A stretch of 64,000 nt of DNA from an uncultured Pelagibacteraceae bacterium (lineage in GTDB: Bacteria > Pseudomonadota > Alphaproteobacteria > Pelagibacterales > Pelagibacteraceae). Positions 1-64,000 of the stretch are shown here, in pieces. Each line of letters begins with the position of its first letter. Positions within the stretch are counted from its first letter, which is position 1. Location of the stretch: assembly GCA_902548405.1 (NCBI GenBank), contig CACCRN010000001.1, forward strand, positions 62,001 to 126,000, given 5' to 3'. Below the pieces are notes generated by a model, which was not told the DNA's origin, ran no database searches, and saw only the letters and a list, made by a program, of their open reading frames with translations. The position numbers and the translations under genes were made by a program.

Positions 1-8
1 AAAAAAAC

Positions 9-476
9 ATGTTTTTATCTACTTACGAGAACAGATTGGACAAAAAAGGGAGAGTATCTGTGCCTGCTAGCTTCAGATCTCATTTATCTAATTTAGGTTA
101 TAATGGTGTTATTTGTTATCCATCTTTTAATAATTTTTCGATAGAAGCATGCTCCCAAGACAGAATTGAAAAAATTTCCTCTGCTATAGATTCTTTAAAT
201 CCTTTTGAGGAAAAAAGAGATTATTTTGCAACATCAATATTGGCAGAAAGTACTAATTTACAGTTTGATAGTGAAGGTAGAATTTCTCTTTCATCAAAAT
301 TACTAAAACATGCAAAAATAAAAAATAGTATGTTGTTTGTTGGCCAAGGTCAAACCTTTCAAATATGGGAACCAACGGCATTTGAAAAATTTAAGACATT
401 AGCAAGAAAAAAAGCAAATTTAAATCGAGCAAGTCTTAAATGGGAAAAACATTTAAACAACAACGAGGGGAAATAA
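9..476 (+). CDS. mraZ: Transcriptional regulator / division protein MraZ
   Basis: ORF; two AbrB-like repeats ([32 protein letters not shown]); head of dcw cluster. Confidence 0.93.
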
Positions 477-477
477 G

Positions 478-1953
478 ATGACAATTAACTTTAAAGCACC
501 AGAGATAAAAGAACTTCAGCCACGACTTTTAGTTTTAGGAGTAGGTGGAGCTGGAGGAAATGCAATAAATGAAATGATTGATAATAAACTTCAGGGTGTA
601 GAATTTATTGCAGTCAATACTGATGCTCAAGATTTAAAGTTAAGTAAAGCAAAAACAAGAATTCAAATTGGTTTAAATTTAACAAAGGGTTTAGGTGCAG
701 GTGCAAAATTAGATATAGGACAAGCTGCTGCTGATGAATCTTTAAATGAAATTGTAAATACACTTCAAGGTGCAAATATGGTTTTTATTGCAGCAGGTAT
801 GGGTGGTGGAACGGGCACTGGTGCTGCTCATGTTATCGCTAGAGCTGCTAAAGAATTAAATATATTAACAGTAGGTGTTGTGACTCTTCCATTTTTATAT
901 GAAGGCCCCTCTAGAATGAGAAGAGCACAACAAGGACTGGAAGAATTAAGAAAACATGTTGATACTATAATTGTTATTCCAAACCAAAACTTATTTAAAA
1001 TTGCAAATGAGCAAACAACTTTTGAAGAGTCTTTTAATCTTTCAAATAATGTTTTGATGCATGGAGTTCAGAGTATTACAGATTTAATGGTAAGACCTGG
1101 ATTAATTAATCTAGATTTTGCTGATGTTGAAACTGTAATGGCTTCAATGGGCAAAGCTATGATGGGAACAGGAGAAGCTGAAGGTGAAGGTAGAGCACTC
1201 AAAGCTGCTGAGATGGCAATTAGTAATCCATTAATTGATGATTACACCTTAAAGGGAGCTAAAGGGTTACTAGTAAATATCACCGGTGGTAAAGACTTAA
1301 AACTTTTTGAAGTTGATGAAGCAGTTAACAAAGTAAGAGCAGAAGTTGATCCAGAGGCTGAGTTAATTATAGGAGCAATAACTGATGCTGACTTAGACGG
1401 AAAAATGAGAGTTTCAATTGTTGCAACTTCATTAGATGGACAACAACCTGAATCTAAATCAGTAGTAAATATGGTACATAGAATACAAAATCGTAATCCT
1501 GGTTACTCTGATTTCTCAAACATGGGGTCTCCAGCATTTAACTTTTCAAACACATTAAGCCCAATTACTCATGGTGCTAACGCACTTAAGGTTGAGAATG
1601 AGATGGTTCAAGAACAAGAACAAGTAACTGTTGAAAACAATATGATGAGCGAAAATTTCGCTTCAGAAAACAGTGCAATAACAGAAAACATTGTCGAAGA
1701 CAGCACTGTAAATGAAATGGAAAAATCATTTACCCAAGAAGCAGTAGAAACATTTGAAGAAAAAAATCATGATGAAAATGTTCAAGAAGAACCATCAAAT
1801 GATCTCAAGGAGTTTGGCGTAGATTCAGATTCACCAGATTTATTTAGTTCAGAAAATGAAAACTCTTCACCATCAGATTTGTTGAATTCTGAAGATCAAG
1901 AAGATGAAGACGATCTTGAAATTCCTGCTTTCCTAAGAAGACAAAAAAATTAA
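478..1953 (+). CDS. ftsZ: Cell division protein FtsZ
   Basis: Tubulin signature GGGTGTGAA, N-terminal [14 protein letters not shown]-terminal conserved peptide [10 protein letters not shown]. Confidence 0.98.
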
Positions 1954-1971
1954 TGGTCTTCAAAGAAATAA

Positions 1972-2982
1972 ATGGAAGCCACCATAGTACCGGATGTACA
2001 AAAACATTATCCTGTACTGCTAAAAGAAATTATTAGCGTTATCACCCCTCAACATGGTGGCACATTTATAGACTGTACATTTGGTCAAGGTGGATATTCA
2101 AAAAAAATATTAGAGTTTGAAAATACAAACGTAATAGGACTTGATAGGGATATTGAAAGTCAAAAAGTTGCAAACTCAATTTTAGAAAATTTTGAAGATA
2201 GATTTATTTTCAAAAATTTAAAATTTAGTCAATTAACAAATTTAAAAATTAAAAACGAAAATATCAAAGGTGTTATTTTTGATCTAGGATATTCATTAAC
2301 ACAAATGAAAGATTCTAAAAAAGGATTGTCATTCAACTCAACGACAGATTTAAATATGCAATTGGGTTTAAATAACTATTCAGCTTCTGATGCTATAAAT
2401 AAACTTGATGCAAAAGAGTTGGAGAAAATTTTTAAATACTTTGGAGATGAAAAAGATGCAAAATATATTTCTAAAAATATTGTAAAAGAAAGATTAAAAA
2501 ATAAAATTGATACACAGGGTTTAATTAAAATTGTTGATAAATCAAAAATAAGAAAAAATTTTAAAATACATAATTCAACTAAAGTTTTTCAAGCTCTTAG
2601 AATATTTGTAAATAAAGAAATTAGTGAATTAATTTATGGACTGATAAATGCTACAAAAGTACTAAAAAAGGGAGGTGTTTTAGCAGTTGTTACGTTTCAT
2701 TCTTTGGAAGATAAAATTGTGAAATATTTTTTAAAAAGCCTTTCGCAAAATAAAAGTATTTCAAGATACGCACCTCAAACTGAACAAAAAGAAACTCTTT
2801 TTAATTTAAGTCAAAAAAAACCAATTGTTCCATCTGATCTTGAGATAAAAAAAAACCCACCTTCAAGATCTGCAAAACTAAGATATGCAATTAAGAAAAG
2901 TGATTTTTTTAACTTTGAAACAGATATAGAGGAAAAATTTAAAAATTTTTTAGAAATTGAAAAGTTTGGAGATAAACTTTGA
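1972..2982 (+). CDS. rsmH: 16S rRNA (cytosine1402-N4)-methyltransferase RsmH (MraW)
   Basis: [41 protein letters not shown] motifs. Confidence 0.96.
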
Positions 2983-3287
2983 ATAAATTATTACTAGCAT
3001 TAACAATTGTAATTTTAGTTTTAACTACAGCGATTATCAAAAATACTACAAAAAAAATTGAAGATAAAATGTTTGCTTATAAAGAAAGTGTAAGACTTTT
3101 AAAATCAGATTTGGAAAATATTCAGTTGGAATATGATTATTTAAGTTCTGCTGAAAAATTATTAGAATATCAATCTTTATATTTTGAAGATCAATTATTT
3201 CAAAAAAAAATAGAAGATATTAAAATTTATAATATTTCAGAAAATGAAAATAAATTAGAGGATTATAAAATAACTAAGGAAAAATGA
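2979..3287 (+). CDS. ftsL: FtsL-like division protein
   Basis: 102-aa bitopic coiled-coil protein between rsmH and ftsI; TTG start overlapping the rsmH stop. Confidence 0.7.
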
Positions 3288-4975
3288 GTAATTTTAATGA
3301 AAGATTAACAATTGAAGATCACAAAAATGATTTTGATTATAAAAAAAGCAATACTGGATTAAATATTCAATTTAATCGAGTTGCTTTTATTTTTTTTGTT
3401 TTTTTTGTTATTTATTCAATATACACAATACATTTAATTCATTTAGGGTTTCGAGAGGCAAAAATTGAAAAAACAAGCAACACACTTACTTTTAGTAGTG
3501 ATCTTTATAGAGCAGATATTTTAGATATTAATGGAAATTATTTAGCAAAAACAGTTAAATCTATTGATGTTGGTCTTAAAACTTCAGACATAATTAGTAA
3601 ACAAAAATTACTGTTAAGTCTAAAAATTATTTTCCCAGATAAAGATTTTAATGAAATTGAAAAAAAAATAGAAAACAAAAAGTTTTTTTATCTAGAAAAA
3701 AAAATTTCAGAGGAAAAATATGAACAAATTATGAAGTTGGGAGATAAATCTCTTATCCCTGAAGAAAAAGTGCTTAGAATGTATCCACAGAAAAATCTTT
3801 TTAGTCATATTTTAGGACAAATAGATAATGACAATAATGGTATTTCAGGTTTGGAAAAATCGTTAAATGAAAATCTTAGATCATCTAGAGACTCAATTAA
3901 ATTAACTGTTGATAAAGACATTCAGTATTTAATTAGAAAAGAATTATTAAAATATCAGGAAATTTTTAAAAGCAAAGGAAGTGCAGCAATTTTAATGGAT
4001 GTTAATAATGGCAATATAATCTCTTTGGTCTCGTTACCTGATTTTAATCCAAATGAGAGAAAAAATATATCGGATGTCAATTATATTAATAGAGTAACAA
4101 AAGGGACATATGAACTTGGTTCAGTTTTTAAGGTTTTTACTTTTGCAAGCGCTTTAAATGAAAAATTAATTGAACCAGATACTGAATTTTTAGATTTACC
4201 AAAATCAATTAAGTGTGACAGATACAGAATTGGAGAATATGACAATGAAATACCTTCAGATTTAACTGCTGAGCAAATTTTAGTTAGATCTGGAAACATA
4301 GGCTCAGTACGAATTGCTCAAAAAGTTGGTCCAGAAAAATTTAAATCTTTTTTAGAGGATATTGGAGTATTGAGACAAATTGATTTTGACATTGAAGAGG
4401 TAGCACCCCAAATTGATTATGATTTTGGAAAATGTAGATTAGCAACAGCTTCTTTTGGTCATGGAGTAGCAACAACCATTCTTCAACTTGCAAAAGGATA
4501 TGCTATTTTGGCCAATGGTGGCTATGATGTAAAACCAACATTGGTTTTTAAGGAAGATAACAAAAAAAATAACAACAAAAGAATAATTAATAAAGGAATT
4601 TCAGAACAAGTTGTTAATGCTTTAAGAAAAATTGTTAATACAGAGGAGGGTACTGCTAGATTTGCAGATGTTCAAAATTATGAAATTGGAGGCAAAACAG
4701 GCACAGCTGACCAACCAGAAGGAGGAAAATATTCAGAAGCAAAAATAAATACTTTTAGTTCGGTATTTCCAACATCAAATCCTCAATTTGTATTTGTTGT
4801 AATGTTAGATACACCTAAAAAATCAAAAGATTATTATTATAAGTATAGGCATAGAAAAGGTGGATGGAAGGGAACACTTTATAATACTGCTGGGTGGACA
4901 TCAGTAGAGGTAGCAGGAAAAGTAATTGATAAAATTGGGCCTATTTTAGCCACAAAATATATACAGGTTAAATAG
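3284..4975 (+). CDS. ftsI: Division transpeptidase FtsI (PBP3)
   Basis: SVFK, SGN and KTGTA penicillin-binding motifs; dcw position. Confidence 0.95.
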   Translation: MSNFNERLTIEDHKNDFDYKKSNTGLNIQFNRVAFIFFVFFVIYSIYTIHLIHLGFREAKIEKTSNTLTFSSDLYRADILDINGNYLAKTVKSIDVGLKTSDIISKQKLLLSLKIIFPDKDFNEIEKKIENKKFFYLEKKISEEKYEQIMKLGDKSLIPEEKVLRMYPQKNLFSHILGQIDNDNNGISGLEKSLNENLRSSRDSIKLTVDKDIQYLIRKELLKYQEIFKSKGSAAILMDVNNGNIISLVSLPDFNPNERKNISDVNYINRVTKGTYELGSVFKVFTFASALNEKLIEPDTEFLDLPKSIKCDRYRIGEYDNEIPSDLTAEQILVRSGNIGSVRIAQKVGPEKFKSFLEDIGVLRQIDFDIEEVAPQIDYDFGKCRLATASFGHGVATTILQLAKGYAILANGGYDVKPTLVFKEDNKKNNNKRIINKGISEQVVNALRKIVNTEEGTARFADVQNYEIGGKTGTADQPEGGKYSEAKINTFSSVFPTSNPQFVFVVMLDTPKKSKDYYYKYRHRKGGWKGTLYNTAGWTSVEVAGKVIDKIGPILATKYIQVK

Positions 4976-7821
4976 TGATGTTACTTGGAAATTATTTTGA
5001 TGGTATCCACAAAAATTATAAAAAATTATTTTTTTCAGGCATATCTTTTAATACTAGATCGCTAAAAAAAAATAATATTTTCTTTGCAATTAAGGGAAAT
5101 AGTATAGATGGAAATAAGTTCATTTCTAAAGCTATAAAAAAAGGTTCTAAAATAATTGTTACAGAACAAAAAATTAAAAATTTTCGTAATGGAATTTTGA
5201 TTATAAGAACAAAAAATATAAGAAAATTATTAGCAGAAGTCTCATTTAAAATTTACAATAAAATACCAAAAAATTTAGTAGCTGTTACAGGAACTAATGG
5301 AAAATCTTCAGTTGCTGAATTTTATTTTCAAATAATGAAATTAAATAAAAAAAAAGTAGCTTCAATTGGAACATTAGGAGTCAAATCAAAAAATATTAAT
5401 TTAAATTTATTTAATACAACAATTGATCCTATTAAATTAGGCCAGATCTTACAAAAATTAAAAAAAAAAAAAGTTGAAAACGTCATCATGGAAGCTTCTA
5501 GTCATGGACTAAAACAAAATAGATTAAATGGATTAAATTTTAAATCTGGAATTTTTACAAATTTATCACAAGATCATCTTGATTATCACAAAAATTTAAA
5601 AAATTATTTAGAAGCAAAACTTTATTTATTTGAGAATTTAATTGAAAAAAAAGGAAATATAATTACAGATAAAAATATACCTCAATATAAAACAATCAAG
5701 AAAATCTCTTTAAAGAAAAAATTAAAATTATCAGCAATAAATGAAAAGAAAAGTAATTTTGAAATATTATCTCATAGATATGATAATGAAAATCAACTAA
5801 TCAAAATTAAACATAAAAATTTAATTAAGGAAATTAATTTAAATTTAATAGGTAAAATTCAAATAAATAATATTTTGATGGCTGCAATGGCAGCACAAAA
5901 AAGTAATTTAAATTTTGAAAATATTTTAAAAGTCTTACCAAAATTAAAACCAGTTGAAGGTAGATTGGAAAAAATTGGAAAAATTAAAAATAATTCAATT
6001 GTTATTCTTGATTATGCACATACGCCTGATGCTTTAAAAGTTTGTCTTTTAAATATTAAGGATCAATTTCCTGATAAAAAGTTAAACCTTTTATTTGGTT
6101 GTGGGGGGAATAGAGACCAAAACAAAAGAATGAAAATGGGTAAAATAGCAAGTATTTATGCAGATAATATCTACCTAACTGATGATAACCCTCGTTACGA
6201 AAACCCAGTGAATATAAGAAAAGATATTAAAAAGGGCATCTATGGCAAGAAAATTACAGAAATTTCTAATAGAGGAAAAGCAATATCAGAAGCTATTAAA
6301 AATTTGAAAAGTGGAGACGTTTTAGTAGTTGCAGGAAAAGGGCACGAAAGCACACAGGAAATTGGTAAAAAGGAAATTAAATTTTCTGATAGAAAAAAAA
6401 TTCTAACCGAAATCAAATTGAAAAACGAAAATTTGTCTGATCAACTAAAGATAAATATAATCACAGAACTTTCCAAAACTCAAAAATTATCAAAGTCTAT
6501 TTCTATAAATAATACTAGGATTAATTCTAATGAAGTAAGTAAAAATGATGTATTTTTTGCTATCAAAGGAAAAGTAAATGATGGAAATAATTTTGTTTCA
6601 CAATCATTTAAAAAGAAAGCATCATTAGCAATTGTAAGTAAAATTCAAAATAATCTTGATACTAAAAGGCAAATAAAAGTTAAAAACACCTTAAAATTTT
6701 TAACAAATGTTTCAAAAGTATATAGAAAAAATATAAGTACTAACATTATAGCTATCACAGGTAGTTGTGGGAAGACTACACTCAAAGAATTATTGGGAAG
6801 TGTGTTAGGAAAAATTTCAATTACAAGTATATCACCAAAGTCTTATAACAATAAATTTGGAGTTCCTTTAAGTCTTCTTAATATTAAAGAAAATGATCAA
6901 TATGGAGTTTTAGAAGTAGGAATGGATAAAAAAGGTGAGATTGATTATCTAACAAAAATAATTGAGCCAAATGTTGGTGTTATTACAAATATAAATTATG
7001 CACATGCAAAAAATTTCAAAAATATAAAAGAGATTGCTTTAGCAAAATCAGAGATTATAAATAATATTAAATTAAATGGTTCTATTATCTTAAATGCAGA
7101 TGATAAATTTTTTAAACTTCATAGACAAATTTCTAAAAAGAAAAAACTTAAATTAATTTCATTTGGCATCAAAAGTAAAAGAGCAGATATTAAGTTAATA
7201 GATATTAAATCGTTTGGAAAAAATTTTAAAATTAAAATTAGATTTATGAATAAAATTAAACATTTTATAATCTCTGATGACTATCAAAACAATATTTATA
7301 ATATTCTATCTGCATTAGCTGTTATTAGTGTGAATTCAAATATATTTAATTTAAATAAAAATATTTTTTTAAATTTCAAAATTCCTGAGGGAAGAGGGGA
7401 TCATTCAACAATAAAAATAAATAATAAAAAAATAAATTTAATTGATCAAAGTTATAACTCAAACCCATTATCATTAAGTTCAGCTATTAAAAATTTTGAT
7501 AAAATAAAGTCAAACAAGTCTAAAAAATATTTGCTGCTTGGAGACATGTTGGAGCTTGGTAGTTATTCTAAAAAACTTCATGAATCTATTGCTCCATTAA
7601 TAAATCAAACTAAAATTGATAAGGTTTTTGTAAAAGGAAAAATGGCTTCTTTGATATATAAAAAAATATCTAATAGTAAAAAAGGTAAAATATTACGTAA
7701 CAAATCTGAGATAGATGATTTGATTAGAAATGATATTAAAAACAATGATTATTTAATGATTAAAGCCTCACTTGCGACAGGTTTCAATAAGATAGTTAAT
7801 GAAATAAAAGGTTTAAACTAA
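4975..7821 (+). CDS. murEF: MurE-MurF fusion: UDP-MurNAc-tripeptide synthetase / UDP-MurNAc-pentapeptide synthetase
   Basis: Single 948-aa ORF with two Mur-ligase P-loops (AVTGTNGKSS and AITGSCGKTT); DNPR motif in the MurE half. Confidence 0.93.
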   Translation: MMLLGNYFDGIHKNYKKLFFSGISFNTRSLKKNNIFFAIKGNSIDGNKFISKAIKKGSKIIVTEQKIKNFRNGILIIRTKNIRKLLAEVSFKIYNKIPKNLVAVTGTNGKSSVAEFYFQIMKLNKKKVASIGTLGVKSKNINLNLFNTTIDPIKLGQILQKLKKKKVENVIMEASSHGLKQNRLNGLNFKSGIFTNLSQDHLDYHKNLKNYLEAKLYLFENLIEKKGNIITDKNIPQYKTIKKISLKKKLKLSAINEKKSNFEILSHRYDNENQLIKIKHKNLIKEINLNLIGKIQINNILMAAMAAQKSNLNFENILKVLPKLKPVEGRLEKIGKIKNNSIVILDYAHTPDALKVCLLNIKDQFPDKKLNLLFGCGGNRDQNKRMKMGKIASIYADNIYLTDDNPRYENPVNIRKDIKKGIYGKKITEISNRGKAISEAIKNLKSGDVLVVAGKGHESTQEIGKKEIKFSDRKKILTEIKLKNENLSDQLKINIITELSKTQKLSKSISINNTRINSNEVSKNDVFFAIKGKVNDGNNFVSQSFKKKASLAIVSKIQNNLDTKRQIKVKNTLKFLTNVSKVYRKNISTNIIAITGSCGKTTLKELLGSVLGKISITSISPKSYNNKFGVPLSLLNIKENDQYGVLEVGMDKKGEIDYLTKIIEPNVGVITNINYAHAKNFKNIKEIALAKSEIINNIKLNGSIILNADDKFFKLHRQISKKKKLKLISFGIKSKRADIKLIDIKSFGKNFKIKIRFMNKIKHFIISDDYQNNIYNILSALAVISVNSNIFNLNKNIFLNFKIPEGRGDHSTIKINNKKINLIDQSYNSNPLSLSSAIKNFDKIKSNKSKKYLLLGDMLELGSYSKKLHESIAPLINQTKIDKVFVKGKMASLIYKKISNSKKGKILRNKSEIDDLIRNDIKNNDYLMIKASLATGFNKIVNEIKGLN

Positions 7822-8907
7822 ATGCTATACCAGTTTCTATTAAATTTCGTTGATAATTTTAGCTTTTTAAACGTCTTTAAATATTTAACTTTTAGAACAG
7901 GTTTATCTTTTTTTACATCATTAGTGATAGTTCTATTTATTGGTGGACCTTTTATAAAATTTTTTTCAAATCAAAAAATTTTTAATCCAATCAGGGAGGA
8001 TGGACCTGAAGACCACATAATTAAAAAAATTGGAACACCAACAATGGGTGGAATTATTATTTTATTTGGCCTAATTATTTCAGTTATTTTATGGGCAGAT
8101 TTATCAAATATAAATATTTTATTTTGTTTATACATTGCTCTTTCATTTGGATTACTTGGTGCATTTGATGATTATAAAAAAATTAAGCAAAGTAATTCCT
8201 CTGGTATTTCATCAAAGTTTAAAATAACTGTACAAATTATTTTAGCGTTACTAGGTGTAGGTCTGTTTGTTTACTTGAATGATTATCAAGATTTAAATAA
8301 TTTATATTTTCCTTTTTTTAAAAATTTAATAATTAATCTTGGATGGTTTTTTATACCTTTTGCTGTATTTGTAATAATAGGTTCTTCTAATGCTGTAAAT
8401 CTTACTGATGGTCTAGACGGTTTAGCAACAGTACCAGTAATATTGGTGGCAACTTGTTTTGCATTTATAAGCTATGTAACTGGAAATATTGTTTTTTCAA
8501 ATTATTTACAAATTTCTTATATTGAAGGAACAGGTGAAGTTTCAATTTTTTGTGGTGCGATTATTGGGGCTTGTTTAGGTTTCTTATGGTTTAATGCTCC
8601 TCCAGCTAAAATTTTTATGGGAGACACAGGCTCTTTATCTTTAGGTGGTTCACTAGGAGCCGTAGGTATTATAACAAAACACGAGATTGTTCTAGCAATA
8701 ACGGGAGGTCTTTTTGTTTTAGAAGCAGTCTCTGTAATGGTTCAAGTAATTTCATTTAAACTTACAGGAAAAAGAATTTTTAGAATGGCTCCCATACATC
8801 ATCATTTTGAAAAAAAAGGTTGGCCCGAGTCCACTATAGTTATTAGATTTTGGATTATCTCAATAATTTTAGCAATGATAGGACTTGCTACGTTAAAATT
8901 AAGATAA
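7822..8907 (+). CDS. mraY: Phospho-N-acetylmuramoyl-pentapeptide transferase
   Basis: GTPTMGG, NLTDGLDGLA, GDTGSL, PIHHHFEKKGW motifs. Confidence 0.97.
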   Translation: MLYQFLLNFVDNFSFLNVFKYLTFRTGLSFFTSLVIVLFIGGPFIKFFSNQKIFNPIREDGPEDHIIKKIGTPTMGGIIILFGLIISVILWADLSNINILFCLYIALSFGLLGAFDDYKKIKQSNSSGISSKFKITVQIILALLGVGLFVYLNDYQDLNNLYFPFFKNLIINLGWFFIPFAVFVIIGSSNAVNLTDGLDGLATVPVILVATCFAFISYVTGNIVFSNYLQISYIEGTGEVSIFCGAIIGACLGFLWFNAPPAKIFMGDTGSLSLGGSLGAVGIITKHEIVLAITGGLFVLEAVSVMVQVISFKLTGKRIFRMAPIHHHFEKKGWPESTIVIRFWIISIILAMIGLATLKLR

Positions 8908-10190
8908 TGAAAAATAAAAAAAATATTTTTTTAAGAAAAAAAATATTAATATATGGACTAGGCAAAAGTGGAATATCTTCATATAAATTTTTAAAAAAAA
9001 AAGCAGATGTTTATCTTTTTGATGATAATTCGAAAATAAATAAAAAAATATTAAGTTTAAGTGAATTTTCAAAAATAAGTTTTGATGTAATAATTATTAG
9101 TCCAGGAATAGATATTTCAAAATGTAAATTATCGACATTCTTGAAAAAAAATTCACGAAAAATTTATACAGATCTTGATGTTTTGTACTCTTTTTATGAT
9201 AATTTGAGTATAACAATCACAGGTACTAATGGAAAATCAACTACAGCAAAAATACTTCAAAATGCTTTGGTTGATCAAGAAAAAGATGCTCGATTAATTG
9301 GGAATATAGGAAACCCAGCACTTGCAGAGAAAAAAATAACAAAAAAAACGATTTTTGTGATCGAAGCCTCCTCGTATCAGCTAGATTATTCAAAGATTTT
9401 CAGTTCAAAATATAGCTTAATTTTAAACATTTCAGCAGATCATATTGAGAGACACAAGAACCTGAAAAATTATGTCAATGCAAAATTTAAATTAATCGAG
9501 TCACAAGTTAAGGGAAATTTTGCGTACGTTAAAAAAAATGATTCATTAATTTCAAAAAAAATTAAAAAAAATAAATTTAAGTCAAAAATTTATAAAGTTG
9601 ATATCTCAAATTTGAAAAACATAATTGATAAGATTAGTAATAAATACTTTGCTTCTGACGGCAATAGAGAAAATCTTTCATTTATTTTTGAAATTGCAAC
9701 TAAATTGAAACTTTCAAAAAATAGATTAATCCAAACAATAAATAATTTTAAGGGACTTGATTATAGACAACAAATTGTTTTTGATAAAAAAAATTTAACA
9801 ATAATTAACGACTCTAAATCAACAAGCTTCGCTTCTTCAGAAAATATATTAAATAATTTGAATGATGTTTATTGGATTTTGGGAGGAATACCAAAAAAAA
9901 ATGATAAGTTCAAATTATCTAAAATAAAATGTAAAAACATAAAAGCGTTCATTTTTGGTTCATATCGAAATAAGTTTCATAAAGTTTTGAGAAATAAATT
10001 AAAGGTTAAAAAATATAAAACTTTAAATGAAACCTTACGTGCAATTTTCTTAGAGATAAAAGATCAAGAAATTAAAAAAAATATAATTTTTTTTAGTCCT
10101 GCCGGTGCATCATTCGATAGTTTTAAAAATTTTGAAGATAGAGGAGATTACTTTAATAAAATAGTAAAAAAAATAATATATGCAAAGTAA
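8907..10190 (+). CDS. murD: UDP-N-acetylmuramoylalanine--D-glutamate ligase
   Basis: ITGTNGKST motif; ATG at 8907 (TAATG overlap with mraY) preferred over the 8850 ORF start. Confidence 0.93.
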   Translation: MKNKKNIFLRKKILIYGLGKSGISSYKFLKKKADVYLFDDNSKINKKILSLSEFSKISFDVIIISPGIDISKCKLSTFLKKNSRKIYTDLDVLYSFYDNLSITITGTNGKSTTAKILQNALVDQEKDARLIGNIGNPALAEKKITKKTIFVIEASSYQLDYSKIFSSKYSLILNISADHIERHKNLKNYVNAKFKLIESQVKGNFAYVKKNDSLISKKIKKNKFKSKIYKVDISNLKNIIDKISNKYFASDGNRENLSFIFEIATKLKLSKNRLIQTINNFKGLDYRQQIVFDKKNLTIINDSKSTSFASSENILNNLNDVYWILGGIPKKNDKFKLSKIKCKNIKAFIFGSYRNKFHKVLRNKLKVKKYKTLNETLRAIFLEIKDQEIKKNIIFFSPAGASFDSFKNFEDRGDYFNKIVKKIIYAK

Positions 10191-11298
10191 TAACATAATT
10201 TATAAATTTTATTACCAGTGGTGGAAAAATATAGACAAACCTTTATTATTTTTAGCTGGCTTTTTATTCACTATTGGACTTTTTTTCTCTTTAGTGTCAA
10301 CATCTTTCATAGCTTCAGACAAATTAGATACCAACAATTATTTTTTTTTTTTTAAACATTTAATTTATGTAATTATCGGAGTAATTTTAATTTTTATTTT
10401 TTCATCTTTAAATCAAGATAAGTTGTATAAATTTTCAATAATTCTCTTTTTTATTTCATTACTCTCTTTGTTTTTAGTACCGATAATTGGCATAGAAGTT
10501 AAGGGATCAAGGAGATGGATCGATTTATTTTTTTTACCAAGATTTCAACCCATAGAAATAGTGAAACCTTTTTTGATTGTAATTTTTGCAATTATTTTAT
10601 GTAAAAATGAAACCAATATTTTATTCAAATATTTAGCATCAACAATTTTAATGACTTTGGTTTCTTTGCTACTGATCATTCAGCCAGATATTGGCCAAAC
10701 ATTATTAGTAGTTTTTTTATGGGCTGTTTTGATATTTAGCTCAGGTATTAATTTATATTTTTTGCTAGCAATCTCTTCTACTGGATTAATTTTGTTGTCT
10801 TATATGATTATTTACATACCAAAATTTAGTTATATTAAAGCTAGAATTTTTTCATTTTTTGATAAAGAAACTGGCACTCATAATTTTCAATCAGATAAAG
10901 CAATAGAGTCAATAACAAGCGGTGGTTTTTTTGGAAAAGGGATTGGAGAAGGAACACTTAAAAATAGAGTACCAGAAGCGCATACTGATTATATTATTTC
11001 AGTAATTTCTGAAGAGTTTGGTGTGATTGCCATAATTTTAATCTTAATTTTGTTTTTAGTATTAATTTATATGGTTTTTAAAAAAATAAGTTTTGAAACT
11101 GAGGAGCAAAATAAACTTATTCTAATCGGATCAGTAAGTTTAATTCTTATGCAGGCCACAATTCATATTGGAGTTAATATAAGATTACTTCCAACAACTG
11201 GAATGACATTACCTTTTTTGAGTTATGGTGGCTCTTCAATTGTAAGTACCTCAATATTGACAGGTATAATTTTAAACTTAACAAAAAGAAAAATATAA
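10180..11298 (+). CDS. ftsW: SEDS glycosyltransferase FtsW
   Basis: Polytopic; KGSRRWIDL, PTTGMTLPFLSYGGSS motifs. Confidence 0.95.
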   Translation: MQSNNIIYKFYYQWWKNIDKPLLFLAGFLFTIGLFFSLVSTSFIASDKLDTNNYFFFFKHLIYVIIGVILIFIFSSLNQDKLYKFSIILFFISLLSLFLVPIIGIEVKGSRRWIDLFFLPRFQPIEIVKPFLIVIFAIILCKNETNILFKYLASTILMTLVSLLLIIQPDIGQTLLVVFLWAVLIFSSGINLYFLLAISSTGLILLSYMIIYIPKFSYIKARIFSFFDKETGTHNFQSDKAIESITSGGFFGKGIGEGTLKNRVPEAHTDYIISVISEEFGVIAIILILILFLVLIYMVFKKISFETEEQNKLILIGSVSLILMQATIHIGVNIRLLPTTGMTLPFLSYGGSSIVSTSILTGIILNLTKRKI

Positions 11299-11301
11299 TA
11301 G

Positions 11302-12369
11302 GTGAGAGAAAAAGTATTAATTTCTACTGGAGGTTCTGGAGGACATGTAATTCCTGCAATTACAATTCATGACCATTTAAAAGAAAAATATGACACAATA
11401 ATCTCAACAGATTCTAGAGGATTAAAATATTTAGAAAAAAATGATCATAGATCTATTTTAATTGATACACCAAAGTTTAATAGCTTAATACTTTTTCCTT
11501 TTTCATTATTTAAAGTTTTAATATTAACAATTAATTCTCTAAAAATATTAAAAAAAGAAAAAATTTCTTACTTAATTTCAACAGGTGGGTACATGTCTTT
11601 ACCTTTATGTTTAGCAGCAAAAATTCTAAATATTAAAATTTTTTTAATTGAACCAAATATGGTTTTAGGAAGAGCGAATAAATTTTTTTTAAATTTTTCT
11701 AAAAAATTAATTTGTTATTCAATAAACATAAAAAATTATCCAAAAAAATTTGAAAATCAGAAAAAAATTTCAAAACCTTTTATAAGAAAAAAATATTATG
11801 AATCAAATTTACATAAAAAAGATGTAAATTTATTTACCATTATGATTATTGGAGGTAGTCAAGGAGCTAAAATTTTTGATACACTTATTAATGAATCAAT
11901 TTTGAGTGTCTCAAAATCTTACATAATTAATGTAATTCATCAAACTAGTGAAAAAAACATAAACTATTTAAAAAATTTTTATAAAATTAATAATATAGAA
12001 AGTAATGTTTTTAGTTTTGATCAAAATTTAAATGAACTTATGAAACAGTCTGATTTATGTATATCAAGGTCAGGCGCTTCAAGCTTAGCTGAAATGTCAT
12101 TAATGAATGTTCCTTTTATCGCCATACCACTTCCTAGTTCTAAGGATAATCATCAATATGAAAATGCTAAATATTATTATGATAAAGATTGTTGCTGGAT
12201 AATTGATCAAAAAAAATTTGATAGAAAGAAATTTGAAGAATTATTGATAAAAATATTAAAGAAAGACGAAGATTATGTCGTAAAAAAAGAAAATCTAAAA
12301 AATTTAAATTATCAAAATACTTGGAATAATGTTAATCAAAATTTATTGGAAATTTTAAATGAAAATTGA
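11302..12369 (+). CDS. murG: UDP-GlcNAc transferase MurG
   Basis: STGGSGGHVIPA, STGGYMSLPL, GGSQGA, SRSGASSLAE motifs; GTG start. Confidence 0.95.
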   Translation: MREKVLISTGGSGGHVIPAITIHDHLKEKYDTIISTDSRGLKYLEKNDHRSILIDTPKFNSLILFPFSLFKVLILTINSLKILKKEKISYLISTGGYMSLPLCLAAKILNIKIFLIEPNMVLGRANKFFLNFSKKLICYSINIKNYPKKFENQKKISKPFIRKKYYESNLHKKDVNLFTIMIIGGSQGAKIFDTLINESILSVSKSYIINVIHQTSEKNINYLKNFYKINNIESNVFSFDQNLNELMKQSDLCISRSGASSLAEMSLMNVPFIAIPLPSSKDNHQYENAKYYYDKDCCWIIDQKKFDRKKFEELLIKILKKDEDYVVKKENLKNLNYQNTWNNVNQNLLEILNEN

Positions 12370-13753
12370 ATTAGCTAAATCAGAGGTTATTCATTTTGTT
12401 GGTATAGGTGGGATAGGGATGAGTGGCCTTTCAATGATAATGAAGAGAAAAGGTTTTAAAGTTCAAGGAAGTGATATTTCCAATAATAAAAATATTATTA
12501 GGATTAGAAATGAAAAAATCAAAGTTTACGTTGGACATAAAAAACAGAATATAAGTAAGGCTACTATTTTAGTTGTTTCTTCAGCAATTAAAAAAAATAA
12601 TCCAGAATTAATTGAAGCAAAATCAAAAGGTCTACCAATATACAAAAGAGGCGAAATGCTAGCAAACATCGTATCTCTTTCTAAAAATATTGTAGTTGCC
12701 GGATCTCACGGCAAAACAACAACTACTTCTTTAATTGCATCAATTTTTCAAAATACAAAAATAGACCCTACGATTATTAATGGAGGAGTTATAAATTCAA
12801 TCAATAATACAGCAAAATTAGGTAAAAGTGATTGGTCTATATTAGAGGCAGATGAGTCTGATGGTAGCTTTATATTTATTCCGCCAACTTACTCTATCAT
12901 AACTAACATTGATAGAGAGCACATGGATTTTTATAATTCAATGAAAAAATTAAATAAATATTTTATTGATTTTATTGAGAAGGTTCCTTCTTTTGGAAAA
13001 TCATTTATCTGTTTAGATGATAAGAATAATAAAAATTTAATTAAAAATATTAAAAAGAAAAATTTTTATACATATGGTGAAGATCCTAAATCAAACTTTT
13101 CTATAAAAAATATAAATCAATATAAAGAATTTTCAAAATTTGATTTATTAATAAAATTACCAAATAAAAAAAATCGATATTTAAAAAATATAACAATCCC
13201 TCTACTTGGAAATCATAATATTAAAAATGCAGTTGGGGCTCTTGCAGTATCGTTGACTGTTGGAATATCAATATTTGATATAAAAAAAGGACTTAAAAAT
13301 TTTAAAGGTGTTCAAAGAAGATTTAATAAGATTTTTTCTTTTAATAATGTTGATTTTTTTGATGACTATGCACATCATCCAACTGAGATAAGAGAAGTAC
13401 TTAATGGGGTAATGAAAGTATATAAAGGTTATGAGAAGATATGTATTTTTCAACCCCATAGAATATCAAGAGTAAAAGATTTAAAAAAAGAGTTTAGTTA
13501 CGCTTTTAGAGATGCTGATAAAGTAATTTTATTTCCAATTTATAATGCCGGTGAAAAAATGAAACTTGGATTTAGTTATTTTAGTTTTGCAAAACAAATT
13601 ATTAAAAATTCTAGGGTTGAATTATTGATGATCGAGGATCAATTGCAATTAGCAAAATATGTAAAAAGTAATATTTATGGAAAAAAAATTGTCATTGGTA
13701 TGGGCGCTGGTTCAATTTCAAGCTGGATGAGAGAATTACCCAAATATTTATAA
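12359..13753 (+). CDS. murC: UDP-N-acetylmuramate--L-alanine ligase
   Basis: VGIGGIGMSGL, AGSHGKTTT, DDYAHHPTEI motifs. Confidence 0.97.
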   Translation: MKIELAKSEVIHFVGIGGIGMSGLSMIMKRKGFKVQGSDISNNKNIIRIRNEKIKVYVGHKKQNISKATILVVSSAIKKNNPELIEAKSKGLPIYKRGEMLANIVSLSKNIVVAGSHGKTTTTSLIASIFQNTKIDPTIINGGVINSINNTAKLGKSDWSILEADESDGSFIFIPPTYSIITNIDREHMDFYNSMKKLNKYFIDFIEKVPSFGKSFICLDDKNNKNLIKNIKKKNFYTYGEDPKSNFSIKNINQYKEFSKFDLLIKLPNKKNRYLKNITIPLLGNHNIKNAVGALAVSLTVGISIFDIKKGLKNFKGVQRRFNKIFSFNNVDFFDDYAHHPTEIREVLNGVMKVYKGYEKICIFQPHRISRVKDLKKEFSYAFRDADKVILFPIYNAGEKMKLGFSYFSFAKQIIKNSRVELLMIEDQLQLAKYVKSNIYGKKIVIGMGAGSISSWMRELPKYL

Positions 13754-14658
13754 TGAAAACTAATATGAAAGAACTGTCAGAAGAGTTTGGTCAAAACCTA
13801 AAGCTAGACTGTGATTTAAAAAAAAAAAATTGGTTTAATATTGGTGGTAAAGCTAAAATTTATTTTAAAGCAGATAATTTAAAAGATTTAATCAAATTTT
13901 TAAAAATTATAGAAAATAAAGAAAATATCTTTGTCTTAGGTGGAGGATCCAACACATTAATAACTGACGACAAATATGACGGTGTAGTAATCAAACTTGC
14001 AAATAATTTTAATAATTTATCAGTTCTGTCAGATGATATAATTATTGCAGGAAGTATTGTTAGTGACAAAGCATTATCAGAATTTGCATTAGAAAATAGT
14101 TTAGGTGGTTTTGAATTTTTGTCTTGTATACCAGGTACAGTTGGCGGTGGAATTAAAATGAACGCTGGTTGTTTTAATAGAGAATTTAAAGATATTCTAA
14201 TTTCGATACAAGCAGTTACTAAATCTGGCGAGGTAGTAACTATACCTGCAAAAGATATAAATTTTAAATACAGAGATAGCGGTTTATCTGATGACATTAT
14301 TTTTTTAAGCGCCTCCTTTAAAGGGTTTAAGAAAGAAAAAGAATTAATCCAAAATGAAATGAATTTTTTAAAAGAAAAAAAAGAAAAAGCACAACCAACA
14401 AGAATTAAAACCAGCGGAAGTACTTTTAAAAACCCTTTAGATCAAACTAAAAAAAAGGTTTGGGAACTAATAAAAGAGTCTGTTCCATTAGATATTTCTT
14501 TTGGTGATGCATATATTTCAGAAAAACACTGTAATTTTTTTGTAAATAAAGGTAATGCTAAATTTAAAGATATGAAGAGTTTGATTGAATATGTGTCAAA
14601 AAATGTTTTTGAGAAAACAGGCGTAAAGTTAGAAACTGAAATTAAAATTTTAGAATAA
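13753..14658 (+). CDS. murB: UDP-N-acetylenolpyruvoylglucosamine reductase
   Basis: VLGGGSNTLI, GGFEFLSCIPGTVGGGIKMNAGCF, SGSTFKNP motifs. Confidence 0.96.
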   Translation: MKTNMKELSEEFGQNLKLDCDLKKKNWFNIGGKAKIYFKADNLKDLIKFLKIIENKENIFVLGGGSNTLITDDKYDGVVIKLANNFNNLSVLSDDIIIAGSIVSDKALSEFALENSLGGFEFLSCIPGTVGGGIKMNAGCFNREFKDILISIQAVTKSGEVVTIPAKDINFKYRDSGLSDDIIFLSASFKGFKKEKELIQNEMNFLKEKKEKAQPTRIKTSGSTFKNPLDQTKKKVWELIKESVPLDISFGDAYISEKHCNFFVNKGNAKFKDMKSLIEYVSKNVFEKTGVKLETEIKILE

Positions 14659-14659
14659 A

Positions 14660-15574
14660 TTGAAAAAAAAAATACTTATACTTTCGGGTGGAATATCAAA
14701 GGAGAGATTAATAAGTCTTGATACAGGTAAACAAGTTGCCCAAGAGCTGAAAAAAAATGGATATAAAATTCAGATTTCTGAACCTGATAGATCTTTATCT
14801 TTAAATATCAAAAAATTTAAACCTGATATAATTTTTAATGCATTGCATGGTCAATTTGGAGAGGATGGATATATCCAAAGTATTTTGGAAAAATTTAAAA
14901 TTCCTTATACCCATTCTGGTGTTGTTGCTTCATCTATAGCTATGGATAAAGAAATTTCAAAAAAAATTTTTATAAAAAATAAAATTAATACACCAAAATT
15001 TTTTGTCTATAATTATGATTATAAATCATCTACCTTAATAAAAAAAATTCAGTCAAAATTAAAATTTCCTGTTGTCATAAAACCTTTAAATGAGGGTTCA
15101 AGTGTAAATGTTTTTATATGCAAAAAATCTAATCTAATACAAAAGGTTAAATCATTAAAAGATTACAAAAAAATTATGATTGAGGAATTTATTGGAGGAA
15201 GAGAAATTCAAGTAGCAATTATGGGTAATAAAAAACTTGGAGCAATTGAATTAAAACCCAAAAGAGCTTTCTACGATTATCAAGCAAAGTACAACACAAA
15301 TGCAAAAACTAAACATGTAATACCTGTTGATTTACCAAATAAAAAATTAAATCAAGTATTGAGTATTGCTTTTAAAGCTCACAAGATTATTGGTTGTTCA
15401 GGTGTAACTCGTTCAGATTTTAAATATTTTAAGGGAAGATTTTATCTCTTAGAAATTAACACACAACCAGGTATGACTAAATTATCTCTTGTCCCTGAAA
15501 TAGCTTTTTATGAAGGAATTAGTTTTTTGAAATTAATTAAATGGATTTTGAAAGATGCATCAAAGAAAAAGTAA
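14660..15574 (+). CDS. ddl: D-alanine--D-alanine ligase
   Basis: ATP-grasp; NALHGQFGEDG, KPLNEGSSV, LEINTQPGMT motifs; TTG start. Confidence 0.94.
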   Translation: MKKKILILSGGISKERLISLDTGKQVAQELKKNGYKIQISEPDRSLSLNIKKFKPDIIFNALHGQFGEDGYIQSILEKFKIPYTHSGVVASSIAMDKEISKKIFIKNKINTPKFFVYNYDYKSSTLIKKIQSKLKFPVVIKPLNEGSSVNVFICKKSNLIQKVKSLKDYKKIMIEEFIGGREIQVAIMGNKKLGAIELKPKRAFYDYQAKYNTNAKTKHVIPVDLPNKKLNQVLSIAFKAHKIIGCSGVTRSDFKYFKGRFYLLEINTQPGMTKLSLVPEIAFYEGISFLKLIKWILKDASKKK

Positions 15575-16229
15575 AAAAATATTAATTTACTTTTTTTTAT
15601 TAATTTTAGTAGGTTCAATAAATAATAATTCAATAAAAAATTTAAAATTAGATAAAGTAAAAAACGTAAATATTTTTGGTTTAGAAAAAAAAGATCAAAA
15701 AATAATACTTTATAATTTAAATAATTTAGATTTAAAAAATATTTTTTTTATTAAAAAAAAAAAAATTAAAAATATAATTGAATCTAATTCATTAGTTGAA
15801 GAGTACAATGTAATTAAAAGATACCCTCATTCAATTAATATTTATATTAAGAAGACAAGTTTTATTGCCAGTATTAACCAAAATGGAAAGTTTTTTTTAG
15901 TCGGAAACAACGGCAAATTATCAGATAATAATAATTCAGGAGTACAACTGCCATATATATTTGGAAATCCAGAGATAAAAGAGGTATTAGAATTAAAAAA
16001 AATTATTGATCAGTCAAATATTGATTATTCACAAATAAAATCTCTATATTATTTTAAATCAAAAAGATGGGATTTAAAATTTACTAATAGCATAATAATT
16101 AAATTACCTGAGAAAATTGAAAAAGAAACTTTAGATAAAATATCAATTTTTTTAAAAAATATTAAATTAGAAAATAAAAAAATTGTGGATGCTAGAATAA
16201 AAAATCAAATTATAATTTTAGATGAATAA
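15555..16229 (+). CDS. ftsQ: FtsQ-like division protein (POTRA/FtsQ)
   Basis: Bitopic protein between ddl and the ftsA position; KRYPHSINIYI typical of FtsQ/POTRA. Confidence 0.78.
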   Translation: MHQRKSKKILIYFFLLILVGSINNNSIKNLKLDKVKNVNIFGLEKKDQKIILYNLNNLDLKNIFFIKKKKIKNIIESNSLVEEYNVIKRYPHSINIYIKKTSFIASINQNGKFFLVGNNGKLSDNNNSGVQLPYIFGNPEIKEVLELKKIIDQSNIDYSQIKSLYYFKSKRWDLKFTNSIIIKLPEKIEKETLDKISIFLKNIKLENKKIVDARIKNQIIILDE

Positions 16230-16926
16230 AGAAATTAATTTTGAAACTTACTTAATTATTTCTTATGGAAAGTTTGAAATATTTTTACTAGATATTAAAA
16301 ATTATAAAAACATACATCACGAAGAATTTAAATTTAAATCTAATTCAGAAAAAATAGATTTTAATCTTTTGAGTGAATTTCTGGAAAATAATATTTTTAA
16401 AATTGAAAAATTAGCTAGAAATTTTGTAAACCATATTAATGTCGTCCTTGAAAATGAATCAATTCTTAACTTTAACATATGCATAAAAAAAAAAAATTAT
16501 TCTGGAAAAATAACAAATTTAATTTTGGAAAGCATGCTTATAGATATTAAAGATTTATTTAAAGAAAGTTACAATCAACATAAACTTATACACATGGTAA
16601 TAAATAAACATAGAATTGATGGGATAAGTTATTCCTCATTACAAGATAAAATTATAAATGATGAAGTATGTTTAGAGATTAAACTAATTTCTGTTTCAAA
16701 TTTAATTTTATTTGAAATAGAAAAAACCTTAAAGAAATTTCAGATTCAAGTTATTAATTATTTAGAAAAAGGATATGTAAATGAATTTTTCCAAGAAGAA
16801 GAATTAGATATTTCATTTAAAGCAAACAAGTTGTTAAATGGGCTAAACAAAAATGAAGTCAAAATAACCTCAAAATTCTCAAAAAAGCTCGGATTTTTTG
16901 AAAAATTTTTTCAATTCTTTAGTTAA
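16222..16926 (+). CDS. Short FtsA-like protein (SHS2-like segment, no visible actin-like ATPase motifs)
   Basis: 234 aa at the ftsA position; segment HMVINKHRIDGISYSSLQD...LEIKLISVSNLILFEIEKTL resembles the FtsA SHS2/1C region; FFEKFFQFFS C-terminal tail. Confidence 0.55.
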   Translation: MNKEINFETYLIISYGKFEIFLLDIKNYKNIHHEEFKFKSNSEKIDFNLLSEFLENNIFKIEKLARNFVNHINVVLENESILNFNICIKKKNYSGKITNLILESMLIDIKDLFKESYNQHKLIHMVINKHRIDGISYSSLQDKIINDEVCLEIKLISVSNLILFEIEKTLKKFQIQVINYLEKGYVNEFFQEEELDISFKANKLLNGLNKNEVKITSKFSKKLGFFEKFFQFFS

Positions 16927-16990
16927 TTTTGTTTTTTCTTGTAACAATAGTTGTTTTTAAATAATTCAACTTTCAAATTAAAAGTTCAAC

Positions 16991-17911
16991 GTGCCTTATT
17001 TAACCCAGAAAACAATAAAAAATAACATTTCTTTTGGCGGTGTCGCTCTTCATAGCGGTTTAAATGTAAATGTTTGTATTAAACCTGCTTTACCGAACCA
17101 TGGAATAGTTTTTAAACGAGTGGATTTAAAGAATAATAATTTGATTTATCCAAATTTCATGAATGTTTCGAATACATCTTTGAACACAACAGTTGAAAAT
17201 GAATATGGTATTAGTGTTTCAACAATTGAACATTTAATGTGTGCATTATTTGGATTGGGTATAGACAATGCGATAATTGAAATTGATAACGAAGAAGTTC
17301 CAATATTAGATGGATCTGCAAAAATATTTATTGAAAAAATTATTTCTGCAGGAATAAAAACTTCAGATGCCCCAATAAAAATAATCAAGATAAATAAAGA
17401 AATAAGTTACTCAGATGGCAATCGTTATATAAATATTAAACCATCGACTTTAAGTTTAGATATTGATTTTGAATTAAAATATTCCAATCCTATTATTGGA
17501 AATCAAAGAAATAGATTTAAAGTTTATGAAGATGATTTGTCCGATGTTTATAATTCAAGAACTTTTTGTTTATATGAGGACATTGAGTTAATAAAAAAAA
17601 ATGGACTAGCAAAAGGTGGGAGTTTAAATAATGCAGTCGTAGTTAAAGGTGAGGAAATTTTAAATTCTGAGGGATTAAGAAATGAGAAAGAATTTGTGAA
17701 CCATAAAATTTTAGACTGTCTGGGAGATTTATATACTTGTGGATATAGAATGATAGGAAGTATTCAGTGTTCCCAGGGAGGTCATTATTTAACTAATCAA
17801 TTGTTAAGGAAAATTTTTTCAAATAAAGAGAATTTTTCTTTACTTGAAATAAAGGAAAAAAAGCTTCCTCATACTCTAATTGATAGAAATTATCTTAAAT
17901 CCATAGCTTAA
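16991..17911 (+). CDS. lpxC: UDP-3-O-acyl-N-acetylglucosamine deacetylase
   Basis: GVALHSG, STIEHLMCALFGLGIDN, VPILDGSA, NHKILDCLGDL; GTG start. Confidence 0.96.
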   Translation: MPYLTQKTIKNNISFGGVALHSGLNVNVCIKPALPNHGIVFKRVDLKNNNLIYPNFMNVSNTSLNTTVENEYGISVSTIEHLMCALFGLGIDNAIIEIDNEEVPILDGSAKIFIEKIISAGIKTSDAPIKIIKINKEISYSDGNRYINIKPSTLSLDIDFELKYSNPIIGNQRNRFKVYEDDLSDVYNSRTFCLYEDIELIKKNGLAKGGSLNNAVVVKGEEILNSEGLRNEKEFVNHKILDCLGDLYTCGYRMIGSIQCSQGGHYLTNQLLRKIFSNKENFSLLEIKEKKLPHTLIDRNYLKSIA

Positions 17912-17958
17912 TCCTAAAGAATACTTTTAAAATTTTTTAAACTAAATATAAATTTATA

Positions 17959-18807
17959 ATGCATAAATTTTATATTTGTTTTTTAATTTTTTTATCAATT
18001 TTTTTAAGCTCATGTTCAAAAGAACAAGTAAAAAAATCTGTAATTAAAGAAAAAAAATTAATTTCACAAGTTATGGAGGCATATGACGAAGGTATGAAAT
18101 CTTTAAAAGCTGGAGATGTATTATTTGCTGCATTGAAATTTAATGAAGCAGAAATTTTATTTCCACAGTCTATATGGGCTCCTAGATCTGCTTTGATGGC
18201 TTCTTATAGTTATTATTCTCAAGATTATTATCAAGAGGCTATTGCAGAATTAGATAGATTTATAAGAGTTTACCCAAATTATAAGCATATTGACTATGCA
18301 TATTATTTATTAGGTTTATGTTATTACGAACAAATAGTAGACGAAAAAAAAGATCTAGAATCTATTTTACAAGCAAAATTATACTTTAATTATATATTAG
18401 AAAATTATCCAAGCACAGATTATGCAAAAGATGTTAATTTTAAAATGGATTATGTACAAGACATTTTAGCTTCAAAAGAAATGTATTTAGGTAGATATTA
18501 TATTGATAAAAAAAAATGGATACCTGCAATAAATAGATTTAGGAATGTTATAGATGACTATGATACTACAATATACACAGAAGAAGCTTTATATAGGCTG
18601 GTAGAAATATATTATTTATTAGGTTTAGATGATGAAGCAAAAAAGTACGCTAATCTTCTTGGTTACAATTTTCAATCTTCTTTATGGTATAAAAAATCTT
18701 ATAGTTTTTTTGATAAAATTTACGAAAGTAATTACAAAAAAATTCAAAAAGATAAAAGAAAAAAAGGGAATGTTGTAATAAAAAAATTTAAATCTCTTTT
18801 TGAATAG
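17959..18807 (+). CDS. bamD: Outer membrane assembly lipoprotein BamD
   Basis: Lipobox LSSCS; TPR-like repeats; position lpxC-bamD-ligA. Confidence 0.88.
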   Translation: MHKFYICFLIFLSIFLSSCSKEQVKKSVIKEKKLISQVMEAYDEGMKSLKAGDVLFAALKFNEAEILFPQSIWAPRSALMASYSYYSQDYYQEAIAELDRFIRVYPNYKHIDYAYYLLGLCYYEQIVDEKKDLESILQAKLYFNYILENYPSTDYAKDVNFKMDYVQDILASKEMYLGRYYIDKKKWIPAINRFRNVIDDYDTTIYTEEALYRLVEIYYLLGLDDEAKKYANLLGYNFQSSLWYKKSYSFFDKIYESNYKKIQKDKRKKGNVVIKKFKSLFE

Positions 18808-18808
18808 G

Positions 18809-20839
18809 ATGAATAAAAAAGAAATAAAAAATCTTTATAATTTAAAAATAAACCTATTAAAAAAATACAATTATAGCTATTTTGATAAAAATAATTCTCT
18901 AGTTACAGATAAAAAATATGATGAACTAAAAAAAGAGGTAATTGACTTAGAAAATAATTATAGTTTTCTAAATTCAAAATATTCTCCATCTAAAAGTGTA
19001 GGATTTAAACCATCAAAAAATTTTAAAAAGTCACTTCACAAAGTACCTATGCTATCTTTGTCAAATGCTTTTTCGGAGGAAGACCTGATAAATTTTGAGA
19101 AAAAAATTAAAAATTATTTATCAATAAAAAATGATTTTGAAATTTTTTATAGTGTTGAGCCAAAAATTGATGGAATATCTGCTTCTTTAAATTTTAAAGA
19201 TGGTAAATTCTACAAAGGTCTTTCAAGAGGAGATGGAAAAGAGGGCGAAGATATAACTGAAAACCTTAAGACGTTAAGTGATATACCAAAAGAAATTTTA
19301 CTAAAAGATTTTCCAGAGGAAATTGACATTAGGGGAGAAGTATTTATTCAAAATAGTGATTTTAAAGGTTTAAGTGAAAAATTTGCAAATCCCAGAAATG
19401 CAGCATCTGGCTCTCTTAGACAAAAAAATTCAGAAGAAACAAAAAAAATACCTTTAAAATTTATTGCTTATACATTTGGTTATGAAAAAGGACTAAGGGT
19501 TAATAATCAATCTGATTTTCTTAAAAAATTGAATAAGTGGGGATTTAAAACAAATCCATTAAATAAGTTAATAACAAGTATTAAAAGTTTAATTGAAAAT
19601 TATAATGAAATTGAAAAAAAAAGAGCAGACTTAGATTTTGATATAGACGGAATAGTTTATAAAGTAAACGATTTTGCAATGCAAAGAAGATTGGGCAATG
19701 TTGCCAATGCTCCTAGGTGGGCTATCGCACATAAATTTTCATCTAACAAAGCAGTATCTAAAATTTTAGATATAGAAATTCAGATAGGTAGAACTGGTGC
19801 TTTAACACCAGTTGCAAAAATTAAACCAATAAATATTGGTGGCGTTATAGTTTCAAACGCAACATTACATAATGAGGATGAAATTAATAGAAAAGATATT
19901 AGAGTAGGTGATACAGCAGTCATAGAGAGAGCTGGAGATGTAATACCTCATATACTCTCAGTAGATAAACAAAAAAGATTAAAAAATTCAAAAAAATTTA
20001 TTTTCCCAAAAAATTGTCCATCATGTGGATCAGAAACAATTAAAGAATTTAACTCAGTAACAAAAAAAGTTGATGCTGTAAGGAGATGTTCTAGTGAAGG
20101 TTATGATTGTGATAAAATATCAATTGAAAAATTAAAACATTTTGTTTCAAAAGAAGCATTTAATATAGATGGTTTTGGGAAAAAAATAGTTGAAAATTTT
20201 TGGAAATTAAAATTAATAAAATATCCTCAAGATATTTTTAATTTAGATTTTTCAAAAATTGAAACTTTAGATGGTTGGGGCAAACTTTCTGTTCAAAACT
20301 TAAAATATTCAATCAATCAAAAAAAAACTATTTCTTTAGAAAGATTTATATATTCTCTAGGTATACGATATATAGGTTTAGAAAATGCAAAATTGTTATG
20401 TAAGCATTTTATTTCATTTTCAAAATTTAAAAATTTATCTAAAAAAACTGATTATGAAGATATGCTTAACATAGATGGAATTGGTGAAACACAAGTCAAT
20501 TCACTAAAGAATTTTTTTTCAAATGAAACTAACAAACAGGTTTTAAATGAATTAGAAAAAGTTTTGTTAATTAGAGATGCTATTGAAAATTCAGATGATG
20601 GAATTTTAAAAAACATGACTTTTTTAGTTACTGGAAAATTAAATGGAATTAGTAGAGCAGAAGTTAAATCTTTAATTGAGGAAAATTCTGGTAAAACAAT
20701 TAGCAGTGTATCTAAAAAACTCAATTTCTTAATTATTGGTGAAAAACCAACTAAGAAGAAAGTAGATTATGCTAAAGAATTAAAAATTAAAGTTATTGGC
20801 CAAGTTGAATTTTTAAAAATGCTAAATAAAACTAGCTAA
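18809..20839 (+). CDS. ligA: NAD-dependent DNA ligase LigA
   Basis: VEPKIDGISASL (KxDG), Zn-finger CPSCG...CSSEGYDC, HhH, BRCT; ATG 18809 preferred over TTG 18800. Confidence 0.96.
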   Translation: MNKKEIKNLYNLKINLLKKYNYSYFDKNNSLVTDKKYDELKKEVIDLENNYSFLNSKYSPSKSVGFKPSKNFKKSLHKVPMLSLSNAFSEEDLINFEKKIKNYLSIKNDFEIFYSVEPKIDGISASLNFKDGKFYKGLSRGDGKEGEDITENLKTLSDIPKEILLKDFPEEIDIRGEVFIQNSDFKGLSEKFANPRNAASGSLRQKNSEETKKIPLKFIAYTFGYEKGLRVNNQSDFLKKLNKWGFKTNPLNKLITSIKSLIENYNEIEKKRADLDFDIDGIVYKVNDFAMQRRLGNVANAPRWAIAHKFSSNKAVSKILDIEIQIGRTGALTPVAKIKPINIGGVIVSNATLHNEDEINRKDIRVGDTAVIERAGDVIPHILSVDKQKRLKNSKKFIFPKNCPSCGSETIKEFNSVTKKVDAVRRCSSEGYDCDKISIEKLKHFVSKEAFNIDGFGKKIVENFWKLKLIKYPQDIFNLDFSKIETLDGWGKLSVQNLKYSINQKKTISLERFIYSLGIRYIGLENAKLLCKHFISFSKFKNLSKKTDYEDMLNIDGIGETQVNSLKNFFSNETNKQVLNELEKVLLIRDAIENSDDGILKNMTFLVTGKLNGISRAEVKSLIEENSGKTISSVSKKLNFLIIGEKPTKKKVDYAKELKIKVIGQVEFLKMLNKTS

Positions 20840-22516
20840 CCATTTTCTCTCACTTGGTCTTAAATATTTTGATATCTTTGAATAAACTTCTAAATGATAT
20901 TTGAATAGATAGTTTTTTTCATTAATTGTTAATAAATCAAAATTTATTAAATCTTTCTCTATAGGTGCTAGCGTTAAATTATGAAATAACAAATTGTTAT
21001 TTATTTTTTTAACATAAACTAAATTTTCAATTCTAATTCCATATTCATTGGTTTTATAATAGCCAGGTTCATTACTTAAAATCATACCTTCTCTGATTCT
21101 TACAGTGTTTATTTTTGTAATAGATTGAGGCCCTTCGTGAACATTAAGAAAAAAGCCAACACCATGTCCTGTGCCATGTGCATAATCTAGATTAATCTTT
21201 TTTAAATATTTTCTAGCTCTCTTGTCAATTTTTTTACCTGTATCATATTTATTAATATCAGTCGTAGCTACAGCAATATGACCTTTTAAAACTTTGGTGA
21301 AAATATTTTTGATATTTTGTTTCTGTTTTGAAAAACATATTGTTCTTGTGACATCTGTTGTTCCATATTTATATTGGCCTCCAGAATCGCAAAGAAAAAC
21401 ATCTCTCTTATTTATTACTCTGCAATTTTCTTTTTTTGCACGATAATGAACAATTGCACCATTTTTGCCAGAGCCTGCTATCGTATCAAAACTAGGATAG
21501 AGAAAGTTTTTATTTAATTTTCTGAAATTTTCTAATTTTTCAGCTGCATCTACTTCTGTAATTTTTTTTGTATTAATTTTTTTTATCCAAAATAAAAATT
21601 TAGTTAATGCTACTCCATCCAAGATATGAGCATTAATCATATTTTTAATCTCAATTTTATTTTTTATTGCCTTTAAAAGATAAATTGGATCTTCTCTTTT
21701 TATAATTTTAAATTTAGACTTAATTAAATTTTCGTAAAATATTGAACAAGATTTATCATCAATAATAAAGTTTTTTCCCTTAAGATTTTGTATTTTACTT
21801 GGCAGAGTATTTACATCTAAAAATTGATCTTTATTAATAATTTTATTTTTTAATAACTGCTTACACTTTTTAAGATTACTTATAAGTAGAATTTTTTTTG
21901 ATTTACTTACTATCAATCTAGAATTGGGAACTGGACTGTTCGGGCCATCTCCACCTCTTATATTTAAAGTCCACGCAACATTTTCAGGCGCACTAATAAA
22001 TATATAATCAGATTTATTTTTTTTTAAGTATTTAGTTATTTTACTTAATTTAGAATTAATACTTTCACCAACAATATTTTTATTTAAAGAAAAAAATGGA
22101 ATAGGATTATGTTCTTTCTGTTTTTTGATTTCATCAATTAAATTTTTTTCAACATGTTTAATTTTGTTATATTTTAAAAAATAATTTTTTATTTGAGTAT
22201 TTGTAAATAACTTTGGGTCTATACCAAGTGTGAGATTTTTAAATAAACTACAATTTATTAATTTTTCAAACCCATAAATTTTAAAATTTTTTCCACTCTC
22301 GATTTTACTTTGAATCGTATATCTTCCATCAGTAAACAAATAATTTTTATTTTTAAGAATTACAGCTAGACCAGCAGATCCACTGAAATTTGAAATAACT
22401 TCTAATCGATTTAATTTTGAATATTCTGTAAAAAAATCATCATTTTTTGGAATTATGTAGCCATCAATTCCATATTTTTTAAATTTACTTCTTAATAATT
22501 TAATATGATTACTCAT
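20822..22516 (-). CDS. pepP: Xaa-Pro aminopeptidase (M24)
   Basis: Metal-site motifs DSGGQYKYGTTDVTRT, HGTGHGVG, NEPGYY; creatinase-like N-domain. Confidence 0.93.
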   Translation of the reverse strand: MSNHIKLLRSKFKKYGIDGYIIPKNDDFFTEYSKLNRLEVISNFSGSAGLAVILKNKNYLFTDGRYTIQSKIESGKNFKIYGFEKLINCSLFKNLTLGIDPKLFTNTQIKNYFLKYNKIKHVEKNLIDEIKKQKEHNPIPFFSLNKNIVGESINSKLSKITKYLKKNKSDYIFISAPENVAWTLNIRGGDGPNSPVPNSRLIVSKSKKILLISNLKKCKQLLKNKIINKDQFLDVNTLPSKIQNLKGKNFIIDDKSCSIFYENLIKSKFKIIKREDPIYLLKAIKNKIEIKNMINAHILDGVALTKFLFWIKKINTKKITEVDAAEKLENFRKLNKNFLYPSFDTIAGSGKNGAIVHYRAKKENCRVINKRDVFLCDSGGQYKYGTTDVTRTICFSKQKQNIKNIFTKVLKGHIAVATTDINKYDTGKKIDKRARKYLKKINLDYAHGTGHGVGFFLNVHEGPQSITKINTVRIREGMILSNEPGYYKTNEYGIRIENLVYVKKINNNLLFHNLTLAPIEKDLINFDLLTINEKNYLFKYHLEVYSKISKYLRPSERKWLASFI

Positions 22517-24549
22517 TTAATTCTCTTTTGATATCTTATCCACCCGGGACTTCTTGTTCCTTCTTCAATTTCAAAATCCTGATTAAACTCAAAATCATCA
22601 TCATTGTTAATGTCTTCATCGAAGAAAGAATTTTTTTCCAAATGCTTTTCTGGTAATTCATCAATGAAACGTGAGGCCATACTGTCTATCCAATCCCCTT
22701 GATAAAATCTATTCATTGAGAAAGAAATTATAGCTTTTTTCTTTGCTCTTGTAATTCCTACATACGCAAGCCTTCTTTCTTCTTCTAATCCATTTTGACC
22801 TTTTTCTTCAATAGATTTTTGATGTGGAAATAATCCTTCTTCCCAACCAGGTAAAAATACAACATCAAATTCCAAACCTTTTGCTGCATGCATAGTCATC
22901 ATGTTAATTTTTTCACCATCCCATTCTTGATCAACCGAGGTTGCTAAAGATACATGTTCTAAAAAACTTTCTAAATTATCAAATTCTTTCATAGCACCTA
23001 ACAACTCTTTGATATTTTCTAGTCTATTTTCATTATCTAAATCTTTTTTATTTTTAAGCATTGCTGAATAACCAGACTCATCTAAAACAATCTGTAATAG
23101 CTTTATGTGATTTGATTTCTTTATCGTTAAATCATTTCTCCATTTAATTAGAGAATTAATAAACAAGCTAAGTCCAACTTTAGCTTTTGGCTTAATTAAA
23201 TTTTGCTCAAGCATTTTTATTGATGCTCTTTCTAAATTTAAATTATTTTCCTTAGCAAACTCGTGAATGTTTTTTAAGGTACTATCACCTATTGATCTTT
23301 TTGGATTGTTAACAATTCTTTCAAAAGCTAAATCATCTTTCTCTTGATGAATTAATCTTAAGTATGCAACACAATCTTTAATCTCAGCTCTTTCATAAAA
23401 TTTTGTGCCACCTAGTATTCTGTAGGGCATACCAATTTTCAGAAATCGTTCTTCAAATTCACGTGTTTGGAAAATAGCTCTAACTAAAATTGCAATATTG
23501 TTATACGAAAATTTTTTTTTAATTTTTTTTTCTATTTCATCAGAAACACCGATTGCTTCATCTTTGCCATTTTTAAAACAGTTTAATTGAACCAAATCAC
23601 CTTCTTCCATTGTAGTAATCAATGTTTTGCCAACTCTATTTTGATTATTAGAAATAAGGTTTGAAGCAACTGATAAAATATTCTGTGAAGATCTATAATT
23701 TTGTTCTAATCTTATTACTTTAGTGTTCTCATAAATTTGATCAAACTCTAAAAAATTTTTAATCTCAGCGCCTCTCCAGCTATATATTGATTGATCATCA
23801 TCACCAACACAGCAAATATTTTTATTTTTTTCAGATAAAAGATTAAGCCATTTACTTTGAATAAAATTTGTATCTTGATATTCGTCAACCAAGATATACT
23901 TAAAATTTTTAGAATATATTTCTCTAATATCAGGGTTAAATTCTAAAATTTTTACTGTATGTAAAATTAAATCTCCAAAATCACAGGAATTTAAATCAGT
24001 TAATTTTTGTTGATATATTTTGTATAATGGAAGAACAGTTTTTTCATATATATCTTTTTTATTTGTAATTACTTCGCCAGGATAAAAACCTTTATTCTTC
24101 CACCTATCAATTATTGCAAGTATAAATCTTGGAGATAATTGTTTGATATCGATATTTTCTGCTTTGCATATATTTTTTATTAATCTAATTTGATCTTCAG
24201 TATCTATAATAGTGAAATTCGAGTTTAATTGTGCAGCCGAAGCATGTTTTCTTAATAATTTCGCACAAATTGAGTGAAAAGTTCCTAACCAAGAAAGACC
24301 AACAGCAGCAGATCCTAAAATTTTACTAACTCTATTTTGCATTTCTTTAGCAGCTTTATTTGTAAATGTGACTGCAAGAATTTGATTGGGAAAAGCTTTT
24401 TTTTCCTTAATTATGTTAGCTATTCTTGATGTTAGAACTTTAGTTTTTCCTGAACCAGCGCCGGCTACTATTAAAAGAGGGCCATCCAGATGCATTACAG
24501 CCTCTTTTTGTGCTTCATTTAAGTTATTTAAATATTCTCTATTTATCAT
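22513..24549 (-). CDS. uvrD: UvrD/PcrA-type SF1 DNA helicase
   Basis: AGAGSGKTKVLTSRI, VDEYQDTN, GDDDQSIYSWRGA, TMHAAKGLEFDVVFLPG motifs. Confidence 0.94.
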   Translation of the reverse strand: MINREYLNNLNEAQKEAVMHLDGPLLIVAGAGSGKTKVLTSRIANIIKEKKAFPNQILAVTFTNKAAKEMQNRVSKILGSAAVGLSWLGTFHSICAKLLRKHASAAQLNSNFTIIDTEDQIRLIKNICKAENIDIKQLSPRFILAIIDRWKNKGFYPGEVITNKKDIYEKTVLPLYKIYQQKLTDLNSCDFGDLILHTVKILEFNPDIREIYSKNFKYILVDEYQDTNFIQSKWLNLLSEKNKNICCVGDDDQSIYSWRGAEIKNFLEFDQIYENTKVIRLEQNYRSSQNILSVASNLISNNQNRVGKTLITTMEEGDLVQLNCFKNGKDEAIGVSDEIEKKIKKKFSYNNIAILVRAIFQTREFEERFLKIGMPYRILGGTKFYERAEIKDCVAYLRLIHQEKDDLAFERIVNNPKRSIGDSTLKNIHEFAKENNLNLERASIKMLEQNLIKPKAKVGLSLFINSLIKWRNDLTIKKSNHIKLLQIVLDESGYSAMLKNKKDLDNENRLENIKELLGAMKEFDNLESFLEHVSLATSVDQEWDGEKINMMTMHAAKGLEFDVVFLPGWEEGLFPHQKSIEEKGQNGLEEERRLAYVGITRAKKKAIISFSMNRFYQGDWIDSMASRFIDELPEKHLEKNSFFDEDINNDDDFEFNQDFEIEEGTRSPGWIRYQKRIK

Positions 24550-24582
24550 TCAAAATAATGTTTTATAAGATTATTACTTAAA

Positions 24583-26073
24583 ATGAATAATCCTAAATTT
24601 ATTGCTAGTTTTTTAAAAAAATTCAGTAAATTTATTAATAATCTATTGGAGAAAAATTTAAACAAGTTAAATGTTGATAATTTTAAAAATTTATTAATTA
24701 ACAATAAAATATTTTTATCTATTGTCGCACTAATTATTTTATTTTTATCATATCTTTCTTTCCCAAACATTCACAATAAAGAGGAAGTAGCTTCAGAAAT
24801 TAAAAAAAATTTAAAAAACAAATTAAACCTAGAGTTTAATTTTCAAGAAGATTTAGATTATAAATTTTTACCAAGGCCTCATTTTACTACAAATAATTCC
24901 TCAATTAATTATCAAGAAGGTAAAATTATAGAAATAAAAAAACTTAAAGTTTATGTCTCTTTAGAAAATCTATTTTCTTTAAAAAATATTAAATTAAATC
25001 ATGTCATTTTAGAAGAAGCAAATTTTAATTTAAACGAGGAAAATTATAATTTTTTTTATAATTTATTAGATGGTAATTTTAATGATTTTAAATTTGAAAT
25101 ATTAAAAAGCAATGTTTTTTATAGAAGTTTAGAAAATGAAGTTTTATTTATTAACAATATCAAAAACGCAAAATATTATTTTGATCCTAAAGAAATTAAA
25201 AATATGCTGTATGCAAGTAATGAGATTTTTAATTTACCTTATTCAATCAAAGTTTTTAATGATAAAATTGAAAAAACAATACATTCTAAAATAAATATAG
25301 AAAGTTTAAGACTAGAAATAGACAATCAAACTTCATATGATTATACAAATTATTTAGGTACCTCAGAAATAAATTTAATAAACACAAAAAGTTTATTCGA
25401 GTACCAATTAAAAGATAATTTATTTGAGTTTAAATTTTTTGATAAATTACAAAATTCAGAGTTTTCTTACACAGGTAAATTTAATTTTAAACCATTTTAC
25501 TCAAACTTAACAGGTAATATAAATAAACTAAATTTTTCGCCCTTGTTTTCGTCAAATGCAATAATTAAAGAGCTTTTAAAGACTGAAATTTTAAACAATA
25601 AAAATATTGATTTTTATTTAATCATTTCTGGAAACAGTATTAAACAATTTAATGATTTTAAAAATGTTTTAATAAAATCAAAAATTCAAGAAGGTTTAAT
25701 AGATATTGATCAATCCAAAATGACATGGAAAAACAATATTGATTTTGAGTTTTTAGATAGCTTAATATTTGTGAAAGAAGGAAAATTAATTTTAGATTCA
25801 AATGTTGAAATAAATATAAATAATATAAATGAACTTTATAAGTTCTTGCTTACGCCAAAAAATTTGAGAAAAAAAGTTAGTAAAGTTAATGTTAATTTCA
25901 CTTATTTGTTTGATGAAAAAAATTTAAAAGTTAACAATATTAGTGTAGATGGAAAAACACTTGAAAAATCTAATTATACTTTTGAGGACATTTTTCTAAA
26001 AGAAAATAATTTACAAAATAAAATTTATTTAAAAAAATTACTGAATGGAGTAATTAAAAATTACGCAGGATAA
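24583..26073 (+). CDS. AsmA-like envelope protein (TM anchor + beta-rich repeats)
   Basis: Single N-terminal TM; VSLENLFSLKNIKLNHVILEEANFNL is AsmA-like. Confidence 0.6.
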   Translation: MNNPKFIASFLKKFSKFINNLLEKNLNKLNVDNFKNLLINNKIFLSIVALIILFLSYLSFPNIHNKEEVASEIKKNLKNKLNLEFNFQEDLDYKFLPRPHFTTNNSSINYQEGKIIEIKKLKVYVSLENLFSLKNIKLNHVILEEANFNLNEENYNFFYNLLDGNFNDFKFEILKSNVFYRSLENEVLFINNIKNAKYYFDPKEIKNMLYASNEIFNLPYSIKVFNDKIEKTIHSKINIESLRLEIDNQTSYDYTNYLGTSEINLINTKSLFEYQLKDNLFEFKFFDKLQNSEFSYTGKFNFKPFYSNLTGNINKLNFSPLFSSNAIIKELLKTEILNNKNIDFYLIISGNSIKQFNDFKNVLIKSKIQEGLIDIDQSKMTWKNNIDFEFLDSLIFVKEGKLILDSNVEININNINELYKFLLTPKNLRKKVSKVNVNFTYLFDEKNLKVNNISVDGKTLEKSNYTFEDIFLKENNLQNKIYLKKLLNGVIKNYAG

Positions 26074-27449
26074 ATCATTTTTTTAGGATCAACTATTTTC
26101 TCGTAGTCTTTTTTACTAATTAATCCTGTTTTTAACGTCTCATGTTTTAGTGTTGTGTTATTTTTTAATGCTGTTTTAGCTATTTTTGCAGCATTATCGT
26201 AACCAATATGTGGAGCCAAAGCAGTTACTAACATTAAAGAATTATCTAAATGCTCTTTTATTTTCTTTTTATTAGCTTTAATTCCTTTAACGCAATAAAG
26301 AGCAAAATTTTTTGTACTGTCTGCCAATAAATCAATAGATTGCAAAATGTTATGAGCAATTAATGGCTTAAACACATTTAATTCAAAATGACCATGTGAT
26401 CCTGCCATAGTAATTCCATTGTGATTGCCGATTACGTTTGCGCACACCATTGTAACTGCTTCACACTGGGTTGGATTTACTTTTCCAGGCATTATAGATG
26501 AGCCAGGTTCATTTTCAGGTAGTATTAATTCTCCATATCCAGCTCGAGGACCAGACCCTAAAAATCTGATATCATTTGAAATTTTCATCAATGCAACAGC
26601 ACATGTATTTAATGTTCCAGAAAAATTTACTATTGCATCATGTGCCGCAAGTTCAGCAAATTTATTTTGTGCAGGTTTAAATTTTATTTTAGTAAATTTT
26701 GAGATTTCTCTAACAATTTTTTTATCAAAATTTTTTTTTGAATTTATTCCTGTACCAACAGCTGTTCCACCTTGAGCTAAAAATAGAATTTCTTTCAATG
26801 CATATTCTATTCTTTCAATACATTTTTTTAATTGAGCATGATATCCAGAAAATTCCTGACCAAGAGATAATGGCGTTGCATCTTGAAGATGAGTTCTTCC
26901 AATTTTAACAATTTTTTTAAATTCTATAGATTTTTTCTTTAATTCTTTTTCTAAAATTTTTAAACTTGGCAACATTTTAGCTAAAGTTTGTATTGCTACA
27001 GAAATATGCATAGCAGTTGGGAAAACATCATTTGTAGATTGTGATTTATTTACATGATCATTTGGATGAACTGGTTTTTTTGTGCCTTTTTTTCCACCAA
27101 GCATTTCAATAGCTCTATTAGCAATTACTTCATTAACATTCATGTTTGTCTGAGTTCCAGAACCTGTTTGCCAAACTTTTAAAGGAAAATTTTCATCTAA
27201 TTTTCCTTTAATAACCTCATCAGAAGCTTTGATAATTGCTTTTGAGATCTTACTGCTAATTAATTTATCTTTAGCATGAACTATAGCCGCTGATCTTTTA
27301 ATTATAGCAATAGATTTTATTATAGAAATATTAACTAAAATTTTTCCGATGTTAAAAAATTTATTTGATCTTTGAGTTGAAGCACCCCAATATTTATCAT
27401 TAGGTACATTTATACTTCCAATACTGTCAAATTCTTTTCTTAATTTCAT
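26061..27449 (-). CDS. fumC: Class II fumarate hydratase
   Basis: GSSIMPGKVNPTQCE signature; GSGTQTNMNVNEV; ATPLSLGQEFSGY. Confidence 0.97.
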   Translation of the reverse strand: MKLRKEFDSIGSINVPNDKYWGASTQRSNKFFNIGKILVNISIIKSIAIIKRSAAIVHAKDKLISSKISKAIIKASDEVIKGKLDENFPLKVWQTGSGTQTNMNVNEVIANRAIEMLGGKKGTKKPVHPNDHVNKSQSTNDVFPTAMHISVAIQTLAKMLPSLKILEKELKKKSIEFKKIVKIGRTHLQDATPLSLGQEFSGYHAQLKKCIERIEYALKEILFLAQGGTAVGTGINSKKNFDKKIVREISKFTKIKFKPAQNKFAELAAHDAIVNFSGTLNTCAVALMKISNDIRFLGSGPRAGYGELILPENEPGSSIMPGKVNPTQCEAVTMVCANVIGNHNGITMAGSHGHFELNVFKPLIAHNILQSIDLLADSTKNFALYCVKGIKANKKKIKEHLDNSLMLVTALAPHIGYDNAAKIAKTALKNNTTLKHETLKTGLISKKDYEKIVDPKKMIYPA

Positions 27450-27514
27450 TGATTAATTTTTAAGTACAAATAATTATATTAATACAATAAATTTTAAAAA
27501 ACTACAGGAGCAAT

Positions 27515-27886
27515 ATGTCGAATTTTAGTAAAGTTGGAACTTTTATGAAAACTTTTGGTCAAGATGTTAAAACTAAGCCATCTTTTAGTACTGATAAGAT
27601 AAATAAATTAAGGATAGATCTAATTAAAGAGGAGTTAGATGAGCTTACAGAGGCTATGAATAAAAAAGATTTATTAGAAGTTGCTGATGCACTTACAGAT
27701 ATTTTATATGTAGTTTATGGCGCAGGTCATGCATTTGGAATTGATTTAGATAAATGTTTTGAAGAGGTTCAAAATTCAAATATGAGTAAATTAGATGAAA
27801 ATGGAAAACCAATTTATAATGAAGCTGGAAAAGTCATGAAAGGCCCAAATTATTTTAAACCAGATCTATCGAAGTTTGTAAGTTAG
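27515..27886 (+). CDS. MazG-like / phosphoribosyl-ATP pyrophosphohydrolase-like NTP pyrophosphohydrolase
   Basis: EELDEL...LLEVADALTDILYVVYGAGHAFGID typical of all-alpha NTP-PPase. Confidence 0.82.
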   Translation: MSNFSKVGTFMKTFGQDVKTKPSFSTDKINKLRIDLIKEELDELTEAMNKKDLLEVADALTDILYVVYGAGHAFGIDLDKCFEEVQNSNMSKLDENGKPIYNEAGKVMKGPNYFKPDLSKFVS

Positions 27887-28716
27887 ATTTCTAACTTAAA
27901 GTCAACTGCAGTAGCACTATGAGTAATGCTTCCAACAGAGATCCTATTTACTCCAGTTGAAGCAATCGTTTTAACAGTTTTTAGATTAACATTGCCCGAG
28001 GCCTCAGTTTCGTAATACTTTTTAGCAATTTTAACTGCATTTCTTAAATTTTTAATGTTCATATTATCTAGTAGAACAGTATTAAACTTTAATCCTAAAA
28101 TTGATTTAAGTTGATCAATTGTATCAACTTCAACCGTAATTTTTTTTTCTTTTTTATTTTTAATTGCTTTAATAACTAAAGTTTTTAAATCTGAACTTGC
28201 GATGTGATTATCTTTAATTAAGAATTCATCACTTAAGTTAAATCTATGATTTGTGCCACCTCCCAATTTCACAGCATACTTTTGGATCACTCTAAGATTT
28301 GGAATTGTTTTTCTTGTACAACAAATTTTCGTTTTTTTTCCAGCTAATCTAACAAATTCATTCGTCATAGTTGCTATACCGGAAATATGTGACAAAAAAT
28401 TTAAAGCTACTCTTTCCGCAATTAAAATATTTTTTGCCTTACCTTTAATCAAAGCAACTATGGAACCTCTTTTAATTCTTGAGCCATCCTTTTTTTTGAT
28501 AATAAATTTTATTTTATTATCTATTAATGAAAAAGTTTGTTTAGCAAACAATAATCCAGCAACAACTGCATTTTGATTTGACAATAACTTTACAGTTACA
28601 ATCTTATCGTTATTAATTAAGGCTGAAGTGATATCTCCTGAAGGATACAGATCTTCGTTTAGAGCTAACTTAACAGTACTTTTTATAAATTCTTTGCTTA
28701 ATTTAATTTTTGACAC
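27883..28716 (-). CDS. nadC: Nicotinate-nucleotide pyrophosphorylase
   Basis: DLYPSGDITS, CTRKTIPNLR, GGGTNHRFNLSD, VDTIDQL, LLDNM motifs. Confidence 0.96.
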   Translation of the reverse strand: MSKIKLSKEFIKSTVKLALNEDLYPSGDITSALINNDKIVTVKLLSNQNAVVAGLLFAKQTFSLIDNKIKFIIKKKDGSRIKRGSIVALIKGKAKNILIAERVALNFLSHISGIATMTNEFVRLAGKKTKICCTRKTIPNLRVIQKYAVKLGGGTNHRFNLSDEFLIKDNHIASSDLKTLVIKAIKNKKEKKITVEVDTIDQLKSILGLKFNTVLLDNMNIKNLRNAVKIAKKYYETEASGNVNLKTVKTIASTGVNRISVGSITHSATAVDFKLEI

Positions 28717-28720
28717 TTAA

Positions 28721-29725
28721 TTATCTGCCAATAGCTGCCATTCTCTCTACAGATATTCTCGCTTTTTCTATTGTTTCTTTGTCCATAATAATTTCGCCAG
28801 TTTCATTTTCCAAACAATCTAAAATTTTAGGTAAAGTAATTTTTTTCATATGTGGACACATATTGCATGGTTTAACAAAATCTACATTTGGATTTTCTAT
28901 TTGAATGTTGTCACTCATTGAACATTCAGTAACCATCATTACTTTTTTTGGTTGATTATCTTTTACATATTTAATCATTCCAGAAGTGGATCCTGCAAAA
29001 TCACTAGCTTCGATTACATCTGGTGGACATTCTGGATGAGCAATAATTTTTATTCCAGGGTTGTTTTTTCTAATATCTTCTATCTCTTTTTTATTAAATT
29101 GATCATGGACTATACAAATTCCTTTCCAGGATATAATTTCCACGTCAGTTTGAGATGCAACGTACTTTGCAAGGTATTCGTCAGGTAAAAATATAACTTT
29201 TTTTACTCCAAGAGATTTAACAATTTTTACTGCATTTGCTGATGTACAACAAACATCTGTTTCAGCTTTTACTTCAGCTGAAGTGTTTACGTATGATACT
29301 ACTGGAACACCTGGGTATTTCTCTTTTAGTAATCTCACATCTTTACCAGTAATTGAGGATGATAAAGAACATCCCGCTTCCATATCAGGTAAAATTACTT
29401 TTTTATTAGGGCTCATTAATTTTGCTGTTTCAGCCATAAAGTGAACTCCTGCCATTAGGATTATATCTGCTGAAGTTTTTGATGCTTCTATAGCTAGCGC
29501 AAGTGAGTCTGCAGAGAAATCAGCAACACCATGATAAATTTCTGGTGTTTGATAGTTGTGAGCTAAAATAACTGCGTTCTTCTCTTTTTTTAATTTATTA
29601 ATTTTATGTATGTACGGTGCGTGCACTGACCACTCTATCTCAGGCATCACCTTTGAAATTTTTTGGTAAATTGGATCTGTTGCTTTACGTACTTCTTGTG
29701 TAAATTCCATGAAGTTTTTTACCAA
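28721..29725 (-). CDS. nadA: Quinolinate synthase A
   Basis: AHNYQTPEIYHGVADF, VSYVNTSAEVKAETDVCCTSANAV, HPECPPDV, CNMCPHM motifs. Confidence 0.96.
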   Translation of the reverse strand: MVKNFMEFTQEVRKATDPIYQKISKVMPEIEWSVHAPYIHKINKLKKEKNAVILAHNYQTPEIYHGVADFSADSLALAIEASKTSADIILMAGVHFMAETAKLMSPNKKVILPDMEAGCSLSSSITGKDVRLLKEKYPGVPVVSYVNTSAEVKAETDVCCTSANAVKIVKSLGVKKVIFLPDEYLAKYVASQTDVEIISWKGICIVHDQFNKKEIEDIRKNNPGIKIIAHPECPPDVIEASDFAGSTSGMIKYVKDNQPKKVMMVTECSMSDNIQIENPNVDFVKPCNMCPHMKKITLPKILDCLENETGEIIMDKETIEKARISVERMAAIGR

Positions 29726-29765
29726 TTTGAAACATACTTGTCATTCATTTATTATGAGACATATC

Positions 29766-29851
29766 GCGGTCGTGCTGAAATTGGTAGACAGGCACGGTTG
29801 AGGGCCGTGTGGACTAAGTCCATGAGAGTTCGAGTCTCTCCGACCGCACCA
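29766..29851 (+). tRNA. tRNA-Leu (anticodon GAG, 29790-29792), CCA encoded
   Basis: Acceptor gcggtcg/cgaccgc, anticodon arm cacgg-ttgaggg-ccgtg, T-arm gagagTTCGAGTctctc, long variable arm, terminal ACCA. Confidence 0.96.
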
Positions 29852-29863
29852 AATTTCTATTTT

Positions 29864-30751
29864 TTAACTAATCCAATTGGGTTTTTTTATGCTTATTGAA
29901 GCTTCTTTAGTTTTAAATTCAAGTTTTTCATCAAAGTTTTTATCTAAAAATTTTATTAAAGCGAAGGGGTAATCATTATTTATCAATACTTTACCGATTT
30001 CATTTTCATTATTAAAAATACTTTCTCCTTCGTTTAATTTTCCATGAATTATATTTATAGGCATCAATCTTTTTGAAAGTTTATTTTTTAACTTAATTCT
30101 AGCAGTATTTTCTTGGCCTACGTAACAACCTTTTTTAAAATCAATTCCGTTTAGTTCTTCAAAATTACATTCAATACCAAATAATTTGTCTTGTAATTTG
30201 TTTAAATCTTTTGGAACTATACCAAGGCTATGGCTATGAGAGTAGTATTCATTTATATTTGCATCATGAAGATCTAGCTTCTTTAAAGATAGGTAAAGTT
30301 TTTCTAAATTAATGATTAATCTTGCTCCTAGTTGTTTATTTCTTGGATCTAAAAAGATAGGATCTTCTCTATATTTAATAGTAAATCCTGATTGATCTTT
30401 TGCTTCATCAAATTTTAAAAATTTTTTATGTGAAAAAGCTGCCACAACGAATTCATTACTTAGGTTAAGTATTTCAACTTTAGATCTTAGCTTATATAGA
30501 GATAACTGCTTAAACAATCCATCTGCTTGATATTTTTCACAATCTAAAAGATAACCTGATTTATGTTTTACAATTATAAATTCGTATAAAAATTTCCCTT
30601 GTGGAGTTAATAAAGATGTAAAACAACTATTATGTTCACTTACTTTATTTATGTCGTTACTGATAAGATTTTGTAAAAAATTTTTTGCATCTTCTCCACT
30701 TATGTAAAGAATTGATCTGTCTTCTAAAATATAAACATTTTTAATATTCAT
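29864..30751 (-). CDS. ygfZ: YgfZ/GcvT-family folate-binding Fe-S protein
   Basis: KGCYVGQE signature; GcvT-like N-domain. Confidence 0.9.
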   Translation of the reverse strand: MNIKNVYILEDRSILYISGEDAKNFLQNLISNDINKVSEHNSCFTSLLTPQGKFLYEFIIVKHKSGYLLDCEKYQADGLFKQLSLYKLRSKVEILNLSNEFVVAAFSHKKFLKFDEAKDQSGFTIKYREDPIFLDPRNKQLGARLIINLEKLYLSLKKLDLHDANINEYYSHSHSLGIVPKDLNKLQDKLFGIECNFEELNGIDFKKGCYVGQENTARIKLKNKLSKRLMPINIIHGKLNEGESIFNNENEIGKVLINNDYPFALIKFLDKNFDEKLEFKTKEASISIKKPNWIS

Positions 30752-30794
30752 AATTGATTAATTATAGATTGTAATATAATAACAAATTATCAGA

Positions 30795-32102
30795 ATGTTA
30801 GATCTTTTAATCAAAAATGGACAATGTTACATCGATGGTGAATTAAAAGATGTTGATGTTGCAATAAAAGATGGAAAAATTCAAAAGATTGGTCAAATTT
30901 CAGATGAAGCAAAAGAGACAATTAATGCCGAGGGTCAAAAAGTTTTACCTGGCTGTATAGATACTCAAACACATTTTAGAGAGCCTGGATCAACTGATAC
31001 TGAAGATCTTAATTCTGGGAGTAGAGCAGCAATAGCAGGTGGGATTACTAGTGTATTTGAAATGCCTAATACTAATCCTCCAACTTCTAACATGAAAGAA
31101 TTTCAAAGAAAATTAGATCTTGCTAAAAATAGAATGTATTGCAATTACGCTTTTTACTTTGGTGCAACTGCTGATAATGCAAATGATTTAGCTAGCTTAA
31201 AAGATTTGGAGGGTTGTTGTGGAATTAAGCTTTTTGCTGGATCTTCCACGGGTAATTTATTGGTTGCTGAAGAGGAAGAAATAGATAAGGTTTTTCAAAA
31301 TGCCTCCAAAGTCGTTGCAGTTCATTCTGAGGATGAAGCGATATTAAAAATTAATAAAAAATTAATTAAAGATGGAGACGTTCACACGCACCCAGTATGG
31401 AGAAGTGCAGAGTGTGCCATAGCATCTACAAGAAGAATTGTACGAATTGCAGAGAAACACAAGAAAAAAGCTCACGTTCTTCATATAACAACCAAAGAGG
31501 AAATTGATTTTCTATCACAGCACAAAGGAAATATTACTTTTGAGATAACTCCACAGCATTTAACTCTTTATGCCCCAGATTGTTATGACAAACTTGGAAC
31601 ATATGCTCAGATGAACCCGCCATTAAGGGACAAATCTCATTATGATAGACTGTGGTATGGTGTTAGAAATAATTTCAATGATACTATTGGATCAGATCAC
31701 GCACCTCATTTAAAAGAAAATAAAGATAAAGTTTACCCCAATACTCCTTCAGGGATGCCAGGTGTTCAAACTTTAATGCCAGTAATGTTAAATCATATCA
31801 ATAATGGAAAGCTTAGTTTAAATCAGTTGGTTAACTTTGTTTGTGAAAATCCAATTAAAATTTTTGGGATTAAAAACAAAGGATATATCAAAGAAGGATA
31901 CGACGCTGACTTTACAATTGTCGATATGAATAAAACAATTGAAATTAAAAATGAAAATATTGAAAGTAAATGTAAATGGTCTCCATTTAATGGATTTAAA
32001 TTTAAAGGAACACCCACTCATACTATCGTTGCTGGAAAAATTAAAATGCAATATGGTAAAATTTTAGGAGACCCAGAAGGAACTCCTTTGCAATTTAGTT
32101 AA
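30795..32102 (+). CDS. pyrC: Dihydroorotase (amidohydrolase)
   Basis: PGCIDTQTHFREPG, EMPNTNPPT, GSDHAPH motifs. Confidence 0.88.
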   Translation: MLDLLIKNGQCYIDGELKDVDVAIKDGKIQKIGQISDEAKETINAEGQKVLPGCIDTQTHFREPGSTDTEDLNSGSRAAIAGGITSVFEMPNTNPPTSNMKEFQRKLDLAKNRMYCNYAFYFGATADNANDLASLKDLEGCCGIKLFAGSSTGNLLVAEEEEIDKVFQNASKVVAVHSEDEAILKINKKLIKDGDVHTHPVWRSAECAIASTRRIVRIAEKHKKKAHVLHITTKEEIDFLSQHKGNITFEITPQHLTLYAPDCYDKLGTYAQMNPPLRDKSHYDRLWYGVRNNFNDTIGSDHAPHLKENKDKVYPNTPSGMPGVQTLMPVMLNHINNGKLSLNQLVNFVCENPIKIFGIKNKGYIKEGYDADFTIVDMNKTIEIKNENIESKCKWSPFNGFKFKGTPTHTIVAGKIKMQYGKILGDPEGTPLQFS

Positions 32103-32427
32103 GCTTAACTGTAAAACTATTTACTAGAATTACACCTAATACAATTAAAAATAATCCTAAGATTGCTTGCCAAGCTAAAGTTTGTTTAAAAAATATGTAT
32201 CCCAGTATAGCAATTGTAAAAATTCCTAAACCACTCCATGTAGCGTATACGATTGCAATTGGAAGTTTATTTACAACAAAAGTTAATAAATAAAATGCAC
32301 AAAGATAAAAAATTGATAAAGCAACTGTAGGTATAACTTTAGTAAAGTTTTGAGAAACTGGCAGCAACATCGTTCCGGCAACTTCACAAAATATTGCAGC
32401 AATTAAAAATATATAAGTTTTAACCAT
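32095..32427 (-). CDS. SMR-family small multidrug/cation transporter
   Basis: 110 aa, four TM; AAIFCEVAGT, AIVYATWSGLG motifs. Confidence 0.9.
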   Translation of the reverse strand: MVKTYIFLIAAIFCEVAGTMLLPVSQNFTKVIPTVALSIFYLCAFYLLTFVVNKLPIAIVYATWSGLGIFTIAILGYIFFKQTLAWQAILGLFLIVLGVILVNSFTVKLN

Positions 32428-34321
32428 TATTTAAAATTTTATGATTTACTAAATCTTCTTTTATTTCATTTAGTATTGCTGGATCATCTATTGTTGGTGG
32501 AATTTTATATTCAACACCATCTGCAATTTTTCTTATTGTTCCTCTTAAAATTTTTCCTGATCTAGTTTTTGGTAATCTTTTTATAACAATAACAGTCTTA
32601 AATGCAGCAACAGGGCCAATTTTATCTCTAACCATTTGCACACATTCTTTTGATATAGTTTCATTATCTTTTTCAACACCTGACTTTAAAACTACTAATC
32701 CTATTGGTAATTGACCTTTAAGTTTATCTGCAATTCCAAGTACTGCACATTCAGCAACTGATTGATGTTCGGATAAAACTTCTTCTATTGCACCAGTAGA
32801 TAATCTGTGACCTGCAACATTTATAATGTCATCAGTTCTAGACATAATCCAAATGTAACCATCATCATCAATGTGACCTGCATCATAAGTTTGATAATAA
32901 CCTTCATAATTAGTCATATAATTTTCTTTATATCTTTGATCTGCGTTCCAAAGAGTTGGGAACGTTCCAGGAGGCAAAGGTAGTTTTACAACAATATCTC
33001 CCATTTGATTTGGTTTAGCCAAAGATTGGTCTGGTTTAATGATTTTTACATCATATCCAGGAACTGCTTTACAAGCTGAGCCATATTTGGTCTCCATCAT
33101 TTCAATCCCTGTGCAATTTGAACTGATTGCCCAACTAGTCTCAGTTTGCCACCAGTGGTCAATTACTGGAACCTTTAATAAATTCTCTGCCCACTTGATT
33201 GTATCTGGGTCTGCTCTTTCTCCAGCAAGGAACAAGCTCTCAAAACTAGATAAATCATATTTTGAGAAAAATTTACCTTCAGGATCTTCCTTCTTGATAG
33301 CTCTGAATGCAGTTGGTGCTGTGAATAATGATTTTACTTTATAATCAGAAATGATTTTCCAGAAAGCACCAGCATCTGGAGTTCCAACAGGCTTTCCTTC
33401 AAATAGAACTGTGGTGCATCCTTTGAACAGAGGAGCATAAACAATATAAGAATGTCCAACAATCCAGCCAATATCACTAGCCGACCACCATATGTCATCA
33501 GTATCAATATTGTAGATATTCTTCATTGTCCATTTAAGAGCAACGATATGGCCACCAGTATCTCTTACAATTCCTTTTGGCGTTCCAGTTGTTCCGGAAG
33601 TATAGAGAATGTAAGCAAACTCATTTGAATTCATTTCTACGCAATCAGCATTTGTTGCATTTGAAACTGCTTCCTCCCAACTTATCTCTGTTGGAGCATT
33701 TAATTTGACTTCGTTTCCTGGTCTTTGGAACAAAATCATCTTTTCAATTTTATGATTAGCTATTTTTATAGCCTCATCTACTAGAGGCTTATATTCAACT
33801 GTCCTTCCAGGCTCAAAACCACATGAAGCAGTTACTAAAAGTTTTGCTTTACTGTCATCAATTCTGCTTGCAAGTTCATTTGAAGCAAATCCACCAAAGA
33901 CAACTGAGTGTATGGCCCCAATTCTTGCACACCCAAGCATAGCAATTACCGCTTCAGGGATCATTGGCATGTAAATGATTACTCTGTCTCCTTTATTTAC
34001 ACCTTGTTGTTTTAAGGCACCTGCAAATCTTGATACTTTTGCTCTTAGTTCTTGGTAAGTAAACTTAGCTTTGTTACCTGTGATAGGACTATCGTAGATT
34101 AAAGCAGTTTTTTGACCTCTTCCTTGGTCAATGTGAATGTCTAGAGCATTATAACAAGTGTTGGTAACACCATCCTCGAACCATTTGTAGAATGGAGGAT
34201 TAGATTTATTTAAAATTTTTGTCGGTTTTTTAAACCAAAAGATATCTTCACTAGCTTCTTGCCAAAATTTTTCAGGGTTTTGAATGGAATTTTCGTAAAT
34301 ACTTTGAAATTTTTTTGACAT
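32420..34321 (-). CDS. prpE: Acyl-CoA synthetase, propionyl-CoA synthetase (PrpE)-like
   Basis: YTSGTTGTPKGIVRD, WWQTETSWAISSN, KTRSGKILRGT; ACS/PrpE architecture. Confidence 0.88.
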   Translation of the reverse strand: MSKKFQSIYENSIQNPEKFWQEASEDIFWFKKPTKILNKSNPPFYKWFEDGVTNTCYNALDIHIDQGRGQKTALIYDSPITGNKAKFTYQELRAKVSRFAGALKQQGVNKGDRVIIYMPMIPEAVIAMLGCARIGAIHSVVFGGFASNELASRIDDSKAKLLVTASCGFEPGRTVEYKPLVDEAIKIANHKIEKMILFQRPGNEVKLNAPTEISWEEAVSNATNADCVEMNSNEFAYILYTSGTTGTPKGIVRDTGGHIVALKWTMKNIYNIDTDDIWWSASDIGWIVGHSYIVYAPLFKGCTTVLFEGKPVGTPDAGAFWKIISDYKVKSLFTAPTAFRAIKKEDPEGKFFSKYDLSSFESLFLAGERADPDTIKWAENLLKVPVIDHWWQTETSWAISSNCTGIEMMETKYGSACKAVPGYDVKIIKPDQSLAKPNQMGDIVVKLPLPPGTFPTLWNADQRYKENYMTNYEGYYQTYDAGHIDDDGYIWIMSRTDDIINVAGHRLSTGAIEEVLSEHQSVAECAVLGIADKLKGQLPIGLVVLKSGVEKDNETISKECVQMVRDKIGPVAAFKTVIVIKRLPKTRSGKILRGTIRKIADGVEYKIPPTIDDPAILNEIKEDLVNHKILNNG

Positions 34322-34485
34322 TCTAATTTGATTCGATTTTAGATATTTTTTTGGTTTTTAACTTATAAATTGTATTTAATTTTAAAAATTCAGTAAAATC
34401 AATGCAAATTAATGACAATTAAGTCTTCATAAAACTAATTTAATTTGATATTTAACCCCAACTTTGGCTTAGGGTTACTTAAGTC

Positions 34486-34501
34486 TAGTTTATATAAACT
34501 A
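34486..34501. promoter_or_regulatory. Perfect 16-bp palindrome TAGTTTATATAAACTA in the proteorhodopsin leader
   Basis: Read directly; 32 nt upstream of the PR ATG in the prpE/PR divergent region. Confidence 0.5.
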
Positions 34502-34533
34502 ATAAATAAAAACTAACGAAGAGGGAGTTTTTT

Positions 34534-35307
34534 ATGAAAAAACTTAAATTGTTTGCTCTAGCAGCTATGACCTTGATAGGTTTTTCAGGTGTAGCTATTG
34601 CAGCAGACGCAACGATGTTGATGCAAGATGACTTCGTAGGAATTTCATTCTGGATCATCTCTATGGGAATGTTAGCAGCTACTGCTTTCTTTTTCATGGA
34701 AGCAGGCAATGTCGCATCAGGTTGGAGAACATCAGTAATTGTTGCTGGTCTAGTAACTGGTATTGCATTCATACACTACATGTACATGAGAGAAGTATGG
34801 GTTGCTACTGGAGACTCGCCAACTGTTTACAGATACATTGACTGGTTAATCACTGTGCCTTTACAGATGGTAGAATTCTATTTAATTCTAGCAGCTATCG
34901 GTAAAGCGAACTCTGGAATGTTCTGGAGATTGTTAATCGGTTCACTAGTAATGCTTATCGGTGGTTACTTGGGTGAAGCAGGATACATTAATGCAACACT
35001 AGGTTTCATCATCGGAATGGCAGGTTGGGTATACATTCTTTATGAAGTATTCTCAGGCGAAGCTGGTAAAGCTGCAGCGAAGAGTGGTAACAAAGCTCTT
35101 GTAACTGCATTCGGAGCAATGAGAATGATTGTTACAGTAGGTTGGGCTATTTACCCATTAGGTTATGTATTTGGTTACTTAACTGGTGGTGTAGATGCTA
35201 ATTCACTTAACGTTGTTTATAACTTAGCTGACTTCATTAACAAAATTGCATTCGGTCTAGTAATCTGGGCTGCGGCAACTAGTTCTGCAGGAAAAAGAGC
35301 TAAGTAA
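34534..35307 (+). CDS. Proteorhodopsin, light-driven proton pump, predicted blue-absorbing
   Basis: Seven-TM rhodopsin with signal peptide; RYIDWLITVPLQMVEFYLIL (D97/T101/E108 equivalents, Q at tuning site 105), Schiff-base Lys in ADFINKIAFG. Confidence 0.98.
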   Translation: MKKLKLFALAAMTLIGFSGVAIAADATMLMQDDFVGISFWIISMGMLAATAFFFMEAGNVASGWRTSVIVAGLVTGIAFIHYMYMREVWVATGDSPTVYRYIDWLITVPLQMVEFYLILAAIGKANSGMFWRLLIGSLVMLIGGYLGEAGYINATLGFIIGMAGWVYILYEVFSGEAGKAAAKSGNKALVTAFGAMRMIVTVGWAIYPLGYVFGYLTGGVDANSLNVVYNLADFINKIAFGLVIWAAATSSAGKRAK

Positions 35308-35329
35308 TAATTTTACTTAAAATTTAAAA

Positions 35330-35364
35330 AAGGGCAGGTATTTTTATACTTGCCCTTTTTTTTT
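35330..35364 (+). terminator. Rho-independent terminator after proteorhodopsin
   Basis: aagggcaggta-tttttа loop-tacttgccctt stem (one G-T pair) followed by a T tract. Confidence 0.92.
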
Positions 35365-35408
35365 GTCTTTTATAAAATTAGGTATAAACACTATACATAA
35401 CTTCTTAT

Positions 35409-36410
35409 ATGGACGTAAAATTAGAAAAATGGCACCGATGTAAAGTTGATATAGAGGTTCTTAAAGAACTTTCAAAAAAATCTGATATCAAAGGACTTCA
35501 ACATGTTTCAGTTTTTTTTGGATTGTTATTAATAACAGGAACACTAGCATACATAACTTGGGGTACATGGTGGTCTGCTTTTTGGTTTTTGGTTTACGGA
35601 AACATTTATGGTTTTTCAAATCCATTATGGCATGAGACAGGTCACAAAACTGCGTTTAAAACAAAATCTTTAAATGAATTTTTTTACTACATCTCTTCAT
35701 ATCTTTCTAATTTTGAACCACTAAGATGGAGATACACACACTTTGTTCATCATGGAAATACATATTCAACAGACAATCCTTTTGATCATGAAATTGAATA
35801 TGGAAATAATTTAAAAGAAACACCAAAAAATTTAATAATGAATTTAATTCCTTTTATGGAACTTATTTATTTTAAAAAAAGTATTGCTTACGAAATTATT
35901 CAACATGCATTTGGTGTTAAAACTAAAGTTATGCAAGATTGCATTCCTGAAAACGCTCAATCAAAAGTAATTTTTAATTCTAGGGTTTTTGTTGGAATTT
36001 GGATTGCAATTATATTGTGGTCTTTAATTGCATCATCTTGGTTACCTGTTTTGTTTTTCTTATTACCAAAATTTTATGGAAGAACTTTACACAAACTAGT
36101 TTCTTTTACTCAACATGCTGGTTTAGCTAGAAACATTAAAGATCATAGATATACAACAAGAGAAATGTATCTAAATCCTATTTTAAGCTTTTTATATTGG
36201 AAAATGGAATATCATGTAACACATCACATGTTTCCAACAGTTCCATCTTATAATTTAGACAAACTTCATTATCATATTAAAGATCAGTTACCAAGAACAA
36301 ATGATGGTTTGATTGATGCTTATAAAGAAATTTTACCTGCTATAATGAGACAAACAGAAGACACTAGCTACTTTTTTAAAAAGGAAGTACCTGAACCTCA
36401 GAACGCATAA
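35409..36410 (+). CDS. Membrane di-iron fatty-acid desaturase/hydroxylase-family protein
   Basis: Histidine boxes HETGH, HFVHHGN, HVTHHM; multiple TMs. Confidence 0.88.
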   Translation: MDVKLEKWHRCKVDIEVLKELSKKSDIKGLQHVSVFFGLLLITGTLAYITWGTWWSAFWFLVYGNIYGFSNPLWHETGHKTAFKTKSLNEFFYYISSYLSNFEPLRWRYTHFVHHGNTYSTDNPFDHEIEYGNNLKETPKNLIMNLIPFMELIYFKKSIAYEIIQHAFGVKTKVMQDCIPENAQSKVIFNSRVFVGIWIAIILWSLIASSWLPVLFFLLPKFYGRTLHKLVSFTQHAGLARNIKDHRYTTREMYLNPILSFLYWKMEYHVTHHMFPTVPSYNLDKLHYHIKDQLPRTNDGLIDAYKEILPAIMRQTEDTSYFFKKEVPEPQNA

Positions 36411-36470
36411 ATATTGCCAAGTATATTTTTACTTACTTGCTCATTTTAGATAAAAACCTATATATAACGC

Positions 36471-36791
36471 ATGACAAAAATTACTTACCACACACACGAC
36501 AGTAAAACCCATACTATTGATGTTGAAAACGGATTAACAGTAATGGAAGGTGCAGTTCAAAACGATATTCCAGGCATTGATGCAGATTGTGGAGGTGGCA
36601 TGGCATGTGCTACTTGTCATGTGTATGTCAAAGAAGATTGGCTAGATAAACTTCCAACTAAGGAAGACGGTGAAGAGGATATGTTAGATATGGCCTATGA
36701 GCCAAAACAAAATAGTAGATTAAGTTGCCAATTAATAGTTTCAGATGAATTAGATGGATTAGAAGTTACTATTCCAGAAAAGCAAGCTTAG
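36471..36791 (+). CDS. [2Fe-2S] ferredoxin (adrenodoxin-type)
   Basis: [17 protein letters not shown] ... RLSCQL cluster ligands. Confidence 0.94.
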
Positions 36792-37808
36792 ATGAATAAA
36801 ACAGACGTGTTAATTATTGGAGCAGGACCAACAGGTTTGTTCTGCGCTCACCAACTTGGAATTATAGGACTTCAATGTGAAATCGTAGATAATCTCGATA
36901 AAGCAGGTGGACAGTGTATCGAACTTTATCCTGATAAACCTATTTATGATATTCCAGCAGTCCCAGAATGTACTGGAGAAGAATTAACAAATAATCTTCT
37001 TCAACAGATAAATCCGTTTAACATTAAATTTCATTTAAACGAAAGAGTTGAAGAACTAAAAAAAGTTGAAAATCGTTGGCATGTCAAAACAAGTGGAAAC
37101 AAAGAGTTTGATGTAGCTGCAATTATTATTGCTGGAGGAGTTGGATCTTTTGAGCCTAGAAAATTTCCAGTTAAAGAGTGTGAAAAATTTGAAGGATCTT
37201 CTTTATTTTACTCAATTAAAGATAAAACAATTTTTAAAGACAAAACTATATCAATTTTTGGTGGAGGAGACTCAGCTCTAGATTGGGCAATTGAATTATC
37301 GAATACATCAAAAGTAAATTTAATTCACAGACGTGATGGATTTAGTGGAGCTGAATCTAGTGTTCAAAAAGTGAAAGAATTAAATGAACAGGGAAAATTA
37401 AATTTATATACCAAATATCAAATGGACTCTGTTAGTGGAGATAATCAAATTAGTACTGTGAAAATAAAACATGATGAAGGAGAAATAAAAGAATTACAAT
37501 CTGATTATGTTCTTGGTTTTTTTGGTTTAATTATGCAGTTAGGTCCTATTTTAAATTGGGGACTAAATATCAATAAAAAAACAGTTGAAGTAAATACTGA
37601 AAACTTTGAGACTAATGTTAATGGTATTTTTGCAATTGGAGATATTTGTTCTTATCCAGGTAAATTAAAATTAATCCTTTCTGGTTTTCATGAAGGGGCT
37701 CTAGCTGCAAGAGGCTGCTTTAAATATGCAAGACCTGATGAAAAATTAAGATTTGAATTTACTACTACATCAAAAGCTGCTCAAGAGAGACTTGGTGTAA
37801 AAAAATGA
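36792..37808 (+). CDS. Thioredoxin-reductase-like ferredoxin--NADP reductase
   Basis: GAGPTGLFCAHQLG, GGQCIELYPDKPIYDIPAVPECTGEEL, GGGDSALDWA, GDICSYPGKLKLILSGFHEG. Confidence 0.92.
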   Translation: MNKTDVLIIGAGPTGLFCAHQLGIIGLQCEIVDNLDKAGGQCIELYPDKPIYDIPAVPECTGEELTNNLLQQINPFNIKFHLNERVEELKKVENRWHVKTSGNKEFDVAAIIIAGGVGSFEPRKFPVKECEKFEGSSLFYSIKDKTIFKDKTISIFGGGDSALDWAIELSNTSKVNLIHRRDGFSGAESSVQKVKELNEQGKLNLYTKYQMDSVSGDNQISTVKIKHDEGEIKELQSDYVLGFFGLIMQLGPILNWGLNINKKTVEVNTENFETNVNGIFAIGDICSYPGKLKLILSGFHEGALAARGCFKYARPDEKLRFEFTTTSKAAQERLGVKK

Positions 37809-38431
37809 TAGAATTATTTTCTGCTAACACTCCAAATGGCTGGAAGATTGGTATTATGCTAGAAGAAATTGGTTATGATTATAAAGTAACTAAAATTGAT
37901 ATAGGAAACGACGAACAATTTAATCCAGATTTTATAAAAATAAGTCCATTTGGAAAAATTCCTGTAATTACTGATCATGAAAATAATAAGAGTATTTTCG
38001 AGTCTGGCGCAATATTGATGTACCTTGGCGAAAAAAGTGGAAAGTTTTATAACGAAAAAGATCGATTAGTGATTAATCAATGGTTAATGGCTCAAATGGG
38101 AACAATAGGCCCTATGATTGGTCAGCATCATCAGTTTCATCATTTTAATCCAGGAAAAAGTGAATTTGGTGAACAAAGATATTTTAAAATTGCTAAAAGA
38201 ATTTATGGAGAATTAGATAAAAGATTAAAAGTTTCTAAATTTTTAGCAGGAGATAATTATACTATAGCTGATATTGCAACATGGCCATGGTTAGCAAGAC
38301 ATGAATGGCATGATATTGGATTAAAAAATTACCAAAACTTATCTAGATGGTATCAAGAAATTTCTGAACGTGAAGCTGTTGTAAAAGGATATGCTTTTAT
38401 GGATAAAGAGGCGAAAATCCCAAATCCTTAA
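37805..38431 (+). CDS. Glutathione S-transferase family protein
   Basis: Thioredoxin-like N-domain (SPFGKIPVITD), ES-GAILMYL, C-domain YTIADIATWPW. Confidence 0.9.
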   Translation: MIELFSANTPNGWKIGIMLEEIGYDYKVTKIDIGNDEQFNPDFIKISPFGKIPVITDHENNKSIFESGAILMYLGEKSGKFYNEKDRLVINQWLMAQMGTIGPMIGQHHQFHHFNPGKSEFGEQRYFKIAKRIYGELDKRLKVSKFLAGDNYTIADIATWPWLARHEWHDIGLKNYQNLSRWYQEISEREAVVKGYAFMDKEAKIPNP

Positions 38432-38436
38432 AAATT

Positions 38437-38532
38437 TTATAAAAACAACTTATAGAGTGTGCTTAGTATTCCGTAGCCAGAGAATTCAATTGCAACAATA
38501 ACAATTATTATTAAAATTAATTTTTTATTCAT
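38437..38532 (-). CDS. Candidate 31-aa membrane microprotein MNKKLILIIIVIVAIEFSGYGILSTLYKLFL
   Basis: Hand-translated minus-strand ORF; single hydrophobic helix; start ATG overlaps the upstream ORF stop as ATGA. Confidence 0.5.
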   Translation of the reverse strand: MNKKLILIIIVIVAIEFSGYGILSTLYKLFL

Positions 38533-38657
38533 TTCAAAAATAAGTACAATAGTAGAATAACCCAAAAAAAAGGGTAATAAAAATAAATATATTTCTTTGC
38601 AAAAAGAAAAGATATTGAATTCTCTTTAGAAGTTTTTTGTTTATTTTTTTTAGTCAT
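38529..38657 (-). CDS. Candidate 42-aa membrane microprotein MTKKNKQKTSKENSISFLFAKKYIYFYYPFFWVILLLYLFLK
   Basis: Hand-translated minus-strand ORF; start overlaps the dksA stop (ATGACTAA); basic N-terminus plus hydrophobic helix. Confidence 0.5.
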   Translation of the reverse strand: MTKKNKQKTSKENSISFLFAKKYIYFYYPFFWVILLLYLFLK

Positions 38658-39165
38658 CTGCATGAACTTTTTCGTCTTTTTCATGCTTTTCTTGTGCGGC
38701 TATTGTGTATTTAGCAACTGGTCTTGCCATTAATCTTTTTAAACCAATTGGTTCGGCTGTGTCCAAACAATATCCGTAAGTATCGTCCATAATTCTTCTT
38801 AAAGCTTTATCGATTTCAGAAATTAATTTTATTTGTCTATTAATTGCTTTCATCTCAACATTTTTATCAATATATGAACTTGCTTGATCTACAAGATCAG
38901 CAGAAATGTTATTGTCATCCATACTTCCATTGTAAAGAGCTTCATTATTTGCTTTAATTAATTCTTTTTTCCATTCATTTAATCTCATTCTGAAAAATAC
39001 TTTATGTTTTTCACACATATATTTTTCAGTTTCTTTTGGAACGTAATTTTTAGAAATTTTAATAGGAACTTTTTTAGTTGGCGAAGCCACAGTTTTTTTT
39101 GGCTTACTTACAACTTTAGTTTTTGGTTTAGATACTTTTTTCTTTGCTTTAGCTGTCTTTGGCAT
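38650..39165 (-). CDS. dksA: DksA/TraR-family regulator with degenerate Zn finger and Lys-rich N-terminal extension
   Basis: MDDTYGYCLDTAEPIGLKRLMARPVAKYTIAAQEKHE; PKTAKAKKKVSKPKTKVVSKPKK N-terminus. Confidence 0.88.
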   Translation of the reverse strand: MPKTAKAKKKVSKPKTKVVSKPKKTVASPTKKVPIKISKNYVPKETEKYMCEKHKVFFRMRLNEWKKELIKANNEALYNGSMDDNNISADLVDQASSYIDKNVEMKAINRQIKLISEIDKALRRIMDDTYGYCLDTAEPIGLKRLMARPVAKYTIAAQEKHEKDEKVHADD

Positions 39166-39243
39166 AGCTTAATTTTGAATGGTCGGAGTATATTCAGCAA
39201 AATAGGGGTGTCAAGCAAGCTGAATTGTTATAAATATTTATAA

Positions 39244-40563
39244 ATGACCATTAATAACAAAAATATAGATAATCTTTTTTATATTTTTGTTACATCTCAT
39301 CTAATTTTTTGGACTTTGATTCCAACTATTACTAATCATAATTTACCCCTAGATACAATTGAAGCTTTAGCTTGGGGTAGTAATTTAGATTGGGGTTTTA
39401 ATAAGCATCCTCCTATGAGTGCTTTTTTTCCAGAAGTTTTTTTTCAAATTTTTGGCTCTCAAGACTGGGCTTATTATCTACTAAGCCAAATTTTTGTAAT
39501 CATTTCATTTTATTATGTGTTTAAACTTTCTAACGAAATACTTAAAAATAAATTTTTTGGTTTAATTTCAGTTTTATTAATTGAGACAATTTATTTTTAT
39601 AATTTTACCACACCTGAGTTTAACGTAAATGTATGCCAGTTACCTTTTTGGTCTTTAACTGCATATTATTCTTGGAAAATTTATAATGAAAAAAATATTA
39701 AGTTTTGGGATTGTTTTTTAATAGGTTTGTTTGGTGCATTGGGATTTTTATCAAAATATTTGTTCATTTACTTATTAGTTTCTATTTCAATTTTATTTAT
39801 TTATTTAATTATTAAAAAAGAAAGAAAGTTTGATTTTAAATATTTAATAACAATTGAAGTATTTATAGTTGCTTTAGTTCCTCACTTAATTTGGTTAAAC
39901 AATAATGAATTCATTACAATTGCTTATGGACTTGCAAGAACAGGTTTTGAAGAATTAAGTTTTATTGATCACATCAAATATCCATTAATATTTTTAGGAA
40001 AACAAATAGGTATATTAATTCCATTTATAATTTTAACGTTGTTATTGGTTAAAAAACTTAAATATAAAATTAATTTCAAAGATAAAAATTTATTATTCTT
40101 GTTAGCAATAAATATATTACCAATTGCTCTGATGTTTTTAACTTCTTTGATTACAGGATCAAAAATTAGAACAATGTGGATGACGCCATTTTATTTGTTC
40201 ATTGGCACACTGGTTGTTTATTTGTTCCAATCTCAAATAAATTTAAAAAAACTAAAACCCTTTATGGTTGGATTTTTGTTCTTTTTCTTTTTATCACCTA
40301 TTTTGTACGCTTATGTTTCGGTTTCAAAAGACGATAAGAGAACAGATTACCCAGGAAAAGAAATAGCCATGAAAACTCAATATGCTTGGGAGCAACAATT
40401 TAACTCTAAGATCAATGTAGTTCTAGGAGATGAATGGAATGCAGGCAATTTATCTTATCACCTTAAATCTAGACCAGTTTGGGAAGGTCAAGTTCAAAGA
40501 GAGAAACTTGATCAATTGAAAGATTATATGTGTCTTGATAGTATCTGTGTTGGATCAAAATAA
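39244..40563 (+). CDS. PMT/ArnT-like polytopic glycosyltransferase (GT39/GT83-like)
   Basis: Multiple TMs; early DTIEALAWGSNLDWGFNKHPPMSAFF catalytic-loop-like motif. Confidence 0.8.
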   Translation: MTINNKNIDNLFYIFVTSHLIFWTLIPTITNHNLPLDTIEALAWGSNLDWGFNKHPPMSAFFPEVFFQIFGSQDWAYYLLSQIFVIISFYYVFKLSNEILKNKFFGLISVLLIETIYFYNFTTPEFNVNVCQLPFWSLTAYYSWKIYNEKNIKFWDCFLIGLFGALGFLSKYLFIYLLVSISILFIYLIIKKERKFDFKYLITIEVFIVALVPHLIWLNNNEFITIAYGLARTGFEELSFIDHIKYPLIFLGKQIGILIPFIILTLLLVKKLKYKINFKDKNLLFLLAINILPIALMFLTSLITGSKIRTMWMTPFYLFIGTLVVYLFQSQINLKKLKPFMVGFLFFFFLSPILYAYVSVSKDDKRTDYPGKEIAMKTQYAWEQQFNSKINVVLGDEWNAGNLSYHLKSRPVWEGQVQREKLDQLKDYMCLDSICVGSK

Positions 40564-40566
40564 TCT

Positions 40567-41436
40567 ATGAGATATGTCATTTTAGTACCAGTTTATAATG
40601 ACCGCGAGTCTTTGAAGTTATTAATTGAAAATATTAATCATGAAATAAAAGATTTAAATTCTGAAATATCATTAGTGGTAATTAATGATGCATCTTCACA
40701 ACAAATTATTGATGAATACCCAAATATTGAAAACATTCACTCAATTGAAATCATCAACATGAAAGAAAACCGAGGTCACGCAAGATGCATTGCTTCTGGT
40801 TTGAAATATATCTATGAGAAAAAGGAATTTGATTATGTCATTCCAATGGACGGAGATGGTGAAGATAGACCTGAAGAAATTAAAAACTTTATTGAATTAT
40901 CAAAGGAAGCTGGAGAAAGATCTATAATTGGTGAAAGGGTTAAAAGATCTGAAAGTATGTTCTTTAAATTATGTTACCAATTTCATAAGTTTCTTACTTT
41001 AGCATTTACTGGACAATCAATTAAATTTGGTAATTTTACATGTCTTTCAAAAGCAACTGTTAAAAAAATGTTAGATGAAAAATCTACTTGGAATAGTTTT
41101 TCTGGGTCATTAAAAAAAATAGAAAAAGATTTAATTTCTTCTCCATCAATTAGAGGAAAAAGATATTTTGGCCCATCTCAAATGAGTTTTTTCAAATTAT
41201 TAAAACATTCTCTTTCAATAATAAGTGTATTTAGAAAAACAGTTTTAATTCGTTCAGCTTTATTCATAGTTTTTTATATTTTGTTAATCAAAAGTAATGC
41301 GTCAATTGTTACCTCACTACCTTTAGTTTTGTTATTAATAATGATTTATTCAATTTCTAGTTTAGCTCTAAGAGAAAATATTGAAGAATTTAATAATTCC
41401 TTAACAAACATAAACGATATTGATAAAGTAAAATAA
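40567..41436 (+). CDS. GT2 glycosyltransferase, dolichyl/polyprenyl-phosphate sugar synthase-like
   Basis: VILVPVYNDRESL, VVINDAS, IPMDGDGEDRPEEI (DxD); C-terminal TMs. Confidence 0.88.
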   Translation: MRYVILVPVYNDRESLKLLIENINHEIKDLNSEISLVVINDASSQQIIDEYPNIENIHSIEIINMKENRGHARCIASGLKYIYEKKEFDYVIPMDGDGEDRPEEIKNFIELSKEAGERSIIGERVKRSESMFFKLCYQFHKFLTLAFTGQSIKFGNFTCLSKATVKKMLDEKSTWNSFSGSLKKIEKDLISSPSIRGKRYFGPSQMSFFKLLKHSLSIISVFRKTVLIRSALFIVFYILLIKSNASIVTSLPLVLLLIMIYSISSLALRENIEEFNNSLTNINDIDKVK

Positions 41437-41438
41437 CT

Positions 41439-42878
41439 ATGAGAAACTTTTTTAGAAAAGTTGCTTTTGGAATAGGACCCAATGAAGAAGTTCCTTCAGA
41501 TCCACTCAATTGGGCTTTAAATCAGGTAGATGAAATTCCAGAATTTTCATGGAAGGGAAAAATTCTTACTGAAAAAGAATTAAGAGGTCATTATAGAGAT
41601 TGGGTTTACGGCGATAGAGAAGTTTTAAGAAAAAAATATAAAGATAATAAAAATCTCTACAAAGCTCACAAAGATCAATTGAGACATGATACAGGGCAAA
41701 AATTTTGGGAGTCTTTAGATATAGCTATCAGACACAATGAGGGAATTAACGGTAAAAATCCTGTACTTGCAAAACTATGGATGTTCTGGGGAAATTTTTT
41801 TGCAATAAGTGAAAAAGATTTTTTAGCGAATTATTCAACAGGGCCATACCAGAGAGAAATTATTTGGCCAAATTTAAATCAATCATTTGAAAAAATGGTT
41901 TATGATGTAACTACTTCATGGGCAATGATCCATCATTTGGATAACAGTGAAAGTGTTGGTCCAAAAAGTATTTCGGCAAGAGAGGAGTGGCGAAGAAGAA
42001 AAAAGAAACCCGCTACAATTAATGAAAATCATGCAAGAGAACTTATGGAGCTTCACACAGTTTCTCCTAAAGCAGGATACACTCAAGAGGATGTAATTCA
42101 GTTAGCTTATATAATGACAGGTTGGGAACATCGTTGGAGTAAGAAAAAATTAGAAACCGGCAATGTTTGGTTTAATTCTGAGCACCATCAACCAGGTAAA
42201 AAAAATGTTTTAGGTAAAAAATACAAAAGTGGAAAAAAAACATTGGCTGTCGTAATTAAAGATTTAGTTAATCACCCAAATTGTAGAGATTTTGTTGCTG
42301 AAAGATTGTGTAGGTTTCTAATTACTGATGAACCAACTCAAGAGATGAAGCAACCAATAATTGACGCATTTAAGAAATCAGATGGTCATATTCCTGATAT
42401 TCATAAAGCAGCTATAAAAGTTGCTTTTGATTACAATGATAAATATAAAAAATTTCAAACACCTGAAAACTGGGTAATTCAAGTTGCAAAAATTGGAGAT
42501 TTACAATGGCCTCCATCACCAGAAATAATGGACTCATATGAATTAGGCAATAAGCCAACAAGGAAGCAAAGAATGCCAGAAAGATTATTAAACAATATTG
42601 GCCATCACCCTTATAGGGCAAAACAGCCAAATGGATGGTCTGATCATTCAGAAGATTGGATGTCACCAGAATTATTAATTAGAAGATTAGTATTAGCTGA
42701 CAGGAGCTATTCTTTTACTAAACCAGAAAATAATAATAATGATTTTTACTACAACGCAGTTAACAAAAATTTTGATAACCCTGATAAGATACTAGACTAT
42801 ATGTATAAAAATATGGTTCAAAGGAAAAGTGAGAGAAACGTTTTATTATTTAACCACCCGGAGTTTTTAAAAGCATGA
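41439..42878 (+). CDS. DUF1800 family protein, copy 1
   Basis: NENHARELMELHTVSPKAGYTQEDVIQLAYIMTGW signature. Confidence 0.9.
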   Translation: MRNFFRKVAFGIGPNEEVPSDPLNWALNQVDEIPEFSWKGKILTEKELRGHYRDWVYGDREVLRKKYKDNKNLYKAHKDQLRHDTGQKFWESLDIAIRHNEGINGKNPVLAKLWMFWGNFFAISEKDFLANYSTGPYQREIIWPNLNQSFEKMVYDVTTSWAMIHHLDNSESVGPKSISAREEWRRRKKKPATINENHARELMELHTVSPKAGYTQEDVIQLAYIMTGWEHRWSKKKLETGNVWFNSEHHQPGKKNVLGKKYKSGKKTLAVVIKDLVNHPNCRDFVAERLCRFLITDEPTQEMKQPIIDAFKKSDGHIPDIHKAAIKVAFDYNDKYKKFQTPENWVIQVAKIGDLQWPPSPEIMDSYELGNKPTRKQRMPERLLNNIGHHPYRAKQPNGWSDHSEDWMSPELLIRRLVLADRSYSFTKPENNNNDFYYNAVNKNFDNPDKILDYMYKNMVQRKSERNVLLFNHPEFLKA

Positions 42879-44026
42879 AAATAAATAGACGAGATTTTCT
42901 AAAAGCAACTGCATTGACTTCTTTATACTTTGCAGGATTTGGAACACCAACCTTAGCAAGCAATAGTCCTAAAAAAAATTTAGTAGTCATCATGTTGCGT
43001 GGTGGTATGGATGGATTATGTGCGATACCAATCAAAGGTGACAAGAATTTTGAAAAGCTTAGAAGCAAAATAAATCTTGATAAGACTTTAGATTTAACAA
43101 GTGATTTTGATTTACATCCTGCTCTAACATCATTTAAACGATTATGGGATCAAAATTTAGCTGCAGCAGTACATGCAACAAATATTCCTTATACTGGAAG
43201 ATCACATTTTGATGGTCAAAACTTAATGGAGACAGGTGGAAAAATTCCATATCAAGAAAAAACTGGATGGCTTGGAAGAGGAATGAATATTGCAGGTCTT
43301 ACAGGAAATGGTCTGGCTCTTGCTTTACCTATGCCATTATTAATTAGAGGTGTACCTATGAACAATAATTATTATCCTGTTGGAGATAAGCTGCCAAGTA
43401 ATTCTACACTAGGTTTGATTGAGCAAGCATTTAAAGAATATGATGAAAAACTATTAAGTGAAAATTTAAAAATCGTTATGACAAGAGAATTAAAAAATAC
43501 TGGAAGCAGAAAAAATTGGTCTCTTGCTGCAAATGCAGGGGAAGAACTCTCAAAACCTAATGGTCCGAGAGTAGCTGTTTTCGAAGTTGATGGATTTGAT
43601 ACTCATGCTGCACAAGGAGGAACAAATGGAGCTCATGCAGATTGCCTAAGTGATTACAATGAAATTGTAAGAGGATTAAAACAATCAATGTCAAAAGAAA
43701 CATTTGATCATACTTTGATTGTTACACTTACTGAATTTGGAAGAACTATTAAACAAAATGGTAGTAATGGCACAGAACACGGATATGGATCTGCAATCTT
43801 TTTAGCTGGTGGATTAGTTAAAAAAGCTCAAGTTCATACAGATTGGCCAGGGTTAAAAAGAAAAGAATTATTTGAAGGAAGAGATTTAAATTCAACAATT
43901 GATGCAAGATCAGTATATGCATCTGCTATGTCTACAGTGTTTGATATTGAGTTTGAAAGAATTCAAAAAAATGTTTTCTGGGGTGATAAATTAGACAACT
44001 TATCCGATAAGCTCTTTAAAGCTTAA
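42875..44026 (+). CDS. DUF1501 family protein with Tat signal, copy 1
   Basis: NRRDFLKATALTSLYFAGFGTPTLA twin-arginine leader; VVIMLRGGMDGL, DTHAAQGG, TEFGRTIKQNGSNGTEHGYGS. Confidence 0.9.
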   Translation: MKINRRDFLKATALTSLYFAGFGTPTLASNSPKKNLVVIMLRGGMDGLCAIPIKGDKNFEKLRSKINLDKTLDLTSDFDLHPALTSFKRLWDQNLAAAVHATNIPYTGRSHFDGQNLMETGGKIPYQEKTGWLGRGMNIAGLTGNGLALALPMPLLIRGVPMNNNYYPVGDKLPSNSTLGLIEQAFKEYDEKLLSENLKIVMTRELKNTGSRKNWSLAANAGEELSKPNGPRVAVFEVDGFDTHAAQGGTNGAHADCLSDYNEIVRGLKQSMSKETFDHTLIVTLTEFGRTIKQNGSNGTEHGYGSAIFLAGGLVKKAQVHTDWPGLKRKELFEGRDLNSTIDARSVYASAMSTVFDIEFERIQKNVFWGDKLDNLSDKLFKA

Positions 44027-45444
44027 TGAAAAATTTCTTTAGAAAAGTTGCATTTGGAATTGGTCCTAATGAAGAGGTGCCTTCCGATCCATTAGCATGG
44101 GCTCTTAATCAATTAGATGATGTTCCCGATTTAACCTGGAAAGGTAAAATTCCTTCTGGGAAAGAAATGATTGAAATACATGCAAGAAAAAATGAAATCG
44201 AACTAAAAAAAGTAAGAGAAAAATATAAAGATGATAAGAAGCTTTTAAAAATTGGAATTAAAAGATTGAACTATGAAACTGGACTTCATTTTTGGCCATC
44301 ATTAGAATTAAGTATCAGGCATACAGAAGCGATTTATAGTAATTCACCTGTTTTAGCAAAATTATGGTTTTTCTGGTCAAATCATTTTGCAATAGTAGAT
44401 GGAGGTTTTAGAACTGCATTTTATACGGGGCCATATCAAAGAGAGGTTATTAGGACAAACTTAAACCAGACTTTTGAAAAACTTGTTTATAATGTAACAA
44501 CTTCGCCGGCTATGATTTCTAGTTTGGACAACGGTGACAATATAGGACCTAAAAGCAAAATTGGAAAAAAGAATAAAAAATCATCTTCAATAAATGAAAA
44601 CCATGCAAGAGAATTATTAGAACTTCATACTGTTTCACCAGCAGCAGGATATACTCAAGAAGATATTATACAATTAGCCTACATAATGACTGGTTGGATG
44701 AATGGTTATAGTAAATCAACTGGTGACACTCTACCAGTAGAATTTAACAAAGACCGTCATCAACCAGGAAAAAAAACTGTCTTTGGTAAAACTTACAAAA
44801 GTGGAAAAAAAAGTTTGGAAAATGTTATTAAAGATTTAGTGCATCATCCAAACTGTAGAGATTTTATAGCAACAAAACTATGTAGGTATTTGATTACTGA
44901 TAATCCCACAGAAGAAATGAAAAAACCAATAATAAAAGCTTTTAAAGACTCTGATGGTTTTTTACCTGAAATTCATAAAGCAGCTATCAGAGTAGCCTTT
45001 GAATATAATGATCAATATCAAAAATTTCAAAATCCTGAAAATTGGTTTTTGCAAATGGCTAAATTAGCTGATTTTAGTTGGCCAACTTCACCAACAATTA
45101 TGGATTTATATGAAGTAGGTAGAAAGCCACAATTAGCTCATACGCAACCTCAGGGTAAACTTTATGATTTGGGACATGATCCCTACAGAGCCAAACAACC
45201 AAATGGATTTTCCGATTTTGAAGCTGATTGGATATCACCAGAATTATTAATTAGAAGATTAGTTTTTGCAAAAGACTGTTTTGAGCTTACAAAGTCAAAA
45301 AATAATAATTTCAAATTTTACAAAAACATAGTTAACAAAAATTTTAATAATCCAGAGAGAATATTTAATTACCTAGAAAAAGCTAAAAAGCCTTACGAAA
45401 TACAAATTTTATTATTTAACCATCCGGAGTTTTTAAAAGCATGA
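44026..45444 (+). CDS. DUF1800 family protein, copy 2
   Basis: NENHARELLELHTVSPAAGYTQEDIIQLAYIMTGW; paralogous to 41439-42878. Confidence 0.9.
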   Translation: MKNFFRKVAFGIGPNEEVPSDPLAWALNQLDDVPDLTWKGKIPSGKEMIEIHARKNEIELKKVREKYKDDKKLLKIGIKRLNYETGLHFWPSLELSIRHTEAIYSNSPVLAKLWFFWSNHFAIVDGGFRTAFYTGPYQREVIRTNLNQTFEKLVYNVTTSPAMISSLDNGDNIGPKSKIGKKNKKSSSINENHARELLELHTVSPAAGYTQEDIIQLAYIMTGWMNGYSKSTGDTLPVEFNKDRHQPGKKTVFGKTYKSGKKSLENVIKDLVHHPNCRDFIATKLCRYLITDNPTEEMKKPIIKAFKDSDGFLPEIHKAAIRVAFEYNDQYQKFQNPENWFLQMAKLADFSWPTSPTIMDLYEVGRKPQLAHTQPQGKLYDLGHDPYRAKQPNGFSDFEADWISPELLIRRLVFAKDCFELTKSKNNNFKFYKNIVNKNFNNPERIFNYLEKAKKPYEIQILLFNHPEFLKA

Positions 45445-46586
45445 AGATAAATAGAAGAGATTTTTTAAAGACCACGGCTGCAACCTCATTATTTTTTGCA
45501 GGCTTTGGATTGCCATCTTTTGCTAGTCAAAATAAAAAAAACTTAGTTGTTATCATGCTTGAAGGTGGAATGGACGGACTCTGTGCAGTTCCTATTAGGG
45601 GTGACAAAAATTTTAAAAAATTAAGAAGTAAAATTAATTTAAAAAAAACTTTAAAACTAACTTCTGATTTTGATTTACACCCTGCATTGGAAAATTTTAA
45701 AACACTATGGGACCAAAATACAGCATCTGTATTTCATGCAACTAGCATTCCCTATAAAGGAAGATCTCATTTTGAAGGACAAGATATGATGATGTCTGGT
45801 GGGACAGTGCCGTATCAAGAGAAAACAGGATGGCTAGGAAGAGGAATGAAGCTTGCAGGTTTAAAAGGAAATGGGCTTGCTATGTCACTTCCAATGCCAT
45901 TACTTATAAGAGGTGTTCCATTAAATAATAATTATTTTCCTATAAGATCTTCTCTACCACAAAAGCGTCTTTTAAATATTATTGAAGAAGAATTTAATCA
46001 ATATTCTGAAAAAGATTTGAGTGAAACATTATCAATAATAAGAAATAGAGATTTAAATTATTTTCCAGGAACAAACGCTAGTACTTTAGCTTTACAAGCG
46101 GGGAAACTACTTTCTGATCCAAATGGACCAAGAGTGGCAGTTTTTAAAGTAGAAAATTTTGATACTCACGCAGCTCAAGGTGGAGATGATGGTACGCATG
46201 CAGATTGTTTAAAAGAATACGATCAAATATTAAAAGCACTAAAAGCTTCTTTAGGCTCTACATTTAAAGATACTTTAATACTTACACTTACTGAATTTGG
46301 AAGAACAGTTAAGCAAAACGGTGGTAATGGAACAGAGCATGGATATGGAACTGCAGTTTTAATGGCAGGAGGTTTAATTAAAAAATCAGAAGTTCATGGA
46401 GACTGGCCAGGACTAAAACAAAAAGAGTTATTTGAGGGTCGAGATTTAAATTCAACAATGGACGCAAGATCCATTTATGCTTCAGCAATGTCTACTGTCT
46501 TTGATTTAGATTTTAAACGTATTCAAAAAGATGTTTTCTGGGGTGATAAGTTAGACAACTTATCCGATAAGCTCTTTAAAGCTTAA
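45441..46586 (+). CDS. DUF1501 family protein with Tat signal, copy 2
   Basis: NRRDFLKTTAATSLFFAGFGLPSFA leader; TEFGRTVKQNGGNGTEHGYGT; paralogous to 42875-44026. Confidence 0.9.
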   Translation: MKINRRDFLKTTAATSLFFAGFGLPSFASQNKKNLVVIMLEGGMDGLCAVPIRGDKNFKKLRSKINLKKTLKLTSDFDLHPALENFKTLWDQNTASVFHATSIPYKGRSHFEGQDMMMSGGTVPYQEKTGWLGRGMKLAGLKGNGLAMSLPMPLLIRGVPLNNNYFPIRSSLPQKRLLNIIEEEFNQYSEKDLSETLSIIRNRDLNYFPGTNASTLALQAGKLLSDPNGPRVAVFKVENFDTHAAQGGDDGTHADCLKEYDQILKALKASLGSTFKDTLILTLTEFGRTVKQNGGNGTEHGYGTAVLMAGGLIKKSEVHGDWPGLKQKELFEGRDLNSTMDARSIYASAMSTVFDLDFKRIQKDVFWGDKLDNLSDKLFKA

Positions 46587-46615
46587 TAAATTACTCTTAG
46601 ATTTTTTTAATTAAA

Positions 46616-47524
46616 ATGTATATAGGCACACTCATGCCTGAAAAAAAATTAAATAATGAATTACTTGGTATCCTCTACATGGTTATTGCGCAATTTTCTT
46701 TTGCAACTAATGATGCATTAGTTAAACATATTTACCAGAGCTTTGATGAATTAGCAGTTTTAAATCAGATAATTTTTTTAAGAGGAATTTGTTGTCTTAT
46801 ATTTATAGGAATATTTTTAAGTATTAAAAACCAATTTAATTTAAGAATAATATTTTCTTCAAACAAACTAACTTTAAGAGGAATTTTAGAGGCATTAGCT
46901 GCTGTTGGGTTTTTTATAGGGGTTGCAAAATTACCTTTTGCAATGGTCTATATTTTATTGAGTTTGGCCCCAATAATAATGACAACTTTTGGAGCATTAT
47001 TTTTGAATGAAAAAGTTAGATGGAAAAGATGGAGCGCGGTTATAATAGGTTTTACAGGTGTAGTAGTTGTCATCAATCCAGCTGAATTAAAATTTGGTTA
47101 TTATTTTATATTTCCACTACTTTCTGCAATCTTTTTATCAATAAGAGATTTGGTAACTAAAAATATAAAAACAGGTCACAATAGTCTTCAAATAGCGTTT
47201 ATTACTTGTTTGGTAGTTACAATATTTTTTGGAGTTCTTTCTGTTTATAAATTTTATTCATTTAACTTAGAACAAAGTATTATCTTAATTATTTCAGCTT
47301 TCTTTTTATCTTTTGGTTATATTTTCTCAGTACTGACAATTAAAGCTGCATTAGTTTCTGTTACATCAACTTTCAGGTACACAGCGATACTTTGGGGAAT
47401 TCTATATGGATATTTCTTTTTTAACGAGGCGCCAGAATACAACACCTATCTTGGTGCCGTAATGATTGTTATAAGTGGACTTATAATTATAATGAGACAG
47501 AAGCAATTAGGTAAAATTAAATAA
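46616..47524 (+). CDS. EamA/DMT-superfamily transporter
   Basis: Ten-TM-like; two EamA repeats (LLSLAPIIMTTFGALFLNEKVRWKRW). Confidence 0.88.
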   Translation: MYIGTLMPEKKLNNELLGILYMVIAQFSFATNDALVKHIYQSFDELAVLNQIIFLRGICCLIFIGIFLSIKNQFNLRIIFSSNKLTLRGILEALAAVGFFIGVAKLPFAMVYILLSLAPIIMTTFGALFLNEKVRWKRWSAVIIGFTGVVVVINPAELKFGYYFIFPLLSAIFLSIRDLVTKNIKTGHNSLQIAFITCLVVTIFFGVLSVYKFYSFNLEQSIILIISAFFLSFGYIFSVLTIKAALVSVTSTFRYTAILWGILYGYFFFNEAPEYNTYLGAVMIVISGLIIIMRQKQLGKIK

Positions 47525-47553
47525 AAAAATTGTCTAAATTCGATACTTTAAAC

Positions 47554-47562
47554 TTATCCACA
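47554..47562 (+). promoter_or_regulatory. Consensus DnaA box TTATCCACA upstream of guaC
   Basis: Exact 9-mer read in the intergenic region. Confidence 0.5.
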
Positions 47563-47613
47563 GCCTGTAATTTGAATTGAAATACAATTTTATAAATTAT
47601 AGCCTTTTGATTA

Positions 47614-48648
47614 ATGAGAATAGAAGAAGAGCTTAAGCTAGATTACTCTGATGTCTTATTCAGACCTAAGAGAAGTACATTAAAAAGTCGAAAAGACGTT
47701 AATCTTCTTAGAACCTACAGATTTAAATATAGTAAAAACGAGTGGTCAGGTATTCCTATTATGGCAGCCAATATGGATGGTGTTGGCGAATTAAGTATTG
47801 CTGAAAAATTAAATGATCATCAAATGATTACATGTTTAACAAAGCAACATGATGTAAAAAAAATAAAACAAAACAAAAATATTAAAAAAATTTATCCAAA
47901 CATTGCACTTAGTGTTGGTATTAAAAAAGAGGATTTTCAAAACTTAGATAAGGTTTTAAAGGAGTTTAGTTTTTTCAAATTCATTTGTATTGATGTTGCA
48001 AATGGTTATTCAGAGCATTTCACAAATTTTATCAAATCAGTAAGAGAAAAATACCCAACGAAAACTATCATTGCAGGTAATGTTGTAACTGCTGATATGA
48101 CACAAGAATTAGTTCTTAGTGGTGCAGATATTGTAAAAGTTGGAATAGGACCAGGAAGTGTTTGTACGACCAGAATTCAAACTGGAGTAGGGTATCCACA
48201 ATTAAGTGCAGTCATTGAATGTGCTGATGCAGCTCACGGTTTGGGAGCTCATGTAATTGCTGATGGAGGATGTACATGTCCAGGCGATGTTGCAAAAGGT
48301 TTTGGCGGAGGTGCAGACTTTGTAATGTTAGGTGGAATGTTAGCAGGTCATGATGAAGGGAAAGGTAAAATAGTAAAAGTAAATGGATCAAAATATATCG
48401 AATTTTATGGATCAAGTTCAGAAGTTGCTAACAAAAAACATTACGGTGGATTAGCAGATTATAGAAGTAGTGAAGGAAGAAAAGTTAGAGTTAAATATAG
48501 AGGCAAAATTAACGATACAGTTTTAAATATTCTTGGTGGTGTTAGAAGTAGCTGCACTTATGTAGGAGCACCATCATTAAAACAATTAAGTAAATGTACA
48601 ACTTTTGTAAGAGTATCTAATCAATTTAATGATACTTTTGTAAAATAG
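47614..48648 (+). CDS. guaC: GMP reductase
   Basis: KLDYSDVLFRPKRSTL, GPGSVCTTRIQTGVGYPQL, GADFVMLGGMLAGHDE; no CBS insert, about 344 aa. Confidence 0.88.
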   Translation: MRIEEELKLDYSDVLFRPKRSTLKSRKDVNLLRTYRFKYSKNEWSGIPIMAANMDGVGELSIAEKLNDHQMITCLTKQHDVKKIKQNKNIKKIYPNIALSVGIKKEDFQNLDKVLKEFSFFKFICIDVANGYSEHFTNFIKSVREKYPTKTIIAGNVVTADMTQELVLSGADIVKVGIGPGSVCTTRIQTGVGYPQLSAVIECADAAHGLGAHVIADGGCTCPGDVAKGFGGGADFVMLGGMLAGHDEGKGKIVKVNGSKYIEFYGSSSEVANKKHYGGLADYRSSEGRKVRVKYRGKINDTVLNILGGVRSSCTYVGAPSLKQLSKCTTFVRVSNQFNDTFVK

Positions 48649-48683
48649 ATTTAATATTTAAAAATTAATATAAAATATTCAAA

Positions 48684-50042
48684 ATGAAAAAAATTTTAGG
48701 AGCTGCAACTCTTTTTTTATTTATATTTTCAAATTCTTTTGCAGAAGTAAAAAAAGCTATATCAAAATATAATGGTACATACACTTACAGTCATTTCTGC
48801 ACTAATGAACCTGAGCCAAAATATGATGGTAGTAGATTTATAATTGAAGATGGTGTTATTTCGAATGATAAAGGTGGTGGTGGCAGGTGGGATATTAAAA
48901 AATACAAATTAAATAAAAAAGGTAATCTTTCAATTCAGGCTCAGAGGAAAGATAGAAAATACAAAATAAAAGGGAAGTTAGAAATTGAAGGTCAAAAAAT
49001 CGAAGGTAAACTTTTAGCAAAAAGGTACAGTAAAAATGGAGAATATGAAAAAGATTGCGATATAGTATTTACAAAAGTAGGAGATTTACCTGAAAAAATT
49101 TCCTTTGATGATGATCGAAAGGTTACAGAAATCAAAGTTACTTCAAAAAATGTCTATCATGAAATTTCTCTTCTTGAAGATGAAGGAAAAAAACAGAAAA
49201 TTCGTGTTGAATTAAGAAATCTTGATAATTTAAATAACGGGTTAATTATAGTTCTTCCTTCAAGTACACCTAATATGGATGATGAAAAATTCTATGAAAA
49301 ACAAGTTAGCGAATTTGGATTTGCAACAGCAATAGTATTTGGAGCCGAACCAAGATATCAAAAAAAGTTTACTGGTTCTTACACATCATCAATGATTATG
49401 TATGATGCTATAGCAACAATTAATGCAGTATCAAAAAAATTTAGTGAACCAAAAGAAGTTATATTAATTGCATCATCAACAGGTGCACTCGCAATTTTTA
49501 AAGCAGGATGGCAAGATTACATTGATAAATACCCATCAATGAAATTAATCTCAAAAGGATTTATGATTAATGCTGCTTGCCCTGATAGCTTTGAGGCTAA
49601 GTTAAATAAGGATGTACAGCTCATTGCAGTTAATGGTACTTGGGATAATTCTACTCCTGGATCAATATGTAAAGATTTAAAAGATTCAGAAAGTTTTGAA
49701 AATATACATTTATTAGCTTATTCAGGAGGCCATCATTTTGAAAGCCCCATGTATCCTCCAACAAAATTTGTATCAAATAGCTTAACGCTATTACCTAATT
49801 GCTCGATTAATTATAAAAAAAACCTCTACCAAATTATTAAAAAAAGAGATGGAACTGGTGAATGGGATTCAGAAACAAATGGATATGAAAAAGATCAAAG
49901 AGAGTGGCTAGGGAAAAATTGTATTAAATCTGGTGCAACTCAAGGATATGAAGAATACTCTTCAAATATGTTTTGGGAAGATATGAGATCATATTTAGTC
50001 GATAAAGTAGAAATACAAAATCTAAAAGGTTATTCTAAATAA
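48684..50042 (+). CDS. Secreted alpha/beta-hydrolase-like protein with N-terminal extra domain
   Basis: Signal peptide; nucleophile-elbow-like LIASSTGALAIFKAG; late GGHHFES. Confidence 0.55.
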   Translation: MKKILGAATLFLFIFSNSFAEVKKAISKYNGTYTYSHFCTNEPEPKYDGSRFIIEDGVISNDKGGGGRWDIKKYKLNKKGNLSIQAQRKDRKYKIKGKLEIEGQKIEGKLLAKRYSKNGEYEKDCDIVFTKVGDLPEKISFDDDRKVTEIKVTSKNVYHEISLLEDEGKKQKIRVELRNLDNLNNGLIIVLPSSTPNMDDEKFYEKQVSEFGFATAIVFGAEPRYQKKFTGSYTSSMIMYDAIATINAVSKKFSEPKEVILIASSTGALAIFKAGWQDYIDKYPSMKLISKGFMINAACPDSFEAKLNKDVQLIAVNGTWDNSTPGSICKDLKDSESFENIHLLAYSGGHHFESPMYPPTKFVSNSLTLLPNCSINYKKNLYQIIKKRDGTGEWDSETNGYEKDQREWLGKNCIKSGATQGYEEYSSNMFWEDMRSYLVDKVEIQNLKGYSK

Positions 50043-51050
50043 ATGAAAAAAATTTTAATCATTCTTCTATCTCTTTTTTTAATTCCATCATATTCGTACG
50101 CTGGTAAGTGGCATACAAATATGAAAAAGCAGGAGAAGAAAGATTTTGCAAATTATGTCATTAGAAATCAATCTAAAAATAAAATGGTTTTTAATCTCAG
50201 AAATGTTCCAAATCGTCCAGGTCTAATAAAATTTTTTGATAAATTAGAAGATAGAATGGGGGTTGCAGAAAAAGGAATTGAATTTAACTTAAGTTATTCT
50301 GATGTAGGTGATAAAAATGATTGGAGTAGGTGGGGAAAACCAGGTTTTGCTCAGAGATTTCAAATTATGGAGCCATATAAGCAAACTACAAAAAAAGGGA
50401 AAACAAAATGGTATAGAGTTGGTTATTTTATTCCACATGACGTAGATACTGAGAAACACACTATCTCATTATTTGATTTTAAAATGCTTTATGGAAAAGG
50501 TGAAAAAACAGTTGGTCCTTCTTATAACATAAATAATAATAGTTTCGCTTGGTTGTTCAACGGGCCAAATTATAGAGTTTCAAAAAATGAAGTGGATGAA
50601 TCATATTACTTTGATCATTATGTAGTTAATTTAGATCAAAAATTTTCTCCATTGAAAGGCAAATGGGTAAATATTTTGATTAATGCTAAATGGGCTAAAG
50701 ATGGATTTTTACATTTGTGGATAGATGGCAAGCTCAGATCTAGTTACTTTGGAGATGTTTTAGGTGGTGCTACTAGTGTGAGATTTAAATTTGGACCATA
50801 TAGAAATTATATGACAGATGCTACTGATGCAGGTTTAACAATAAAAGATGCTATTATTCGTTATTCTAATGTGGGTAAAGCAGATTCTTGCGATGAACTA
50901 TGGAGTGGCTGTGATGAAATAACAGGTCAGCTTAAAAATCAATCTCAAGTTCATGGTGCTTCAGCAGTTGTACTTTGCAAACCAGCTGATGCAGACAACG
51001 AAGGTACTTGTGAAAATCTTGGCTATCCAAATAATCCTAGACCTTTTTAA
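50043..51050 (+). CDS. Secreted polysaccharide-lyase-like protein (heparin lyase I / PF14099-type fold)
   Basis: Signal peptide; RFQIMEPY, YRVGYFIPHD, HTISLFDFK, GKWVNILINAKWAKDGFLHLWIDGKL. Confidence 0.65.
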   Translation: MKKILIILLSLFLIPSYSYAGKWHTNMKKQEKKDFANYVIRNQSKNKMVFNLRNVPNRPGLIKFFDKLEDRMGVAEKGIEFNLSYSDVGDKNDWSRWGKPGFAQRFQIMEPYKQTTKKGKTKWYRVGYFIPHDVDTEKHTISLFDFKMLYGKGEKTVGPSYNINNNSFAWLFNGPNYRVSKNEVDESYYFDHYVVNLDQKFSPLKGKWVNILINAKWAKDGFLHLWIDGKLRSSYFGDVLGGATSVRFKFGPYRNYMTDATDAGLTIKDAIIRYSNVGKADSCDELWSGCDEITGQLKNQSQVHGASAVVLCKPADADNEGTCENLGYPNNPRPF

Positions 51051-52328
51051 TTAGGCTCTAATCGTTGGTAAACAATAAAAATCAGCTGTATCAATTTTAG
51101 AAGAATACTGCCTTCGCATATTCCACTTTTTATGAACCCCAGCACTTGCAACACTTAAAGTAGATCTTCCATATCGATGATTGGTGTTGTCAATTGATCT
51201 CATTAAGCTATTAATTTTTTCATCTTTTTCAGAAGTAAATAAATTTGTTTTATCACTTGCATTAGAAAGTCCTGTAAGCATCACACCTGCTTTTTGATAA
51301 CGATAACCATTTTTAAAAATACTCTCCAATATTGAAACTGCAGTTTTAACTGTTTCAATACTATTGTTTGTTGCAATAGGAAAATCAACCGTCTTTGCAT
51401 TTGAATAATAACCAAAGTTTCTATGAAAAGGACTTGTTCTTACAAATACTGTAATTGCTTTTGCAACTAAAGACTCTGATCTAATTTTTTCAGATGCATT
51501 TAAACAATAGTTTGCAACTGCTTCTTTTAATTCTTGAAATGTTTCAATTCTTTTTCCAAATGATCTTGAAACCACACAACTCTTTCTTTTGGTTGTAGTT
51601 GTTTCTAAATCAATACAAGGAATTCCTCTAAGCTCCATTGCTGTTCTTGAACTTAAAACATTGGAACTTTTCTTAATCCATGTATTAGATTTATTCTTAA
51701 GCTGTTTAGCATTATAAATTCCATGCTTTTGATAAAATTTAGTAAGTTGTCTACCAACACCCCATACATCATTAATTTCAACCTTTTCTAAAATAGGATC
51801 TAAATTATCTATTCCAATTAAACTCGTAACCCCAGATTGTTTTTTCTTTGCAATATGATTTGCAACTTTACTTAATGTTTTTGTTTTTGCGATCCCAATA
51901 CTTGTTGGAATACCAGTCCATTGTAAAACTGTTTCTCTAATTTCTTTTCCAACTTTTTCCACATCCTGATCTTTAAAGTTTGATAAGTCTAAAAATGCTT
52001 CATCAATTGAATAAACTTCTATTTCAGAATTAAATCTTTTAAGAGTTCTCATTACTCTTCTAGATAAATCTCCATACAAAGAATAGTTTGATGAAAAAAC
52101 ATTTACATTATTCTTAACAATAATATCTTTTGCTTTAAAATAAGGTTCGCCCATTTTAATTCCTAAAGCTTTTGCTTCATTCGATCTTGAAATGATACAG
52201 CCATCATTATTAGATAAAACAACAACAGGCTTTTTTCTTATTTTAGGATTGAATAATCTTTCACAAGAAACATAAAAAGAATTACAATCAACCAGTGCTA
52301 TTTTCTTAGTATACTGAGTGGATGACAT
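51051..52328 (-). CDS. umuC: Error-prone Y-family polymerase UmuC
   Basis: ALVDCNSFYVSCERLFNP, VVLSNNDGCIISRS, YSIDEAFLDL, GIPTSIGIAKTKTLSKVAN. Confidence 0.97.
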   Translation of the reverse strand: MSSTQYTKKIALVDCNSFYVSCERLFNPKIRKKPVVVLSNNDGCIISRSNEAKALGIKMGEPYFKAKDIIVKNNVNVFSSNYSLYGDLSRRVMRTLKRFNSEIEVYSIDEAFLDLSNFKDQDVEKVGKEIRETVLQWTGIPTSIGIAKTKTLSKVANHIAKKKQSGVTSLIGIDNLDPILEKVEINDVWGVGRQLTKFYQKHGIYNAKQLKNKSNTWIKKSSNVLSSRTAMELRGIPCIDLETTTTKRKSCVVSRSFGKRIETFQELKEAVANYCLNASEKIRSESLVAKAITVFVRTSPFHRNFGYYSNAKTVDFPIATNNSIETVKTAVSILESIFKNGYRYQKAGVMLTGLSNASDKTNLFTSEKDEKINSLMRSIDNTNHRYGRSTLSVASAGVHKKWNMRRQYSSKIDTADFYCLPTIRA

Positions 52329-52701
52329 AAGTAACTACTCCCCAAATAAAAACATCTTGTTCTTCATTAATTAAAATTCTGTCAGAAAATTCTTTAGAAC
52401 CAGAAGTTAAAAATTTTTTATCTCTTTCCTGAACTAAAGTTTTAACCACAAGTTCATCATGAACGTTTGCAATCACTGTTGAAAAGTTTTTTGGTTTTAA
52501 ACTTTTATCAACGACCAATAAATCTCCATCGTTAATGCCAACATCAACCATGGATTTTCCTTGAACTCTGATGATGAAAGTTGCTGGAACATTTCTTATT
52601 AAATGCATGTTTAGATCGATATCTTCTTCGATATAATCTGTTGCAGGAGAAGGAAAACCAGCGCCTGCTTTATGTAGATAATATGGGATTGTTAGTTTCA
52701 T
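52306..52701 (-). CDS. umuD: UmuD-type autoproteolytic SOS mutagenesis protein
   Basis: AGFPSPATDYIEEDIDLN cleavage region; GKSMVDVGINDGD Ser; VVKTL Lys; next to umuC. Confidence 0.96.
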   Translation of the reverse strand: MKLTIPYYLHKAGAGFPSPATDYIEEDIDLNMHLIRNVPATFIIRVQGKSMVDVGINDGDLLVVDKSLKPKNFSTVIANVHDELVVKTLVQERDKKFLTSGSKEFSDRILINEEQDVFIWGVVTYVIHSVY

Positions 52702-52716
52702 GTTCTTGTTTTGTTC
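52702..52716 (-). promoter_or_regulatory. Putative LexA/SOS box GTTC-N7-GTTC upstream of umuDC
   Basis: gttcttgttttgttc, perfect match to the alphaproteobacterial direct-repeat SOS consensus; abuts the umuD start codon. Confidence 0.75.
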
Positions 52717-52772
52717 TATTTTATAGACTATTTATGAGATACACTCAATAGGTTGTATTTTGAGTCTGTAAC

Positions 52773-52793
52773 TGAATCAAAAGTGAATCAAAA
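52773..52793. repeat. Tandem direct repeat TGAATCAAAA-g-TGAATCAAAA
   Basis: Read directly in the umuD/glyoxalase intergenic region, followed by CGTGAAC. Confidence 0.6.
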
Positions 52794-52823
52794 CGTGAAC
52801 ATCCAATCCACATATTGTGGACT

Positions 52824-52832
52824 TGTGGATAA
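52824..52832 (-). promoter_or_regulatory. Consensus DnaA box (TGTGGATAA = revcomp TTATCCACA)
   Basis: Exact 9-mer next to the palindrome CCACA-TAT-TGTGG (52808-52820). Confidence 0.5.
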
Positions 52833-52889
52833 CTTCAACCATAGATAGTTTAAGTTGGTTATTTAAATATATAAATTCTGAGTTTGGTT

Positions 52890-53273
52890 ATGAATATTTT
52901 AGATTTTGTCATGGTTGGTTCTAATGATCACCAAAAATCAGGTGACTTTTACGATGCTGTTTTTGAACCTTTAAAATTAAAAAGAATTTTAAAAACAGAA
53001 AAGTATTTGGGTTACGCTCATTCAAGTGATCCAGATAAAGTTCAATTTTATGTAACACATCCTGTAAATGGTGAGCCTGCAACTTTTGGAAATGGTTCAC
53101 AAACTACTTTATTAGCTGACACTAAAGAAGCAGTAGATAAATTTTATGAAGTTGCAATTTCAAAAGGAGCAACAGATGAAGGTGGACCAGGTGTTAGAAA
53201 AGATGGAAATTACTATGCATACGTTCGTGATTTAGATGGAAATAAGATTGCAGCAAAAAGTATTTTAACTTAA
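52890..53273 (+). CDS. Glyoxalase/VOC-family protein
   Basis: Full-length VOC fold pattern, YAYVRDLDGNKIAA; start may be 52884. Confidence 0.85.
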   Translation: MNILDFVMVGSNDHQKSGDFYDAVFEPLKLKRILKTEKYLGYAHSSDPDKVQFYVTHPVNGEPATFGNGSQTTLLADTKEAVDKFYEVAISKGATDEGGPGVRKDGNYYAYVRDLDGNKIAAKSILT

Positions 53274-53286
53274 ATTAAGGAGATAT

Positions 53287-53652
53287 ATGAAACTAAGTTG
53301 TCATTGTGGATCTGTAGAAGCTGAAATTAATTCAACAGTTAATGAATTAGCAAAAATTGTCAGATGTAATTGTTCAATTTGCAAAAGAAAAAATGCAACA
53401 ATGGGCATGGTTAAAAATGAAGATTTTAAACTTACCAAAGGTGAAGATAAAATAAAACTTTATCAATATCATACAAAAGTTGCCAAACATTATTTCTGTA
53501 ATGAATGTGGAATTTATACTCACCACAACCCAAGAAGTGCACCAGCTATGACTGGATTTAATTTAGGTTGTGTTGAGGAAGTTAAAGTTGAAAATATAAA
53601 AGAGATAGCTCAATTTGATGGTCTCAACCATCCAATGGACCAAGAAAAATAA
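53287..53652 (+). CDS. GFA/CENP-V family Zn-binding protein
   Basis: CHCGSVEAEI, CNCSICKRK, YFCNECGIYTHH motifs. Confidence 0.9.
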   Translation: MKLSCHCGSVEAEINSTVNELAKIVRCNCSICKRKNATMGMVKNEDFKLTKGEDKIKLYQYHTKVAKHYFCNECGIYTHHNPRSAPAMTGFNLGCVEEVKVENIKEIAQFDGLNHPMDQEK

Positions 53653-53659
53653 AAGTTCA

Positions 53660-54586
53660 ATGCAATCTACTGCTGAGTGTTTTAAAAAAGTTAAAGGTGA
53701 TTGTCTAAAATTTATTAAATCACAAGAAACCTCAAAAGAAAAATTTAGCAACAAAGATAAAATGCTTAAATCTTTTCTAATTCCAGTGTGTTTTTGGATT
53801 GCAAAAAAAGCTAATAATAAAAAACCTTACTTTGTTGGTTTAGCAGGAGGACAAGGAACTGGTAAGACGACAATAAGTTCAATTATAAAAATAATATTAG
53901 AAAAATATTTTAAATTAAAAGTATTTAAAATTTCTATTGATGATTTTTATAAAACTAGAAAAGAAAGATCTATTTTATCTAATAAAGTCCATTCTATGTT
54001 AATGACAAGAGGAGTGCCTGGAACACATGATGTAAAAATTATGTTAGATTTCTTTAAAAAATCAAAAAGTAAAAACTTTAAATCAATTAAATTACCAAGT
54101 TTTAATAAGGCAGTTGATGATCGATCACCTAAAAAAAGTTGGTACAATATTAAAGAGCAACCAGATGTAATTATATTTGAGGGCTGGTGTGTTGGTGCAA
54201 GAGCTGAAGTTAATAAAACACTTAAAAAATCAATTAATTCTCTTGAAAGAACTAAAGATCAAAAACTTATTTGGAGAAAATATGTTAATGAGCAACTAAA
54301 GACAAAATACAAAAAACTATATTCTCAATTGAATTGTCTGATTTATTTAAAAGCAAAAAACTTCAGTTTGCTTCAGAAATGGAGACTTAAACAGGAGCAT
54401 AAGTTGTGGTTAAATACTAAAAATAAATCTAGTCATAAAATAATGAGCAAAGGAGACGTTATTAATTTTATGCAAACTTACCAAAGAATTACACAGAACA
54501 TGTTTAAATTTGCTCCAAAATATTCTACTATTATTTTAAATTTAAATAGCAACCATCAAATTAAGACAATAAAATATAATAAATGA
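53660..54586 (+). CDS. D-glycerate 3-kinase-like P-loop kinase
   Basis: GLAGGQGTGKTTIS, SIDDFYKTRKER, RGVPGTHD, FEGWCVGAR; ATG 53660 preferred over the overlapping upstream start. Confidence 0.87.
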   Translation: MQSTAECFKKVKGDCLKFIKSQETSKEKFSNKDKMLKSFLIPVCFWIAKKANNKKPYFVGLAGGQGTGKTTISSIIKIILEKYFKLKVFKISIDDFYKTRKERSILSNKVHSMLMTRGVPGTHDVKIMLDFFKKSKSKNFKSIKLPSFNKAVDDRSPKKSWYNIKEQPDVIIFEGWCVGARAEVNKTLKKSINSLERTKDQKLIWRKYVNEQLKTKYKKLYSQLNCLIYLKAKNFSLLQKWRLKQEHKLWLNTKNKSSHKIMSKGDVINFMQTYQRITQNMFKFAPKYSTIILNLNSNHQIKTIKYNK

Positions 54587-55881
54587 AAAAATTTTTAATA
54601 ATTATCTTTTGTGTATTAGTTTTTCCATTAAGTGCATTTTCAGCAACTTTAAAAGAAGCACTTAAACAAACTTTTGATAATAATCTTGAACTTCAAGCAG
54701 AAAGAAAAAATTTAGAAATTCAACAAGAAGTAATCAACATGTCTAGAAGTGATTTGTTACCTAGCTTAACTCTTTCTAGTACAAAAAATTTTGAAGATAC
54801 CAATAAACTTACAAATCAAAGTGGAGGAGATGCTGCTATCACTGATACTGATACGATGACTTCTTCAATTAAACTTGAACAAACATTGCTTGATGGTAGC
54901 GGAAGAAAAACAGAATATGAAAAAAGTAAGTTGGGATTAAATTTAACAGAAGCAAAATTAGTTAAAAAAGAACAAGAGATTTTCTTAAGAGCTATTGAAG
55001 CATATACAGGATTAATTTTAGCTTATGAAAAATTAAATATTAATGAAGAAAACGTAAACTTACTTCAAAGACAATTTGAATTAGACAATGCAAGATTAAG
55101 TAGAGGACAAATTACAGCATCTGATTTAGCACAATCTCAATCATCTCTTGCAGGTGCACAAGCAAGATATATTGAGGCTCAAAATAATATAGTAACCAGT
55201 AGATTAAATTATGAAAATGTAATTGGAACTATTGCAGAAGAAGCAAAATTGAAAAAAATATATAACGCGCAAGTAACAATCCCTAAAAATTTAAGTCAAG
55301 CTAAAAAAATATCTTTAGAGAAAAGTCCTGAATTAATTATTGCTGAAATAGAATACGGACAATCAGAACTTGATGTAAAAATTGCAAGATCTGATCTTTC
55401 ACCAACAGCAAAAATTTCATTAGAGAGAACTTATACTGATGACTTAAGTGCAACTTATGATGAAAGAGAAAAAGATGTCTTACAAGCAACAGTATCTTGG
55501 CCTTTTCAATTTGGCGGAAAGAATAAATCTAATGTAAGTAAAAATCTTCAAGCAAAAGGTATGAAGAGATTATTACTAGAGAATGCGCAAAAAAATAATA
55601 CGCAGTCAGTGACTTCATCTTGGTCAACTTTGCAGTCTTCAAGAAGTTTTTTACAAGCTGTGCAATCACAAGTTAAAGCTTCGGAGGTTGCAACTGAAGG
55701 AATTAGCTTTGAATATGAAAGTGGATCTGGAAGATCTACTTTTGATGTTCTTCAATCTAGATCAAACTTAATTAATGCAAAAATTAATCTTGCTGAAGCT
55801 GAAAGAAGCTACTTATTAGCTCAATACAGAGTTTTAAAATCAGTAGGTCTTTTAAATAGCGACTATTTAAATCTTAAGTAA
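54583..55881 (+). CDS. tolC: TolC-family outer membrane efflux protein
   Basis: Signal peptide; OEP repeats (RRQFELDNARLSRGQITASDLAQSQSSLAGAQ). Confidence 0.88.
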   Translation: MKKFLIIIFCVLVFPLSAFSATLKEALKQTFDNNLELQAERKNLEIQQEVINMSRSDLLPSLTLSSTKNFEDTNKLTNQSGGDAAITDTDTMTSSIKLEQTLLDGSGRKTEYEKSKLGLNLTEAKLVKKEQEIFLRAIEAYTGLILAYEKLNINEENVNLLQRQFELDNARLSRGQITASDLAQSQSSLAGAQARYIEAQNNIVTSRLNYENVIGTIAEEAKLKKIYNAQVTIPKNLSQAKKISLEKSPELIIAEIEYGQSELDVKIARSDLSPTAKISLERTYTDDLSATYDEREKDVLQATVSWPFQFGGKNKSNVSKNLQAKGMKRLLLENAQKNNTQSVTSSWSTLQSSRSFLQAVQSQVKASEVATEGISFEYESGSGRSTFDVLQSRSNLINAKINLAEAERSYLLAQYRVLKSVGLLNSDYLNLK

Positions 55882-55924
55882 TTCAGTCTTTTTTACTCAT
55901 TAAAAACAAAGATCTTGCCAATGA

Positions 55925-55939
55925 GAACAAAATGTGTAC
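55925..55939 (-). promoter_or_regulatory. Candidate imperfect LexA box upstream of recA
   Basis: gaacaaaatgtgtac = revcomp GTAC-N7-GTTC, one mismatch to GTTC-N7-GTTC; shares TTTTGTTC with the umuD box. Confidence 0.4.
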
Positions 55940-55988
55940 ATTTAAATCATGATTCGACTGTTAAAAAACGTAAAAAAAGAGGCAAAAA

Positions 55989-57143
55989 ATGACGAAAAGT
56001 AACCTAAAAGTAGTTAAATCTACTAAAGATCAAGAAATGGATATTAAAGAAAAGAACAAAGCATTAGATGCTGCAATAGCTCAAATTACAGATAATTTTG
56101 GAAAAGGTTCTGTAATGAAGCTTGGCCAAAAGAGAGCTATGGATATTGAGTCTGTTTCAACAGGTTCTTTAAGTCTTGATTTAGCTTTAGGTATTGGCGG
56201 ATTACCAAAAGGAAGAATTATAGAAGTTTATGGACCAGAATCATCTGGAAAAACAACATTAGCATTACAAGTTGTTGCTGAAGCTCAAAAAGCAGGTGGA
56301 ATTTGTGCATTCGTTGATGCAGAGCATGCTTTAGATCCAGTTTATGCAAAAAAATTAGGTGTAAATACTGAAGAACTTTTAATCTCACAGCCGGATGCTG
56401 GTGAACAAGCATTAGAAATTGCTGATACACTAGTAAAATCAGGCTCTATTTCAGTTATTGTAATTGACTCTGTAGCAGCTTTAACACCAAAAGCTGAAAT
56501 CGAAGGTGAGATGGGAGATCATCATGTTGGTCTTCAATCAAGATTAATGAGTCAGGCTTTAAGAAAATTAACAAGTTCAATTTCAAATACAAACACAATG
56601 ATGATTTTCATCAACCAAATCAGAATGAAAATTGGAGTTATGTTTGGAAGTCCTGAAACTACATCAGGTGGAAATGCACTTAAGTTTTATTCATCTGTTA
56701 GAATGGATATTAGAAGAATAGGTGCAATCAAAGACAAAGATGAAATTATTGGTAACTCAACAAGAGTGAAGGTAGTTAAAAATAAAGTAGCTCCACCATT
56801 TAAAGTAGTTGAATTTGATTTGATGTATGGAAGAGGAATTAGCAAGATGGGTGAATTGGTCGATCTTGGTTCCAAAGCAGATATTATTGAAAAATCAGGA
56901 GCATGGTATGCTTATAAAGGAGAAAAGATTGGTCAAGGTAGAGAGAACGCTAAGACTTATTTAGCTCAAAATCCTAAAGTTGCTGCAGAAATAGAAATGG
57001 CAATTAGGGAAAAAGCTGGTGTTATTTCTAAAAAAATAGAAGGAAACCCGATAGATCCTGAAAAATTGGAAAAAGAAAAGAAAGTAGCTGAAAAAGAAGA
57101 AGAAGCAAAAGCTGAAGCTACTCCTCCATCTAAAAAGAATTAA
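55989..57143 (+). CDS. recA: Recombinase RecA
   Basis: [44 protein letters not shown]. Confidence 0.99.
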
Positions 57144-57161
57144 TAGGTCATCTTTATTAAT

Positions 57162-57191
57162 AAAAGGCGCTTAATTTTAAGCGCCTTTTTT
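57162..57191 (+). terminator. Rho-independent terminator after recA
   Basis: aaaaggcgctt / aagcgcctttttt hairpin with T tail. Confidence 0.9.
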
Positions 57192-57238
57192 CCCGTACTG
57201 CATCTAGACATAAAATAAAAAAGCTGTATTTTAAAAAT

Positions 57239-59905
57239 ATGGCAGACAAAACTCTCAATGAAATAAGAAATACTTTCCTTAAGTATTTTGAAAGGAACGA
57301 TCACCAGATTGTGGAATCTAGTAATTTGGTTCCAAATAATGACCCAACATTAATGTTTGCTAACTCTGGAATGGTTCAGTTTAAGAACGTGTTTACAGGT
57401 TTGGAGAAAAGAGATTATGTTAGAGCAACTACTTCACAAAAATGTGTAAGAGCAGGTGGAAAACATAATGATTTAGAAAATGTAGGTTATACACCTCGAC
57501 ACCATACTTTTTTTGAGATGTTAGGAAATTTCTCATTTGGAGATTATTTTAAAGAACAAGCAATTGATTATGCTTGGAATTTAATTACTAAAGATTTCGG
57601 AATAGATAAAAGTAGACTTTATGTAACTGTATTTCATGAAGATGATGAAGCCTTCAATTTTTGGAAGAAAATAGCAGGTTTTAGCGATGATAGAATTATT
57701 AGAATAGCAACTTCAGATAACTTTTGGTCAATGGGCGAAACAGGACCATGTGGACCTTGTTCAGAAATCTTTTTTGATCATGGTGATCATTTGCATGGTG
57801 GATTACCTGGTACCAAAGATGAGGATGGAGATAGATTTATTGAAATATGGAACTTAGTCTTCATGCAATTTGAACAAGTCACAAAAGATAAAAGAATAAA
57901 TCTTCCAAAACCATCTGTTGATACTGGAATGGGTTTAGAAAGAATAGCTGCTTTACTTCAAGGCACTCATGATAATTATGAAACAGATCATTTTAAAAAA
58001 ATAATTAATTCTGCATCAGATATAATTAAAATTAAATCAGATAAATCAAATCTATCAAGTTTTAGAGTTATTGCAGATCACTTAAGAGCAAGTTCATTTT
58101 TAATTGCTGAAGGAGTATTGCCATCTAATGAAGGAAGAGGCTATGTGCTTCGAAGAATTATGAGAAGAGGGATGAGGCACTCTCATTTGTTAGGAGCTAA
58201 GGATCCAGTATTTTCAAAATTGTTTGATACCCTATTAAATGAAATGTCAGGAAATTATCCTGAACTTAAAAGAGCAGAGTCCTTAATTAAAGAAACTTTG
58301 AAGATGGAAGAAGAAAAATTTTTAGTTCTTTTAGATAGAGGAATTAAAATTTTAAATGATGAAATTTCTAAAATAGACAAAGTATTACCTGGTGACATTG
58401 CATTTAAACTTTATGAAACTTATGGTTTCCCGATCGATCTTACAGAAGATATTTTAAAATCAAAATCTTTAGAATTTGATAAAGAAAGATTCGGTGAGTT
58501 GATGAGAGAAAGTATTGAGCTTGCTAGAAAAAATTGGAAAGGATCTGGTGATAGTGCAGTCGAGCAAGTTTGGTATGGTGTAAAAGAAAAACATGGAGCT
58601 ACAGAATTTTTAGGATATGAAAATGATCAAGCACAAGGAGTAATAAAATCACTTCTTAAAAATCATAAAGAAGTTGATACATTAAATGAAGGTGATGAAG
58701 GTATCATTGTTGTGAATCAAACCCCATTTTACGCTGAGTCAGGAGGACAAGTAGGTGATACAGGATTGATCTCTAAAGATGAATTTGAATTTGAAGTAAC
58801 TGATGTTCAAAAAAAATTGGGAGATCTATTTGTTCATTATGGAAAAGTGAAAAAAGGCTCAATTAAACTAGAGCAAGATGTTGAAATGAAAATCAATATT
58901 GAGAAAAGAAATGATACAAGAGCTTATCATTCAGCAACTCATTTGTTACACGAGTCTTTGAGAAGAGTTTTAGGACCACATGTTACTCAAAAAGGATCTC
59001 TTGTTGAGCCAGAAAGATTAAGATTTGATTTTAGTCATATGAAGCCAATTTCAGATGATGAAATGGAAAAAATAGAAAGTCATGTAAATGATATGATTTC
59101 TAAGCAATCTGATGTAACCACAAGAATTATGACACCAAAGGAGGCAGTTGAAAATGGAGCTTTAGCATTATTTGGTGAGAAATATGGAGATGAAGTAAGA
59201 GTGTTATCAATGGGGGACGAAGGAGAAAAATATTTTTCAACTGAATTATGCGGTGGAACCCATGTAAAAAACACTGGTGATATTGGTAAATTTAAGATTA
59301 TTAGCCAATCCTCAATTGCTGCAGGGGTTAGAAGAGTAGAGGCTTTAAGAAATAAGCAACTAGAGGATTACCTTAAAAATAAAGAGAAAATGTTAAATTT
59401 ATCATCTGAAAAAGATGATGATCAAATAAATGAATTAAGTAAGCAAATTTCTGAGCTAGGTGGAAAACTTAACTTAGATGAAACTGATAAAAAAGTTTTA
59501 ATCAAAAATTTAAATAAACAATTGGAAACTTTAACAGTTAATTCAATACTACAAGATCAATCCAAAAATAAAGTTAATGATCTAGATGTTAATGGGGTGA
59601 AAGTAAGATTTCAAAATGTTGAAGATCTTCCTCCTAAAGAATTAAGAAAACTTGTGGACAAAGGTAAAAAAGAATTGGGCGAAGGTATTGTAATAGTTTT
59701 TGCAAGCAAAGATGACAAAGTCGGTATTGCAGTAGGTGTGACAGAAAAATTATCTGACAAATTTGATGCAGTACAATTTGTAAAAGCAGGTTCAGAAGTA
59801 ATTGGTGGCAAAGGTGGAGGTGGAAGAAAAGACTTCGCTCAAGCTGGTGGTCAAGACCAATCCAAAATCAATGATGCTTTTGAAAAAATAAAATCTTTAA
59901 TTTAA
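57239..59905 (+). CDS. alaS: Alanyl-tRNA synthetase
   Basis: [53 protein letters not shown]-terminal [13 protein letters not shown]. Confidence 0.99.
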
Positions 59906-61111
59906 TTTCTTTTTAAGATTACCATCAATTTCATCTAAAAACTGATTAGTAGTTAAAAACTTGCTATTTGGTCCAACAAGAATTGCTAAATCTTTTGTCA
60001 TCGAACCATTTTCAACACACTCTATACATACAGCTTCTAATGTTTGAGCAAATTTAATTAATTCTTGGTTGTTATCTAATTTTCCTCTATGAGCTAATCC
60101 TCTTGTCCATGCAAATATAGATGCAATAGGATTTGTGGAAGTTTCTTTTCCTTGTTGATGCATTCTATAGTGTCTAGTAACAGTTCCATGGGCAGCTTCA
60201 GCTTCCATCACTTTTCCATCAGGAGTTAACAGAGTACTTGTCATTAATCCTAGTGATCCATAACCTTGCGCCATAGTATCAGACTGGACATCACCATCAT
60301 AATTTTTGCAAGCCCAGATATATTTTCCACTCCATTTCATTGCACATGCGACCATGTCATCAATTAATCTGTGTTCGTAAGTTAATTTATGTTTTTCAAA
60401 TTCTTCTTTGTATTCGTTGTCAAAAACTTCTTGGAAAATATCTTTAAATCTTCCGTCGTATTGTTTTAAAATTGTATTTTTTGTAGACATGTAGACTGGC
60501 CACTTTTTAATTAATCCATAGCTAAAGCATGATCTTGCAAAGTCTTGAATAGATTTGTCTAAATTATACATTGATAGTGCTACACCAGGTCCAGTGAAAT
60601 TAAAAACTTCATATTTTATTTCTTCTTTTCCATCTTCAGAAGTCCATTTAACTTCCATTTTACCTTTACCAGGTACTTTAAAATCAGTTGCTCTATATTG
60701 ATCACCAAAAGCATGTCTTCCAATGATCACAGGGTCTGTCCACGAAGGAACCAACTTTGGAATATTTTTACAAATAATTGGTTCTCTGAAAACTGTTCCT
60801 CCAATAATATTTCTTATTGTTCCATTTGGAGATCTCCACATTTTTTTTAAATCAAATTCCTCAACTCTTGCTTCGTCTGGTGTAATGGTTGCGCATTTAA
60901 TTCCAACACCTATTTTTTTGATAGCATTCGCTGAATCTATTGTGATCTGGTCATCCGTATTATCTCTACTTTTCATCCCTAGATCGTAATACTCAATTCC
61001 AAGATCTATATATGGAAGTATTAATTTGTTTTTAATAAACTCCCAAATAATTCGAGTCATTTCATCACCATCTAACTCTACAACTGGGTTATTTACCTTG
61101 ATTTTACTCAT
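59897..61111 (-). CDS. icd: NADP-dependent isocitrate dehydrogenase
   Basis: [52 protein letters not shown]. Confidence 0.97.
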
Positions 61112-61187
61112 TAAATTAAATTTATCTTATTAATTGAATTTGATTGGTTTATATACATATTAATCAAAAATTAGCAAATAGAAGAAT

Positions 61188-61835
61188 ATGTTTACCAAGA
61201 TATTTCCAAAGATACACACAGAGGGTTACAAGTTTATTGTAATCGCAGGCTTCATCACAATCATCTTATTATTAGTAAATGGATTTTTGGGATTAATTGG
61301 ATTGCTTTTGACTATATGGGTTTATTATTTCTTCAGAGACCCTGAAAGAGCAATCATTGGAGATGATAATTATCTAGTAAGCCCAGCTGATGGAGAAATA
61401 ATTAAAGTTGAAGAGGTAGATGGGCCGAAAGAATTAAATTTAGAAAATAAAAAATTTAAAAAAATTAGTATCTTCATGAACGTATTTGATTGTCATGTAA
61501 ATAGAACTCCTTGTTCAGGAAAAGTTGAAGATATTTTATACAAGCCAGGAAAATTTTTAAATGCTTCATTAGATAAAGCGAGTGAGGACAATGAAAGAAA
61601 CTATTATAAATTAAAAGATAATCATGGAAATGATATCGTAATAGTTCAAATAGCAGGCTTAGTTGCAAGAAGAATTGTTTGTGAAACAAATAAAGATCAA
61701 ACATTAAACCAAGGTGACCGAATTGGAATTATAAGATTTGGAAGTAGAGCAGATGTCTACTACGAAAATTATGAACCATTAGTAAAAATTGGTCAAACAG
61801 CTATTTCAGGGGAAACTCTATTGGCCAAAAGATAG
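61188..61835 (+). CDS. psd: Phosphatidylserine decarboxylase proenzyme
   Basis: FFRDPERAI, VSPADGEI, FMNVFDCHVNRTPCSG, IRFGSRADVY. Confidence 0.95.
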   Translation: MFTKIFPKIHTEGYKFIVIAGFITIILLLVNGFLGLIGLLLTIWVYYFFRDPERAIIGDDNYLVSPADGEIIKVEEVDGPKELNLENKKFKKISIFMNVFDCHVNRTPCSGKVEDILYKPGKFLNASLDKASEDNERNYYKLKDNHGNDIVIVQIAGLVARRIVCETNKDQTLNQGDRIGIIRFGSRADVYYENYEPLVKIGQTAISGETLLAKR

Positions 61836-61837
61836 AT

Positions 61838-62647
61838 ATGCAACAACCAAAAAACCATTTTAAAATTGTTCCTGAAAAAAGTAATGCGAGAGTTATATTG
61901 CCAAATATGCTTACACTCATTGGTGTTTGTATAGGACTTACGTCAATAAGGTTTGCATTAGATGGAAGATTTGAATTAGCTATTGTTGCAATCATAATTG
62001 CTGCAATCATAGATGGCTTAGATGGTAGAATTGCAAGATTAATAAAAGGAACATCAAAAGTAGGGAAAGAATTAGACTCTTTAACTGACATGATTAGCTT
62101 TGGTGTTGCTCCAGCTTTTATAATGTATTTTTGGAATTTAAATACATTAGGAAAATTTGGATGGTTGTTATGTTTAGTTTATGTAATTTGTGTAGCTTTA
62201 AGATTAGCAAGATTTAATGTTAATTCATCTCAAGAACCATCTTGGAAAGATAATTTTTTTCAGGGTGTGCCATCTCCAGCAGGAGGAATATTAGTATTAT
62301 CTCCATTAATATTCAGTATGAGTGAGATTAATATAATTCCTATAAATTATACTATATTAGTTCCATGTATTTTTATTTTAACATCATTGCTTTTAATTAG
62401 TAAAATTCCAACTTACTCATTTAAAAAAATTGTTATAAAAAGAAGCACCACTATATTTTTATTATTTGGTATAGTTTTATTTTTTGGATTACTATTAATT
62501 TATACTTTTGAAATATTAGCAGTTAGTAGTTTTATTTATCTTTTGTTGATTCCAATAAGTTTTTTTAATTATCAAAAAATTAAAAAAGATAAAAATGACA
62601 CTATTGAAAACGAGGATGAAAACGAAAATTTAGAAGATATACTTTAG
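61838..62647 (+). CDS. pssA: CDP-diacylglycerol--serine O-phosphatidyltransferase
   Basis: DGLDGRIARLIKGTSKVGKELDSLTDMISFG CDP-alcohol transferase motif. Confidence 0.95.
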   Translation: MQQPKNHFKIVPEKSNARVILPNMLTLIGVCIGLTSIRFALDGRFELAIVAIIIAAIIDGLDGRIARLIKGTSKVGKELDSLTDMISFGVAPAFIMYFWNLNTLGKFGWLLCLVYVICVALRLARFNVNSSQEPSWKDNFFQGVPSPAGGILVLSPLIFSMSEINIIPINYTILVPCIFILTSLLLISKIPTYSFKKIVIKRSTTIFLLFGIVLFFGLLLIYTFEILAVSSFIYLLLIPISFFNYQKIKKDKNDTIENEDENENLEDIL

Positions 62648-62680
62648 TATTTTCTCAATCTTTTTTTTCTAAATTAATAA

Positions 62681-63655
62681 ATGAAAATTTTAGTTTATAA
62701 TTCAGGCGGGGGTTTGGGTGATAGCATCCAAATATTTGATTTAATCAACAGTTTAATTGCAAAATTTGGATCAGGTAATATTTACTACTTATCAGCACAT
62801 AAAAATCACTTTAATCGTGCTTTATCAGACTACAATTTAAAGCCAAAGGAGTTAAAAACTAACATAATTTACTTTGGTTTTAGATGGTGGCATCTATTAG
62901 TATCAAAGAAAAAAATCTTAAAGGATAACTCTCTACAAAAATTTGATTTAATTATTGATATACAATCAAAACTCAGAAACACTATAATATTAAAACAATT
63001 TCCATCTAATAAATTTTATTCTTCAACATTTAATTTTAAATTTTGTTCAGAAAAAAAAGATTATAAATCTACAAAATTTGAAAACATTAATATTTTAAGA
63101 AATATTGAATTATTAATAAGTGATGAAATTCCACAAACTAAATTTAAATTAAATTCAATTGATTTAAAATATTTTCAAGAAGCCAAAAGATTGTTACCTG
63201 ATAATAATTATATTGGGTTTTCAATGACACAAGGAAACGTTTATAGAAAAAAAAGTTGGCCAATAGATAAATTCTTAAACATAGCAGAACAAGTTTCTAA
63301 AAAAAATAAAAAGCCAGTTTTTTTTGTTGAAAAAAATAATAAAGAATTAATTCATAAAATTAAAAGTAATATTAATAATGCGTTGTTTCCTGAAATGGAA
63401 AGCACATTTTCAGGACCACCATTGGTTACAGCTCTTTCATCAAGATTAGAGAAAGCAATTTCAATAGATAATGGTGTGATGCATATGATGTCTTTGGCTG
63501 AAATTCCTATGATTATTTTATTTGGACCAACAAATTCAAAAAAATTTTCTCCCAAATTAAAAAATATTGAAATTTTAGATAGTAAAAATCTTTATCAATC
63601 GGATGATATAACTAAAATTACAGAAAATGATGTAATGAGTGTTTTAAATATTTAA
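62681..63655 (+). CDS. GT9 (heptosyltransferase-like) glycosyltransferase
   Basis: GGGLGDSIQIFDLI, KSWPIDKFLNIAE, SIDNGVMHMMSLAEIPMIILFGPT. Confidence 0.85.
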   Translation: MKILVYNSGGGLGDSIQIFDLINSLIAKFGSGNIYYLSAHKNHFNRALSDYNLKPKELKTNIIYFGFRWWHLLVSKKKILKDNSLQKFDLIIDIQSKLRNTIILKQFPSNKFYSSTFNFKFCSEKKDYKSTKFENINILRNIELLISDEIPQTKFKLNSIDLKYFQEAKRLLPDNNYIGFSMTQGNVYRKKSWPIDKFLNIAEQVSKKNKKPVFFVEKNNKELIHKIKSNINNALFPEMESTFSGPPLVTALSSRLEKAISIDNGVMHMMSLAEIPMIILFGPTNSKKFSPKLKNIEILDSKNLYQSDDITKITENDVMSVLNI

Positions 63656-63684
63656 ATTTAATTTAAAGAAAACTAACTAAAAAA

Positions 63685-64000
63685 TTGAAAAAAAATAAAA
63701 TATCAAAAAATTGGGTAAATAAACAGCGTAGAGATATTTACGTAAGACAATCAAAAGTAGACGGATTTAGAGCCAGATCTGCATATAAACTTATTGAAAT
63801 AAATGAAAAATTTAAAATATTTAAGGGTGGATTAACAGTCATTGATATTGGTGCAGCTCCCGGTAGTTGGTCACAATATGTTGAAAAGATATCTAAAAAC
63901 GGAAAATTAATTTCGATTGATTTAAAAAAAATGGAACCAATTGGAAATAGTCTTCAAATTCAAGGAGACTTTACAGAAGAAAGTGTTCGGCAAGAAATAA
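63685..64000 (+). CDS. rlmE: 23S rRNA 2'-O-ribose methyltransferase RlmE (RrmJ/FtsJ), 3'-truncated by window end
   Basis: Hand translation from TTG 63685: DGFRARSAYKLIEI, VIDIGAAPGSWSQ, SIDLKKMEP. Confidence 0.88.
   Translation, partial: MKKNKISKNWVNKQRRDIYVRQSKVDGFRARSAYKLIEINEKFKIFKGGLTVIDIGAAPGSWSQYVEKISKNGKLISIDLKKMEPIGNSLQIQGDFTEESVRQEI

Follow-up and report, generated by a model that had tools for sequence, protein, structure and literature searches.

Organization of the locus

The window, a stretch of 64,000 nucleotides from an uncultured Pelagibacteraceae bacterium (contig CACCRN010000001.1), carries at positions 39244-46586 six open reading frames on the + strand. They encode a PMT_2 glycosyltransferase, a second glycosyltransferase (GT2) and two consecutive pairs, called A and B, each composed of a DUF1800 protein and a DUF1501 protein with a Tat signal. 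The coordinates, strand and junctions that a first-pass annotation had given for these six genes were all reproduced when the open reading frames were checked. The genes of the locus and its surroundings are the following:

38650..39165, - strand, DksA-like gene (Pfam DksA_N and zf-dskA_traR); left flank, conserved in relatives
39244..40563, + strand, PMT_2 glycosyltransferase (Pfam PF13231, E=2e-29); backbone gene
40567..41436, + strand, GT2, polyprenyl-phosphate-sugar-synthase-like (Pfam PF00535 Glycos_transf_2, 6e-15); backbone gene
41439..42878, + strand, DUF1800 of pair type A (Pfam PF08811)
42875..44026, + strand, DUF1501 with Tat signal, pair type A (Pfam PF07394)
44026..45444, + strand, DUF1800 of pair type B (Pfam PF08811)
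45441..46586, + strand, DUF1501 with Tat signal, pair type B (Pfam PF07394)
46616..47524, + strand, EamA-type transporter (Pfam EamA); hotspot cargo, present in locus L176 too
47614..48648, + strand, IMP dehydrogenase/GMP reductase family (Pfam PF00478); mobile hotspot cargo whose position differs among relatives
48684..50042, + strand, secreted-looking protein with a hydrophobic N-terminus, without Pfam match; hotspot cargo
50043..51050, + strand, polysaccharide lyase-like protein (Pfam PF14099, E=1.4e-8, above cut-off); hotspot cargo
51051..52328, - strand, UmuC-like DNA polymerase (Pfam IMS/IMS_C/DUF4113); right flank
52306..52701, - strand, UmuD-like S24 peptidase (Pfam Peptidase_S24); right flank

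The DUF1800 proteins match their Pfam family with E=5e-72 and 4e-75 (243.8 and 254.2 bits, the curated cut-off being 26.1) and the DUF1501 proteins with E=6e-23 and 9e-25 (82.1 and 88.0 bits, cut-off 27). These two pairs account for all the DUF1800 and DUF1501 matches found in the assembly (1.07 Mb, 69%-complete). The named loci closest to this one come from SAR11 single-cell genomes, in keeping with a Pelagibacteraceae origin. With respect to GT2, its score against the ArnC-type equivalog PRK10714 of NCBIfam is 61.9 bits, the cut-off being 529, and its sequence supports assignment to the GT2 superfamily only.

The six genes are separated by 3 nt (PMT_2/GT2, 40563/40567) and 2 nt (GT2/DUF1800 A, 41436/41439), overlap by 4 nt within each pair (42875/42878 and 45441/45444) and by 1 nt between DUF1501 A and DUF1800 B (44026). 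The run of + strand genes may continue through the EamA, IMPDH/GMP-reductase-like, secreted protein and polysaccharide lyase genes up to 51050. Since short gaps and overlaps are common here (overlaps occur at 19 of the 42 same-strand junctions within the window), the spacing between the GT and DUF genes is no proof of functional coupling. The stop/start overlap was discarded as a sign of a GT-DUF operon, because in 8/8 relatives GT2 has a 4-nt overlap with ppc as well, a gene unrelated to it. Promoter and terminator scans returned sites no more numerous than those in shuffled sequence.

The region between the GT pair and umuC/umuD

This region, with the PMT_2-GT2 pair at one border and umuC/umuD at the other, is a hotspot of SAR11 gene content and a chromosomal spot where genes have often been swapped among SAR11. 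The frame DksA-PMT-GT2-[variable]-UmuC was read across 96 loci. Among the complete hotspots devoid of DUF genes, 13 of 37 are empty and the others contain ppc, ammonium transporter, sulfatase or polysaccharide-lyase genes; urease is also found among the hotspot cargo. For instance, the GTs of the window and of locus L021 are 92-97% identical and their B pairs 87/97% (DUF1800/DUF1501), but their first pairs are only 53/66% identical. Locus L176 possesses pair A at 98% identity to that of the window and no B pair, and other SAR11 have type B DUF1501 proteins that are 96-97% identical to that of the window. The SAR11 regions HVR1-4 (PMC2217521) likewise have their genes replaced locally while the flanks are conserved; the hotspot, placed between the GT pair and umuC/umuD, is likened to them by kind and not equated with any.

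The GT pair itself is part of the genus backbone. The PMT_2 homologue was found in 59 of 121 related genomes, every one of them within the genus of the window, and a GT2 ortholog in about 56 of the 73 genomes sampled from the genus. The pair is kept in about 56 of these 73 sampled members and DUF1800 in only 13 (88/399 genus-wide), at least 43 of the 73 carrying the GT pair without DUF1800.

DUF1800-DUF1501 pairs as exchangeable units

Four old pair types (A-D), which share 53-72% identity, come and go at the hotspot, and the window holds A and B. The order DUF1800-DUF1501 with a 4-nt overlap is present in 57 of 60 genus pairs, and the partners were of matched type in all the genus pairs tested (58/58). 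The distances of both proteins show a correlation of 0.96 (60 pairs, 56 from the genus and four from outside, two of the latter four matching in type). Both genes are also adjacent in nearly all the other alphaproteobacterial loci and on plasmids, Thermus included; a search for DUF1800-DUF1501 fusions in long reading frames found none. The pairing noted in the first-pass annotation is genuine and tightly kept, and both genes are passed on and exchanged together as one intact unit. Both modules are under purifying selection (dN/dS of about 0.06-0.2), in agreement with the selected role that had been suggested for them.

The N-terminus of DUF1501 reads MKINRRDFLK followed by a hydrophobic stretch. 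The twin arginines, which are invariant in 30 diverse DUF1501 relatives, and this stretch support the Tat signal proposed initially, the Pfam TAT_signal match of both proteins being sub-threshold. TatC is present in 22 of 24 genomes; the assembly of the window, which is 69% complete, yielded none. Besides RR, the invariant residues are D46, S110, D242, H244, E287 and H302, an alkaline-phosphatase-like D/S/D-x-H/E/H pattern. The usual DH metal motif is EF in DUF1501, so that catalysis may differ or be lost. In fold searches the nearest structures belonged to the AlkP superfamily (NPP, YejM, sulfatase), none significant (E of at least 0.04, obtained with a poor model). These searches weigh little because both AlphaFold models, one for each protein of the pair, are of low confidence (9-row alignments, mean pLDDT 38 and 44). 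PDB sequence and profile searches returned no solved relative of the catalytic domain, the only matches for DUF1501 being to Tat signals, and the hhalign profile comparison of DUF1501 with sulfatases of the locus was not convincing.

A signal peptide is impossible on the DUF1800 proteins of the window: neither has a start codon upstream, and the in-frame stop lies 2-4 codons away (four in-frame codons in A, two in B). A signal is also lacking in 60 of 60 SAR11-type and 22 of 26 other DUF1800 proteins. Some relatives (L213, L237, L285, L287, L290 and L292) carry Sec or lipoprotein-like signals, one relative encoded beside an RR-bearing DUF1501 has a CBM60 domain, and a carbohydrate esterase gene adjoins another. 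Judging from these signals and the CBM60, DUF1800 relatives probably act outside the cytoplasm. Many polar residues are invariant across the DUF1800 family (N195, E196, N197, R200, E201, E204, D218 and H250), and the low-confidence DUF1800 model is mostly helical.

Possible role in polysaccharide processing

PF14099 lyase genes are present in 22 of 37 hotspots with DUF pairs and in 6 of 37 without them, and GH10-like genes in 11 of 37 and 1 of 37, respectively. The lyase-DUF association is significant by raw count and not after correction for phylogeny; the GT tree provides no more than four independent contrasts for the DUF genes. Among the loci fetched from other alphaproteobacteria, most DUF pairs have no carbohydrate neighbours, and no enriched family was detected among the neighbour domains in those other families. 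DUF1501 and DUF1800 genes have also been described in bacterial chitin-synthase operons (PMC5122149), which share with the window both Pfam families and the Tat motif on DUF1501, and in which tandem double pairs were reported for Agrobacterium vitis. Unlike those operons, that of the window encodes no protein matching chitin synthase, and no aminotransferase or epimerase; its GTs are a PMT_2 and a short membrane GT2, and its setting is a SAR11 hotspot that also carries lyase genes.

Our preferred reading, to which we give slightly less than an even chance, is that the hotspot harbours two distinct exchangeable DUF1800-DUF1501 units that are co-exported via Tat and process polysaccharide, the GT pair being a neighbour and not a demonstrated component. 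DUF1800 would bind DUF1501 in the cytoplasm and leave through Tat as a signal-less passenger on it. DUF1501 may be a metalloenzyme of the alkaline phosphatase superfamily, with the invariant residues other than RR as candidates, and DUF1800 its helical partner. The complex would act in the periplasm or at the surface, cleaving or modifying a polysaccharide that is anionic or substituted. It would do so together with the secreted lyase- and hydrolase-like proteins whose genes often adjoin the pair, and the pair types would differ in the glycans that they suit. The broader proposal, that DUF1800 and DUF1501 form a widespread enzyme of two proteins that modifies polysaccharides, in which a Tat-exported AlkP-like catalytic subunit carries a signal-less helical partner, and of which four specificity types are swapped at one SAR11 hotspot with secreted polysaccharide lyases, is possible but doubtful. 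A similar hitchhiker is known in E. coli PaoABC (PMC4273604), where one partner has the twin-arginine signal and its operon partner does not; unlike PaoABC, the pair of the window is no cofactor-binding redox enzyme, and its complex and co-export are putative. Two-gene units of unknown function located beside sulfatases and carbohydrate-binding domains are likewise represented by the PSCyt/PSD pairs of Planctomycetes and Verrucomicrobia (PMC5615132). One DUF1800 protein has a weak PSD2 match that overlaps. Neither DUF1800 of the window has a cytochrome c (PSCyt) Pfam match, and DUF1501 is not named in the main text of that paper.

Other explanations concern the relationship between the genes. 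The first-pass annotation joined all six in one pathway, in which GT2 charges a polyprenyl carrier, the PMT passes the sugar on outside the inner membrane and what these GTs make is modified by the DUF pair. Within the genus, every DUF pair examined does lie at the end of the hotspot nearest to GT2, mostly at a distance of 2-18 nt, a placement that shared ancestry of the insertion explains equally well, and both gene sets suggest extracytoplasmic glycans. However, the GT pair is so frequently kept without DUF1800 that the co-conservation proposed as a test of the neighbourhood fails; the slot can be taken by other genes, even ppc, again with 4-nt overlaps; C-type pairs accompany some GTs from a clade whose members otherwise go with D-type pairs; and no homologue of the GTs or the lyase of the window lies near the loci fetched from other alphaproteobacterial families, contrary to a tie between DUF pairs and envelope-glycan genes. 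What the annotation had listed as evidence against itself was thus largely observed, and the single pathway is quite improbable: the GT pair is a neighbour of the DUF pairs, not a demonstrated partner. Of its extracytoplasmic-glycan product, the link to glycans remains plausible, and the attribution to these GTs is not supported. The tandem duplication that it also described, if recent and serving dosage, would fit the head-to-tail arrangement, similar lengths and similar N-termini of both modules, but these are only 61% (DUF1800) and 71% (DUF1501) identical and fall in two clades, A and B, each with its own support; type B is found beside C in other genomes and type A alone in many. Since the tree already contradicts it, this origin is extremely unlikely.

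The remaining alternatives concern function. DUF1800 might be a cytoplasmic maturation chaperone of the Tat substrate DUF1501, similar to the helical TorD/DmsD and never exported, as its position before DUF1501 with a 4-nt overlap, its predicted helical nature and the absence of a signal peptide in the window would allow. The Sec and lipoprotein-like signals of its relatives, the CBM60 beside an RR-bearing DUF1501 and the invariant polar residues make this unlikely. The pair could also have nothing to do with polysaccharides and serve the envelope in a general way or scavenge phosphorus or sulfur, lyase proximity being a by-product of the shared hotspot. The urease, ppc, ammonium transporter and sulfatase cargo, the lack of carbohydrate enrichment outside SAR11 and the lack of significance of the lyase association after phylogeny are consistent with such a role; the CBM60 fusion, the neighbouring esterase gene, the chitin-synthase operons and the raw excess of lyase and GH10-like genes argue against it, and we rate its probability as low.

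DUF1800 occurs in about 30% of the sampled high-completeness genomes, both of the class Alphaproteobacteria and of the whole phylum, and no report on its function was found in the literature searched. SAR11 bacteria are generally seen as users of small dissolved compounds. For this reason, an exchangeable locus that encodes the DUF pair and secreted polysaccharide lyases would, if functional, alter ideas on which ecotypes of SAR11 interact with polymers, and the two-protein enzyme, if real, would imply that some SAR11 act on polymeric glycans.

Conservation of the DUF1800-DUF1501 pair and the glycosyltransferase genes

The six open reading frames of the locus (39244-46586, plus strand) are present with the strand and junctions described in the first-pass annotation, and Pfam labels them PMT_2 (PMT), GT2, and DUF1800 plus DUF1501 twice. 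The host belongs to the Pelagibacteraceae, the close named loci being SAR11 single-cell genomes. No further DUF1800 or DUF1501 copies were found in the window's assembly, which is 69% complete.

The glycosyltransferases and the DUF pair, proposed to form one six-gene pathway, do not share a pattern of conservation. Of 121 related genomes, 59 have a PMT homologue and about 56 a strong GT2 homologue (E below 1e-40), all of them within the window's genus (73 genomes sampled), versus DUF1800 in 13 of those 73; in a wider sample DUF1800 was found in 88 of 399 genus genomes, two full copies being present only in the window's assembly and one other (G159), and within the order it is present in one of ten sampled genera, absence counts being approximate because many sampled genomes are incomplete. 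Outside the genus the pair occurs without these glycosyltransferases. In other alphaproteobacterial families 40 DUF loci were compared: DUF1800 and DUF1501 are usually adjacent and in the same order, profiles of the window PMT, GT2 and lyases detected no such neighbour, and Pfam analysis of the 113 adjoining open reading frames, some probably spurious in this GC-rich DNA, gave no family in more than three. The pair again stands alone on annotated plasmids. The selected unit appears to be the DUF1800-DUF1501 pair rather than the six-gene set.

Pair types and the GT2-umuC hotspot

A recent tandem duplication of the module can be discarded: the window's two copies are 61% (DUF1800) and 71% (DUF1501) identical and fall into separate types, A and B, in a tree of concatenated pairs, which within the genus comprises A (23 pairs), B (5), C (12) and D (16). 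When 60 SAR11-type pairs, four of them from outside the genus (L209-L212), were assigned by nearest reference, both members were of the same type in 58, including all 56 genus pairs; the mismatched ones were L209 and L212. The window combines A+B, and loci L018-L021 from relatives combine C+B. Within the window's GT clade, A stands alone in L176 and C is found in L021, L162 and L175, while four C-type pairs lie in loci with GTs of a clade otherwise holding D, indicating that the first slot has been exchanged and that B is an extra pair which some loci have and others lack. DUF1800 and DUF1501 distances correlate at 0.96 over the 60 pairs, partly owing to shared ancestry. Of 60 junctions between the two genes, 57 retain the 4-nt overlap, and dN/dS of the pair genes is about 0.06-0.2.

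Regions from relatives were fetched and their genes labelled by profiles built from those loci. The constant frame consists of a DksA-like gene, PMT, GT2, a variable segment, UmuC and UmuD (flanks by Pfam). After removal of one duplicate, 96 loci were compared; 74 are complete to UmuC, 37 with DUF1800 and 37 without. The GT2-UmuC interval is empty in 13 of the latter; other DUF1800-free hotspots carry ppc, an ammonium transporter, sulfatase and TRAP-type genes, or polysaccharide lyases. A urease operon accompanies the DUF pair in several loci. The GT2-umuC segment (window 46616-51050; L018-L196) is a general SAR11 gene-content hotspot.

Hotspot cargo across L018-L196 also includes ABC transporters. 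An Rfam SAR11_0636 sRNA (window 52751-52840) directly adjoins umuD at the right flank. A gene that by eye is adenosine deaminase-like (LHLHIEGSLEPELMF motif) lies between PMT and GT2 in L095:13817-14821 and L109:13134-14135, so the GT pair itself is not always contiguous. L019:18269-20791 encodes a secreted 840-aa repeat protein, rich in Gly, Met and Ala, that has a collagen-like PGNPGQPG tail and matches no Pfam family; its gene is paired with a 181-aa gene, and both are found again in L094, L175 and L181.

Proposed export and putative chemistry

A twin-arginine motif opens both window DUF1501 proteins, and its RR is invariant among 30 diverse relatives. The window's DUF1800 starts cannot shift upstream, since in-frame stops lie 4 and 2 codons before them. 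By a simple hydropathy rule, a hydrophobic N-terminus was found in none of the 60 SAR11-type DUF1800 proteins and in 4 of 26 others. Some DUF1800 proteins of other lineages bear Sec or lipoprotein-like signals and one bears a CBM60 domain; in those lineages at least, DUF1800 therefore works extracytoplasmically. A signal-less DUF1800 would most simply cross the membrane as a passenger of DUF1501 via Tat, for which PaoABC, a known case of Tat passenger export (PMC4273604), provides a model. TatC was detected in 22 of 24 genomes tested, and not in the window's incomplete assembly.

The invariant DUF1501 residues (D46, S110, H111, D242, H244, E287, H302, plus R63, R290 and N295) are similar to the nucleophile and dispersed metal ligands of alkaline phosphatase superfamily enzymes, although EF stands in place of the usual DH. 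With a poor structure model as query, the nearest DUF1501 folds were NPP, YejM and sulfatase, none significant; structure and profile comparisons of DUF1800, whose model was also poor, gave no match. A hydrolase or transferase role is thus a plausible proposal. A weak PSD2 (DUF1585) match overlaps the DUF1800 region of one protein (L286:2962-5703), hinting that DUF1800 and planctomycete PSD domains may be related.

Possible links to glycans

Downstream cargo includes PF14099 polysaccharide lyases, PF05426 alginate-lyase-like proteins and weakly GH10-like proteins carrying secretion signals. In the window, PF14099 is found at:

50043-51050, PF14099 polysaccharide lyase, downstream cargo

PF14099 was found in 22/37 hotspots with DUF1800 versus 6/37 without (Fisher p=2.5e-4), and GH10-like proteins in 11/37 versus 1/37 (p=0.003); as the GT tree offers only four independent DUF contrasts, with which the lyase association cannot reach 0.05, the association with the pair is taken as suggestive. 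Independent hints of a glycan connection come from other Pseudomonadota, in which a CBM60 xylan-binding module is fused to a DUF1800 protein (L292:3413-5488) and a CHRD-DUF1800 protein adjoins a SASA-type carbohydrate esterase (L285:2991-7118), and from published chitin-synthase operons in which DUF1800 and DUF1501 both occur, in Agrobacterium vitis as two pairs in tandem (PMC5122149).

Secreted polysaccharide/alginate lyase-like proteins of families PF14099 and PF05426 are also encoded in clusters at the SAR11 hotspot (L097:4896-6092, L024:12750-19434, L026:2334-8059), which is unexpected because SAR11 is regarded as living on small molecules. As a pair already known though uncharacterised, here found in a new setting, DUF1800-DUF1501 is moderately novel; the results sharpen an export-and-glycan hypothesis for it that can be tested.
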